A stretch of 64,000 nucleotides of DNA from Diphasiastrum complanatum (taxonomy: Eukaryota > Streptophyta > Lycopodiopsida > Lycopodiales > Lycopodiaceae): positions 7,164,613-7,228,612 of the forward strand of contig CM055108.1 of the NCBI GenBank assembly GCA_029204225.1, read 5' to 3'. The notes beneath the pieces are model-generated. The model was not told where the DNA came from, ran no database searches, and worked only from the letters and a program-made list of their open reading frames with translations. Shown piece by piece: positions 1 through 64,000 of this stretch. Positions within the stretch are counted from its first letter, which is position 1. Each line of letters opens with the position of its first letter. Both the position numbers and the translations under genes were made by a program.

Positions 1-1760
1 GCTGTACAAGAAGGGAAGCATGTCCCCCTTCCCAAGTCTAGCTGTAGCAGCCTGTCTTATAGCAAATACAGGACTAGTAAAGAGGACACCTAAGTAAGTA
101 TAGGATGATACAACCTCCAGTGGCTGTCCGTCAAAGACAAGCTCCTGTCGTTGTATGATGCCCTGGATGTATTGAAGACCATAGCCTTGGTGTTTGCAAT
201 CTTAACCCTCAAACCCCATCTGGTACAAAAAGCATGAAGATTGTCTAACTGTCTCTGTAAGCCCTCTCTAGTCGGAGAAACTAGAGCCACATCATCTGCA
301 TAAAGAAGGATGGCAATTAGAATGTCACCAAGCTTGCAACATGTATCACCACACTCCTCAATGACTCTCTCAAGCTCATCAATATATAATCCAAAGAGTG
401 TGGGGGAGAAGGAGCAACCCTGCTAAACCCAATGGTGCTCCATATCTGGTTTGAGATGCCGATATCACTCTGAAAGCAACTCAGGACTCTCTCATAAAGT
501 GCCATCACTGCCAAGATGGTATAAGTGGAGAAACATAGGTCTCATAATCTTTGGATGAGAAGGGAACGTGGCACAAAGTCAAAGGCCTTCCCGAAGTCCA
601 TGAAACAACAGTAAACCCTCTGTCTCCGATGTCTGGCCTCCTTGATGATAGACCGAAGAGTGAAGATGTGGTGTGGTGGAATAGTGAGCTCGGAAGCCTG
701 CCTGACCCATATCATGTAATCTCCTGATCTTTGCCTCATAATTGGTCGCCGACTGAAGAATAGTGCCATACAGCTTCGCAATAATAAGTGTGGTAGTTAC
801 TAGGATTCATGGGGTCACCACTTTTGTGGATGGAATGGATAATGTTAATACACCAGGAAGACGAGAAACCAGAGACAACAGCACGGTTGAGTAGAGTGGC
901 TAAGATGGGAGAGAGTGGGAAAACAACATGGATGAACAATCCTGAATCAAGGTCCTCAATATCTCTTGTACGTTGGGTCTTCAGTCTTTTAATGGCGCCA
1001 TGGATCATGTCGGGAGTGAAGAAGGTGAATTCACATGGGTGTGGAGATATAGTGATGGGTGAATTAGTAAGTATAGTGTAGAGTGAGGTGGCATATGTGG
1101 TCCATGTTTGTAAGTCCTCAATAAGGGGAGGTGGAGCACAAAGAATGAACACATGCCAAAAGGCACCTGTAGGGCGTCAATTAGGCGTCTCCCTTCACGT
1201 TCTTCGAAGGCACACTTTTTGCGGCGAAGTGTATGATGGAGATTTCTACGATCAATACGAAGAGTAACTGGTTCATATAGACATGCATGGGCCACACAAA
1301 GGTGTAAAGAGCGACACTCATCATCAAACCAAGGAGGTCGAATGGGACGGGAAGAGCTGGAAGGACGTCGATAGGGTTTTGAAGGGAAGGACAATGAAGC
1401 AGCAGTGTGAAGTGATGTGGTCAGAAAGTCGGCTTGTGTTATGGGGAAAGTGGCTTAGTAAGGATATAAGGGCCTCTTGGTATGTCTGGATATATGTGTG
1501 AGTGAAAGTATATCTGGGTGCATAGTCAGTGAAGGAGTGAGAGGGAGGTGGTGAGGGTAATATAGAGCCCAGATGGAAAGACATGGAGTGGCCAGAGAGA
1601 GTAGTGGGGAGATGGGATAAGGGATGGTGACCCCATGTGGTAGTCGATGACACTGTGTCCGTCACTGTGGGGATGGCACGTGTAGCTGCTCAAATCAGGC
1701 CAACAAGCTAGGCCATTATAAATGGCTAACTCATGGGCTTCACCATGCTGCAACAAGTAC
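1..1760 (-). mobile_element. Degenerate LINE (non-LTR) retrotransposon, endonuclease end to reverse transcriptase
   Basis: Reading the minus strand from about 1760 leftwards gives fragments in the order of a plant L1-type ORF2. First comes the end of an apurinic endonuclease (GHSVIDYHMGS near 1620-1660), then the linker with PPWFDDECRSL (near 1320), then reverse transcriptase. The RT start is seen as IHSIHKSGDPMNPSNYH (near 770-830), then the block GKAFDFVPRSLL (545-600), and the catalytic LLYADDVALVSP, with the YADD codons at 291-302. The frame is broken by many frameshifts and stops, so the copy is dead. It runs off the left edge of the window, so the RT C-terminus, 3' UTR and any poly-A tail are not visible. 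The family assignment is sure; exact ends are not. Confidence 0.85.
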
Positions 1761-1975
1761 TCTTATATAGTGACAGGCCCATGTGAATCGGCTGTCTTGC
1801 TTCAGCATATCCACTTCTTGTTGTAGTTTACCATTAGCATCTTTAAGCTGGGACACTTCGAGTTTAACCAACTGGAGTTCCGTTTTTAAGATCTGGAAAT
1901 CCTGTAATAGGACAGTCACACTAGCAGCCACATAGGATTCAACAGCCTTATCCGGAGTATAGGGTTCATCAGAAA
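1760..1975 (-). pseudogene. Short coiled-coil ORF, origin unknown
   Basis: An open minus-strand frame of roughly 70 codons reads through AVESYVAASVTVLLQDFQ and LVKLEVSQLKDANGKLQQEV, with leucines spaced as in a coiled coil. It lies just upstream of the LINE endonuclease but shows no LINE ORF1 signature that I recognise. A similar leucine/glutamate-rich stretch occurs at 62150-62330 near a gypsy remnant, so a retrotransposon Gag origin is possible. No initiation codon context or partner supports it as a host gene. Confidence 0.3.
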
Positions 1976-2167
1976 ATGGTTAATTTTTTTTAGGAGCCAG
2001 TGAAGGAGGTGGGAGAGGTGCTTGTAGGGGAGGGACAGAGAGGGGTGAGCAGGGAGCAGACGCCGCAGGCATGCTGTGCAGCAGCAGTATCTGGGTACTG
2101 CGCAGCAGCAGGGGAAGGGGATGGGGGTGGATCTGGAGGGAGAGGGGGAGCGTGGCTCCCCCTGGTT

Positions 2168-2168
<1 letters not shown>

Positions 2169-2222
<54 letters not shown>
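2169..2222. repeat. (GA)n microsatellite
   Basis: About 27 uninterrupted GA dinucleotides lie directly 5' of the first visible katanin-like exon, inside what should be an intron. Confidence 0.97.
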
Positions 2223-2226
<4 letters not shown>

Positions 2227-2234
2227 ACTTTTGA

Positions 2235-3675
<1,441 letters not shown>

Positions 3676-4730
3676 AAAGCACGCCTATTGGCACTTTCTG
3701 ATTGCATCGCTGGCTCTTCATTTTCATGGGATTACATTCTCCTTTCAGGCATAAGCCTAGACAGGAAGGCAAAGTCATGATATAGCATCTGTTTATATGA
3801 GATATTGTGGCCCATACGTAGTGTGTGATGGTGCTGTCAACCTCACCTTTTTCATAGAAAGCACCATCAATCCGAGACTACACATTCAATCAGTCCTGGA
3901 AAAAATGTAAAAATATAGCACTATTAAATACCCATTCTTTATATGATAAATGCATTTTTTGATGTAAGTTTGGCAACTAACTGAAGATGGTTGTTAAATT
4001 TTACTTCGATGTATCCAACCATAATCTTATATTGCTGCAACAATGAACTCTCTCAGAGATTTACCCAAATGATGTTCTTGTGCAATTGCATCGGTATTGA
4101 TAGCTAGCTAATGTGGGAGCTGGTGAAACATATATTGTGAAGATACGGTTGATAGTTTTGGCAATGTTGCCAACTACCTCGAGACTAAAGTAAAGATCAT
4201 CTGATGTGGTTAGTTTGATATGAAATGAACAATAAACAAAATTAGGGCTTGTATTTCAACCAAATGCCTGGATCTTGTTAGATGCCTAAAAGTATTGCAT
4301 TTCTTGGCCTTGGAAGGAAGGTTTTGAAATACATGCACAAGCATGGGCCAAATGCACAAGCACAACCTTGCTTTAATGATCCTTCTCCCACTTTTTATCC
4401 TCCCTCTTTTCTGATCTTCTAAGCCCCTAGTTTTGGTTAAGGCTAGTAGATATTTAGTTAGGTTCAGATGTTCCTTCAGCTGCAACTCAAGTGTTAGCTC
4501 TAGTTCTATTGTTTTTCCATCTATTGTGGCCTGTACACTGAAGGTTCTACCCACTTTGTTAACTTTGCTTGTAGGAAATATCAGTATGAAGGACTAGATA
4601 CAAAAAGACCATGAAAATGCCGAAAAAGATAAGATTCCAAAGACTTATGCTTTAAACATTTCCAAAATACAAAAAATAGTATGGAAAATTGGTGGATCGG
4701 ATGGAAATAGTTGAAGGAAATCAGATATCT
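3676..4730. other. Non-coding stretch after the katanin-like gene
   Basis: AT-rich sequence without a recognisable gene. The first few hundred bases are probably 3' UTR. An open minus-strand frame at 4210-4554 has no familiar motif, and I read it as chance. Confidence 0.5.
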
Positions 4731-5165
4731 CTACAAGCTTAAAAAAATCAGCTCATCATTAGCAGGCCTTATCGTGAACAATAAAGCTTTTATAATAGAA
4801 AACCATTGTTGCACTCCAACTGCATGTGGAGACAACCTACTCTTGTCATGATATTGAGAGAGACTGTGGATTCTTCTAATGTGATAACTCATTAGGAAAT
4901 TTACAACATGCTCCATAGGATTATCTATGTTCTGGCAATTTTTCATATGAAATTTTTTAAGCATAGAAAGAGCATATCTAGATTAACTAATAAAATGCTT
5001 GACCTTGACATAGATCTATCTCTAGGCCTAAGATGTAGTGAAGTTCACCTAGATCTTTGCATCTTGAATTCAATACCTAGTGCACTTTTTGTTTCATCAA
5101 CAAGCTTCAAACAACTTCCACTCAAGATAATATCATCTACATGAAAGCAGGTAAGGCTATAGTAG
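4731..5165 (-). pseudogene. Copia reverse transcriptase scrap
   Basis: Minus-strand reading gives HVDDIILSGSCLKLVDETKS (around 5090-5150), then KMQ followed by a frameshift, then LKKFHMKNCQNIDNPMEHVV (around 4905-4960). This matches the RT active-site strand (normally YVDDI) and the downstream SMLKKFHMENSKSIDTPMEQ region of copia element C at 28593-30035. It is a short, old fragment of a relative of that element, with frameshifts and stops. Confidence 0.75.
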
Positions 5166-6489
5166 GTTTTTTGAGAAACCATGCTAGAAAAAGTGTGCCA
5201 TCCTACAAGAATTCAATCATTCATAGCTCGCATGTGTAATGTCCAATTGGTAGGGTGACATGACAATCATATTCCTCTATACTATGCTTTATAGTGACCA
5301 ATTTGATGTTGAAGCTAATCTCCCTTCACCTTGGCTTTTTGAAGATAGAAAAGCAGAATTTCCTAGAATAGAGTCAAATTAACATCTTATTTGTTTGGAG
5401 TTAAATATAGCATGTTCTACTCCAATTTGAGTTCTAAAAAATCAATGTGAAGAAGTCATATTTGTGCTACATAAACAAGGGGTCTACATTGTGGATTTGA
5501 TGAATACTCTTGCACAATATTATGGGGAGTTATTGAATATAAAAGCTTCTACAAAGCAATTATCAAAAGTGTAACACCTTTTCTATCACATCTCTGAACG
5601 GCAAAGTTACTTTTTCTAACATCCTTGGTTTCAATGAAAAATTGCAAGATTGTTAGGTTGAAAAACAAGCATTGCGGTTGGATAGGTTTCCACACATAAT
5701 ATTTTTGTTAGAGAAGGAAGAAACTTACATACAAGATACATTGTTGGACATGTGGAGGAAAGACCTAAAGATTTTTGGGATGAAACTGGTGGGCAAGTCA
5801 AAGAATCACAAAAATGAAATCTAATAAGTGGCATGGCTCAACTAGGCTAAAAACTTATATGAGGCAAAGGGAATCAATCATATTATAACATCCTTTCATG
5901 CCAATGGATTGTGATTCTCAACGAAGAAGTGAAATGGGTATTATCAAATGTGTCCAATGGCAAAGTTCAAGATATTGAGGATTTGTAAGTTGATTTTTTT
6001 TAAATTGGAAAAGTACTTGCTCAAGATATTACATCAAATTGCGCATTATTTGAAGAATTTATTGATTTATGGTTAAAAAACATATATGTTAGTTCTTTTT
6101 GCTACAAAATGACAACATAAATGATATTATAGTTGCTAACATATTGTCTTAACGATGAAAGTGGGTGTTGCAAAGCTTCTTCGTTATTATCTTAAACTTT
6201 TTCTATATGCAAATGTTGTGCTCTACATGCCTACAATACCATCTTTGTTCTCAAGGAAATTTATGTGAGAATTTCAATTTCTATAGACTTGGACAAAACA
6301 AAAGGTCAAGGTATTCCACTTAAAAAGGTTCTTGATCCTCTTGTCTTATTATAATTGAAATAATTTAAGGATACAAATATTTGGAAGTCGACATGCTCAC
6401 AACATCTTTGATGGATTGCATGCTTTGACAAAAGGCTTGTTGGTGGATGGAACTCCTTTCAAACTACAGAAAAAACTTGTAGAAAAGCT
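5166..6489. other. AT-rich intergenic sequence, nothing recognised
   Basis: No frame of useful length and no motif that I can name. Some of the plus-strand sequence from about 6190 onward may belong to the LINE fragment that follows. Confidence 0.4.
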
Positions 6490-6960
6490 GAAAAATGGAG
6501 ATGGCATAGGATAATGACACTCTTTGAGACTTTAGTAGCACCAATATTACTTTATAGCTATCAAATTTAGAGATCACCATATGCAAGGTCTCCAAAAGAG
6601 ATTGTTGACCTCTTGTTTGAGTGTGAATCAAGCCCCCTCTTATCCTATTATCTTGGTCGAAATAGACTTCTCTTGGAAGGCGTGACCATGATTAAGATTG
6701 TTAGATACTTTGAAAAGATAAGAGATTGACAAGATCACCATCTCTTAAATATAGCAGCTCACAATTGCAAGCTTTTCCTAAGATTTAGTGGTGGATGGTG
6801 GATCAACAATATGAGATGGTCCCTTTTTGGAAATACAATGAAATGAATGGTGTAAGAATCCTTGACAATTTGAGATCCTTTTGCAAAAAATGTTTTATCA
6901 ATGGTATTTGGAAGAACCTTTGAAGAGAAAAAAACCAATATCATAAAGAGTCTTTAAATT
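6490..6960 (+). pseudogene. LINE 3' terminal fragment (post-RT region)
   Basis: The plus strand reads TLFETLVAPILLYSYQI, then RSPYARSPKEI and, with stops, LLLEGVTMIKIVRYFEKI and WWINNMRWSLFGN. This resembles the conserved segment after the RT fingers/palm of plant LINEs, where LFD/ETLVxPxLLYGxExWG is typical. Several in-frame stops make it a remnant. It is on the opposite strand to the LINE at the window start, so it is a separate insertion. Confidence 0.5.
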
Positions 6961-7389
6961 GAACTAAGACTTTTGAGGATCAATCCATAAACACATTCTT
7001 GAGCGTATATTCATGAAGGTTAACAATTCATATGGCATGGGGTTGATGGCGCATCCCAAAGCCAGATTGGGAAGAATGAATATGCACGCTTTGTCAAATT
7101 TAAAAATTGAAAATAAAACATCGTTACCATTTGGATTGTAGCAGCCAACAATCACTTCAGGACAAGCTCAAAGGGAATTTCAGAATTGATTGCAACCAAC
7201 TTATAGCTTTCTTGATCATGATAATGTTAATATGATTGGTAGTCTCACTACTAAAGCTCATGTTAGATGTAAGCTTATTTTTGAATCTTTAAGAGACCAT
7301 GTTTTATTATTATTATAAAATTTGATATAGGTTTTATTTGATATGTTTTTGAAAATCCAAGATTTGCACTTTTCTTGACTTATTTGTTG

Positions 7390-7908
7390 GTACCATAGAC
7401 AATATTGATCTCTGAGAATGTTAATAAAGGGCTCAATTCGACATCATAGATCCAGTAGGCTTTCTGTGATGTCGAGTATCAGATGAAAATAATACTGCAG
7501 CTAATTGAATCAAGTTTCTTTCTTAGGTCAAAAGGAATCTACAAATAGCTAAGACAACCAGATAGTCGGAGGTACTTCAGACTCGGTTTGTATCTATGAT
7601 AACTTCAAATGGAGTCTTTGAGTTGATTGCTTTAGTGCTTGAGTAATTCTGCAGATATCAAGCTATTGAAATTGCTTCAGCCCAAAAAATCTTGGATAAC
7701 TGAGCGTTTTACATCATTGATCGTGCCGCATTGAGTAATGCTTGGTTCTTCCTCTTGACGACTCCATTCTGCTGTGGTGTGTAGTTGGTGTGAATTGATG
7801 ATGAATGCCGCATGATGATAAGTAGTCGGCCATTTCATCTGACAAATATTCTCCCCCACTATCTGTGCGAAGGGCCTTGAGCTTTTGACCAGTCCGTGTC
7901 TCAGCAAT
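7390..7908 (-). pseudogene. Copia integrase fragment abutting the LTR remnant of element A
   Basis: The minus strand encodes KLKALRTDSGGEYLSDEMAD (catalytic Asp of the integrase core, near 7830-7890). It continues, frameshifted, through FWAEAISIA and YLQNYSSTKAINSKTPFE, and then YSTSQKAYWIYDVE near 7440-7490, the Tyr-rich patch before the RT domain. It ends where sequence matching the 3' LTR of element A begins, at about 7909. Copia A itself lacks its integrase region, so this may be that piece in inverted orientation; that is an inference. Confidence 0.7.
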
Positions 7909-8060
7909 ATTGTTTCGTTCAAAATTGATAGGCGTAGTCATGCATAGAGAAAGAGAAAGAGAGTTTATTTCGCTGCGTACGATAAGTTTTAATTCTTGTC
8001 GTTTGAATTCTTTTTATTCGATTCTATTCGACCTATGTTCTCACACACCTCTTTCCAACA
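7909..8060 (+). repeat. 5' LTR remnant of copia A
   Basis: This aligns with 19980-20131 at a constant offset of 12071 bases. Shared landmarks are GATAGGCGTAGTCATGCATA, GTACGATAAGTTTTAATTCT and the end CACCTCTTTCCAACA. Similarity stops abruptly near 7909, so about 880 bases of the LTR are missing. Confidence 0.85.
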
Positions 8061-8072
8061 TGGTATTAGAGC
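8061..8072 (+). promoter_or_regulatory. Primer-binding site, copia A
   Basis: TGGTATTAGAGC directly follows the LTR end. It differs at one base from the initiator-Met complement TGGTATCAGAGC used by copia elements B, C and E in this window. Confidence 0.8.
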
Positions 8073-8235
8073 GTTGATTCTTCAAGGCCTAATACTACAT
8101 CAGAGCGCAAGCTCTAATACTTGATATCTTTCACAATATCAAATTATTCTTCAGTTCGAATCAATCTATTTCGGTATCAGAGAATTGATTTCCACAGCAC
8201 GGTATCTCTCTTAACGTCGATAGACTAAAGGCCAA

Positions 8236-9125
8236 ATGGATTCTCAAAGTAAAGCCGGTCTTATCGTAGACAAGCTGAATGGATCCAATTATCATTTATG
8301 GAAATTTAAGATGAAGACCTTGCTAATTGCCAACGAGTTGTGAGATGTTGTTACAGGTTTTGAAGTGAAGCCTGAAGATGACATAGAAGACTCGAAATGG
8401 AAAGGATGGTAAGGCTTTCGCGCTCATTATCCTCAATATATCAGATACTCAAATTGGCCACGTAGTTGAAGCCAAAAGTTTGGGACATCTTGAGCTCACT
8501 ATATGATGTGAGAGACGTAACTACCAAGTTACATCTTCGAAAGAAAATTTTTATACTCAAAATTTTGAATAATAATTCTCTTCAGAATCCTATTAACCAG
8601 TTTAAGAATTTCTTGCAACAGATGGCCATTGTCAGATCAGTCATACGCAATTATGACATTGCTTTCAAGCCTGCCCTCTACATATGAGAACTGGGTGATG
8701 ATCATCACGACACACTCAAATTTAACTCTTACCAGAGTTATCACTATGTTGTTGCAAGAAGATAATTGAAGAAGTCAAGACACTCCGTCTCATGCTCTAT
8801 ATGTCAACAAGGGCTTGAAATGACAAAAGTAGAAAAGATCCAAGCAGTCTACATCGAATCAGAAACAGACTCAAAGTCAAGAACAATTATCAAATCCACA
8901 TTCGTCAAAGAAGAACGCCTTACAGCACAAAGAAGTATGTTCATCTTGGTGATGATAGCACTCAAGCTATCGAAGGTGAAGGTACAGTAAGATTAAGGTT
9001 CCAACATGATCAATTCAAACTACTGTCAAAAGTCTTGTATGTTCCTAAACTCTCTACAAATCTATTATCAATAAGTAGAATTACAGATTTAGTTCAACGG
9101 AAAAAAAGAATATATGCTTTCAAGT
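8236..9125 (+). pseudogene. Copia A gag to protease end, broken
   Basis: The ATG at 8236 opens MDSQSKAGLIVDKLNGSNY, followed by HLWKFKMKTLLIANEL, the standard copia Gag N-terminus, then a stop. Later frames give further Gag pieces (INQFKNFLQQMAIVRSVI near 8600). From about 8985 a frame reads GEGTVRLRF and LLSKVLYVPKLSTNLLSIS, the C-terminal part of the aspartic protease region. It continues as FNGKKEYMLSSK up to 9128, where homology ends at the nested insertion. No catalytic DSGA motif is visible, so the protease core is deleted or unrecognisable. Confidence 0.75.
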
Positions 9126-9219
9126 AAGATTATGTTTTAAACTATTCATGTGTTTTGTTTCATCTAGCACTCAATGGTTGTGAATTATTTTTTTTCTAAA
9201 TCTTATTTTTCTTTTGCAG

Positions 9220-10866
9220 ATCAGCTTTAGTCACCAATGAAAATCTGAAAGACAAGGACATGATTGGAAAGTCTTTGAGTGCAGTACTTACAACCAAGTC
9301 AACAACGAGTCTACTTGGAAATCAACGATATTCTCGAATCAAGTCCAAGATTGTAGAGGCCCTTATGGGCGAAGTAGGCAAGATCATTGACCGAAAATTG
9401 AAACAAGGAGCATGTGATTATTCTGGTATTAGCAGAGTTGCATATGACACAATGTTTAAAATTATCAAAGAGGCATTTGGACAAGTACATATAAGAGAAT
9501 TTCCTATTCCTCGGCCCTTTCAAATCAAATTAGAGAGGGATGTGTTAAACAGGGGTTTGCAAAACATCATTGGTATTTCTTACCATATAAATGAAATTGA
9601 TAACTCAAAACATGGCACTTTGTCATATGATTCTACCAACAATATGTTTGTAGATCTGAATCATTGACTGAGATTTATTGTGAAGTTTTATGGAATCACA
9701 AATGAAAGTGTTGAAAAAATGATATTAATTCTCAAGGTAGATGAATCAGAAGTAATAAAGGGACAAAAGCTGGAAAGGGTTAGTGTTACAATTATGAATG
9801 GAGCATTCAGCAATACGATAAACTAGAGAGTCTTGATTTCAGTGTGTAGTCCAAAAATAATATTTGGTGGTTAGCAGCTTTCCAGGTTTAAATCTATTCT
9901 ATTGAGTACTAGCAACTAATTCATTTTGAGAATTAATGGTTTTGTGTTTTAAGCTAATATTGTTTTGTTATTATTGTTCTGAGTTCAATTCTCCTAAAAT
10001 AGTTCATGATTTTGTGTTTCAAACAGGTTTTAAAAGAAGATTATGACATTCTATTTTGGATTTTTAATAAAACATAATATTCAGAGATAATTAAGAATCA
10101 TATGAGCGACACACCACTCAAAGTTCCTGGAATAGGTGATTTTAAGGTGGAATGGCATTTGGCTGGAGACCTGAAGTCGTTGAAGTGCATGTTCAACGTC
10201 TCACATGGAGCAAATTCAAAACATCCATGCCTCTATTGCATGAAAACTACACATGACATGTCGAGGAGAACGAGAGTTTCAAGGGATATAGAAGATCCGA
10301 CTTGGAAACCAGTATTATCGATTCCGCTTGAAAATGTTCACATTTGTACACTACATGGAGAGGTTAGAATTATCAAAAATTTGATATACCTTCATATTTG
10401 GTTTCTTTGGAATACTAAGCCAGAGTCATAAGCCAAAAAGGCAATAGCTCGATTGGAAGAAGTTTTATCAAAAGCGGGACTTCATAAAGGACACGTTAAA
10501 ATACAAAAGGACGAGAAGCTTTCAGGGAAATCGGGAAACATCCCATGCAAACCAAGTATAGGAGGATCCAAAGCTCATCATTTCTTATCACATCATTTTG
10601 GAAAACCAACTAAAATCAAGTACTCAATTTGGATAGATGTACTGAATGCCACAAAGGATTTTGAAGAAAAAGGAACAACGAGGATAAAAAAAGTTGAAGT
10701 CTGGACAAAGCTTGACAACATGGTCAAATTGCTCAGAAAAGATAAACTATCTGATACTGATGTCCTACTAATTGAGAAATCAACAATTGAGTTTGTGGAT
10801 GCAGTTAAAGACGCCTGGGGTGAAGATCATATTACGCATTATATGGTAGATCTCTTTTCAATGTAA
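9220..10866 (+). pseudogene. Transposase-like protein with D / CxxC / H motifs, broken by in-frame stops
   Basis: A plausible acceptor (TTTTGCAG) precedes 9220. One frame then runs through DYSGISRVAYDTMFKIIKEA and MILILKVDESEVIKGQ to about 9820, interrupted by a TGA at 9665-9667. After an AT-rich gap an acceptor at 10026 reopens coding sequence: VEWHLAGDLKSLKCMF, then HGANSKHPCLYCMK, then CTLHGEVRIIKNLIYLHIWF, KAGLHKGHVKIQKDEKLSGK and SIGGSKAHHFLSHHFG, ending near 10850. There are further in-frame stops near 10076 and 10429. An acidic residue followed about 20 residues later by CxxC and then a His-x3-Arg block resembles the zinc-binding arrangement of CACTA/Mirage/Chapaev and Transib transposases. 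I cannot name the superfamily. The first exon and the third catalytic acidic residue are not located. Confidence 0.5.
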
Positions 10867-10916
10867 CTAACTCTTCGATTTATAATCTCATTGCACATAT
10901 GCTAAATTTAAAATGA

Positions 10917-12176
10917 TTAAAATGACAATATTTGTATCTCTGATATTGCAGCACATTTTACAACATCATGCATCATTTTTTGCAACAGCTTACGGCAGTC
11001 TAAGTATTTGGTCATCACAAGGAATGGAGAAATCACATTGGCAAGCCAGAGCAACATTTCATTGTCTCTCTTTGCAAAAATAATTTTATATGTATTCGAA
11101 GGGTATTTATGCCTATTTGAGAAAAAGGATAACGCTTTAATTGCCATTATAATTGTCGCAGCATCTGAAGAAAATTTGCTATGATGAATGCAAATCTCTT
11201 TATTTACAAAGCACTTCAAATAATTGGACAGAGATGAATCCCTTTGTCGTGATCCCTGGCCTTCCCTCAAATATCCCTGCCTTGTTGCAAAGGCATCCAC
11301 CTCAATAGTAGCTTGTAAAATACGAGTAAATGTCACATGTCTTGAAAAACAAAATAACTATATTTGAATAAAAAACTCATTAAGATAAAACCAGATTTAC
11401 CTACCAGATCACGCTCATCAGCTTCAATAAGTGCAGCAGTATGTAGATCATGACCAGCAACAATGGTCGTCGAAGCATTGGATGGACTAGTTTCCGAAGA
11501 CCGTGACACATATCTGCTCTAGATTTTCAGAAAGTTCTCCTCACCGGGCAAATTTGCCTGGTATGCCCTGCTTTCAGACATGATTGACTGCAGTGCTTCA
11601 GTCCCATCCATCCATTCATCTCCGTCTTTGTAATCAATAGAAGCACGTAGATCATCATCACCGTCGAGATCTATGAAGTCCCCGAATTCTTTGATGAAAT
11701 TAGACAAAATTGATAATATTCATCCTCCCTCAAATCAAGAACATCTCCAACATCATTCAGTGAGAGGTATGCGAGACTATTCATGTAATACACTGGCAAA
11801 TCGAGGAGAGTCTTGGTTTTATCATATGGATTCACGTCAGATAAGGAAGAAATGGACAATACATGAGACTCGGCTGGGTCGTACATTGATGCCAATCTTG
11901 CCTCCTCGTCAGCACCCAATCAGTTGATGATGAGGCATCATTAATGCTAAGCCTCGAAGTTCTTGCCTCATCAGGAATAAGAGCAGAAAGATAAAACACA
12001 AAGCCCATGCCTTCCTGCAAAAAACGACATGATCGATTGTGCTGGTCACAATGGACCACACGTTTAAAATCACTCATGATTTTCGTGAATCGTCGGTTGT
12101 GGCTTTGCTTTAAAGATGGTTGGGCAAGTACTAGGTCATGAAAATGGATGAATCGTAGATTATCCATTATCAACAT
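10917..12176 (-). pseudogene. Unidentified intron-containing gene of the nested block
   Basis: From an ATG at 12176 the minus strand reads MDNLRFIHFHDLVLAQPSLK and RSCRFLQEGMGFVFYLSAL, to SRLSINDASSSTD. A frame change near 11920 follows, then EEARLASMYDPAESHVLSIS and LNDVGDVLDLREDEYYQFC, then acidic LDGDDDLRASIDYKDGDEWM. After a GT-AG intron (about 11337-11402) it reads HVTFTRILQATIEVDAFATR to about 10930. I recognise no domain. The gene faces away from the histone/Ulp1 gene and shares an upstream region with it, as ORF pairs in plant DNA transposons often do. Frame changes may be introns or decay. Confidence 0.4.
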
Positions 12177-12328
12177 AGACTAATTTAGACTATCATAATA
12201 CTCTTTATACAACACTAGAAAATAGGATTTATGTTCTGATCCAAACCTCTCAATATCAAAAGACATATTGAAATACGTCGTATTAGAGGATGAGCGGCCA
12301 TCTTGAAAGCATGACCAGTATGGCCGAG

Positions 12329-13260
12329 CATCGCTACAACGCGGGGTGGCAGGGAGTCAGAAGACTATCAAGACTTTCTCGCGTGATGGCGATATTGGCG
12401 AATGACTAGATATCGGAACGACGTGAGAGATCTTAGATCGTCTAGAATCTCTAAAAGATTCTTGCATGGTAGCAATACTGCAAAGAAATAGTACTGTTCA
12501 CACACAGAGAGATACAGGGAGCGAAAATCCAAAACTTAGCGAAATGTTTTAACTGATCAAACAACATTTATATAGCTAAAACCAAGAAAATCCAAGCCGT
12601 ACACTCGTCAATCCAACAACGGATCAAATCTATGGCACGTAGTACAACCGTCCACATGTGCGAGACCACAGTGCTACAATATGCGTCAATCTGCCATTCG
12701 CCCACGTGCCCACACGTGCGAGAACACACGTCACAAAACCATTCAACCACGTGGCCACACGTGCAAGTTTCACACGTGCGGATATAGAGGTGAAGGTCCC
12801 ATACGTTAGGTATTGATTGGGCCACGTGACCACACGTGCGAGCCTATACGTGCGAGAACATATGTCACTGATCCATTCAGCCACGTGTCCCCACGTGGGA
12901 TCCCACACGTGTTGATCTGGACGTGCAGTTTCACACGTGCGTATACAGACGTGTGGTTCCACATGTTAGCTATTGATTGGGCCACGTATCACTGGTTCAC
13001 ACATGCCAAATTTTCTCCCCTATAGAAGTCCATTCCCGAGGATTGTACAGGTTTTCGCACAATTCGCTGTCACGTTTGATTGCATCCATACGAAATGCAT
13101 TCGTGATATCGCCATCATGCGAGCGACCTCCTCCCCATGCCTATTCCTTACACCCTCTCGCGTCATAGCGATATCAGTGTTACTTTCCCAGTATCGCCAT
13201 CACGCGAGCCCCTGCCTCTCCCTGCCTGACTCTACCACTCTCTCGCGTCGTAGCGATATC
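12329..13260. repeat. Six copies of an ~18-base motif in alternating orientation, TCTCGCGTSRTRGCGATA
   Basis: Copies of TCTCGCGTGATGGCGATA or its complement lie at 12377-12394 (+), 13106-13123 (-), 13156-13173 (+), 13191-13208 (-) and 13242-13259 (+). A degenerate copy is at 12329-12344 (-). The last four form two tandem units of about 85 bases, each bounded by an inverted pair and each with a pyrimidine-rich, CCTGCCT-like centre. They lie between the divergent genes of the nested block, just upstream of the histone-fold exon. Binding sites for the element's own protein are possible. Confidence 0.8.
12640..13010. repeat. ACGTG-rich imperfect tandem repeat
   Basis: Many CACGTG or ACGTG(T/C)G cores occur within 370 bases, in phrases such as CCACGTGGCCACACGTGC. 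The phrase TATTGATTGGGCCACGT appears at about 12810 and again at about 12972, so the block is partly a tandem repeat of roughly 160 bases. G-box cores are bZIP/bHLH sites in plants, but the regularity suggests repeat expansion. Confidence 0.7.
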
Positions 13261-13323
13261 ACCGTTGGAGTTCTCAGTGTCTCTTCTACTGTGTCTCTGT
13301 CCTTGAGTAGTATAGATATTCAG

Positions 13324-15184
13324 GCTCGGACGAAGCAAACCGCTAGGCTTACTAGTTTCGTTCAACCGTCCCGTCCCCAGACATCTGAACCCATACATCC
13401 GCAAGGACGCGGTAGACCTCGTCGTCCATGGTTGAGGGACATTAGGGCCTTGCAGAGGAGCACCAAACTTTTGATCTCGAAAGCAGCCTTCTACCGAGCT
13501 GTGGGGGAGGTTACACAAGACATGACCACCCATCTGCCCTATGCAGTGAGGTGGAATATCACTGCATTGGAGGCCCTCCATACTGCATACGAGGACTTCC
13601 AGACAAAATTGTTTGAGGATTTGATGTTGTGCTCCATTCATGGCAAGAGGGTGACATTGATGCCCAAGGACATGCTTCTTGTCATGAGGCTTCGAAACAC
13701 CTGTGACAACATTTTTAAGTCTGGATTCACACAGAGGCAAGTTCCTCTTGAAAGGGGGCCTGTCCCACCCCGCAAAAAGAGAAAGCAAGCATAGCCCAGG
13801 CGTTCGCAACCCAAGTCTCCCAGCTCTTCACCCTCACCTCCTCCCATTAGAAAAGATCTGGCTAGTACGTCCGCAATTCCACTGGTTGAGAGTCCTCCCG
13901 TAACCCCTGATCTTCAACTGCACGATTCTCCTTCTATACATGAGGATGAGCTAAATACAGTGGTGGACATGATTGTTTATGATGTTGATGCAACTGATAA
14001 AGAGTTGCACATCAGACTTCCGAATGAACCTAAAGACACATTTTTTTATTCTAAGAGGTACATTGATTTTGGCCTGTATATAGCCAAGAAAATAGATGAT
14101 CTCGAAGGGCAGTTTACGTTTTGTATAGACGATATTAATTTTGCAATGCATATCAAAGACCCGCATTGTAGGGAGCTAAAAGAGGAGACCTCATATATCT
14201 CAGACACAATAGTTGAATCTGCTTGTGCATACTATGTACATAAATATACATATACAGTCACGAAGGAGATTTTTGTTGTATCTCCATTTTTTGGGCATTT
14301 GTTGAATAAAGAGAAGAAAGAGAAGAAAGCCAGAACGCTCTTCAGGTACACTAGCAAAGAGGCATCAATGTTCATCATCCCATACTATTCAAAGTAAGAT
14401 AGTTTCTTCTTGTAATATCTGTTTTCTGTAAGATTTGTCTTTTGGAAACTCTTATAAATTCTAGTAATTCATTGTTTGTCTCTTTCTGGTAGCAAACATT
14501 GGAGTGTGCACGTCATATCCATGAAAGTGGATTCGATTGGAAGCTGCACACCTGTGTGCATGACAATGAATTCTTTGCATGCCACCCATTCCATGATTAA
14601 ATCCATGTACAAAAGGATGGTGGAGCTATTGCCCAGGCCGGATGGGCTGGTTGTAAATACCAACATAGAGGTTGTTGATGCAAAGGTAAAAAGAATCTTT
14701 TTACGTATTTTATTTGCATGATGGCATGTAGTTTAGAATTATAATGAATTATAATTTAACAATTTTTCGCTGTGATTTCTCAGTCTTTGCAACAAGATGA
14801 TGCTTTCAGCTGCGGATGGTATTCAATCTGGAATGTTAAATCATTCTTGGATTGGTATATGGTGCAACCTCCAGATGCTAGTATCCGTGAGGTATTTTTT
14901 TCAATGTTCAAGTATCCTGATGATATATTGTTAACTTTGTGAATTTAAATATTTTAAAACATTGGCTAATACATACATACACTCGATATTTTTTTTTGCA
15001 GTTCCAATAACCTGAGATATCAACAAATGCGATTCATCAGTATCGACATGAAATGTTGGAAATTTTACTATCGTGTGCAAGGCCCTACAAGCATGAAGGT
15101 GCCTCAGATGAACCTGCCAGGGGATCCGTGGATGAGGTTACAATGCTCGAGGATATGCCTCAGGCACCTTTGATTGAAATGTAA
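13324..15184 (+). pseudogene. Centromeric-H3-like histone domain fused in frame to a Ulp1/SUMO-type cysteine protease (one TAG between them)
   Basis: An acceptor (ATTCAG) at 13323 opens ARTKQTAR, the start of histone H3. An AT-hook-like GRGRPRRP follows, and then a complete H3 fold (13432-13695): LRDIRALQRSTKLLISK, an extended loop 1 with VRWNITALEAL, and LFEDLMLCSIHGKRVTLMP. The RW pair, MLC and VTLM resemble plant CENH3 more than canonical H3; K9 is Leu. A basic PPRKKRKQA is followed by TAG (13792-13794). The same frame continues through a Ser/Pro linker into a C48 domain with exons to 14393, 14493-14685, 14784-14891 and 15002-15184. Catalytic His is in NKHWSVHVI and Gln/Cys in QQDDAFSCGWYSIW; the usual Asp position looks like Asn (MNSLHATH). 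A TAA at 15008-15010 breaks the last exon. The true start codon is not settled: the frame is open from 12973, but that part covers the repeats. Confidence 0.75.
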
Positions 15185-15676
15185 TTGTTGTCACATAAGT
15201 TCCGACAGACACATAGAAATATATCATCACATGATGATCCATAGAACAATAGATAGGCAAATAGAAAGTGGGCTATTACTGAATGCCACAAATATATTAT
15301 ATCGATTTCAAAAACAATGTACATTTTTCAAAATACTAAATACAAATTGTTCGATGAAATCTTGAAGCCATTTGAGACTTCTTTGTATTTTTTTTTTTGA
15401 AAAAGTACATTGATGTTGCTCGTCTATCATCCCAATGTTTATGCAGTTTCAACAATTTCTACGCTTCTATTTAAGTCCTTGCACTTTATGCAACTTTCTT
15501 GTCTTGGTCTTACCTGTACATCAAAGAAACTTGTTAAACAATATCAACATTGAGATTATGTCAAATGAAATATTGCAATACCGAAAACACTAAAACAAGT
15601 TTAAATAAAATCACTGAAAGTCATTTCAAATGTGTACTGAAATAAATACACATACACCTACCAATCTCTCGTTGAC

Positions 15677-16949
15677 TCAAAAACAGAAGTGTTTAGGAAT
15701 ATCATATTGCAGCAATGTAAGCTCTGATCGAATGTGATCGAGTGTCCAATCTTCTTCCACCTCAATTATTGTAAGAGTAGAATTATTTCTCCTCACTTGA
15801 ATTTCTATTTGATCTTGATGATTCACTATAAAATCCTGATCCAATGCTTTCCATCCATTGCCAACTTTGGACCATCTTCTATAATAAAATCTTAAAGAAA
15901 GCACTTGTTTTTCTATAAGATATCTAAATTTCATTGACGATCTATTAACTATGCACTCGATATTGCCATTACTCTTTTTATCCCAATGATCATCAAGGAG
16001 GCTTGATAACGTATTGTCTGTTAAATCACTACAAATAAACATTGTCACTGTTTTACGAATATTACATTCAACAAAAATTGCAATAGGAAAAAACCAGTGC
16101 AATCTATTGTTTTTTGAACCTGTGCTACATTTCATACAGTTTTGAATGTCCATAGAAAACCTTGATCAGAAGCTCTCTGCTATGGTGGAATCTGGACGAA
16201 TCCATTCTTCGCTTGAGAAAGAGGGTAATGATATCGCCTCTAATTTTCCACCTAAACTGGATGGTGTGTAAAATGGATCATAGAAGAAAATATAGGAATC
16301 CAAAAGTGATCTCATGGAGCGGTTCTTGTACTGCAGAAGACCAATATCAGAATGAATAACGTCCATGATGCCGACAAGGGATTGTATAGGTTGCCATTCG
16401 ATTATGCTTGATGGATACAAATCTGCACAAATCCATAAAATTATATGTCATTTAAATACTCAGATACACGTCTAAATGATTAATACAAAGCTCAAAGCAA
16501 AAAATTCTCCAAAACTTACAATTGCATTTGAGTCTGTCATTTGAACTTACGCCTTCCACTCTAATTTCCTTATGCATGTAGACATGTTGAATCAAGACCT
16601 CTGAAATGGATCGACCACCGGGTGAAACTTTGAAGTCTAAAATTCTACCTTTCCAAAAATTCCTATAATCCATATTTGATTTTCTCTTTTTACCAAAAAT
16701 ACCTCTTGATGAGGGATGCATGAGAACCCAGTGAAATTTTCTATAGATACGTGGTATCCAAGAGCCATCAGAGTCTTTTTCATTACAAGCAGAAATTGAG
16801 ACAATATTGCTTCGTGGTCTACGGCTTCCGAAAGCCATTGCAAAGCTAAAAGAAGATGAATAACAGAGTCTGAAACAAAATGTAGTTGAATCAGTATGAA
16901 AATAAACAACCAAATTTGTAATAAATGTTGGCGGTCTTTCGTAAATCAT
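15677..16949 (-). pseudogene. Unidentified gene of the nested block, possible ubiquitin-like C-terminus
   Basis: From an ATG near 16839 or 16949 the minus strand reads MAFGSRRPRSNIVSISACNE, then GSWIPRIYRKFHWVLMHPSS and ILDFKVSPGGRSISEVLIQH. It leaves through a GTAAGT donor near 16521. After an acceptor near 16421 it reads LYPSSIIEWQPIQSLVGIMD to a TGA at 16163-16165, then the same frame continues from MDIQNCMKCSTGSKNN to FDCF-type tail sequence ending near 15677. The last part (TLTIIEVEEDWTLDHIRSEL, then YDIPKHFCF) has the strand-helix-LPxxFxF look of a ubiquitin-like fold, which is only a visual impression. The TGA may lie in a small intron or be decay. Confidence 0.4.
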
Positions 16950-17229
16950 ATATGTTACTCTAACTACGATTAGATCAAAATAGACTTACTTTAACCACAA
17001 GTGTTATGTCCCGGGCACTCAATAAACTCATGGGCAGCAATTACGGTCCAATCACAAGTCAGGACCCTGCCTGGCGGGAGTTTTGAATTGTCTAAAAATA
17101 TGACCGGAAAGTTCCAAAAAAGAAATCGACTGGCAACAACGTTACGGTCTTTTACAGGTGTAAATATATAACTGGGCCAAGTGTATGTCGATTAGTTAAA
17201 AAGTCAAAAACAGCATCTTGACAAAAGGC

Positions 17230-19093
17230 CCTTTTGGTGCTCAAAACTCCTCTAATGAGAAAAGGCAAAGCCCATGTAGCTGACTTGTCCGACTCGTCCG
17301 ACATATTGAGCTTTGAGGTTCCTCAGTCGATTATTCCTATTGAAGGTCCAAGCTCATCTACTTTTGACGAACAACATATTAATGACAAAGTCGAAGATGA
17401 TGATGTTGTGGTTCAACAACTACTGCATGATGAAAATGATCAACTTCTTCTATTCTCCAGAAGATCATCAAAAACTAGTGACCACCTCTATTAGGTGTAT
17501 CAATGAGTCTACAGCCTACCTTGTTCAGGAGCCGACGATTGTCGAAGAGGCACTCAGTCAGACCGATTCCGATCTCTGGAAATAAGCTATGGAGAAAGAG
17601 TATTCATCTCTTATCAAGAACCAGACATGGAAAATTGTCGAATTACTTGTCTAGCAGAAACATAGTTGATTGCAAATGGATTTTCAAAGTCAAGTACAAA
17701 ATGGACGGAAGCATCGACAGAAGAAAATCCCGACTTGTCACCATAGGATTTTCTCAGGTATACAACGTCGATTACATTGAGACCTTCAGTCCAATAGTCA
17801 AGCATTCTTCTATTCGACTTTTATTATCGTTTGTTGTTGCAGCAGATTTGAAAATACATCAAATGGATGTACAGACAACATATATCCATGGAGTTATCAA
17901 ATAAGACATTTACATGATGCAACCCGAAGGTTATATTATCGAAGGTAAACACAATCATGTGTGTAAACTCCATACAACACTTTATGGCTTGAAACAATCT
18001 ACTCGAGCATGATTTCAAAGGATCAATACTTTCCTTATTGATCACGGCTGTACACAAGCTCTTCAGATTCGAATGTTTACTTTAAGACAGTGTAGCAGTC
18101 TTTTATCATTATTACTTTATATGTGGATGACACATTGCTCTTTGACAACAATATCGATCTGATAAAAGAAGGCAAGACAATGCTATCTTCTGAATTCGAC
18201 ATGACCGATCTGAGTGAAGCTCATTTCTGCCTTGGTATTCAAATCCAAAGAGAGAGAAATTTAAAATTGAACTACATTACTCTGCAGAGGTACATCTACA
18301 ATATGTTAGTCAACTATAATCTGGTTAATTGAAAGTTAGCTTTCTCACCAATGGAACCAGGTCTTAAATTGTCGAAGGACCAATGTCCTCGAACAATCAA
18401 AGAGAAGGAGCAGATGCGTGAGTATTCTTATCATTTGATAATAGGATCTATGATGTATGTAATGATCTATACTAGGCCAGACATAGCTTTTGCAGTCAGC
18501 TCCCTAAGTCAGTTCATGACTAACCTAGTATAACACATTGGAAGGCTCTTATCAGAGTCATGAGGTGGATTTGTTATGGATCAGTTGACAACAACAAACG
18601 CAATTTACTCAATGGTTACACAGATGCAAGTTGGGCAGGAGATGTAGACCCTCGTAAATCCACTTCTAGATTTACATTCTTCCTCAACAATGGTCTAATT
18701 TTCTGGAAAAGTCGAAAGTAATCTTTGATAGCTCTATCTTCTATAGAATCAGAGTACATCACAGCCTCACAAGCTACAAAAGAAGCAATTCGGTTGAGAA
18801 ACTTACTTTCAGATATCGATCTGAACCAATATGCTCTGACATTATTATTTTGTGATAATCAAAGTGCCATCGCCTTGTCAGCCAACCCTAGATTTCATTC
18901 TAGGAGTAAGCACATTGAACTCAAGTATCACTATGTCAAAAGCAAAGTTCTTGACAAAGAGGTCAGATTGCAGTATTGTCGAACACAAGATATGACAGCA
19001 ACTATTTTTACCAAATCATTAAGCTTGGATGCACACAGAAAGTTTTGTGCAGAACTAAGTTTAAAGGTCAAGGCATTCATGGATTCAGATTAA
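17230..19093 (+). pseudogene. Copia A reverse transcriptase and RNase H, broken
   Basis: Coding resumes with the acidic linker (HVADLSDSSDILSFEVPQSI). RT pieces follow: NIVDCKWIFKVKYKMDGSID, LVTIGFSQVYNVDYIETFSP, IYMMQPEGYI and LHTTLYGLKQSTRA. The catalytic strand reads LYVDDTLLF (near 18118-18144; normally YVDDI). RNase H is represented by YTDASWAGDVDPRKSTS, SSIESEYITASQATKEAI, LLFCDNQSAIALSANPRF and HSRSKHIELKYHYVKSKV, ending at the TAA before the purine tract. Frameshifts near 17500 and 18010 and several stops inactivate it. Confidence 0.85.
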
Positions 19094-19100
19094 GGGGGAG
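19092..19100 (+). promoter_or_regulatory. Polypurine tract, copia A
   Basis: AAGGGGGAG lies immediately before the TGTTGG start of the 3' LTR, the position for second-strand priming. Confidence 0.8.
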
Positions 19101-20131
19101 TGTTGGATTATTCTCCTACTAATCGACTAATCGACTTTTTAATCTTCATCCAACTTTTATCCAGACCTGCAGATTTCTACGTGTTTTTACACAGTCTGCA
19201 TAACTATGTGAAAATGGCTCAATGTCGGTCTTTTGGGATTTTCGTCTTTCGGATTTTTCTCTCACTTCGACTTTTTTGCAAAATGCCAGATGTCTCAAAT
19301 GCTAAGAAAAAGACGTTAGCGAAGACCTTTGCATTTTTCGCATGATAGTTTACGTTCATTTTAGCAGAGTGACAGTTTACGTTCAAATCTGCCAAAAGAC
19401 TGTTTACGACCAAAGCCACCAACTTGCATTAATTAATCAACAAGTAATTTCTAAGAAGTCCTAATTGGATGGATGCCAGCACATCACAGCCAACTGGATG
19501 ACGCATTTTGACGACCTAATTGCTTAGTATAAACAGCTATTCATATTCCTACATCTCAAGTGAAGATCAATCATCAAGTATTGAATATTTAGCATTCTCT
19601 CAAGCCTGCGAGCTTGGACACTCCTGAGCATTCTAGCTCACTTCTTTAGAGTTGATTAGAGATTCCTATTGTGCTTATTACTACTTATGAATAGTTGCGC
19701 TTAATTCAAACTTATATTTAATCACTCAGAGATAGCTTAGAGTACGCGGCTTTGATTTACAAACTTGTTGTACTTATTCACATCTGTTTTGTTTTCATAC
19801 TGAATCAATACTATCTTCTTATTGCATTCAAGTTTGTCTCAAAATATATGCATTTATGTAGTTCTTTGCGACTGATTATTTGTCTGATAAGTCAATGCTT
19901 AATGTTTGGCTACGTAGTCACTGTAGTACTAATAATTTCAAAGTTAGTTACTATAAGATCGAACGTGATTTCTATCCCTATTGTTTTGTTTGAAATTGAT
20001 AGGCGTAGTCATGCATAGAGAAAGAGAAAGATAGTTTATTCCGTTGCGTACGATAAGTTTTAATTCTTGTCGTTCGAATTCTTTTTATTCAATCCTATTT
20101 GACCTATCTTCTCACACACCTCTTTCCAACA
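19101..20131 (+). repeat. 3' LTR of copia A
   Basis: It begins TGTTGGATTATTCTCC and ends CTTTCCAACA, a TG...CA LTR of 1031 bases with inverted ends TGTTGG/CCAACA. Its last ~150 bases match 7909-8060. Confidence 0.85.
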
Positions 20132-20690
20132 TATCAAAACAAATTAGGTTTATAAACTTGACCAATTCTAATTTCACACATTACTTGTTGGATTTGGCCG
20201 ATTTTTTATGCATTAGAAAAGCCTAAGTGGTGGCTACAAGATTGCATATCAAGTTTTAGGCAATTGCATGTAAAATTTGAAATATCCAATTTTTTGTGAT
20301 TTTGTCAAAACCCTGACTTTGATTGGAGCTCTAGATTGTGAGGTTACTAAACTTCATTTGAGTGTGTTTCAATCTTAGGAAGTGGCAAGAGTCATTAGAT
20401 TGAGGATAGATCATAGGTGATCAAGTTCACCATTCTACGTGTTGATTTGCTAGATATAAGTGCTAGAAGAGAATTGAGAGGTTCCATAGCTTTGTGATTT
20501 TTTTTTGAAAACATTTGTTGTTTTTCAAAAGAGTGCTTTGTGCATTGGAATAGGTTGAAAGAGAGGATCAGGTCATTGCTACATGGCTACATCAAGTGGA
20601 TTCATGTTGGAAGGCAATGATAGACATATCTCAGGCAACTATTCATTGTGGAAAGTGAGGATGGAATCAGTTCGTGAGATGTTGATCCTG
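20132..20690 (+). pseudogene. Truncated copia leader and Gag start
   Basis: A leader-like AT-rich stretch precedes an ATG at 20583 that opens MATSSGFMLEGNDRHISGNY and SLWKVRMESV, the Gag N-terminus seen in copia B (SSMGGYLMESSERLTSTNY). Homology stops at about 20690, where the poly-A/G-rich edge of element X begins. There is no LTR or primer site next to it that I can see. Confidence 0.65.
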
Positions 20691-20737
20691 TGGTTGCTGA
20701 GCAGCTTCCATGTCCTGGGGACTGGAACTCCCCACTC

Positions 20738-21186
20738 CTCCCCCCACCCAAAAAAAAAAAAACTTGTGCATGTGGTGATGTCGGTGGCGTTGGCGTGGTA
20801 ATCAGTGTGGGTGGGGTGGTGGCTTTGTCTGGTTGAGCAGCAAGTTGTGATGTTGTCATATCTGGGGTTGCTATAGACGTCATTGCCCCATCACCCTCAT
20901 CGATGACATGTGAGGGTGACGAGTGTTGTTGTGAGGCTGTGGATGAGCTTCCATCATCAAAAGTGGGACCATGTGAGACTGATCCTGTCGGTGATGTGCT
21001 CCTAGCCTGAAGCTTTCTTTGCGTCCTTTGTTGCCTTGTGTCTGGCAACTAGGCCTTGGAGGTATCAACCTCTTTGAGCTTCGGCGGTTGCTTTTGGGTT
21101 TGGTTATGGGCTTCTTTGCTTTTGTACCAGAGGGAGAATGCTGGTGTTGACTCTTTTAGGCTGAGAACCTGATGGTGAAGTAGCCC
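20738..21186 (-). pseudogene. Element X, C-terminal piece: Ser/Thr/Pro-rich unknown protein
   Basis: On the minus strand the frame coming from 27502 continues here as ATSPSGSQPKRVNTSILP. Then, in shifted frames, it gives RKLQARSTSPTGSVSHGP, TASQQHSSPSHVIDEGDG and QPDKATTPPTLITTPTPP. The low-complexity Ser/Thr/Pro/Gln composition gives no domain. It ends near a run of 13 A/T bases at 20750-20762. The piece is separated from its upstream part by copia B, whose insertion site is at 21186/27502. Confidence 0.5.
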
Positions 21187-22048
21187 TGTTGAAAATTGTC
21201 ACTTCTCACTTGACATTGGTTCATGTAAATATTGATCAAACATTAGAATATGTTGATGATATGATTTCACACGTGTGGAGCATGTTCCCATGTGTGAAAG
21301 GATGTACTTTTCATGTTTGTATATATCCAAATTGATTTTGTATCATTCTAGTTAGTGTGAACATGAAATGACTAGTTTTTAGTCAAGTTGACTAGTCACC
21401 TACAAATTAGCTTTTCCTTGCATGTGCATGAGTAAATGCTCCCACATGGCAAGTGGATGTTCACATGTGTGTATAGAGTACTAGAAGATAAGAGTTGACC
21501 ATTTTCCATAGATCCTATTTTGTAGGGAATATTCCTATATTCTAGGAGACTAGCTTTTTGGATTTTAGTCATATTCTAGAAGGTCAACTATTGGATAAGG
21601 ATCAAGGATGGATCAAATGGATAGATATGAGTGATGTGGCACTCTTCACACGTGTGAAGGCCTGCTGGACTGTACCAGACTCATGGATGTACTTGATCCA
21701 TAAAAGGATCATCATTTTGCTAAGAAAATTGATGAGACTTTTGCACTCTACACTTTTGTGAGATTTCTAGTCATTTGTCTTGTGATTTTTATGCATGATT
21801 GCTATCTAGTATCATTGTACTTGTTGTTTCAGGTGCAGTCCGTACAGTGGACAGTACTCCACACGTGTGAAGCCACTCTCACTAAAAAATGATGTGTTGA
21901 TCCATTGCTCTTGCTTAAATCCAAGTGTAGTGAATCTAGATCAAGATCTAATGTGTAGAACTTGATAGATTCATTGATTAAGCAACCAATAACTCTCTAT
22001 GATTGTAAAGTACAATCATTATTGTCCTAAAAACTGTAAAATTTATCA
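21187..22048 (+). repeat. 5' LTR of copia B
   Basis: It begins TGTTGAAAATTGTCAC and ends AAAATTTATCA. It contains a TATATAT stretch near 21318 and palindromes CACACGTGTG at 21268-21277, 21647-21656 and 21860-21869. Confidence 0.95.
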
Positions 22049-22060
22049 TGGTATCAGAGC
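22049..22060 (+). promoter_or_regulatory. Primer-binding site, copia B
   Basis: TGGTATCAGAGC directly abuts the LTR. It is complementary to the 3' end of plant initiator-Met tRNA. Confidence 0.93.
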
Positions 22061-22645
22061 TAAGTAAGAGAGTGATCATTGAATCATAAATCTTGTAAAG
22101 ATCATTGGCAAAATTTGTTTTTTGGCCAATACTAGTGAGGGCGAGTTCTTCTAGAGTGATAGCTTGTAATCATTTGGATCAAAACGACTTGGAGGCTGTG
22201 TATGTACTTTTCACACGTGTGAAACCGTACAGCAACTTTCAATTCAAGTTACTTTGTGTTTTTTGGTCCCAAAATCACAATACTAGTTCATTTTTGGTGC
22301 TTTTTGAAGCATAGTATTGATCTAGATTCATTCTAACTAATGCCTATGACCAAATAGTGTTTTGGATCATTGAAGCATTTCTTTTTAGAGTCTAAGATCA
22401 GATCTAAGAGGCTGATTTGTTCAGATCCTTAGTTGAAGTGAAATCTCTAAGAAAAGTGTAAAGCAATTTTTTTTTTGTGAGAGTGAAAGCTAGAAATTTT
22501 TGGTAAGATCTTTGAGTATCATTCAAGCTTGTGTGTTAGTTTGATAGAGACAAGCCTATAGGCATTCTAGTAAGCTTTAGGCCACTTCATAGATCTTTTA
22601 AAATTCAAAAATCTTTGTGATTTTTAAAAGAGCATTCATTCTAAA

Positions 22646-25600
22646 ATGTCATCCATGGGTGGATATTTGATGGAATCAAGTGAGAGACTCACTTCCACAA
22701 ATTATTCCATTTGGAAAGTAAGAATGGAATCACTCCTAGTGATCCATGATCTATATGACATAGTTCAAGGAGTAGAGGAAGAGCCTCAAACTCCCCAAGA
22801 ACAAGCCAAATACAAGAAGAGAGCAAGATTAGCTCTACATTGCATAAAGTTAAATGTATGCAATGACCTCTTGAAAGAGGTGTCTTCTTGTACCTCATCC
22901 AAAGAGGCTTGGGATTCATTAAAGAGCATTTATGAATCCAACAATACTTCAAGAATCCTCATGCTAAGAAATCAAGTTTTCCAAAGCATGAAAGGAAGTG
23001 GAGAGAGTGGACAAGAGTATGTTCTTAGGATCAAATCTCTTAACAAGGAGTTAAGTGCAATAGGAGAGAAGATCCAAGATCAAGAACTAGTACAAATCAT
23101 TTTGAATGGTCTAAGTGATGAGTTTACCAACTTAGTCCAATCATTTGCCATTCAAGACTCTCTTCCATCCATTGAAAAGTTGCACAATGTTCTTGTGGCC
23201 GAGGAGAGTAGGCTTCTACACCTCAAGACAAGAATGGATAGCATGTCACTTAATGGAGGAGAGGAGAAAGCTAACTTTACATCTAAAGGCAAGAAAAAGC
23301 AAAATCCATTCAAGAAAAATCAAGGCAAGGAGGCCGAGATGAAGAATGGAGGATCTACCTCCAAAGGCAAAGTGAAGAACAAGGCAAAACTAAAGTGTTT
23401 CTTTTGTGGAAAGAAAGGACACTTTGCCTCAGAATGCTACTTGAAGAAGAATCAACAAGCCAAAGGAGATCAAGGGAACATTGCTCAAGAGGAAGAATAT
23501 GAGGATGGATTCAACACATCCTTAATGGTTGCATCTACACCAACTTCAAGTCAAGACACATGGTGGATAGATAGTGGGGCTAGTTCCCACATGTCCTTTA
23601 ACAAGCATTATTTTTCTACTCTTCTATCTTGTAATGACTCTAAGAAGTCAATATACACTGCTAGTGATCAAGCATGCAAGATAGATGGCATAGGATCTAT
23701 ACCTCTTTGTTTAGGCACATCTAAAAGGATAGATCTAGATAATGTTTTGTATGTTCCTACCATTTCAAGAAACTTGCTTAGTGTAGGACAATTAATGGAC
23801 AATGGACTAGATGTACATTTCAAGAATGGAGTTTGTTCCATCTTGAAAAATGATAAGTGCATAGCTAGTGGCATTAAGCAAGGTAGACTTTTCAAGTTGG
23901 ATGCTAATGTTGCAAGTGAAAGTGTGAACTTGGCTAGGGAGGAGCTAACTCAAGTGGAGCTTTGGCATAAGAGATTAGGCCATCCTAATCTTCAATCTAT
24001 GGAGTCAATGGCAAGCAAGGAACTAGCTCTCGGCCTACCAAGAGCTTTCAAGAAGTGTGGAAAAATGTGTGAGGCATGTGGCCTTGCAAAGTCACACAAA
24101 TCTTCTTACAAGAAATCTTCATCAAGATCTCTCTCTCCCTTGGATCTCATACATTCTGATGTACATAGTTTTTCACATGCAAGTAATGGAGGTGCCTTGA
24201 TGTATGTAACTTTTATAGATGATTGTACTAGATTCACATGGATTGAGTTACTATCAAAGAAAAATCTTGTTTATGAAGCTTTCATTAAGTTCAAGTCTCT
24301 AGTAGAGAAACAACTTAGTACTTCTATCAAAGCACTAAGATGTGATAATGGAGGAGAGTACACCTCCAATAAAATGAAAGACTTTTGTGAGATCAATGGT
24401 ATTAAGTTACAATACACTTGTTCCTACACCCCTCAACAAAATGGGGTGGCCGAGAGGAAAAATAGGAGTCTATGTGAGTGTGCAAAGTCCTTGAGGCTTG
24501 ATGCATCACTTCCCATCTCATTTTGGGGAGAAGCCATAACATGTGCTAATTATTTGTGTAATAGACTTCCTAGTAGTGCTATAGATGGGATCTCACCTTA
24601 TCAAGCCTTGTTTGATAAGAAACCCAATGTAAAATATTTTAAGATCTTTGGATGTACTTGTTATGTACACATTCCTTTGGAGACTAGAAGGAAAGAAGAT
24701 GCTACCTCCTTCAAAGGAATCTTTGTTGGCTATGGAGAAAATAGCAAGGGATATAGGATATATGATCCTACATCCAAGAAAGTAAAGGTAAGCAAGGATG
24801 TACTTTTTGATGAGTCACAATTTGCTAAGAGCTTGTCAAATGGATCTAACCCATTGTGCATTGAAGATCTTGACAAATCCGAGGAGGATCTTGACAAACC
24901 CGAGGAGGATCATGACAAACCCGAGGATGGAGATTTGGATCCAAGTCAAAAGGGGCCAAGAAGATCATCAAGGAGCAAGGCCGAGCCCTCAAGGCTTACC
25001 TATGTGGACAAGGGAAAGCAAAAGGAAGGCTCTACATCTTCTACCTCTTACTCTTTTTTAGCTACATTGATTGAAGAACCATCATCTTTTGAAGAAGCAT
25101 GTAAATCTAAAGTTTGGAGAGATGCAATGCAAGTAGAGTATGATGCATTAGAAGAAAATCATACTTGGAATCTTGTAAATCTTCCAAGAGGAAAGAAACC
25201 ACTTGCATGTAAGTGGATTTATAGAATTAAGTACAATCAAGATAGATCTATTAGTAAATACAAAGCTAGGCTTGTTGCTAAGGGATTTCTTCAAATAAAA
25301 GGATTGGATTATGAAGAAACATTTGCACCTGTAGCTAAGCTTGTAACTATTAGATTAATCATTTGCATTGCTACTTTGTTCAAATGGGATCTCTACCAAA
25401 TGGATGTGACAAATGCCTTCTTGAATGGCTTCTTAGAAGAGGAAATCTACATGATGCAACCCGAGGGCTTCATCAAGATTGGTGAGGAGCAAAAGGTGTG
25501 CTACTTAAGGAAGAGCCTATATGGCTTGAAGCAAGCACCTAGAGCTTGGTACTCTAGGTTGCATGATTTTCTCTATTCCCTTGGCTTTGTACTAAGTGCT

Positions 25601-26626
25601 TATGAACCTTCTTTATATTTCAAATGTAATGAAGGAAAGATCATCATTTTGGTTCTTTATGTTGATGACATCATTATGACAGGAAATGATGATGATGGCA
25701 TAGGCAAAGTAAAAGTTGACTTATCTAGTGAGTTCAAGATGGTAGATCTAGGCTTCCTAAAGTTTATACTTGGGATAGAAGTGTCTAGAAGTAGCAATTG
25801 TACTTTCATAAGTCAATCTAAGTATGCTACTTCCATTCTTGAAAGATTTGGTATGAAAGATTGTAAGGGGATTGACACCCCTATGGAGCATGTTGTGAAA
25901 GCAACTAATGAAGGTGATGAAGCATCCTTTGAGGACATCACTCTCTTTAGGAAGCTTATAGGCTCTCTAATCTATTTAACCATCACTAGACCTGACTTAA
26001 GTTTTTGTGTAAGCAAGTTGAGTCAAAGTATGCAAGCTCCTTTAATTCATCATTGGAAAAGTGCCAAGAGAGTACTTAGATATGTTTCTAGTACTAGATT
26101 TTTTGGTATACTTTATGAAGGATCTAACTTGCACTTGAGAGCCTACTCGGATTCAGATTTTGCAGGTGACAAGATGGATAGGAAGTCCATTAGTGCATTT
26201 GCAACATTTCTTTGTGGAGGAGTGATATCTTGGCTTTCCAAAAAGCAAGATACAATCTCACTATCTTCTTGTGAAGCCGAGTACAAGGCATTGACTTCAA
26301 CAACCAAAGAGCTCTTATGGCTAAGAAGACTCTTGATGGAACTACATGTGCTAGAGGCCGAGGAGATCCCTTACATATTTTGTGACAATCAAGCTTCTCA
26401 ACAAATTGCTTCAAATCCTATCTTCCATGCTAGAACAAAGCATATTGAGATAGCTCACCACTTTGAAAGGGAGAAGGTACAATCCAAGGAAGTGCAACTA
26501 CATCATGTACCATCATCCGAATGCATAGCTGATATCTTAACCAAACCATTGTCCAAAGATCCATTTTTTAAGTTAAGATATGCTCTTGGAATTGTAGATA
26601 GATGTACACTAGATTTGCCAAGTTAG
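22646..26626 (+). CDS. Copia gag-pol polyprotein, intact
   Basis: A 1326-codon frame without interruption. In order it contains: Gag (YSIWKVRMESLL at the N-terminus, UBN2-type); a zinc knuckle CFFCGKKGHFASEC (residues ~250-264); aspartic protease WWIDSGASSHMSF (~305); pre-integrase HKRLGHPN (~440); the integrase core with LIHSDVH, RCDNGGEYTS (~566) and PQQNGVAERKNRS, giving the D,D,E triad; an acidic linker with three repeats of LDKPEED type; RT with YKARLVAKGFLQIKGLDYEE and YVDDIIMTG (~1005); and RNase H with SDSDFAGDKMDRKS (~1170) and FCDNQASQQIASNPIFHART. Every catalytic motif I expect is present, so the protein could be functional. The ATG at 22646 sits about 600 bases after the primer site, a normal leader length. 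Confidence 0.95.
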   Translation: MSSMGGYLMESSERLTSTNYSIWKVRMESLLVIHDLYDIVQGVEEEPQTPQEQAKYKKRARLALHCIKLNVCNDLLKEVSSCTSSKEAWDSLKSIYESNNTSRILMLRNQVFQSMKGSGESGQEYVLRIKSLNKELSAIGEKIQDQELVQIILNGLSDEFTNLVQSFAIQDSLPSIEKLHNVLVAEESRLLHLKTRMDSMSLNGGEEKANFTSKGKKKQNPFKKNQGKEAEMKNGGSTSKGKVKNKAKLKCFFCGKKGHFASECYLKKNQQAKGDQGNIAQEEEYEDGFNTSLMVASTPTSSQDTWWIDSGASSHMSFNKHYFSTLLSCNDSKKSIYTASDQACKIDGIGSIPLCLGTSKRIDLDNVLYVPTISRNLLSVGQLMDNGLDVHFKNGVCSILKNDKCIASGIKQGRLFKLDANVASESVNLAREELTQVELWHKRLGHPNLQSMESMASKELALGLPRAFKKCGKMCEACGLAKSHKSSYKKSSSRSLSPLDLIHSDVHSFSHASNGGALMYVTFIDDCTRFTWIELLSKKNLVYEAFIKFKSLVEKQLSTSIKALRCDNGGEYTSNKMKDFCEINGIKLQYTCSYTPQQNGVAERKNRSLCECAKSLRLDASLPISFWGEAITCANYLCNRLPSSAIDGISPYQALFDKKPNVKYFKIFGCTCYVHIPLETRRKEDATSFKGIFVGYGENSKGYRIYDPTSKKVKVSKDVLFDESQFAKSLSNGSNPLCIEDLDKSEEDLDKPEEDHDKPEDGDLDPSQKGPRRSSRSKAEPSRLTYVDKGKQKEGSTSSTSYSFLATLIEEPSSFEEACKSKVWRDAMQVEYDALEENHTWNLVNLPRGKKPLACKWIYRIKYNQDRSISKYKARLVAKGFLQIKGLDYEETFAPVAKLVTIRLIICIATLFKWDLYQMDVTNAFLNGFLEEEIYMMQPEGFIKIGEEQKVCYLRKSLYGLKQAPRAWYSRLHDFLYSLGFVLSAYEPSLYFKCNEGKIIILVLYVDDIIMTGNDDDGIGKVKVDLSSEFKMVDLGFLKFILGIEVSRSSNCTFISQSKYATSILERFGMKDCKGIDTPMEHVVKATNEGDEASFEDITLFRKLIGSLIYLTITRPDLSFCVSKLSQSMQAPLIHHWKSAKRVLRYVSSTRFFGILYEGSNLHLRAYSDSDFAGDKMDRKSISAFATFLCGGVISWLSKKQDTISLSSCEAEYKALTSTTKELLWLRRLLMELHVLEAEEIPYIFCDNQASQQIASNPIFHARTKHIEIAHHFEREKVQSKEVQLHHVPSSECIADILTKPLSKDPFFKLRYALGIVDRCTLDLPS

Positions 26627-26639
26627 AAGTGAGGAGGAG
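26627..26639 (+). promoter_or_regulatory. Polypurine tract, copia B
   Basis: AAGTGAGGAGGAG lies immediately 5' of the 3' LTR. Confidence 0.85.
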
Positions 26640-27501
26640 TGTTGAAAATTGTCACTTCTCACTTGACATTGGTTCATGTAAATATTGATCAAACATTAGA
26701 ATATGTTGATGATATGATTTCACACGTGTGGAGCATGTTCCCATGTGTGAAAGGATGTACTTTTCATGTTTGTATATATCCAAATTGATTTTGTATCATT
26801 CTAGTTAGTGTGAACATGAAATGACTAGTTTTTAGTCAAGTTGACTAGTCACCTACAAATTAGCTTTTCCTTGCATGTGCATGAGTAAATGCTCCCACAT
26901 GGCAAGTGGATGTTCACATGTGTGTATAGAGTACTAGAAGATAAGAGTTGACCATTTTCCTTAGATCCTATTTTGTAGGGAATATTCCTATATTCTAGGA
27001 GACTAGCTTTTTGGATTTTAGTCATATTCTAGAAGGTCAACTATTGGATAAGGATCAAGGATGGATCAAATGGATAGATATGAGTGATGTGGCACTCTTC
27101 ACACGTGTGAAGGCCTGCTGGACTGTACCAGACTCATGGATGTACTTGATCCATAAAAGGATCATCATTTTGCTAAGAAAATTGATGAGACTTTTGCACT
27201 CTACACTTTTGTGAGATTTCTAGTCATTTGTCTTGTGATTTTTATGCATGATTGCTATCTAGTATCATTGTACTTGTTGTTTCAGGTGCAGTCCGTACAG
27301 TGGACAGTACTCCACACGTGTGAAGCCGCTCTCACTAAAAAATGATGTGTTGATCCATTGCTCTTGCTTAAATCCAAGTGTAGTGAATCTAGATCAAGAT
27401 CTAATGTGTAGAACTTGATAGATTCATTGATTAAGCAACCAATAACTCTCTATGATTGTAAAGTACAATCATTATTGTCCTAAAAACTGTAAAATTTATC
27501 A
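26640..27501 (+). repeat. 3' LTR of copia B
   Basis: 862 bases, same length as the 5' LTR and almost identical. It ends TTTATCA and is followed by GCCC. Confidence 0.95.
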
Positions 27502-27837
27502 GCCCGTGATCGTGCATGCTTGGACTTGTTTGACTCAATGAGAATGTCCCATGCCTTGTCCGCAAGCTGCAAGTGTTGTTGAAGCTTTGGCCCGTTCTAT
27601 ACTTGGTGAATAGTGATATCTGTCATAAGATATCCTAGTACTGTTATCGGCTACTTGTTCTTAAGGCACTCATGAAGGCAGTTCGAAACAAACTGTGCCC
27701 AATCATAGAGGTTCTGGGCATGCAGTCGTGAATCTGCCATCATGTGAAATAGGGACATGGGTACCCTCTGCAACTTGGTTCTTGGTCGTTGTGTGCACTT
27801 TGTCAAGTATGCACATGCCGCTTATAGTTGTGGGTCA
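27502..27837 (-). pseudogene. Element X, middle piece
   Basis: The minus strand reads TKLQRVPMSLFHMMADSRLH, then AQNLYDWAQFVSNCLHECLK, two stops, then GPKLQQHLQLADKAWDILIE and SNKSKHARSRA. That frame joins ATSPSGSQPK across the copia B site without a shift. No domain recognised. The piece lies between the target sites of copia B and copia C. Confidence 0.5.
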
Positions 27838-28574
27838 TGTTGAATTTCACACGTGTGGACTGCCCACTACATGTACTTGTGATCTCCTAAGGTGTGTAGA
27901 TGCACCAAGATCAAGACTAGATTGAGATTCAAGATCAATCTTGAATCCTATGGCAAAAACACACTACTACATGCATTCAATCACTTCCAACTCTCACTCA
28001 CACGTGTGGGAAGTATTCAAAAAATAATCTAAGTAAAAACAAGTTGCTCTCCTCGGGTAGAGAGAGAAAATGCATCATGAGCTCTCGGGTAGAGAGAGAA
28101 AGCTAGAAATCCAATAACTCACAAAATCCATGAAATCACCAAATCAATTAGCTTCAAAATGAGGAGTACAATGATACTAGTAGGTCCACGAGCTATCACT
28201 ATGCTTAACTATAATTGGACCATATCTTGTCACCTCTTGATCCTATTGGATCATTGATCCATGCACCTCTTAATTCTATTGGACTATATTCAAGCACACC
28301 TCAATTTCCTATTGGACCTCACAAGGTTCCACCTCTAAATCCTATTGGACCTCTTGGAATTCATCAAACAAAAACTTTACACTTGTCTACACTCTAATTG
28401 GCAAGTGTTTAGCCTCTTACTCTATTTTGGCTCAATAGTGGCATTACAAGTGGAAATGCATAATTTGCCATCTATGTCGAATTTATTCCTATCAACATCC
28501 TACACCTAGATGCTTGATGTAAAAAACATAAGACCCCTATATCTAACATAGATAATCTTTTTCAATTCTTCACA
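27838..28574 (-). repeat. 3' LTR of copia C
   Basis: Read on the minus strand it starts TGTGAAGAATTGAAAAAG and ends GTGTGAAATTCAACA. Five CCAAT motifs in coding orientation (near 28213, 28242, 28275, 28309 and 28342) cluster within 140 bases, most as TCCAATAG(G/A). This is a plausible promoter array. Confidence 0.92.
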
Positions 28575-28588
28575 CTCCTCCTAAAAAA
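28575..28588 (-). promoter_or_regulatory. Polypurine tract, copia C
   Basis: The plus-strand CTCCTCCTAAAAAA is TTTTTTAGGAGGAG on the coding strand, directly before the 3' LTR. Confidence 0.8.
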
Positions 28589-28592
28589 TTAT

Positions 28593-31500
28593 CTATGAAG
28601 ATTTGAGCATTGATTTTGATATAACTCCAAGATTAGATCTATGCTTGATGAAAGCACTTTTGCTCAAAGGCTTGGTGAGTAGATCGGCAATACAAGAGGA
28701 TGAGTTGACATGCTCCAAATAGATTTCTCCTCCAATAAGCTTTTCTCTCACAAAATGGTGTGCCACTTCTATGTGCTTGCTTCTTTCATGAAATATGGGA
28801 TTATTGGCAAGAGCTTGGGCCGAGATGTTATCACACTTGATCATTGGTAGATCATCCTCCTTGATGCAGTTTAGTTTAATTAATAACTTCTTGATCCAAA
28901 GCACTTCTTTGGTAGTTGTAGTGAGTGCTTTGTACTCGGCCTCACATGAAGAGAGAGATATAGTATCTTGCTTTTTGGAAAGCCAAGATATTAGATTGCC
29001 TCCAAGAAAGATAGTGTATGCACTAATAGACTTTCGATCCATCTTGTCACTTGCAAAGTCCGAATCCGAGTAGCCAATAATGGATAGATCTTCACATTTA
29101 TAGAGTAGACCATAATCACAAGATGAAGATACATATCTTAGAATCCTCTTGGCTATCTTCCAATGATGGATCTTAGGATCTTGCATAAATTTACTCAATC
29201 TGTGCACACAAAAACTAAGATCGGGCCTAGTAATGGTAAGCCAAATCAAGGAGCCTACAAGACTCCTAAAAAGTGTGATGTCCTCAAAGGATCTTTCATC
29301 ACCTTTATTAGGATCTTTTACAATTTGCTCCATTGGAGTATCTATGCTCTTAGAATTTTCCATATGGAATTTTTTCAACATAGAGTGAGCATATCTAGAT
29401 TGGCATATAAAGACATGATTTTCATAAAAATCAATTTCTAGGCCTAGGATGTAATGTATCTCTCCTAGATCTTGCATTTTAAACTCACATCCAAGTGCTA
29501 GCTTGGTTTCATCAACTAGCTTGATACAACTTCCACAAACAATAATGTCATCAACATAAATTAGAAGAATGACAATATTGCTATCAACAAACTTTAGATA
29601 CATGGAAGGATCATAGTCACTAAGAGTAAATCCTAGTGAGATAAGAAAAGAGTTAAGTCTTGAATACCATGATCTTGGTGCTTGCTTGAGTCCATAAAGA
29701 CTTTTGAAGAGCAAGCACACTTTGGACTCATCCTTGATGAATCCTTGAGGTTGTTCCATATAGATCTCCTCCTCAAGATAACCATTTAGAAAAGCATTGG
29801 ATACATCTAATTGGAACACCTTCCACTTGAAAAAACAAGCAAGAGAAATAAGAATTCTTATTGTCACCATCTTTGCAACGGGTGCAAAGGTCTCCTCATA
29901 ATCAAGACCATGGATTTGAGCAAATCCTTTGGCACATAATCTTGCTTTATGCTGGTTGATGGTGCCATCATGATTGAACTTGATCCGAAATACCCACTTG
30001 CAACCAATCACATGCTTGTTGGATGGAGGATCCACAAGCTACCAAGTATTGTTGGTGATCAATGCATCATACTCTTGCTTCATGGCATCATACCACTCCT
30101 TGGTATTGAGTGCCTCTTGTACATTCTTTGGCTCTTCATGAGAGACATAAAAAACATAATTAGTGGAATCAAGATCCACTTGTTTGCCTTTGTCAACATA
30201 TGAGAGCCTCTTAGGCTCGGATCTATCTCTCATGGATCTTCTTGGTGAAAAAATACAAGGAGAGTCTTCTTCAAATCTCGACCCCATCACATCATGATTG
30301 TCTTCAAAATCAATAATTGATGATGCATCCATAGATTTCTTGATCTTGGCCTCTTCAAATGATGAGTGTTGATCTTCATGAAAGACAACATCTCTACTTT
30401 CAATAACTTGAGAAGTAGAGAGTATAAAGACTCTATAGGCCTTCTTGGTGGATGAGTATCCAACCATGATCCCTTTGCATGCACTAGGATCTTCCTTCTT
30501 CCTTGTTTCCAAGGGAATATGGACAAAGCATAAGCATCCAAAAACTCTAAGGTGATTAACCTTAGGCTTCTTCAAAAATAAGATTTCATATGGTGACCTT
30601 CCTCCAAGAGCTATATGTGGGAGCCTATTGCAAAGATAATTTGCACAATTAATGGCTTCTCCCCAAAAATCTTTGGGCAAAGATGCCTCAATTCTCATAG
30701 ATTTTGCACATTCACATAGAGATCTATTCTTTCTCTCGGCCACTCCATTTTGAGATGGAGAGTAGGCACAAGAAAACTCTCTTTTAATGCCTTCAAGCTC
30801 ACAAAAATCTTGAAATTTATTGGAGATATATTCACCACCTCCATCACTTCTAAGAGCTTTAATTTTGAATGAGAATTGCTTCTCTACATAAGCTTTGAAA
30901 ATAAGGAAATAATCAAACACCATAGATTTTGAAGCAAGAAGATATATCCAAGTGAATCTTGTGTAATCATCAATGCAAGTAACAAAACAAGTGGCTCCTC
31001 CCTTGCTTGTAGTTGATGAGAAATGCACATCCGAGTGGATTAACTCCAAAGGATGCTTGCTTTTGATAGAAGATCTTGTAAATGGCTTTTTGTGAGATTT
31101 AGCAATAGCACAAGCCTCACAAGGCTTGATCTTCTTGGAGAATGACTTTGGCAAGCCAATAGCTTTGGATTCTTTGATCATAGAGAGCATGGATTTGTAG
31201 TTGGGATGTCCCAACCTCCTATGCCATAATTCCTCCATAGAGAGCTTTTTCACAAGAGCAACATTACAAGCATTCACATACTCATTTGGATCTAGTTTAT
31301 AGATGCCACCAAATCTAGATCCTAATGCAAGTATCTCATCATTCTTCTTGATAGTGCAAGTATCAACATTGAATTTTACATCAAGGCCATTATCAAGCAA
31401 TTGGCCAACACTAATAAGATTCTTGGTAAGCTTAGGTACATAAAGAACTCTAGAGAGAGAAAGAAATTTAGAGGATGCAAGCTTCAAGGGAATGTTCCCT

Positions 31501-31601
31501 ATGCCTTCAATAGGACATTCAAAATCATTTGCAGTGTATATTGATTTCTTGACTCCATCATAAGGTGAAATAGAAGAGAAAGAGTCCTTGGAGCTACACA
31601 T
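28593..31601 (-). pseudogene. Copia C pol: protease end, integrase, RT, RNase H; one stop, no gag
   Basis: Two frames in the same phase (31601-30039 and 30035-28593) are split only by one TAG at about 30036-30038, just after NNTW in the integrase-RT linker. The first part starts inside the protease region, after the DSG motif, and has VLYVPKLTKNLISVGQLLDN, HRRLGHPNYKSM, RSDGGGEYISNKFQ and SQNGVAERKNRS. The second has KARLCAKGFAQIHGLDYEE, IYVDDIIVCGS, YSDSDFASDKMDRKSISAY and NPIFHERSKHIEVAHHFVRE. The RT and RNase H motifs are intact. Without Gag and the protease core it cannot be autonomous. Confidence 0.92.
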
Positions 31602-32103
31602 ATGTGAAGAGGCTTTGCATGAAAAAAAATGGCTAAGATCTCAAAACAGTGCCTAGATCACATATAGATGAGATTGGCAAGCATACAACTGTGATTTTGG
31701 ATCAACCAAGCAATCTCTTGACCAAACCAAATGTGTCCACCCAGTTCTAGGTGCCCTACCTAACCCTCTTCAAAAGCTTATAACTTTTGATTGGCTCAAC
31801 CAAATGGAATGAAACTGATTGCAACAGAAACTAGAAAAAAATAGCTTCAAAACAAGCTATCAAGCAAGATAAATGGATCAAACATGAGAGAGAACTTCCA
31901 AACTGAAATTGGATGTTCCTCACACGTGTCTGAGCACCTGATTCCGTACAGTACTAGGTCAGACCCAATCAATGTCCTTTTGATCTCTTTTGATCCAAGA
32001 TTGAACAAGATAGCTAGGAAAATGGGCCTTGACAACTTCTAGCTCAAGATTGATGAAAAAATTTTCACTTAGATGGATCAAAATGCATGGTAACCTTAGG
32101 TAG
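31602..32103 (-). other. Leader of copia C with gag deleted
   Basis: About 500 bases between primer site and pol remnant with no coding frame. It holds CACACGTGT (31921-31929) and CCGTACAG (31944-31951), motifs also present in copia B. Confidence 0.6.
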
Positions 32104-32115
32104 GCTCTGATACCA
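32104..32115 (-). promoter_or_regulatory. Primer-binding site, copia C
   Basis: The minus-strand TGGTATCAGAGC abuts the 5' LTR end. Confidence 0.92.
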
Positions 32116-32852
32116 TGTTGAATTTCACACGTGTGGACTGTCCACTACATGTACTTGTGATCTCCTAAGGTGTGTAGATGCACCAAGATCAAGACTAGAT
32201 TGAGATTCAAGATCAATCTTGAATCCTATGGCAAAAACACACTACTACATGCATTCAATCACTTCCAACTCTCACTCACATGTGTGGGAAGTATTCAAAA
32301 AATAATCTAAGTAAAAACAAGCTGCTCTCCTCTGGTAGAGAGAGAAAATGCATCATGAGCTCTCAGGTAGAGAGAGAAAGCTAGAAATCCAATAACTCAC
32401 AAAATCCATGAAATCACCAAATCAATTAGCTTCAAAATGAGGAGTACAATGATACTAGTAGGTCCACGAGCTATCACTATGCTTAACTATGATTGGACCA
32501 TATTTTGTCACCTCTTGATCCTATTGGATCATTGATCCATGCACCTCTTAATTCTATTGGACTATATTCAAGCACACCTCAATTTCCTATTGGACCTCAC
32601 AAGGTTCCACCTCTAAATCCTATTGGACCTCTTGGAATTCATCAAACAAAAACTTTACACTTGTCTACACTCTAATTGGCAAGTGTTTAGCCTCTTACTC
32701 TATTTTGGCTCAATAGTGGCATTACAAGTGGAAATGCATAATTTGCCATCTATGCCAAATTTATTCCTATCAACATCCTACACCTAGATGCTTAATGTAA
32801 AAAACATAAGACCCCTATATCTAACATAGATAATCTTTTTCAATTCTTCACA
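32116..32852 (-). repeat. 5' LTR of copia C
   Basis: 737 bases, with the same ends and length as 27838-28574. It is followed on the right by the GGTCA duplication. Confidence 0.92.
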
Positions 32853-32892
32853 GGTCATTGATTGCTTCAACTCTGTACCCGTCCTTGTTTTT

Positions 32893-33279
32893 TCACTTTT
32901 CCACGGAGGAATCAATGAATTTGAAATATGTTGTTTGTTCGATTTTTTGAAGTGTCTTGGTGACAACATTTGGTCCTCGTGGGAACCCAAAAGGTTGCAA
33001 GTCGGCTGGTGCAAATGATATGTTATAAACATAGTTCCTCACAGGAGGAACTATTAGCTGGCACGACCTTGCTGTAGCATTGTAGTTGGCATATATCATA
33101 TGCACGAGGTACGAGTTTTGATGCCCCGTCAGGACAAGCATCTGGAACTCAATGGCTTTAAAGAAGGATGCTGTCTGTTGGTACTAGTGTTGCATTTCAG
33201 TAATATCGAATTTGGACAATTGGATGTCGAGCTTATTGGCATCAGGGTTATCAGAACTGGAGGCAGGGTTGGTAGACAT
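32893..33279 (-). pseudogene. Element X, N-terminal piece
   Basis: The ATG at 33279 (minus) opens MSTNPASSSDNPDANKLDIQ and LSKFDITEMQH, one TAG (about 33174-33176), then TASFFKAIEFQMLVLTGHQN, PPVRNYVYNISFAPADLQPF and VVTKTLQKIEQTTYFKFIDS to a TGA near 32893. The acidic N-terminus and overall look are those of a Gag-like structural protein, but I recognise no domain. It is followed, after removal of copia C, by the middle piece at 27837-27502. A minisatellite lies just upstream. Confidence 0.5.
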
Positions 33280-33317
33280 GATGAAAAAATTGGGAAACAA
33301 GGTTCTGGAAAAAAGGT

Positions 33318-33815
33318 GTCGGTCGAGATTTCAGACATGGTTAACGGGTGTCGGTTGAGATGTGAATGGAGGGCATCGGTTGAGATAAGAGAGGAAGGTG
33401 TCGATTGAGATGTGAGCGAAGGGCATCGGTTGAGATGGGAGAGGAAGGTGTCGGTTGAGATGTGAGCGGAGGGTGTCGGTTGAGATGGGAGAGAAAGGTG
33501 TCTGTTGAGATGTGAGCGGAGGGCGTCGGTTGAGATGAGAGGAAGGTGTCGGATGAGATGTGAGTGGAAGGCGTCGGTTGAGATGGAAGAGGAAGGTGTC
33601 GGTTGAGATGTGAGCGGAGGGCGTCGGTTGAGATAAGAGGAAGGTGTCGGATGAGATGTGAGTGGAAGGCGTCGGTTGAGATGGGAGAGGAAGGTGTCGG
33701 TTGAGATATGAGCGGAAGGCGTCAATTGAGATGGGAGAGGAAGGTGTCGGTTGAGATGTGAGCGGAAGGTGTCGGTTGAGATAGGAGAGGAAGGTGTCGG
33801 TTGAGATGTGATGGA
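33318..33815. repeat. Minisatellite, ~50-base units made of two ~25-base halves
   Basis: About ten units alternate GGTGTCGGTTGAGATGTGAG and GGCGTCGGTTGAGATGGGAG halves with small changes. The repeats are open in several frames, giving ISTD/HLNR-type repetitive peptides on the minus strand that I treat as chance. Confidence 0.93.
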
Positions 33816-34445
33816 AAATCTGTGTGAAGGGAGTTATGGTGCGAAAGGAAAGGACTATGAAGAACTGAGGTTGGGAAGGCAGGTGTGTGGATAGAATGGT
33901 GTGGAGGATTTGTGGAAAACGAAGTAAGGTGTGAACTAAAAGAGGAACAGAATGACGTGGGATAAGAACGGTGGAAGGTAGAAGTTTGAAAAAAGAAGAT
34001 GTTGGTATATGTTTGTGAAGAAGCAGAAGGGGTGAAGATATTGGGAGATGTAAGGAAAGTAGCTTTCGGGTGGGAACGGATGTATGGAGATGATGAAAGA
34101 AAAGTGTTTATGATTATAATGTGATATTGAATAGTGTAATGGAAGCGTGTGGAATGCTTGCGTGACACTACCCCTCAGCATGTGAAAGTTTCAAATGGTT
34201 TGTCTTCCACTGGCAATGTCAGGTTTGGAGATGGTTTGTCATGGCGCTCTCAATGGGAAACACACTAGGATGGCTGATAGTCGGTGGAGATGGTGTGGAA
34301 TCAATGACAGATGCACAGAATGAGAGAGCGCCAGGATCGTGTACAAGAGCAAGAAAATCGCCAGTAGATTTTCTACAGAGAACTCCAGAATTTGCACTTC
34401 GCTGAGGTGCGAATGGCATCGAGGTGATGGCATTTATGGATGCCG
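33816..34445. other. Purine-biased spacer, no gene
   Basis: A strongly strand-asymmetric (plus-strand AG-rich) stretch to about 34130, then mixed sequence. Minus-strand frames here (His/Ser/Phe-rich) reflect composition. The gypsy 1 3' LTR should lie hereabouts but I could not delimit it. Confidence 0.4.
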
Positions 34446-34643
34446 TCAGTTGGGTTCGGACGTGATGGGACGTATTTGCTCGTTGAATTTTGAATTTGAA
34501 GCGTCGGTCGAGATGCACTTAGTGGCGTAATCTGTGGCTATGAGGATGTAACGAGCTTGGGTATGTTTTGCGGCTGGACTGATTGGTCCAACAAAGTCAA
34601 TTCCCCACTTATGGATGGCTTCGTCTTCTATAATGGGAGTCAA
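34446..34643 (-). pseudogene. Gypsy 1 integrase core, truncated
   Basis: AIHKWGIDFVGPISPAAKHT and ARYILIATDYATK carry the first catalytic Asp. The sequence then changes to an unrelated CISTDASNSKF, which shares a short match with the minisatellite unit. The zinc-finger part can be glimpsed further upstream (to about 34830) with stops. Confidence 0.8.
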
Positions 34644-35021
34644 TGGTGTGAAGTCTGCTTTGGTATTTTTCTTGGCTCGTTGACAAACATCACACGCTTT
34701 ATGATAGCAAACGTGTCTTTAAACAAAGATGGCCACCACAGTCCTGCTCGAGAGATAATCTTAGCTATGGCTTCAGCAGAAAAGTGGCCTCCACCAATAC
34801 CCTCATGAGCCTGAGATATGATAGGCCGTATCTCAAATTTGTAAGCACATCGTCAAATTATACCGCCAATGCCCCTTTTGTAAAGTTGTCCCGCTATTAA
34901 CTGAAAGGGCGTCGCTTTTAGCAAAAAAATTTCTTTTTGCCGCCGTACTAAGGCACTCTTTGAGTCTGCCTATTGGTAGAAACTGAGTGATCTCCTCAGC
35001 CCATAAGGGTGTAGCATCAAT

Positions 35022-35441
35022 CTAGCAAAGGCATGCATCAAAGAGATCACCGTTGACTGATGCAGTTGCTTTTTCAGCATTTGGTAGTCGGGAAAGGTGA
35101 TCCGCCATAAACTGTTGGGTCCCTTTCCAAATGACTACGCGGAAATTAAATTCCTCTAAAATCAACAACCATCGAGGGATACGTCCCGTTTTACAGGACT
35201 TATTAACTATATATGATAGGGCTTGATGGTCAGTGTAGAATGCAAAGGTCTGGCCCAGTAAATAATGTCTTAGTTGTTGCACAACATAGACCATCGCCAA
35301 TGCTTCTCTCTCGGTGGTTGTATAGTTTACTTCAGTAGGCACCAGTTGCCTGCTCAAGAAACGTATTGAGAAGTCTTTGCCATACTCATCCGATTGTGCA
35401 AGAAGACCTCCAATGGCATACTTACTTGCGTCAGTATGCAC
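35022..35441 (-). pseudogene. Gypsy 1 RNase H
   Basis: HTDASKYAIGGLLAQSDEYG, TTEREALAMVYVVQQLRHYL and FYTDHQALSYIVNKSCKTGR, ending MADHLSRLPN. This is a full RT-associated RNase H domain with the catalytic Asp, Glu and Asp in view, and an open 139-codon frame. Confidence 0.9.
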
Positions 35442-35519
35442 ATGGAATTATTTTGTGTAATCTGGCGAGCGGAGTATGGGAGCTATGGTAAGGGCTGTTT
35501 TCAATTCCTCAAAGGCTTT

Positions 35520-36385
35520 ATTTCGTGCTTCGGTCTAGCGAGGATCTACCACAACTAAATAAACGAGGCGTGCCTTGCCGGCATAGTCGATTATAAAGAT
35601 GCGATAATAATTGGTATGACCGAGGAAGACATATACTTCCTTCACTATTGCAGGTAAGGGCATTTCGACTATAACCTTGATTTTTTACGGGTCGGTAGAA
35701 ATACCGTCTTTTGAAATTATATGCCCGAGTACGACCCCATGGGTGACCCACATTTGGCATTTATCAGGGTTTAGTGATATTCCAAATCTATGACAACGAA
35801 TGAAGATTTTCTCCAGTGCGTCAAGGTGCATAGATGCTGAGGAATGTACACCCAGATCGTCGAGAGAAATCTCCACAATCTGGTGTAACAGATCTTGGAA
35901 AGCCAGTTGCATGACTCTTTGGAAAGTTGAAGGGGCGTTGCATAAGCCAAAAGGCATAACATTATAAGCATAAACGCCGTTTTCTGTGGCAAAGGCCATT
36001 TTATGTTTATCCTCAGGGGCTATTTGAACAAGGAAATATCCACTAAATCCATCCAAGAAGCTAAAAGCTTCAGCTCTTGCCATTTCCTCTAAAATCTGGG
36101 TCGTTAAAGACAAGGGAAAATGGTCTTTCTTTGTAACCGCATTAAGGTTCTTGAGATCGACACATATACGAAGCTTGCCGTTTTTCTTGGGTACAACCAC
36201 AATGGGTGATACCCAATCAGTATGTTGAACTTCATAAATGAAGCCAACATCCAGCAATTTCTTAATATCTTCGTCGATCCGCTCACGATAGACAGGGTTA
36301 CTTCGGTAAGGTTTAGCCCTACATGCTTAGTCTTGTCTTCTAAAGGACTCTTATGGACCACTATTTCAGGTGGGATCCCTTTCAT
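35520..36385 (-). pseudogene. Gypsy 1 reverse transcriptase
   Basis: GIPPEIVVHKSPLEDKTKHV leads into VSPIVVVPKKNGKLRICVDL, KDHFPLSLTTQILEEMA, AFSFLDGFSGYFLVQIAPED, YAYNVMPFGLCNAPSTFQRV and the catalytic SLDDLGVHS (near 35850; usual form YLDDxLVFS, both Asp kept). Then LDALEKIFIRCHRFGISLNP and GVVLGHIISKDGIS. Several frame changes before and after. Confidence 0.88.
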
Positions 36386-37600
36386 TTCTATATAATTCCA
36401 TGCAAATACATCCCTGTATTTGTGAAGTAATGTTTCCAGATCAGAAAGTTGGGCTGATGACAGATGTGCACCAACATGAACTATTCGATCTATCTCCTCA
36501 CCAGGATCTTTAAGGTTTAGTGGAATTGTTTTAGCAGGTCCTTCAAAGGAGTTGGAACTTGGTGTAGGTTCCCAATGTGGCTATGGTAAATGGATAACAA
36601 TGTCATTCAGTGTGAATTCTTTGACCTTCTGTGGAAGATCAAAAGGTGGTTCCACAAAGTTTTCTGGGACTTTGGGAATAATGTGAGGTGAGGCACTAAT
36701 GAGGTGGAAGCTTGGTCTGATTGTTTGGTTTATGTCCCTTTAGACAAGGGCTTGATCGGCTGTTTAAGCTTCTCACGCATCTATTTTTGACGCTCGGTTA
36801 ATTTTGTATCAATAATTTGAGTTTTTGTAATCGAGGGTTTTGTGGTTTTTTGGTGGGCGGTGTTGGTGCCTCACTTATCATATCGTCGTCGATTGTATCC
36901 CAGACTTCATCGGGATACACATCCCATGTATATTCTTTGGGTTTGGGCATGTATGCTTGTGTGTTGGGTACCTTTGATGTCAGTTGGACATGAGCCAACG
37001 GTCCTGGGGTCTTGATCTCTTGAGGAATTGATTTTGGCGGATGAGGTTGTGCATCTAGATATAGGAGTACATGTTCATCTGTCATTTCTACATCATGCAT
37101 GGAAAGAATACCTTCTTCCGAAACATGGGCGGTAGAGACACTAGGTTCTCCTGGACACCATGTTATAGGAATCGGGTCAATCATCAGAAGGGGAATGATG
37201 GGTGTGTCAATGTCCGTAGAAGATGGGAGAATATCCACATCTTCTGTAGCAGTTTCAATATGACATCGATTGGAATTAGCACAATGCACAGTGGCTAGTG
37301 CATGATCCCAATTGATTATGTCCGTGGATCTAGTATAGTGGCCTTTTGGTTGGATCAGGACGCTATCTGATTCGTCATATGTTGTGGATGACCATCATTG
37401 AATACCTTGGCGGGCTTGACATGGTCTGTTGAGTCAACCTTGACTCGTTTATCGTGGTTACCAAAGGTAATTTTTCTATGCTTCCAATCTTGGACAACAC
37501 CTGCCATCTGGAGCCAAGATGTACCAAGAAGGAGTTTATATGTATTGGCATCTTCTGGTAAATCTAAGATGACACAATCCAACCAAGAAATAAGAAACAA
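36386..37600 (-). pseudogene. Gypsy 1 protease end and pre-RT linker
   Basis: CVILDLPEDANTYKLLLGTS, followed by WLQMAGVVQDWKHRKITFG (37600-37450), is the C-terminal half of a retropepsin. A long Pro/Asp-rich linker follows (HCANSNRCHIETATEDVD; WDVYPDEVWDTIDDDM), then FEGPAKTIPLNLKDPGEE and, before RT, LETLLHKYRDVFAWNYIEM. The linker is related to that of gypsy 2 (CQTCQYESDPEPST; AFEGPAQTQP), so the two belong to one family. Confidence 0.7.
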
Positions 37601-38315
37601 GAATACTAAATTCCTAACAGCATTCTAACAGTCCAAGAATCAAGAAACACCCATTTCTTGATGCTTAGAATGCCCAAGAACGATCAAGAACTAGAATGTA
37701 AGAAAATATGCAAGATCTACACCACAATTCCAACCTATTTAGTTTACTTGAATGTTGATTCCTACCTTATTCCACAAACAAGAAATAAATTCTAATCCAC
37801 AACTAAGCAAGAGAGAAAACAAGAACCTAGTTATTCCACAACACAAAGGAAAACAAGCATGCTAATAGAAACTTCACTCAAGGACATTGCCATGAACAAG
37901 GAGCTTAGCAATCATCAAGAACTCGTGGAGGATCTTCTTTATTTGCTCAAGAGAACTTGACAATACATTCAAAAAGCTCCCTCACAAGAGAGGGGGGCCC
38001 TTAAATAAGCAAGAAGGCTGCCCATGTGGAGCCCAAGTGGCAATTCCACCAAATTAGAAATCACATGTGGAATTTGCCCTTCCACTAAAGGTCACCATTA
38101 AAAGGTGGCTCACTCTAACTAATTTAAGGGGGGTCTACATCTATTTACAATGCCTAGGAAGTATTACTAGCTCCTACATGGTCGTTCCTTCTTTGGGATA
38201 CACCATGTAGGCTCACATAGATAAGCCAATGTTGTCCTAGCTAGTAATTTCTCGGCTCTCATGTAGGGTCTCAGCTTTTTCTGCTCTCCTCCTTCTGAGA
38301 CCTCCTCGGTCATGG
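37601..38315. other. Spacer between gypsy 1 and copia D
   Basis: No gene seen. The plus strand is rich in repeated CAAGAA-type words (37600-37980), and the stretch up to 38310 could be an unrecognised LTR, but no TG...CA ends were found. Confidence 0.4.
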
Positions 38316-39990
38316 GTGAGAGATGTTGTGTGTCTTCAGCTTGACTCGGCATCTAGGGATTCTCTGGAATCTGCCAACATTAATGGATTGTTGGATGCTC
38401 ATGCTAACATTCTTCAAAGTCTTTCCATTCAAAAGACTTTGCCAAGTTTGATTGATCTTCAAGAGATCTTGATCAATGAAGAATATAGGCTTCAAGCAAG
38501 AGATGGATTTTCAACATCATCTCAAGTTGGAGAGGAGGCTATGTTCATCAAGGGCAAATTCAAGAAAAAAAGCAAAAGTAAGTGGTCTAAAGGGCAAGGT
38601 CAAGGGGAGCCTTCTTCAAATTGCAAAATAAAGATAGATCAAAGCTCAAGTACTTGTATTGTGACATCAAAGGACTCTTTGCAAATGAGTGCTACAAGAA
38701 GAAGAGAGATGAAAGAGATAAGCAAGGTAATATTACTCATGATGAAGATGGTTTGGATGTTCAAAATTCAAATGATGATGCATTTGTGATGTCTTCATGT
38801 ATGCTTGCTAATGATGGAGATCTAGATCCATGGTGGATTGATAGTAGAGCAAGTTCACACATGACTTTTCACAAAGAGTACTTCACTTCTTTGTTGGCAT
38901 ATGGAGATGACAAGAGGGTGATCTACATGGCCAATGATGGTGAGTGTGCAATCAAAGGGATTGGCACAAATTCCTATTTATCTCTCTACAAATAGGAATG
39001 TCCATTTGAAGGATGTTTTGTTCATACCTTCCATTATCAAGAATTTACTTAGTGTGAGTCAATTGGTAAGTAAAGGTTTCAAACTTGAGTTTGATGGAGA
39101 TGCTTCCATGATCAAAAGGAAGGATATCTTGATTGCAAAAGGTAAAAGACAAGGGAAGTTGTTCAAACTAGATGCTTGTGTTATTGCTAACCAGGTTGGA
39201 TTTGTGGTAGGTGAGGAAATACCTATTCAAGAGGTTTGGCATAAAAGGATGGGGCACCTCAACTTCAAGTCATTGGAGGTAATGGCTAGAAAGAAGGTTG
39301 TGATTGGTCTTCCAAGTTTCTTAAGTAGCATCAATCATGTTTGTGAGTCTTGTGCTTTGTCAAAGTCAAATAGACTACCTTATGCTAGATCTACATCTAG
39401 ATCTACAAAGCCTTTTCAAATTGTACATTCGAATAATCATGGAATCACTACAATTAGCAATAGTGGAGCTAAGATGTATGTAATTTTCATTGATGATTTT
39501 AGTAGATTTTGTTGGATCTATCTACTAAAGAGCAAAGATGAAGTGTATGATGTCTTTGTTAAGTTCAAGAATGCAAGGGCGAACCAATTTTCCACAAGGA
39601 TCAAGTGCTTAAGGAGTGACAATGGTGGAGAGTACATATCTACCAAGTTTAAGGCTTTTTGTGATGAGCATGGGATCAAGAAGGAGTATACAACACCAAG
39701 GACCTCACAGCAAAATGGAGTGGCCGAGAGGAAGAATAGGACTTTATGTGAAAGAGATAAAGCCATGAGGTTAAGTGCTAGCCTTGATAAGCCATTGAGG
39801 TTAAGTGCTAACCTTGATAAGCCATTTTGGGATCAAGCTTTGTTGTGTGCTAATTTCTTGTGCAATAGGTGGCCGAGTGCTATTTTGGATAGAAGGACAC
39901 CTTTTGAGATGCTATTCAAGAGGAGGCTGAGTGTCAACTTTCTTAGAACTTTTGGATGCGCATGCTATGTCAACATTACTCTTGATGATA
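38316..39990 (+). mobile_element. Ty1/copia element D, truncated at both ends
   Basis: It starts abruptly inside Gag and stops inside the integrase C-terminal region, before RT. No LTR, primer site or purine tract was seen. Confidence 0.85.
38320..39990 (+). pseudogene. Copia D gag-protease-integrase remnant
   Basis: NGLLDAHANILQSLSIQKTL and SLIDLQEILINEEYRLQ are Gag. The zinc knuckle is decayed (KYLYCDIKGLFANECY, first Cys and His positions lost). Protease reads WWIDSRASSHMTFH, so the catalytic DSG is DSR. Pre-integrase HKRMGHLNFKSLEVM, integrase LRSDNGGEYISTKF and TSQQNGVAERKNRTL follow. A 30-base direct duplication (about 39767-39826) repeats the peptide LRLSA(S/N)LDKP. The frame changes near 38620 and 38980. 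Homology ends at CACYVNITLDD near 39990. Confidence 0.85.
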
Positions 39991-40088
39991 GTTGCTATAT
40001 TTGGCACACTGGCAGTTTGTTGAATGGAAGCTTCTTAGACCATTGATCTCAGCTGACTTTTGCTTGCAGCAAGACCAGGCCTGGGTTC

Positions 40089-40089
<1 letters not shown>

Positions 40090-40135
<46 letters not shown>

Positions 40136-40224
40136 AGAAGGGAGATAAGATGTTGGCCAAACCAAAGAGAGAAGGGAGGGGAGTGTGTGTGTGTGTGTGC
40201 ATGTCGTTGCAATCTGGGTGCAAT

Positions 40225-40262
<38 letters not shown>

Positions 40263-40285
40263 ATCTCTCTTGATCTCTCTCTTTA
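40090..40285. repeat. (GA)n, G-run, (GT)n and (CT)n microsatellite cluster
   Basis: GA repeats (40090-40123) are followed by ten G (40124-40134 region), GT repeats (about 40183-40199) and CT repeats (40227-40262, with TGATCTCTCT variants to 40282). The GA and CT tracts are inverted complements about 100 bases apart and could pair. Confidence 0.93.
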
Positions 40286-40411
40286 TGCAGCATGGAACAA
40301 AAGACATTGCACACATTCTCAATTCCCTAATCAATGTGTTATTTATAAGATAGATACAATTTGACAATAATTTGACAACAACAATTTGACAATTCAAAGA
40401 TTATATTTTGT

Positions 40412-41078
40412 TCACAACACTTCCATGTACACAATATTTTGATGAGAACTGCCATTAGAATCTCTACAACTGCTATCAATAAAATCTTTATCTCTAGAAT
40501 TCCAAAAGCTACTAAACTGAGAACCAAGACTTGAGCTTCGAGAATCCCACCATAACAAATTGGGAGAACCTATCTGGACCACAAAAGTTGTTCTATTGCG
40601 CATTGTAATATCCGATTCATCTTAAACTCGATCTATACTGGTAACTGCCACATTTTTTTATCCACTACACCACCTGCTCACCACATTCGCTACAAATATT
40701 GATTTTCTCTGATTTTTGACACTTCCTACATTGCAAAATCCTCCAAAAATAGACTTCCATTACAAGCAGAGGTTTTAGAGGAGGGAGAAGAGTCGAGCTA
40801 CAAGCTGTATATAGTCCACATCTCTTAAGCAGTATGATAGAAGGACTCTTAGAAGAAAGAAGATTATTGTTGAGCTCGCCATCACTCATGTCAGTCCTGC
40901 AATAATCATTGATGAAAGTTTTGTAATGGGAATTGGGAGGGGAGATATCTTCTTTAGAGGAACTTTCCATCCAGCTGGCAATGCAAGACCCTCCCAAAAT
41001 AGGGATACCATAGCCCAAGGGGATTTTGGTAGAAGCTATTGGATTCAAACGAGTAGATTTCTTCTTGTTAACAACCAC
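40412..41078 (-). pseudogene. Unidentified minus-strand coding-like region with a possible zinc ribbon
   Basis: A 137-codon frame (41078-40665) contains YGIPILGGSCIASWMESS, then KRCGLYTACSSTLLPPLKPL and, near the end, LQCRKCQKSEKINICSECGE, whose CxxC...CxxC pattern would suit a zinc ribbon. A second frame (40603-40412) reads MRNRTTFVVQIGSPNLLWWD and a Ser-rich tail. They could be exons of one small gene, but I see no family and no convincing promoter. It may be chance. Confidence 0.3.
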
Positions 41079-41940
41079 CTAGAAATTGTCAGAGGGAGAC
41101 TTCCATCAAGACAGGTGCAAAATAAAAGGCTGAGACAAGATTTGCAAAAGAGAGGCACTGAATCTTAGGGTCTGAATTTGCTTTTATATAGCATAAATGT
41201 TTTTGCAAATATGTTGTTTGTTGTCCACCTCTATTACTAGACCGGTGGATGTGGATTCTAATGAGGACACTAAGGAGACTGATCAATGGAATCTTGATGT
41301 CTTCTATAGATGGTGCAATGAAAAAATGACACTATAATATTCACCTACCCAAAAAAATTATATTGAATTTCATTGTTCTTCCTTAACCTCAACCATTTGC
41401 CATCTTATGCAAAGGGGAATTGCCAGATTAATGGAGTGACATTGTGGCTTAGGAAGGCCTTCGAATAAAAAGCCCTACTATGCAGGTTATTTTGTGGACA
41501 ACAAGTGCGAGGAAAATAGTTCATAGAAGGATTCTCTGTCTTATTCTTATGCCAAAAGCTAAAATTTTTACATTATCATATGATCACTCCCCATCTATTG
41601 GAGAACATAGTTCACCATCACACGAATCCTCTAATCAATTATGTAAACAACAAAAATACTATGCTAGGTCCTATTTAAAATCCAATTGTGAGGTGTTTAA
41701 AAGAATGAATATGATTGCAATCTAAAAGTAAACATTTTGAAAATTGTGAATTTTTTATATTGGAAAATGCAAAGGCTCACAGAGGAAAATTAAATTTTTT
41801 GAAGGTTTGGAACCTCATATGATTATTTAGCTCAAAAAAAGTTAATTGATCAACTTGAGCATCCTAGCAGGGCATCATCGTTTCTATTTGATGGATGACA
41901 GTTGTCTCCATTGCTGCTAGGGAGACAACTCATTGACATC
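41079..41940. other. AT-rich spacer
   Basis: No gene recognised. The 3' LTR expected for copia E is not visible here. Confidence 0.4.
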
Positions 41941-41974
41941 TTAGTTTGGTCATTCTAAGAAATCCATTCCATCT

Positions 41975-44335
41975 ATCTTTGTTCAGACTTCCTTCTTGAC
42001 CTGTACTTTCGCTCCCTCATCAAAAGGTTCAATGATTACTTCAGATTGTTCGCCTCGGCCATCTCGTCAAATGTAGCATCTCTAGAAATTACAAGCTTCT
42101 GTGCATTTGTGTCATACATCTTGTATGCCTTGGCCTTCTCATCATATCCAAGGAAAATACACTTGATAGATTTTGCATCCAATTTCCTTCGTTTCTCATC
42201 AGGAATATGAGCATAAGCATCACAACCAAGTACTCTCAAATGAGAAATATTAGGTTTCTTTCCAGTAACAGCTTCATGAGGTGTCTTACCTTCCACGGAT
42301 TTTGTAGGACACCGATTCAGAATATGCATAGCTATGCTACAAGCTTCTGCCCAAAAGGTATTTGGCAAACCCTTGCTTTTGGGCATCGCCCTGGCCATCT
42401 CAACAATATATCTGTTCTTTCATTATGCAACTCCATTTTGTTGTGGTGAATAAGGTGTTGTAGTCTGTCTCTTGATCCCTTGATCTTTGCATAAATCAAT
42501 AAATTCTATCAAAAAATACTCACCACCTCCATCAGATCTCAAAGTTTTGATGCAACATCCTGTTTGCTTTTCAACTAAGGCCTTGAATTCCCTGAACTTA
42601 GCAAAAGCATCTGATTTCTTGCTTATGAAATAAATCCAAATGCATCTGCTATAATCATCAATAAAGGTGATAAAGTAATAGTAGCCACTAAGAGATCTAG
42701 TCTGCATCACTATGGATAAGACCTACGATGTCACTAGCTTTCCTTGCTCCATTTTTGGGAAACCTCTCTCTGTGTTGTTTTCCCAAAATGCAACCTTCAC
42801 AAATTTTTCCTTCAAAAGAAATATCAGGCAATCCTATAACTAGATTACCTCTTTTGAGAAGCTGTAAACTTTGAGCACTAATATGGCCGAATTGTTGATG
42901 CCAAAGATCACTTCGACTATCAACCTCTTACCATAGCTTGAGCAAAAGATCTCGCATTCAATTTGTAGAGTCGATTCCCGTTGACTCTAGCTCCTGTAGC
43001 AATCACTTTGGAGTGATTCTTGATGTCTTTGACAAGACATTTGTCGCTGTCAAACTCAACCTTGAGTTGTTGATCAGCCATCATCCCAACAGATAGTAGA
43101 TTGTTAGCTAAGCCAGGTACATATTGCACATTGCTTATCTGCTTTATCTTCCCGTTGGCTAACTTCACTGGTACCACTCCAACTCCTTTAACAGATAGCA
43201 ATTCAACTTCATCACCATTGTGAGTTTCCTTGAGTTCTAAAAACCACTCTTTCCTTGAAGTCATGTGCTTGGACGCACCACTATCAATGTACTAGGTATC
43301 CTTGGCTTCATCACTTGTCAATAATGCTATAATGAACAAGTTTGAACTCTTACCTGTATTATCTTCATATTGATCATCATCGTAATGATGTTGATCAGCA
43401 TAATTGTCTTCATAATAATCATCATCAAATTGATGTTGATCAGCATAATTGCCCACTTGCCAATTGCCTTTTCTTTGTTCTATCTCCTATTTCTTGAAGC
43501 ATTCACGCTCCCAATGGCCAGGTTTGTTGCAATACCTACAATTTCTAGGTTTATTTTTCTTGGAATAGCCGCGTCCTTGACCTCGGCCTTGATTCTAATT
43601 GTCTCGATTTGGGCCATCATTGGATTGTTCTTGAAATTGTTGGAACTATCCATGATATGAGTTTCTACCTCTTGATTGGTGTCTTCCACGACCAAATCTG
43701 CCAACACGTCCTCTCACTGCAAGAGTTTGATCAAATCCCCTGCTGCGATGACTCAAGTTCTCTTGACGTTGTTCTTCCTGCAAAAACAATCCACCTAACT
43801 CTTCATAGATTGGAAGATTTTCTCGTGTGGCTATACTTGTCACAAACATTTGATGTGATTCACTCAAACTATTCAATGTCAACTGCACGATCTCACGATC
43901 ATGTACTCGCTCTCCAACTGCTACTAATTGGTCAACAATCTCTTTGATCTTCAGTAGGTGATCAGCAACAGTTGCATCATCATCCATCCGCAATGTGTGC
44001 AGCTTCGTCTTCAGGAATAGCACTCAAGATGTGTTTGTGGTCTCAAACAATGCCTTCAATGTATCACATGTTTCTTTTGGTCCTTTTGAATCCGAAATGT
44101 AGGAAATAATTGCATCTTTAACTGATAAGTTGATGACATTTTGTGCTTTCTGTTTTCTCCTGTCAAATGCCCGCTAATCTTCTTCAATCACTGGCCTTGT
44201 CTCTTCACTTGTCACGATCTCCCATAGCTCCTTTTCCATCAAAATGTTTTTCAGTTTGAATTTTCAAATTGCATAGTTGCCGGCTCCTTCCAATTTGCTT
44301 GACTCATTGAGGACACTCTCGCTTAGAATTGCCAT
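41975..44335 (-). pseudogene. Copia E gag-protease-integrase, broken
   Basis: The ATG at 44335 opens MAILSESVLNESSKLEGAGN, then Gag pieces KFKLKNILMEKELWEIVTSE and LKTKLHTLRMDDDATVADHL, and an RG-rich patch (VRGRVGRFGRGRHQSRGR). The zinc-knuckle region is frameshifted near 43500. The catalytic DSGA motif is only weakly preserved near 43280 (YIDSGASKHM-like, shifted). Later come GVVPVKLANGKIKQISNVQY, LRSDGGGEYFLIEFID, SPQQNGVA, then after a stop MARAMPKSKGLPNTFWAEAC and HLRVLGCDAYAHIPDEKRRK. The last recognisable codons are near 41950. Confidence 0.85.
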
Positions 44336-44407
44336 TACTGAAGAGATGAGTTCGGATCAAGTAATTTATCAGATCACATAACTGTATATTTTTCTGGTTA
44401 TACACCT

Positions 44408-44642
44408 GATATCGGAATGGAGCGCGGAAGTACGGCTGCTCAGGATCCTCTTTAACTTGTGTGTGGATCCGATATTGGAGCATGCGATATCAGACTGGAG
44501 TGCGGATGTACAATTGCTCGGAATTTTCTTTAGCTCGTGCGCTTGGATCCGATATTGGTACGAACAATTTCAGACTGGAGCGCGTATGTACAACTGCTCG
44601 GGTTTCTCTTCAGCTAGCGCGCTTGGATCTGATATTGATACG
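44408..44642. repeat. Three ~80-base tandem repeats in the copia E leader
   Basis: Each unit contains CAGACTGGAGYGCG (first unit GGAATGGAGCGCGG), TGTACAAYTGCTCGG and GGATCCGATATTGG, with small changes. Units start near 44408, 44485 and 44565. They lie just 5' of the Gag start, in the transcribed leader. Confidence 0.88.
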
Positions 44643-45176
44643 GAAAAAAAAAAAAAAGAGAATATAAAAACTTTCAGAGAGAATATTCCAAATTTTCTAC
44701 TTCGGTGCGGCGGCTACGTCGCCTCCTCTTTGCTTAGATTTCGAAATGAGTAATCGTTCAAACAGACAGATATCAGTAATGTGAAAGGTATAAAGCCTCA
44801 AAGCTCTAAATGGCAGTACTAGACACTGTCTGGTGTGATTTGCAGTACCCCAAACAAACAAATGAGAGATTTCTTGGCACAACTCTTTGACAAATGACAC
44901 TTTTTACAAAGACTAAAAAAAATATTGTAAAACTTTTCCCGCTCAATAGATTTTCAATCTGTCTGATGCTACCCTGGCCTTTCCGATGCCTTCGGGATTG
45001 TGTCTTCATTCCCCACTAATAACGGTGAGCTCCAAAACCTGCAAAGTACATCAAGAAGGATTTCTTCCAGCAGTTTTTGTCTCTCCAAGCTTTCACCTCA
45101 TGTGAAGGACTTTCTCACTTTGTTGCGGAGCCTGTGACAAGTTGTATCCATTGATCAGGCACGCATGACTATCGTA

Positions 45177-45188
45177 GCTCTGATACCA
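45177..45188 (-). promoter_or_regulatory. Primer-binding site, copia E
   Basis: The minus-strand TGGTATCAGAGC directly follows the LTR. Confidence 0.9.
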
Positions 45189-45449
45189 TGTTAACAATCA
45201 GAAATGCAACATCAAGCATTCACCATAAGCAATCACCAAGTAGGGAGACAGAAGAAGAACACGCAATATCACTCTATCACACTAACACATACTGAATGTA
45301 AAATGTTCATATAAACCCTGAACCCTGATAGAGAGGGAGAACCTGGGAGTAGACTACTAGACTAGCCTACGACTAGTTACAACTAGCAATAAAGTACATC
45401 GTAAACAGTAACTAGGAAGTGTAACAATGAAGTTTATCATTGATTTCTA

Positions 45450-45452
<3 letters not shown>
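45189..45452 (-). repeat. 5' LTR of copia E
   Basis: 264 bases. On the minus strand it begins TGTTAGAAATCAATGATAAA and ends TCTGATTGTTAACA, with inverted TGTTA/TAACA ends. The outer end touches a TG microsatellite, so the insertion may have targeted, or seeded, that repeat. Confidence 0.82.

Positions 45453-45500
<48 letters not shown>
45453..45500. repeat. (TG)n microsatellite
   Basis: 24 uninterrupted TG units at the outer edge of the copia E LTR. Confidence 0.97.
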
Positions 45501-45501
<1 letters not shown>

Positions 45502-45632
45502 ATAGATGCGTGTCCATGTGTGCGTGCACATTTATCTATTTAATTTTTACAATGTGAAAATAAGAATTTGTTCATTTATCTATTCTTTAGGTTGTGAAAA
45601 TAAAATAATATCATTACAAAACACAGCTCTCA

Positions 45633-45775
45633 TTAGAGTGCACCTCTGCAGTGCATCTGCTGCACAGGTCCCACACCATCCAAGGGGAGAGAAATCTTTT
45701 TTCTGCCTTAGCCTCATTCATCACCATTGGATGAAGTGAGTCGAGCAGTGGAGGTTGCCCTGAGGTGCACTCATT
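45633..45775. repeat. MITE-like inverted repeat
   Basis: CATTAGAGTGCACCTC on the left and GAGGTGCACTCATTAGG on the right are near-perfect inverted complements about 140 bases apart. The interior also has CCATCCAA facing TTGGATG. A second half-copy of the right end (GAGTTGCACTCCTTAGG) is at about 45851-45867. No transposase inside. Confidence 0.6.
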
Positions 45776-47149
45776 AGGTAGAAACGCACACAAATATAAA
45801 ATATATATATGTGTGTGTATACATATATCTATTTATTCTCTTGGCTTGCCCTGAGTTGCACTCCTTAGGTACAACCACAAAACACACACATACATAAATT
45901 CTCATGAAATTGCAGCTTGCAAACTGCAAGCCCCAACCTTAGCAGCTTGCAACGGCATTGGGGACGGGGGTTGGCATTTGACGGGCCCTCATGTCCATTT
46001 AATACGGTCCATGACACAACCAGCAGGCAGCCTTTCACTGCAGAAATGCAAGGATGAAGGGTGGGGCGGGGCCTTCAACTTTGAAGCACGAGACACGTCA
46101 ATACGGCCTTTAGTGGTTCAAGTTTTGATGTCTGACACTTATTATTGTTATTAGTGAATCGTTTTTGAAGTTTGGTTGTCAGAGGGGAGATTTCTTTCTG
46201 ACTGGCGCCACTGAATGTCAAACTTTCAAGTCCACGAATTGACAATAAAGTCGCTGCCGGCTGTCACAGAGTCACATGGTCGGCCGGAGGGGCCCTGTCT
46301 TAAGAATTTAAATGGCACAAAGGTCACGTGGTACGCTCCCAAGAGATCATATGAGTTTGGACACCCAAAAAACAAAAACTCATGTGGCCAGGCCAATTCT
46401 TTATAATTAGTATGCCAGTTTTTCTTTTTAGATTCTATTGGTTTCAAAGTGTTTGGGATTCCTGGGAGAGAGTATACCGCACCCTCAGAGGGCGATGCGA
46501 TAGCCATCCACTCGTGGTGGGATGATTGTACTGCCGATCCCACCATTGGATGGCTTCTGCACCCTCACGTGAAGGTGTGGAATACACTGGGTCGGATTCT
46601 TGCATCTAAAAATGATTTATTGTAATCAAGATTCACAAATCTAAAACTTATAGTGTTAGCTTTGTGATAGGGGTAAGCTACTGCACAATTTCTCTGTAAG
46701 TGTTAATCTTAGATGAGTTTTAATTTTAAAAAGTCTAATCTTTAATTTTTGGATCCCAAAAAAAAAATTCGCATTTTTCACGGGCATGGCAAAGCTCCTT
46801 GCAATTTCTAGACTCACCTTGTTGTATTCTAGAATTTGTCCACTTCCATTCAATTAATGTCGGTTTACCCTCAAATTTCAACATGAAATTATCATGCTCA
46901 TGTCAAATTGGCTAGATGTAAGTTTTACCAAGTATCCTGAAAAATTCAGGCTCCCACAATATTTAACTTCCTACACGTATAGTATTTACTAAGCATTAAA
47001 ATTTTATAGAAAGAGAGTAAAGTTGTTTGGAAGTTAACATGCTTAAAATATTTATGAAATACATTTTAGATAAATAGAAACTATTCCATTCTCACACTTA
47101 ATTGGACATTCCTGAATAAAGTCCCTTTGTGGTGCAGATGCTACCTTCA
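45776..47149. other. Intergenic, apart from the MITE at 46475
   Basis: AT-rich sequence without a gene that I can support. A short TA/TG run lies near 45797-45830. Confidence 0.4.
46475..46600. repeat. MITE-like palindrome
   Basis: GCCATCCACTCGTGGTGGGA (about 46503) faces TCCCACCATTGGATGGC (about 46537), with outer GCACCCTC arms on both sides. It would fold as a long imperfect hairpin. The CCATCCAA core recurs in the element at 45633. Confidence 0.55.
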
Positions 47150-47790
47150 ACGTGTAGCATCTATTGAAGCCGCTATCAGCAAATACAACATACCAAGTGC
47201 ACTTTAAATGCTTTAATCAGCCCATAGATTGCCTTGTGAAGCTTTGCACTCTAGTCCCTCCCCTTGCTCAAAGCTAGGTGGTTGTCACATATAGGAATCG
47301 CAGTTGACACTTCTTCATCCTCAATTTTGGCATTTTAGTTGGTAGCCCTCAAGTGTACTTACATTGGTTAGCTTCACTCCTCTACATAAGGTGATTTTTC
47401 TACTAGATGCACTAACTATAGACTTTGTAATCCACTCATTCTTCACGATAACCTACAAAGAGACATCGATGGTCTAGAATCTAATATCTTATATTTCCCC
47501 TTAAGGACATGTGCAAAGGCTAAACATCCCAACACTTTTAAGCTCTCAAGTGTTCAAGCAAGGTTTTCTTTCAATCCATGCTTGCCTTGGCGTGACTGTC
47601 AAATGCATTTGTTGGAGATATCTTATGACAAATATTGCCTCACTAGGTGCAACTTTATCAATTGCATTTATTGAAAATCTTTTATGACAACAAACTATGA
47701 TCTATTTTTACATTCTAAGATTCCATTTTGCTAGGATGTGTAAGGCTGGTAGATCCTCATTTGAATCCATGTTCAACACATAAATTGTTG
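47150..47790 (-). pseudogene. Copia integrase scrap
   Basis: The minus strand gives TLESLKVLGCLAFAHV (about 47500-47560), the integrase C-terminal LRVFGCLAFAHV block. Further upstream on the same strand, CATCCTAGCAAAATGGAAT (about 47738-47756) is the remains of the SQQNGIxExKNR segment. Heavily decayed. Confidence 0.65.
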
Positions 47791-50342
47791 AATTTGATAC
47801 TCATATCGAGCCCATTTTCACAACTCAACAATCTTCTTTGATTCGACCCCATTATCACAACTCAACACTCTCATCCTCTTCCTTGTTTCAACCTAGACCA
47901 ATATTAGCACTATACCCTTTGCAAGCCTCCCCCAAATAAGCTAGCTTCTTGGGGCCACACATTATTTTGACCAAGTTTTTCACACCCATCATTGTTTGGA
48001 AAATATTGTCTTTGTTGTTATATGCAAATGCTATCTTCCGTTACTTAGTTTGGTATACCTCAAATCACTCCAAGTACATGAGCTCGGTAGATTCGTTCAA
48101 CAATTCATCCATCTCAAACTCTTTCTCACTGCCATCTATAACATAGAGCAAACTCCATACTTCTCCAAGACATCTCCATCTTCCAACTCCATGCCACTTA
48201 GCTCGATCCATCCAATTTCTTGATGATTCTCGAATCAATTATCACCTAGGAGTCAGCTGACATCTCAACTGAATCCTTACCAACCCAAAAAACATATCTA
48301 ATCAAAGAAAAAGGTGACAAAACGTGGTTTCCTTCATCGCCTCTATTCTGAGTAATACGGCACATCTTGACTAGCTGGGTACTACACCCAAATTTGTTGA
48401 TTGAAGCTGTGCATGGGCCCAACACCTTTTAAGGTACATAGCAAAACTTCAAAAGCAATCAATCAAAAACTGAATTGAATAAAACAAATGTTGACACCTC
48501 TAGGCTCTGTTACATAGTGATCAAAAAAATTTAGTATTGGATGAATCTTAGTTTCACTTTGATAAAAAAACTACGGTCTGAAAGATACCTGTTCGCTCAT
48601 AAATTTGCTACTTAACTACTCCTTTCAGTCCACTGTGACGTATCTAGCTGATTATATGCTGATTTGAATTGCTGCCCAACAACTTCTCATATCGGAATGC
48701 TCAGATTTTCAGAAATCTAATCCATTGAGCAAGAGCAAGGGCTGGAACCAGTTCATGGAACATTGTAGCAGTTCTTTCAAATTGAGGAAGCAATATTCCA
48801 ATTTGAAGACTTAATATAGGAAATAGAAGTTCAAAAGCTGTGTGGCTAGTATACTTTTGCAAGAGCCACAAGCAACGACTCAGCTTCTATCACAAGCACC
48901 TTATAACAAGCTATGTATTTTGTGAAAGTTAGATCAGCTCAACTTAGGGAATGATGAGATCAAGTTCAACATGCACTAATCTTTCACTTGCTACAAAATA
49001 GATTTGAAAGTAGCTCTGCAGGCTTGAAGTGCTATTTGGAGGGCTACATACAGTGATTATGATTCGATTAGCAAGCCAACAGTGGTTTACAAAAGCTACA
49101 GGCAAAATTACACTTTTAAGTATGCCCACAAAAGCAAATACAGAAATTACTTGCTAAAATAAAGTTAACTACTTTGGAGAAAACAAAGCAGAGCAAGAAT
49201 AAAGAATGCCGACAGTCTGATTGAATAGATTGAAGACTACGAAAATAGCTGTTCTGATAATAAATGTAAGTCAATCGATATAACTTTGCATAGGGACAAC
49301 ACATATTATAAAAAAATTGAGCTCAAATTCTACTCTGGACCATAAAACATGCCTCACTAGAATTGGAATGCCTGCTAATGTGTATCCAGCATGCACCAAT
49401 TAAGATACACAATAGATTCATCCTGCAATGCTATCATCGGTACATGAATACATTTGAGAAGCTCAAAAATTCTCACTCTACGTAGATCTGTTATAACTAT
49501 CTTTTCTGATACACCTGCAAAAATATACAATTCTGTTTCAGCAATAATCCTTATTTCCTCTGATGACAGAGATGAAGTCCTGTTGCAAGATTGCCGAAAT
49601 AATCAAATGATTTACGCACGCTACGTTGAATATCCAGAATCGTAATGTCGGTCGTGTACTGAGGACTAGTACTCCTCACTATGCAAACTTGAGGTTGTCT
49701 GAAGCTGGGTGCTGGATTAAATGTCGGAAAGGCTGCTCTGTAGTTGCAAAAACAGAGTAGACCATTGTCAAAGTAGAACCTTGATAGGGTCATCTTCCCT
49801 TTCCAGCAAAAGCTGTATGATATTCTGCTCCACGAGGAAAAATTGATCCTCTATCACTTGTGATAACAACAAAATGAGTAGTACCGAGGATCAGATGAAA
49901 GAAAACGAAACAATGAGCGTCGAACTGGAGCAATCTTCGGCTATATCTCATTCTGCAGCAATAAGGCATTCAAAGTGCCCTTACGTATGTAAAAATTCCT
50001 TGCAATAGCTTCACAAGAAAAAGGCAGGGAATAAAGTATTTGAGGGAAAGAATAGACCCAAGTATGTAGAACCATGCTGCCAGCAACTACTGACAACAAA
50101 AGAACTCTCACGGCAATGAATTCTGCAGCTCGACAACTTCCAGCTGCTGTGGTCGGTAAGAAATGGTTTAAAAACTGCTGCAAGAAAGGGTTGCAGTATA
50201 GAGTATATACAGAAAACATCATTTCTTAGTAGTAGTAGCAGAAAGATCTGACCAGGGTAGTCGCTTAGATATGGGCAAAGCTTATCAGCAAATAGCAGAT
50301 CAAGGATAGAAGCAAGCAGACAATACATATTGGGGATGTCTC
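47791..50342. other. Intergenic, likely including the 3' UTR of the oxidase gene at its right end
   Basis: No reliable coding frame. The first few hundred bases probably belong to the copia scrap. The stretch 49940-50342 immediately downstream of the oxidase stop is probably transcribed, but no clear polyadenylation signal could be fixed. Confidence 0.4.
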
Positions 50343-51959
50343 TTAGTAAGTCACAAGAACCCAAGTGGATCGTCCTGGGATTCCCTTGTGAACAGGAAAA
50401 AGCATGTAGTAACCCCTTGGAGCAAGCACTGCACTCTTGGGAGCTGAGCTGCTGACAGAATAGGTGTTACCATTAATGAACAGAGGCTGAGATACAGCGA
50501 GATTGAGCTGCCTCTGCCCTTGGGAGTAGGAGTGGGTGGTGAATGGAACACTGCAGAGAACAAGCTGGATGGGGGATGTCACATTTCCAGGCACAGAGAC
50601 ATCTATTGTGAAGTTGAAGCCATATCTCAGCACTGTAGGAGGATTGACAAAGCTAGGGCGCTGGAAATCATTGCTAGAGTCAAGATATGCTGGAGAGAAG
50701 GCTTCCACTCTGAGCTCCGTTGGGAAGGCACCAGTGAAGGTATAGTACTGGTGCGTATTGCTGCCTGCAATGAGAATTCTACCATCAGGAAGAAGATTTG
50801 CAGTAGAGTGATACACTCTTGGGATGGTGGAGGCTGCTTGCACGTCAAACTGTGAGGTGGAAGGGGTGAATATGACAGGATTCAATGCAGCATTTGATGC
50901 CGATCCCCATCCTTGCGATCCATTCTGTGCTCCGTTCACGATCAGCACTTGCCCTGTGGGGAGAAGCACCATATCCCCCATATTTCTCCTCATTGGCATA
51001 GTAAGCATCTCCCAGCTTGCATTATTTGAGGTTACAATCATCCTCCCACATGTCTGTGATGCTCCCAGCTGAGCAGGAGGATATGGAAAAGCAAACTTGT
51101 TTGATCCCCCACAAACCAACACTTCCGCAACCGAGAAATCATTGGCATTGTCTAGTGGCAGCAGCACTGAGCTCCCTGCACAGGGATAGTTGCGAGGCTC
51201 GCCAGGGATGGTGGGATACTTCCTCAGAACAGTGTTGGTGAAGTAATTCAGCAGGATAGAGTCTCTGTTTGCAAAAACATACAAATTGTTATCAGGAAGC
51301 AGATAGACAAATGGATAGTAGTTGTCATTGTATTCATCATTCGTGTCATGGAGAAACTGCAGGTCAAACTGCCCAAGTCCTTGATCCGGCACAAATTCAT
51401 AGGAGAAGACATTTCTTCCTCCTATGGTGATGATCCGACCATCAGGCAGCAGCTGATTGCTCGCATACCATCGCCCAGCAAGCATTTCCTTTTCTGATTC
51501 AACCCAGTCGCATGCTCCCCCAGGTGGGCATGGCGAGAAATACCTCACCTTCTTGAAGCCCTCGTTGTCTCCTCCAGTTTGCATTAGAGTGCCATTTGGA
51601 AGGAATGCTCCCGAACTGCACCAGGTGTCTGTGAAGATGAATAGAGGGCGGACAGTGTTGCTGGCTATGTCGAAGAGAACAGAATGGGCAGAACAGTCGT
51701 GGGTGGAGACTAGATCTTTGGGGTTGTCTCGGCAGACCCCGTTAGTGAGGTTGATCTCCGATGGGCCGATGTTAGTTCTGTCCAGGAAGATGACGGTGTT
51801 GACATGTGTGAGTGCTGTGTGCATAGACGCAATGCCTGCATTCTCAATGAGTATGTCAAATCTGCCGGGCTGCGCCATCGCCGCTTGGCTCACAGCTAGC
51901 ATCAGTAGTACAAAAGCTAACCCGTTGCCGCCTCCCATCATCTCTTCTAGCGGATTCAA
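50343..51959 (-). CDS. Glyoxal/galactose-oxidase family protein (aldehyde oxidase GLOX type), secreted copper-radical oxidase
   Basis: A 538-codon intronless frame from the ATG at 51959; an alternative Met is residue 7. Residues 8-30 (GGGNGLAFVLLMLAVSQAAM) look like a signal peptide, so the enzyme should be apoplastic. The N-terminal Glyoxal_oxid_N seven-bladed propeller runs to about residue 420 with Kelch-like LLPDGR repeats, followed by the C-terminal DUF1929 Ig-like domain. All copper-radical ligands are in place: Cys114 in TDTWCSSG, which would cross-link to Tyr165 in GRWYASNQ; Tyr383-His384 in RVYHSTANLLPDGR; His476 in VPFTTHSYSQGQR. Such enzymes oxidise aldehydes or alcohols to acids or aldehydes with release of H2O2, acting on walls or in pollen/defence in plants. 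The length is typical. Several N-glycosylation sequons (NLT, NGT, NAS, NFT) suit secretion. It looks intact and functional and is isolated among retroelements. Confidence 0.95.
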   Translation of the reverse strand: MNPLEEMMGGGNGLAFVLLMLAVSQAAMAQPGRFDILIENAGIASMHTALTHVNTVIFLDRTNIGPSEINLTNGVCRDNPKDLVSTHDCSAHSVLFDIASNTVRPLFIFTDTWCSSGAFLPNGTLMQTGGDNEGFKKVRYFSPCPPGGACDWVESEKEMLAGRWYASNQLLPDGRIITIGGRNVFSYEFVPDQGLGQFDLQFLHDTNDEYNDNYYPFVYLLPDNNLYVFANRDSILLNYFTNTVLRKYPTIPGEPRNYPCAGSSVLLPLDNANDFSVAEVLVCGGSNKFAFPYPPAQLGASQTCGRMIVTSNNASWEMLTMPMRRNMGDMVLLPTGQVLIVNGAQNGSQGWGSASNAALNPVIFTPSTSQFDVQAASTIPRVYHSTANLLPDGRILIAGSNTHQYYTFTGAFPTELRVEAFSPAYLDSSNDFQRPSFVNPPTVLRYGFNFTIDVSVPGNVTSPIQLVLCSVPFTTHSYSQGQRQLNLAVSQPLFINGNTYSVSSSAPKSAVLAPRGYYMLFPVHKGIPGRSTWVLVTY

Positions 51960-53137
51960 CTGACGATTGTCAGGTAAGGCAGCCCAGAATTAGATTTGAT
52001 CCTTGAAAAAAAAAGTACAATGCTATCTCCACAAGTCAGTGAGGGAAAGTTAGACAATGCCTGACAGACAAAGCAAGCAACGGATGGAAATAAAGCATAA
52101 GCTTGTTAACAGTAGAGCCCGTTGATGATCGTGGATTGAAGGATGAGCAATTTGAAGTCCGAATTATTTGAAATATCGATCTTGCATTGAAATGGACTGG
52201 CTAAACTTCCGATAAACAATGTGCTGAAATAGAAGTGGAGGTTGAAGCGCTCACTCAACACACTATTTGCACTACTATCACAGAGTTCAGACGCTCAAAT
52301 GCTGAATGAGTTCAACCCATTTACATCAAGAGTTTGTATCATGGAGCTATAAAATTAGAACCAATCCGTGAGACAGCGTAGTAGCTAGCTAGCCCTGTTG
52401 GATATAAGACTGGGTCCTCAACAGAGAGTCCAAGAGTAGACAAAGCTTTCAAGAAACAACGCGTTCTTAATACATTGAGAGAGCTAGCTCAAAGGTTAGG
52501 AAGGACTGAAATAGCCATCACAGCAACTGTACTGGGTGTGGAAATGTGGAGCAGCTAGCATGGCTGTCTGGTAGGCAACTTCTCTCCAGCTCAATGCTAA
52601 AAGGATCGTTCATCCACAGTGCACACTAGCATTAAACAAGACCATGGAGACCATGATGGATGGATGGATGGCAGCACAGTTTGACACGACACGACAGTCG
52701 TGAGAAGCTGCTCCGAGCCTCCTCCGAGAGAGATAAGACTTATAGCTTTACTCTTCTTCCTCTTTCACGTTTGTTCTCTTTTCTTTCTTTCTTCTTCTTC
52801 GTCTTCGCTTTGCTTTGCCTTTGCTTCTGGCTTTGGTTTTGGTGTGTCTTTCGGTAACGGGAAAAGAAGAGGAAGAAGGATCGAACGTGTTGCTACAATT
52901 GCGGCTTCTGCTTGTGCTTAGTTGGCAAGCAGTCACCATCCCTAGGCCATTGTGCACTTTGCTGGGTTTGAGGCCATTAAACAAATACATGTAGAAATTG
53001 GGTTAAAAAGTACAAATGAATACTTAATAGGAAAAGACTCATACTAGCTAGTAGCAACAACTTATGGCCAATTCATACTAGTGACAAGTATGATTGTTGG
53101 CCCCCTTTTACTTGAGCTACATTTTTTTTTGCATTGG
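51960..53137. other. Upstream region of the oxidase gene
   Basis: This should hold the promoter and 5' UTR of the oxidase (minus). I see no convincing TATA box on that strand. A (GATG)4-like run lies at about 52655-52671, and a long pyrimidine-rich stretch at 52750-52830 is open in the plus strand but Phe/Leu/Cys-rich and probably not coding. Confidence 0.4.
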
Positions 53138-53290
53138 CAAGTGATATGACACCCAACACCCTGTTTTAGAGTCACGTTACTACGTGTTACTGGACTGCTA
53201 CAAGTGTTACTATGTTGGGTTACTATGTGTTAGTGGATTCGCTACAAGTGAGATAACACCCAAAACTCTCTTTCCGAGTGGAGTTACATA
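53138..53290. repeat. Degenerate tandem duplication, ~105 bases
   Basis: CAAGTGATATGACACCCAA and CAAGTGAGATAACACCCAA start two adjacent similar stretches, with TGTTACTGGACTGCTACAA matched by TGTTAGTGGATTCGCTACAA. It may belong to the outer LTR of copia F. Confidence 0.5.
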
Positions 53291-53686
53291 GTTGAGAATA
53301 CAGTTTAAAAATCCGACCGAATCAATCACCACAGCACAACGTCGAGTGCAATAAAACAAGACAACAAAATTACTCTCCCACAAACTGTATATTCACACTG
53401 ATAAGCAAGTACAAAGATAAAGTTGCTTAAGAGCACTCAAAGGGCTCGTAAAAGAAAGATGGCCCAATAATTCTAGAACTGAGCCCACGGGGTGCCGTCG
53501 AAATTAGAAATCACTATATAAGTCGATCATTGCTATTTTAACTCTCTCCCTCAATGATCAACGTCTCTCTTTATTTTAAAGTTTACTCTATTCATGGAAC
53601 ATACCTCCATGATAGTATCATAAGTAAAGGCTTTGTACATAACCAGATCTAAGCCAAGTTTGGCTCTCAAAGTTTCAAACTTTTCT

Positions 53687-55007
53687 TTATTTAAAACTTT
53701 CGTAAGCAGCTTGCAATAACTTAGAACAGTGTGCAATACTTATATCTTCATATTGTAGCTTTTCACGCACAAAGTGATATTTTATCTCAATATGTTTTGT
53801 TCTCGCGTGAAAGACAATATTCTTAGCCAATTGTATCCCACTTTGACTGTCACAGAAAATAACAATAGGATGTACCTGCTTCATGCCAATCTCACGTAAC
53901 AACTTACGCAGCCAAATAGCTTCTTGAGTGGCAGAACTTAACGCTTTATATTCAGCTTCTGTAGAAGAAAGAGAAATAGTGTCTTGCTTCTTGCTAGACC
54001 ATGAAAAACAACCGCTACCAAAATTGAAGGCATAACCTGTTGTTGACTTTCTATCATCTACATTTCTTGCCCAATCAGCGTCAACATAACCTTGCAACTT
54101 AGGTAAAGCACTTTGTCTTTTGTAGACCAGGCCAAGGTTAGGTGTACCTTTCACATACCTCAAAATCCTTTTCGTAGCTTTCCAATGATCCATGGTGGGT
54201 GATGACATGAATTGGCTAATCAAACTTACAGCATAGCAGATATCAGGACGTGTAGTCGTAAGATAGATCAAACTCCCAACTAGTTGACGAAATAAAATAG
54301 CATCAACATGTGCACTATCATCAACACGAGATAATTTTTTACAAGCTTCGCAAGGGGTGATAGAAGGTTTGCACTTTGTCATGCAAAATCTCTCTAATAT
54401 CTCGTGCACATACTTGTTTTGACATAACCTGATATCATTGCCAGTTTGCCATACTTCAACACCCAAGCAATAGTGCATAAGATCTAAATCTGTCATTTCA
54501 AATTGCTTGCATAAGTTGGCTTTGATAGAATGAATGAGATTCTTATCATTAACCGTGATAATAATATCATCAACATAAAGTACAATCAAGGCAATGCTAT
54601 CTTCGTTTATAAGAACATAAAGATTTCTTGAATTTGTTCTTACAAACTCATGAGAAAGAAAGTAATCGTCAATGCATCCATACCATGCGCGTGGCGCTTG
54701 CTTAAGGCCATAAAGTGCTTTGCGTAGCTTGCACAACTTATGTTCTTGTCCTTTTGCCATAAAGCCCTGTGGTTGGACCATGTAAATTTCTTCCTCTAAG
54801 TCACCATTCAAAAATGCGGACTTCACATACATTTGATGGATCTTCCACCCAAAATGAGATGCTAAGGCAATGATAAGACGTAGCGTAGTCCACTGGAGCA
54901 AATGTTTCTTCATAGTCAATTCCTTTATTTTGCTCATAACCCTTCACTACTAGGTGTGCCTTATGCTTTGTTATCGTGTCATCTGCATGAAACTTTGTTT
55001 TAAACAC
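53687..55007 (-). pseudogene. Copia F reverse transcriptase and RNase H
   Basis: [20 protein letters not shown] and [12 protein letters not shown] begin RT (55007-54850). A frame change follows, then a long open frame of 416 codons: [30 protein letters not shown], the active site LYVDDIIIT, VGSLIYLTTTRPDICYAVS, then RNase H YVDADWARNVDDRKSTTGY, ISLSSTEAEYKALSSATQEA and IFCDSQSGIQLAKN. Near the end ADILTK is replaced by a frameshifted ISIAHCSKLLQA. Active-site residues are intact; only the frame breaks make it a pseudogene. Confidence 0.9.
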
Positions 55008-55458
55008 CTATTTGTTGTCAATGGGTTTCTTTCCAAGTGGTAGATCAACTAACTCCCATGTATCATGCCTATGGATGGACTCCATCTCCTCTTCCATTGC
55101 CCTTTGCCACTCTTTGTGATTCTTTGCCTCATCAAAGGTTGATGGCTCTGGACACTTTAAAATGTCACTCATTAGGGCATAGTTCACATGATAGCGATCG
55201 GGTTACTTCATTTCCCGCGTTGATCTTCTCACTTCTTCTTGTGTGCTAGATCCTGGTTGATTTAGCTTTGCGTTCTTCATAATCTTTTCATACCATTTTG
55301 GTATCTTAGACTCAGGTGATACACTTCGTGGAGAGAATGTGTCAAGGAGTGTCCAAGTAATGTCTCTTACTTCCAACCGGTTTCTCCTTTGTTGCTCCTA
55401 TCGACAAGTACCTTCCCCTAAGCTCTTGGATAGGTGGTGTCTTCTCATACTCACCCTC

Positions 55459-56700
55459 TCAATCTTTGTCTTCGTGTGCATCATCCTGTGGAGCATCTTC
55501 TTCATCTTCTTCTTCCAAGATTGTGGGAAGTCTTTTGATGCTTTCATCACCTGCATAGTCTTCATCATCAATTTTTGGATTTATTCTTGTAAATGCTTCT
55601 TCGGGAATCACATTTGGAACTGCAAATGTAGGACTCTTGTTTTGCAAGAACGTTGCCGCACTGCATGCTTCCAATCAAAGTGAATCGATTAAGCCCATTT
55701 GCTTCATCATGGAGTGTGCACTCTCCATAATAGTCATGTTTTTCCTTTCAACTACACCATTACTATGCGGCGTGTGTGATTGTGTGAATTGTCTTTTGAT
55801 GCCGTGTTCCTTGCAAAAGTCCTCAAAATCATCAGATTTTTATTCGCCCCCTCTATCTGATCTTAGCACTTTGATGCGTGCATCCAATTGGTTCTCTACT
55901 AAAGCCTTAAACTCCTTGAAACGAGCAAAAGCATCAGATTTCTTCTTCAAGAAATAAATCCATGTCCTCCTAGAGTAATCATCTATGAAAGTCATAAAAT
56001 AATAGGCTTTCCCCATCAACATGGTCTTCATTGGGCTGCACAGGTCATTGTGAATAAGTTCCAGTGGTTTCTTAGCTCTTGCAACTCCACCTTTCTTGAA
56101 TGTCTCCATGTGATGTTTTCCCATAACGCATCTTTCACATATGGCGTGATGATCATCCTCTAATGCTGGTAATCATGTTACCATTTTCAACTTCACCATC
56201 AATCTCAAGCTCCCATGGTTCAAGTGACCAAGTCTTCTGTGCCACAACTCAGATTGTGATGTTGTTGAGATATCCAAACCATATTCTCCTGGTTTTGCAG
56301 CATCCAATTTATAAAGGCCACAATTACTATCTCGATAACCTTTTGCTACCACCTTATGGTTGTGGTCCATGTCTTTCATTAGGCATCCATCCTGGACAAA
56401 TTCAACCTTAAGATATTGATTTGTCATCACACCAACAGAAAGCAAACTCTTTTTGAGTCCAGAAACATAAAGCACATTAGGGATATTCTTGATTTTACCA
56501 TCAAAAAACTATACAGGTACATTGCCAACACCATGTATTTGGCATTCCTTCCCATTGGCTTGTGTGACCTTGCCCCCATCATGAATTGGCGAGAATTTTT
56601 CAAACCAATCGCGTTTCCTGGTCATATGCCTTGTGGTGCCTGAATCTATGAACCATCTGTCATGTGCCAAATCTAAGCAATTAGCAATTACAATGGAAGT
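55459..56700 (-). pseudogene. Copia F protease end and integrase
   Basis: RWFIDSGTTRHMTRKRDWFE (about 56640) is the protease site, with DSGT in place of DSGA. Pre-integrase SELWHRRLGHLNHGSLRLM, integrase LELIHNDLCSPMKTMLMGKA and IKVLRSDRGGE, then after a stop the QQNGVxERKN region (antisense near 55750). An acidic linker (DDEDYAGDESIKRLPTILEE) precedes RT. Multiple stops. Confidence 0.85.
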
Positions 56701-57118
56701 AAAGCTAAGAGCAAGAAAAAAGCAAAGCATTCAAGATAGCATATCCATAGAAAGCTAGAAACACAAGGATCTTCATAGAATCTCAATAGAAATGAAAGAA
56801 AGAGTACAATCAATGGAAATGGGACATGGATTCATGTAGATAAGGCACATGAGACCTAACATTGGAAATCCCCATAGCTCATATTCACAAGGAGGAAGCA
56901 AGAAGCTCTCACTTGCAAATGAGCCAAAAGATTCACAAAATGATGTCTCTTTCCTAGTTATAGACAATGCTCTTACTTAACTTAACTATCTTGAGGAATA
57001 GTTAGCCCTTGTTAAGTATTATTCAAACTACATTAGGCCCTTATTGGCCTATTATCCTTATTAGTTACTCTAAAGGGCCTAAAGAGGGAACCGCCTTGTT
57101 CTTAAGTACATGACACTC
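56700..57118 (-). repeat. Probable 3' LTR of gypsy 2 (outer end cut by copia F)
   Basis: Directly after a purine tract (minus strand AAGTAGGGAGAG, 57119-57130) the sequence starts TGTCATGTACTTAAGAACAA and runs leftwards about 420 bases without coding content, until the copia F protease homology begins. The second LTR is not in the window, so this rests on the tract and TG start alone. Confidence 0.55.
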
Positions 57119-57121
57119 TCC

Positions 57122-59526
57122 CTACTTATAAATTTTTGTCCTAAAAAATGAAGACGCTTGTCTGATCAGCTTGATTGCCTTGGTTAAGTAGTCATGACTA
57201 AGGATGTGTCGTCGAAAAAAATAATTTATTGCCTCGTTACAGATCCAAAGCTGTCGAATTGAGTCCATTTTGCTAGCTTCAAACTGTAATCCTTGTTCCC
57301 AAGGAGAAAAAATTGACGGTCGAAAAAGAGATGGATAAAACACCATATTGCTTTTTTTTTTTACAATCAAATCACAATATCTTCGTTTGTCTGCTTCTTC
57401 GACATCGTAATAAGTTGGATGATCTAACCAATTCCTTTAGGATCATAGTTTAGCATTGCATCTGGCTGTGCTGGTCTGAAGATTTTGTCATGGTGTTGGG
57501 TAGTCACTTTGTTGTTCAATCCAAATGCTTTAGTGATAACCATAAGCCTTGCATCTGAACTGTGAAGATCCTGCATGAAGGAATTATTGGCATGATCAAT
57601 CCCCAACTTAGGGACTAATATGCTTTGATTGATCATCTCTGAAAATGATAAATGATATTCTGGATGGACATTCATTTCCAAGAATATTGAGTGAATGAGA
57701 TGCTTGCAAAGAGTAATGATATCCCTTTCACTCAAAGTCTCTACGAAAAATCTTTCGTAGATTAGATCATCATGTTCAAAAATACTGATATTTCGAATAT
57801 TTTGAACCACAAACTGGAAAGTGTGATATAATGGATCTTTGATTGTTTGTCCCATCTCATAGCTAGGACAATTTCCTGCTTGTATAATACAAGTTTCATC
57901 ACATTTTGTTGTGCACTCTATACTGAATGTGAAACATTCATATAGGTCAGTTGTATCCTTGTCTGTTAATCCCATTTCACAAGATGTTTTAGACAAGTTT
58001 TTTGGCTGAATGTGATGTGATAATTCTGGTGATCTCAAGGAAGATAGGGTCTTTGAGTGATTTGCCCCATTGACAACTTCTTTGCCTGAATTGGCCCTTG
58101 TACTGCTCAATTGAAGATCAATATTGAAAACAAAAATATTGTCCTCATAATCCTCTACATCATGTTTGTTGTCCTCAACTGATTTTTGATGTCCTTGCAT
58201 TGACATTGTATTTGCAATTGAAATTTTCTAGGTCGATTCAAATTGGGAATTACATTTATGTTGCCGATCTTGTGTACATTCCATAGCACTGCATAAATGT
58301 TGATTGTCCATTTCCTGTGAATTCAATGGGGAATCAAGAGCTGTTGATGAAGTTGGCTGATCCATTTGTTGAATAGGCTTTTCCATTATTGGTAACTGTT
58401 TTTCCCCTTCAAATTGCACTTTTGGTTCATCCTCTAATGATGTTGATGAAGAATCATCAAATTCACTTGAATTCATTTCCTGCATTGGATCTTCCATACC
58501 AAACATTTCCTCTTGATCACTACCATTTTGATTTCCAAGACATGATTGTAGCAACTTCCCAATGTTGACTGTTCCTTCGAAATCAATATCAATGTGCTCT
58601 CCTTGATTTGAGTCCCGACTTCCACTATCAGATTGTTCATCATCCTCAAAATGTTGGATCCCTAAAGCTTCACTTCTTTGTTGGACTTCTTGATGAGCAT
58701 TTGTTGGCACACCTCTGGCTGCTATAGATTGTTGTGCTCGTTGTTCCAACATTTCCCTGCTATTTCTAAGTCCAACCGGATATCCAATATGACTCTATAA
58801 TACCTGTTTTCCCTTGTCCATTTCAATTCTTCGGACATCTTGAGAAGATGTTACATTTTGTGATGGAGACGGTAGCTGGAACGATGTACATGGTTCATTA
58901 CCTCTTTGATCAGCTCCCACAATTTTGTCTTGTCCACCAGATAGGCTAGCAAACAATCTTTCCCATTTCACCTCATCAGCTTGCCGATCTTGTTTCATTT
59001 TTTGCAACATTCCAACTATCAGATCTTGTGTGGCTTGTAGTTTACTTAATATGGTTCCTTGTTGGTTTGAAACTTGCGATTCTTCCATCATTCCTTCAGT
59101 AGGACTCAATTGTCCATTGAACAATAGTAATGATGAACCACAATGGGTATGAGGAGTGGCATTATTGATTGTGCTATTCTGTATGCAACATTGCACAGGA
59201 GATGACAGTTGTTCAAGTTGGCACGTAGAACTCATGTACTGCAGTGCGTGCTCATCACCTTGTGAATTGCAATGATGTTTTGATTGTCGTGAATATATCT
59301 CATCATCACTATCACTACTATAAAAACCACCATCAATATTAGATTCATTTGACTGGTGTAGCTCATGGTTTTTATTTTGGTCAGAATAGTTTTCATCATC
59401 ACTCAAACAGTCTCCATATGAGTTGTGTTGCTCATATTGATCTAAATTATTGTCATTGTGCTCCATATACCGATAATATTGATCTGAAATACCATCATTT
59501 TGTTCCTCGTATTGATAATCACACAA
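57122..59526 (-). pseudogene. Long extra ORF between pol and 3' LTR of gypsy 2, function unknown
   Basis: One phase runs about 700 codons, 59526 to 57424, broken only by stops at 58793-58795 and near 58225; a shorter piece follows in another frame to 57122. The N-terminal part is Asp/Gln/Tyr/Asn-rich (QYEEQNDGISDQYYRYMEH; YEQHNSYGDCLSDDENY). Then a likely coiled coil (GTILSKLQATQDLIVGMLQK, then QADEVKWERLFASLSGGQ), an acidic middle (FEDDEQSDSGSRDSNQGEH), and a C-terminal part with Cys motifs (YECFTFSIECTTKCDETC) and ERFFVETLSERDIITLCKHL. No transmembrane segment or known domain is seen. Its position before the purine tract is where env-like or extra ORFs of plant gypsy elements lie. Confidence 0.55.
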
Positions 59527-59529
59527 ATC

Positions 59530-60784
59530 TGTATTTTCCGTTCTTCTTGGGTACTATAACTATCGGTGATATCCATTCCGTGTGCTCAATTTCATAGATG
59601 AAATCTGCATCCATCAGCTTCTGCAACTCCTACTTGATCATCTTAGTATAATTTGGGTTGCAGCGGTAATAACAGCTTACCTTGGGGACTGCTCTGTCCA
59701 CCAAGGGTATGGTTTGTTGGACTATTGTTGGTGGAATGCCCTTCAGGTTACTATAACTCCAGGCAAAACAGTCTTTACATTCCACCAACAACGATCGTAG
59801 TCTCTTGAACTATGTGGATGTTAACTGCTCTCCCCACATGCACTATCTTTTCTTCTTCACCGGGCTCGGCAAGATTCGTTGGCTGTGTTTGCGCAGGTCC
59901 CTCAAAGGCTTGTTTCGCTGGTGCCTGACTTTGATCAGGTTCTCTCTGGGCTTGCAACATCATGATTACTACGTCGTCCAAGGGGTAATTCTTGAAAGTC
60001 TCAGGCATCTCGTGAACTGGCGCTCGTCGAGATTCCTCTTTCAGCATATTAATCTTAGCCCGACTGGTCATTTTTTGATTTTCTATCACCTGTGTAGAAG
60101 ATGACGTTGTATCTAAGTCTATCTTGATTGACTTCAAGGAATCCAACACTTTCTTTTTACCCTTTTTTGTCATTTTGGTGAATTCATCCTTGTTGTCTTT
60201 CACCGAGACTGCCGTGACATTTGCCTCATGGTTGCGAATATCAACTTCTACTGTAGTTATCGCCTCTTTGGGTAGATCACTCCATCGGATCACCTGGTTG
60301 TAGCATTGCTTCTTATTCGCAGGTGCCTTGGGTGGATCGATTTTTGAGACTTTTGCCATAGCAAACTTTTGTGGTGGTTGAGTTGGTACTTTCTTGGTTC
60401 CGTAACGATCTGGGTCCATGTGATGTAGGACCTGTTCATCAGTCAGCTCAATCTCCTTATTATAAGCTAGAGTGTTGCCAAGGGACTAGATCATCATCCA
60501 CTGGGTTCTCAATAGGCTCCATTGATAGCCATACTACGTTTATCATATTCACCCCCAAATGTGATTGGTGTGTCCATGGTGTCACATTTGGGTGAAGATG
60601 TACTAGGTTCTGGATCTGATTCATATTGACATGTCTGGCAGTCAATAGTTGCTAATGCATCTGTCCATATCACGACATCTGTCTCTGAATCATAGTGACC
60701 TCCCTTGGCTGGCCTTGGGCGATCAATAGTGTGATCTGTCGTGGATGATGCGTCATCAGCTTTGGGTGCAATAGGTTTCACCAC
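59530..60784 (-). pseudogene. Gypsy 2 pre-RT linker and RT N-terminus
   Basis: IWTDALATIDCQTCQYESD, NKKQCYNQVIRWSDLPKEAI, MPETFKNYPLDDVVIMMLQA and AFEGPAQTQPTNLAEPGEEE correspond in order to the linker of gypsy 1. RT begins with LMDADFIYEIEHTEWISPIV and VPKKNGK and ends there: the next sequence is the extra ORF. RT palm, RNase H and integrase are therefore deleted. Confidence 0.75.
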
Positions 60785-61139
60785 ACTGTATTTCTCAAAA
60801 TGAAATTACACTGTACATATAGTTGTTCACTCAAGCAACCCATGCATGACCCAGGTTGCCATTGGTGGGACGCGGGTCCCGTCGACTTGCCTCGTGGCGA
60901 GGCCAACTGATGCTTATCAACTGATAGGACCCACAATACAGTAGCACAATGATTCTACTTTAATTCTAATTCGTAGAACTCTGAGTTTTAAGTGGGTGAG
61001 AAACTGTCAAGATCTTATTTCCTTGCAAAAATCTAACTTTGCAATTTTTTCTATAAGGATCTTTATAAATTTACAAACTCATATTCTCTTGGTTTGTCAA
61101 AATGGATTCTGATTCTGATTATGAGGTGGAATTTGATAG
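60785..61139. other. Spacer between oppositely oriented gypsy 2 and gypsy 3
   Basis: No gene. A GC-rich patch (GGGACGCGGGTCCCGTCGAC near 60868) contains a short palindrome. Confidence 0.4.
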
Positions 61140-62130
61140 TCAATCTGAATACTCTGAAGGCACTAAATGCAGTCACCAAAAAAGATCATTTTTCTTTTCC
61201 ATCTACGAAAAGTGTCCTCGACAGATGTAGCCGACGCCGAGGCCTACAGTTTTCTAGACGACTTCAGCGGCTACAACCAGGTGAAGATAGCCCCCCAGGA
61301 CCAGCACAAAACAACATTTGCCACGGAATGGGGAATCTATGCCTATAAAGTGATGTCATTTGGACTTTGCAATGCCCCAAGCACCTTCCAACGAGTCATG
61401 CAGGCGGCATTCAAAGATTATCTGCAAAAATTTCTAAAAATTTTCTTGGACAATCTGTGCGTGTATGGACCAGACTCAGAACACTTATCTAACTTGGAGA
61501 AGGTGTCACAAAAATTCCGCGACTACTAGATCTCCCTAAATCTAGAAAAATGTCAATTCTGGGTAGCACATGCTTGATTCTCGGCCATATAGTGTCAAGA
61601 CACGGGATCACCACAGATCTATCAAAGATCAGAATCATTATTGATCTACCACTACCGGGGGACTATATCTTCATGGGTCATGCTAACTATCATAGGATCT
61701 TCATTCTTGATTTTGCGGAGTAGCCCGACCAACATTGGAATGAGGAAGCCCTAAAGGCTTTCCAGAAGCTTAAGGATGCATTGGTTTCAGCACCAATCTT
61801 ATGCCCACCCAATTGGTCCATTGAGTTTCACATGCATACAGATGCATCAAAGTATGCAGTTGGAGCAATCTTAACACAGGCAGGTGAACACAAAAAGGAT
61901 TTCCCAATCCGATTTGCAAGCCGACATGTCAGTGATAATGAAATGAATTATTCAACCACAAAGTGAGAAGCACTGGCAATGATTTATGCGGTTAAAAATT
62001 TTTGACATTACCAAATGGCCACACATTTTGCTTTTTATACGAACCATCAACCCTTGTTCTATCTCATTAATAAAACTTGCAAAACCAGGAGAATCACCAG
62101 ATGGCTACTTTGTTGTTGGAATCTGATTTT
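61140..62130 (+). pseudogene. Gypsy 3 reverse transcriptase and RNase H remnant
   Basis: LKALNAVTKKDHFSFPSTKS, then shifted AEAYSFLDDFSGYNQVKIAP, EWGIYAYKVMSFGLCNAPST, and FLDNLCVYG where YLDDxxVYS is usual, so the second catalytic Asp is Asn. Then LNLEKCQFWVAHA, and RNase H: FHMHTDASKYAVGAILTQAG, FPIRFASRHVSDNEMNYSTT, EALAMIYAVKNF, FYTNHQPLFYLINKTCKTRR (Asp to Asn at TDHQ), RWLL. It stops near 62130. Confidence 0.88.
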
Positions 62131-64000
62131 CGGATAAGGGCACCAGGACATTGCCAAGCTGCAGTAGAAGGAGGAGGACCTCAACAAATATATCCAAAGC
62201 CTCTCCAAAGCGCTGACAGAGGCCTCTACAAAGGTGAGGGAGCTTCAATCTGAAGTGTCCCAACGGCATGCTCCCATCCAGATGCAACTAAACCTTTTGG
62301 AAGCAGAAAATACGAAGTAGAAACAATAGTAGAGGACTGTATAGCGAGGAAAACAGTGGAAAACAGGAATCGGATGGTAGTAACTTTAGTTCAGAGCGCA
62401 GAACTTGGTTCAGAATGTACAGATAATGGCTGGTATGAATTTTGGTCGCTTTCGGAGAACTTAAAAATATGATAAAAAATCGAATAGAGCTTCGCTAGGA
62501 AAGGTGATAAATGACTCGAATTCACCCCTTATATAGCGAATTTAGAGTGCGTGTTAGGTAAAATCCACGGTCCCTTGCTTAGTTCCATCCAAATTTTTGC
62601 AGGGACCTTCTTCACAAAATTCTAAGGACCTCAGAGAAGTCTGCGAGAGTTCAGAAGGTGATTTTGCCTGCCTTGCGAAGGTTCTGTGAGAGTTCGAACA
62701 TTTACCGAGGGCTCAATCCTTGCAAGAAGTGAATCTTGCACAACATACTCCAGTGGTGGGATTTTCAAGATCAGCCCATGTAAGCAGGCTAATTTTACTG
62801 CTCTGATTTTATTTATGCCCCTTGCAAAGGTTGTTTTGATAATCTTGATGCTCTGCGAAGGTTCTAAAGATTCTGCTCCTTGGAACCCTCGCAAACACTA
62901 AAAAATGATGATTTTTCTATTAGTAACTCTTGCAAAAAATTTATAGATGCGTCTGAGTCAGATCTAGTGACTCAAAGTTTCAAGAGCTAACACCCAGGGG
63001 ATCTTCAAAAATCATGAAAAAAATGCTCTTTTTGAGTGTTTTTTGACGAGGATCTCAAGATTTTCTGATCCATAACCCCTGCAAACTGGTAATCTCTTTC
63101 ATCCATCTTAGATCTACCTGTAAGTAGTTCTCTGAAAGTTTTGATAGATATTTGGTAGCTGATCTATCAGTTTTGGTGAATTTTTCTCTTATTTTGCTAC
63201 TGATTCTTGAGATTGAGGTCTCTGATTTGCAATTTGGGGGGCTTATTAGTGCAACCTGATGATCTACTTCCCTATTGGTCCTATCTGGACCTGGATTTCT
63301 CTCGGATCTTGTTGGATCTTCTCTGATCTTGGCTGAATCTTGGTGGATCTAGTTTGATCTGTCTTGATCTTCCTAGATCTGGCTGTGATGGCCTTGCAGA
63401 TGAACTTTAAAATTTGAAATCGGTTACTTGTCTGATAGTTTCTAATCGATGCTGATCGTTAGAAATCAGTCAAATTGAACGTTTGTGCAAGATACTCATA
63501 CTCGTCAAATTTGAATTAAAATCGTCAAACAATATGAAATGACCAGATTGAATGAGTGGCAACAGTATTATTTATCTAGACAGTAAATCTAACAGGATAC
63601 GGGTCAAGAATTACTGAAAATTGTAATTGGTGGAATTTTCATTCATGTAATTTCATATTTTGTGTTTGGATAGGTTTTGTCAATATTAACAGAGTAATGC
63701 CAAACCAGTCATAAAAAGAAAAAACAGTCCCAATTTTATTGAAAAATTTGTAATAGGAATCACATAACTGATTTCATTTTCCAGTAAAATCCTATGGTGA
63801 ATTAGATTCAAAAGATCAGACAAGTAGTGTTTATCCATACTAGTAGATGATTTTTGGTATATCAGTTATTCAACCTAGAGATAGGATAGAAATGAAATTG
63901 TTTCAGATTTTCCTACAGTAATTAATGTTTAAACATTTACTAATTGTCGTTATGTCATTCTTGGTACCTAGTTGGAAATAGGATTTTCAGGAACTAAAAA
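62131..64000. other. Non-coding end of the window with minor repeats
   Basis: At 62150-62330 a broken plus-strand frame reads EEDLNKYIQSLSKALTEAST and VRELQSEVSQRHAPIQMQ, a coiled-coil-like scrap. At 63270-63390 an imperfect array of GGATCT/TGATCT words appears (more than ten GATCT in about 120 bases). Otherwise AT-rich sequence with no gene that I can support. Confidence 0.45.

Follow-up and report, generated by a model that had tools for sequence, protein, structure and literature searches.

A clubmoss DNA transposon carries a gene that joins a histone H3 fold to a probable C48 (Ulp1-like) domain

Transposons carry genes that counter silencing, and both Ulp1 domains on transposons and CMCT elements are already known. 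In Arabidopsis, the KIU genes are Ulp1-bearing VANC genes of Vandal elements, which are non-TIR MULEs. VANC-type proteins counter silencing via short motifs in the element's non-coding DNA, and the function of Ulp1 in VANC genes is stated to be unknown (PMC13317346). Another paper defines CMCT elements by a DDE transposase whose second D is separated from its E by C(2)C and H(3-4)H, and it describes CMCT and other DNA transposons of fungi that carry TET/JBP genes (PMC12730594). A third paper describes a role of SUMO in silent chromatin (PMC8131101).

Here we describe a gene in the clubmoss Diphasiastrum complanatum that encodes a histone H3 fold followed, in the same frame, by a C48/Ulp1-like domain. 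The new part is the H3 fusion. The window is the whole 64,000-nucleotide stretch of DNA that we analysed, G000:C17:7164613-7228612, and all positions refer to it. A literature search, made outside most subscription papers and Repbase-type libraries, found no histone H3-Ulp1 transposon. A protein search with the fusion, which the original prediction had called for, found no other H3-C48 protein among 8,000 scored candidates, a search in which distant fusions may be missed. Two H3-bearing proteins from other sources (P0002, 835 aa, and P0003, 407 aa) have the H3 fold inside a longer protein, with no C48 listed.

The fusion gene lies at 13324-15184 on the plus strand, where GT-AG introns delimit four exons (13324-14393, 14493-14685, 14784-14891, and 15002-15184). 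Exon 1 begins with the H3-like N-terminus ARTKQTAR and then an AT-hook-like GRGRPRRP (13324-13428). The H3 fold follows, with alphaN, alpha1, alpha2, and alpha3 (13429-13701; identified by profile, PDB search, and AlphaFold2/Foldseek). After an in-frame TAG in the window copy (13792-13794) come a Ser/Pro-rich linker (13795-14040) and the N-terminal part of the C48 domain (14041-14393), which was recognized by profile matches. Exon 2 has the HWSV histidine motif and MNSL, with Asn at the presumed catalytic Asp, and exon 3 has QQDDAFSCGW, with the Gln and Cys of C48. The motifs reported in the original prediction (ARTKQTAR, GRGRPRRP, the Ser/Pro linker, HWSV, and QDDAFSCGW) and its four exons were all seen again in the sequence. 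Its central claim, that an H3 fold and a C48-like domain share one frame, is borne out by Pfam, Foldseek, the motifs, and the genomic copies.

The window copy is a dead relic. ARTKQTAR had been thought to follow a splice acceptor, but what lies there is an 8-bp deletion that removed the start codon: in 19 of 21 other copies, an ATG directly precedes the ARTKQTAR codons. Similarly, the TAG at 13792 had been taken as the sole stop, but exon 4 contains a second in-frame stop, a TAA at 15008-15010. As had been suggested, we looked for copies with a sense codon at 13792; 15 of the 21 other copies have one and 6 have TAG, and sequence comparison supports the TAG as secondary. Just one of the 21 has a frame without interruption from the ATG across all four exons to its terminal stop. 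Counting the window copy, 11 of 22 rows preserve ARTKQTAR exactly, as does L051, a diverged relative described below. The 21 other copies include six near-identical partners, one of which is the partner of the window copy. (This partner, L038 at G000:C17:7308200-7318199, is 99.7% identical to window positions 12709-18328 over at least 5.6 kb and lies 135 kb away on the same contig. Five other near-identical pairs were seen, and such pairs, this one included, could reflect recent duplication or assembly duplicates.) For tallies of codon positions and residues, we dropped the near-identical L020, L025, L030, L031, L037, and L038, which left 16 rows, 15 of them covering exons 2-3.

As predicted, the gene is transposon-borne: it lies within a multicopy element with terminal inverted repeats (9094-17258, plus strand), which was delimited by alignment with 10-kb genomic copies. 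The window copy is truncated at the 5' end, and the ends were taken from other copies. Two copies were measured with both ends, at about 9.9 kb (the longest) and about 8.5 kb. The 5' end, as read from three copies, is CATTA(C/G)AGGAGTT...CCAAAAGGGC, and the 3' terminus is an imperfect inverted form of it that ends in ...TAATG. In the window, this 3' terminal inverted repeat (CATTAGAGGAGTT...CCAAAAGGGC) is at 17228-17257 on the minus strand. The ends CATTA...TAATG fit the CMCT pattern of 5'-CA..TG-3' with terminal inverted repeats. We saw no target-site duplication (2-5 bp is expected for CMCT) at the two copies whose ends were both read. The element also has minus-strand ORFs without a Pfam family: ORF pieces at 11336-12179, which are longer in the copies L028 (304 aa) and L029 (285 aa), and ORFs at 15680-16985, which L028 has as well. 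Upstream of the fusion gene, we found no tandem repeats, and we found a cluster of 11 CACGTG (G-box) palindromes (12703-12939). There are 11 in 401 bp versus a mean of 0.78 and a maximum of 4 under a first-order Markov null (1000 simulations). The cluster might be a promoter or might be readable by an element protein. By eye, Copia-type pol fragments flank this copy of the element on both sides (8901-9093 and 17259-17904), and the middle portion expected of a full pol seems to be absent between them.

The element includes a degraded, partial transposase gene (9220-11059, plus strand), with GDLK...CxxC at 10165 and Hx4H...GMEKS at 10952. A protein search identified 39 homologs among 7,999 scored candidates, including one in the charophyte alga Klebsormidium. 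The modelled structure of one homolog (P0030) matches the RAG1/Transib fold. C(2)C and H(4)H are present in the window transposase and in three copies, and two H(4)H copies have stops; the C(2)C plus H(3-4)H arrangement of the CMCT definition is thus found in the window element's own transposase. Other searches were negative. The transposase alignment matched nothing in PDB when used as a profile, and a scan of viral contigs with it gave no relative. Pfam gave nothing convincing for the transposase, 27 of its 39 homologs, and the other ORFs: no score in the tables was above a curated cut-off, no E-value in the family tally for the 27 homologs was below 0.015, and no MULE profile was listed for the element's ORFs or these homologs. 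A KDZ transposase, which we had considered, was dropped after the match to the RAG1/Transib fold. The original prediction named Mutator and CACTA as carriers of Ulp1. Because of the RAG1-type fold and the lack of a listed MULE profile, we replaced Mutator with CMCT, which includes CACTA. On motifs and a modelled fold, then, the element looks to be of CMCT type (RAG1/Transib/CACTA-like).

To estimate how many copies join the two domains, we searched the plant's own 1.74-Gb genome. A 1,074-nt DNA query from exon 1 gave 924 candidates, and all of the best 40, which were scored, are matches at 92%-100% identity that hold both the H3 and C48 parts. (The window copy is one of these, and 36 of the 40 span essentially the full query length.) With protein queries, there were 6,776 candidates for the histone and 3,949 for the exon-1 part of C48, and at least 150 matches for each (150 of 150 scored in both cases). 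Among the matches listed (150 per query), half of the histone matches (75 of 150) are closely followed on the same strand by a C48 match from the other list, exactly 150 bp away in 46 cases. The other 75 lack such a partner, perhaps because each query has just 150 matches listed. None of the 150 listed histone matches has a listed C48 match on the opposite strand within 3 kb. Chance adjacency of H3 and C48 is ruled out by the 40 of 40 exon-1 matches and the same-strand pairing.

The H3 fold was identified in both sequence and model. The histone piece matches Pfam PF00125 (E = 2.4e-21), and its best matches in PDB are H3.3/H3, led by a chain of H3.3 (E = 6.7e-21). An AlphaFold2 model of this piece has a mean pLDDT of 75, with block means of 83-92 over residues 51-120; its helices come in the order alphaN, alpha1, long alpha2, alpha3, and Foldseek matches it to nucleosomal H3 (E = 4.5e-7, probability 1.00). 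The Pfam and Foldseek results agree with the claim that 13432-13695 is an H3 fold. We compared contact residues in the window family and in two diverged families, L051 and L048, to an H3.1 sequence; 39-50 of 88 core residues are identical. The three families all retain R52, R69, R83, E97, D106, H113, R116, T118, D123, L126, and R129. All of them differ at R63 and R128; in addition, the window family differs at R72, and L048 differs at R49 and C110. The alignments show conservation of the predicted H3 fold and of most of the putative H4- and nucleosome-contacting residues.

For C48, the match is a modest one. The C48 piece of the window copy scores 22.7-23.0 bits against PF02902 (curated cut-off 20.7), and single exons gave no match to this family. 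In an alignment of the C48 region (A4), 4 of 6 members match PF02902 with the threshold set to E ≤ 10, the best of them at 2.2e-6. When a profile of A4 was compared to PDB, SENP2/Ulp1-like chains were the top four of seven hits, with weak E-values of 0.55-0.84. At E ≤ 1, no C48 was listed for the full protein of the open copy or for L048, and L051 scores 16.9 bits, which is below the cut-off. The His, Gln, and Cys of C48 are present. The presumed Asp of the triad is Asn in all 15 rows that cover the site, an equivalence assigned by visual comparison to the C48 pattern, and the Cys is absent in 2 of these 15. Another Asp, 13 residues before the Asn site, is invariant in A4. Given the motif order and the profile and PDB matches, the domain is probably C48, and from this we infer a putative SUMO-removing activity for the fusion protein.

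More diverged copies were read for a sample of four loci (L048-L051), which were chosen among 150 scored matches for their long open frames and not at random; the fusions among them are L048, L050, and L051. The 150 were scored out of 5,526 genomic candidates for a CENH3 query (an Arabidopsis core): 13 are at about 98 bits, which we took from the score to be host H3, and 137 are at 69-77 bits. In L051, a single frame of 405 codons runs from M-ARTKQTAR through the H3 fold and linker into the N-terminal part of C48. Its exon 2 has HWS and MNSL, with a frame slip, and its exon 3 has QQEDGHSCGW. In L048 and L050, the H3 fold is joined to a region that aligns with the N-terminal part of C48, and our reading of these two fusions runs from the H3 fold through that part, short of the catalytic part. 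The fourth locus, L049 (G000:C17:8896450-8897750, minus strand), has an H3 fold (Pfam Histone, 94.8 bits) after a different, unrecognised region and is perhaps from another H3-bearing repeat family. L050 (G000:C7:53543900-53545200) has a transposase-like fragment directly before its H3 region.

For the H3 fold, the window family and L051 differ by pS = 0.72-0.77 and pN = 0.19. Comparison of L048 and L050 gives a dN/dS of 0.061 in H3, as against 0.37 in the linker and 0.34 in the C48 part. (The synonymous divergence of this pair is 0.63 in H3 and 0.18 in the C48 part, as might be seen in mosaic or recombined copies.) The linker of L051 versus L048 or L050 has a dN/dS of 1.17-1.29, or no constraint. 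Among four young copies, pairwise dN/dS is 0.17-0.47 for the H3 fold and 0.33-1.09 for the C48 part, and the codon-position tally of 16 rows found no third-position excess in the young subfamily. Two anciently diverged families in this genome have the same H3-plus-C48-like arrangement; their synonymous sites are close to saturation, but the H3 fold is conserved. With dN/dS low in H3, and pN far below a nearly saturated pS, selection has maintained the H3 module as the transposon lineage evolved. These substitution patterns mark the fusion as an old gene of the transposon, with selection having acted on its H3 part.

What might such a gene do? With slightly better than even confidence, we propose that it serves a multicopy CMCT-clade transposon as an accessory gene and that its H3-C48 protein would act on chromatin against silencing. 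The H3 module would bind H4 or histone chaperones and so bring the protein to chromatin, perhaps into nucleosomes. There, the C48 domain would take SUMO or a different Ubl off the host's silencing factors or off the transposase of the element. Local deSUMOylation would then help the element to escape silencing and move. By analogy to Vandal elements, whose VANC genes can bear Ulp1, and given that SUMO plays a part in silent chromatin, chromatin-tethered deSUMOylation against silencing is a likely role. More tentatively, and with clearly lower probability, the element may encode a replacement H3, fused to a deSUMOylating or SUMO-binding enzyme, that is built into host nucleosomes and both marks and de-silences nearby chromatin. 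If so, this would be a transposon-encoded nucleosome variant, represented in one plant genome by at least 150 H3-like matches that were scored and, judging from the thousands of candidates, perhaps by thousands of copies.

The original prediction was instead that a centromeric histone had been captured, so that an H3 module from the host's CENH3 would direct the protein, or new insertions, to centromeres. The marks on which this was based (RW, a longer loop 1, MLC, and VTLM) are indeed all present in the window family, but relatives do not keep them all: L051 lacks the loop-1 insertion and has TLC instead of MLC, and L048 has RF, LLA, and VTIM, so that the longer loop 1 with RW is not conserved across the element's families. 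In the PDB search, the Cnp1 chains at ranks 5 and 6 (E = 3e-20) speak for a centromeric source, and the best matches, which are H3.3/H3 chains, speak against it. ARTKQTAR, moreover, is the canonical H3 N-terminus. We also built the proposed tree of the histone fold, with plant and human rows and with neither lycophyte CENH3 nor the host's own CENH3 in the set. The five element histones in it form a group of their own (91/81, not a starred fork), separate from the clade of CENH3 from Arabidopsis, rice, and maize (98/94), in a tree whose deep forks are unsupported and whose bootstraps are not settled. Under the AU test, a tree that places these histones with CENH3 is acceptable (p = 0.40), as is one that places them with H3.1 (p = 0.099). 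Overall, these comparisons indicate an H3-type histone, with a CENH3 origin neither supported nor excluded, and we consider the capture of a centromeric histone to be improbable.

It is similarly unlikely, in our estimate, that the protein is a histone mimic, which would work outside nucleosomes as a decoy or bait for H4, chaperones, or readers of the H3 tail, with a C48 domain that binds rather than catalyses. The ARTKQTAR of the window and L051 families, the Asn in place of the presumed Asp, and the changes at some H3 contacts would all suit a mimic. But R83, R116, and T118, which we take to be contacts, and H113, D123, and R129, which we take to act in H3-H3' pairing, are kept, seemingly beyond the needs of a decoy. 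We give very little credence to the idea that there are two separate genes, or a host gene pair that was captured together, and that the continuous frame is an accident. A TAG separates the two domains in the window copy, as it does in 6 of the 21 others, and a deposited D. complanatum protein (O6H91_14G014700, or P0004; 137 aa, 85% identical to the histone piece) comprises the histone part only. However, most of the other copies (15 of 21) have a sense codon there, and the frame is continuous in one of the 21, in L051, and in at least 10 loci from both match lists that share a single open frame of at least 350 codons. Also, in 60 of 75 pairs, the distance between the histone and C48 matches, whose ends are approximate, is divisible by three. 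Domains that are always separate genes would have counted against the original prediction; among the genomic copies, several loci have them in one frame.

Our preferred reading, an accessory protein that would act on chromatin against silencing, suggests a selfish element that produces an enzyme of its own, tethered to a histone, for use on host chromatin. If the protein works in this way, then whether a mobile element edits chromatin by supplying its own histone becomes a testable question, and the protein would be a natural H3-tethered SUMO-protease module. It would also tie a clubmoss lineage of RAG1-fold transposases, with a homolog in Klebsormidium, to a chromatin-directed accessory gene.

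Each part of this gene resembles a known system. Like histone H3 and CENH3, the element protein has the histone fold, ARTKQTAR, and many of the H4- and nucleosome-contact residues, but its tail differs from H3 after R8, and it has the AT-hook-like patch and the C-terminal C48 fusion. It shares the HW...Q...C order with the Ulp1/SENP (C48) SUMO proteases, and SENP2/Ulp1 chains lead its PDB profile matches, but it resembles them weakly and has Asn in place of the presumed catalytic Asp. The RAG1 fold and CA..TG ends are as in CMCT (RAG1/Transib/CACTA) transposons, whereas the clubmoss transposase lacks a match to a Pfam transposase family and two copies show no target-site duplication. The fungal transposons with TET/JBP also have an accessory gene that could act on host epigenetic marks; theirs is a dioxygenase that acts on DNA rather than a histone-protease fusion, and the available sections do not mention Ulp1 (PMC12730594). 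Finally, the KIU/VANC genes likewise have a Ulp1 domain within an accessory gene of a plant DNA transposon. Those elements belong to the Mutator superfamily, and the sections at hand do not mention a histone (PMC13317346), whereas the clubmoss element is CMCT-like and its Ulp1-like domain has an H3 partner.
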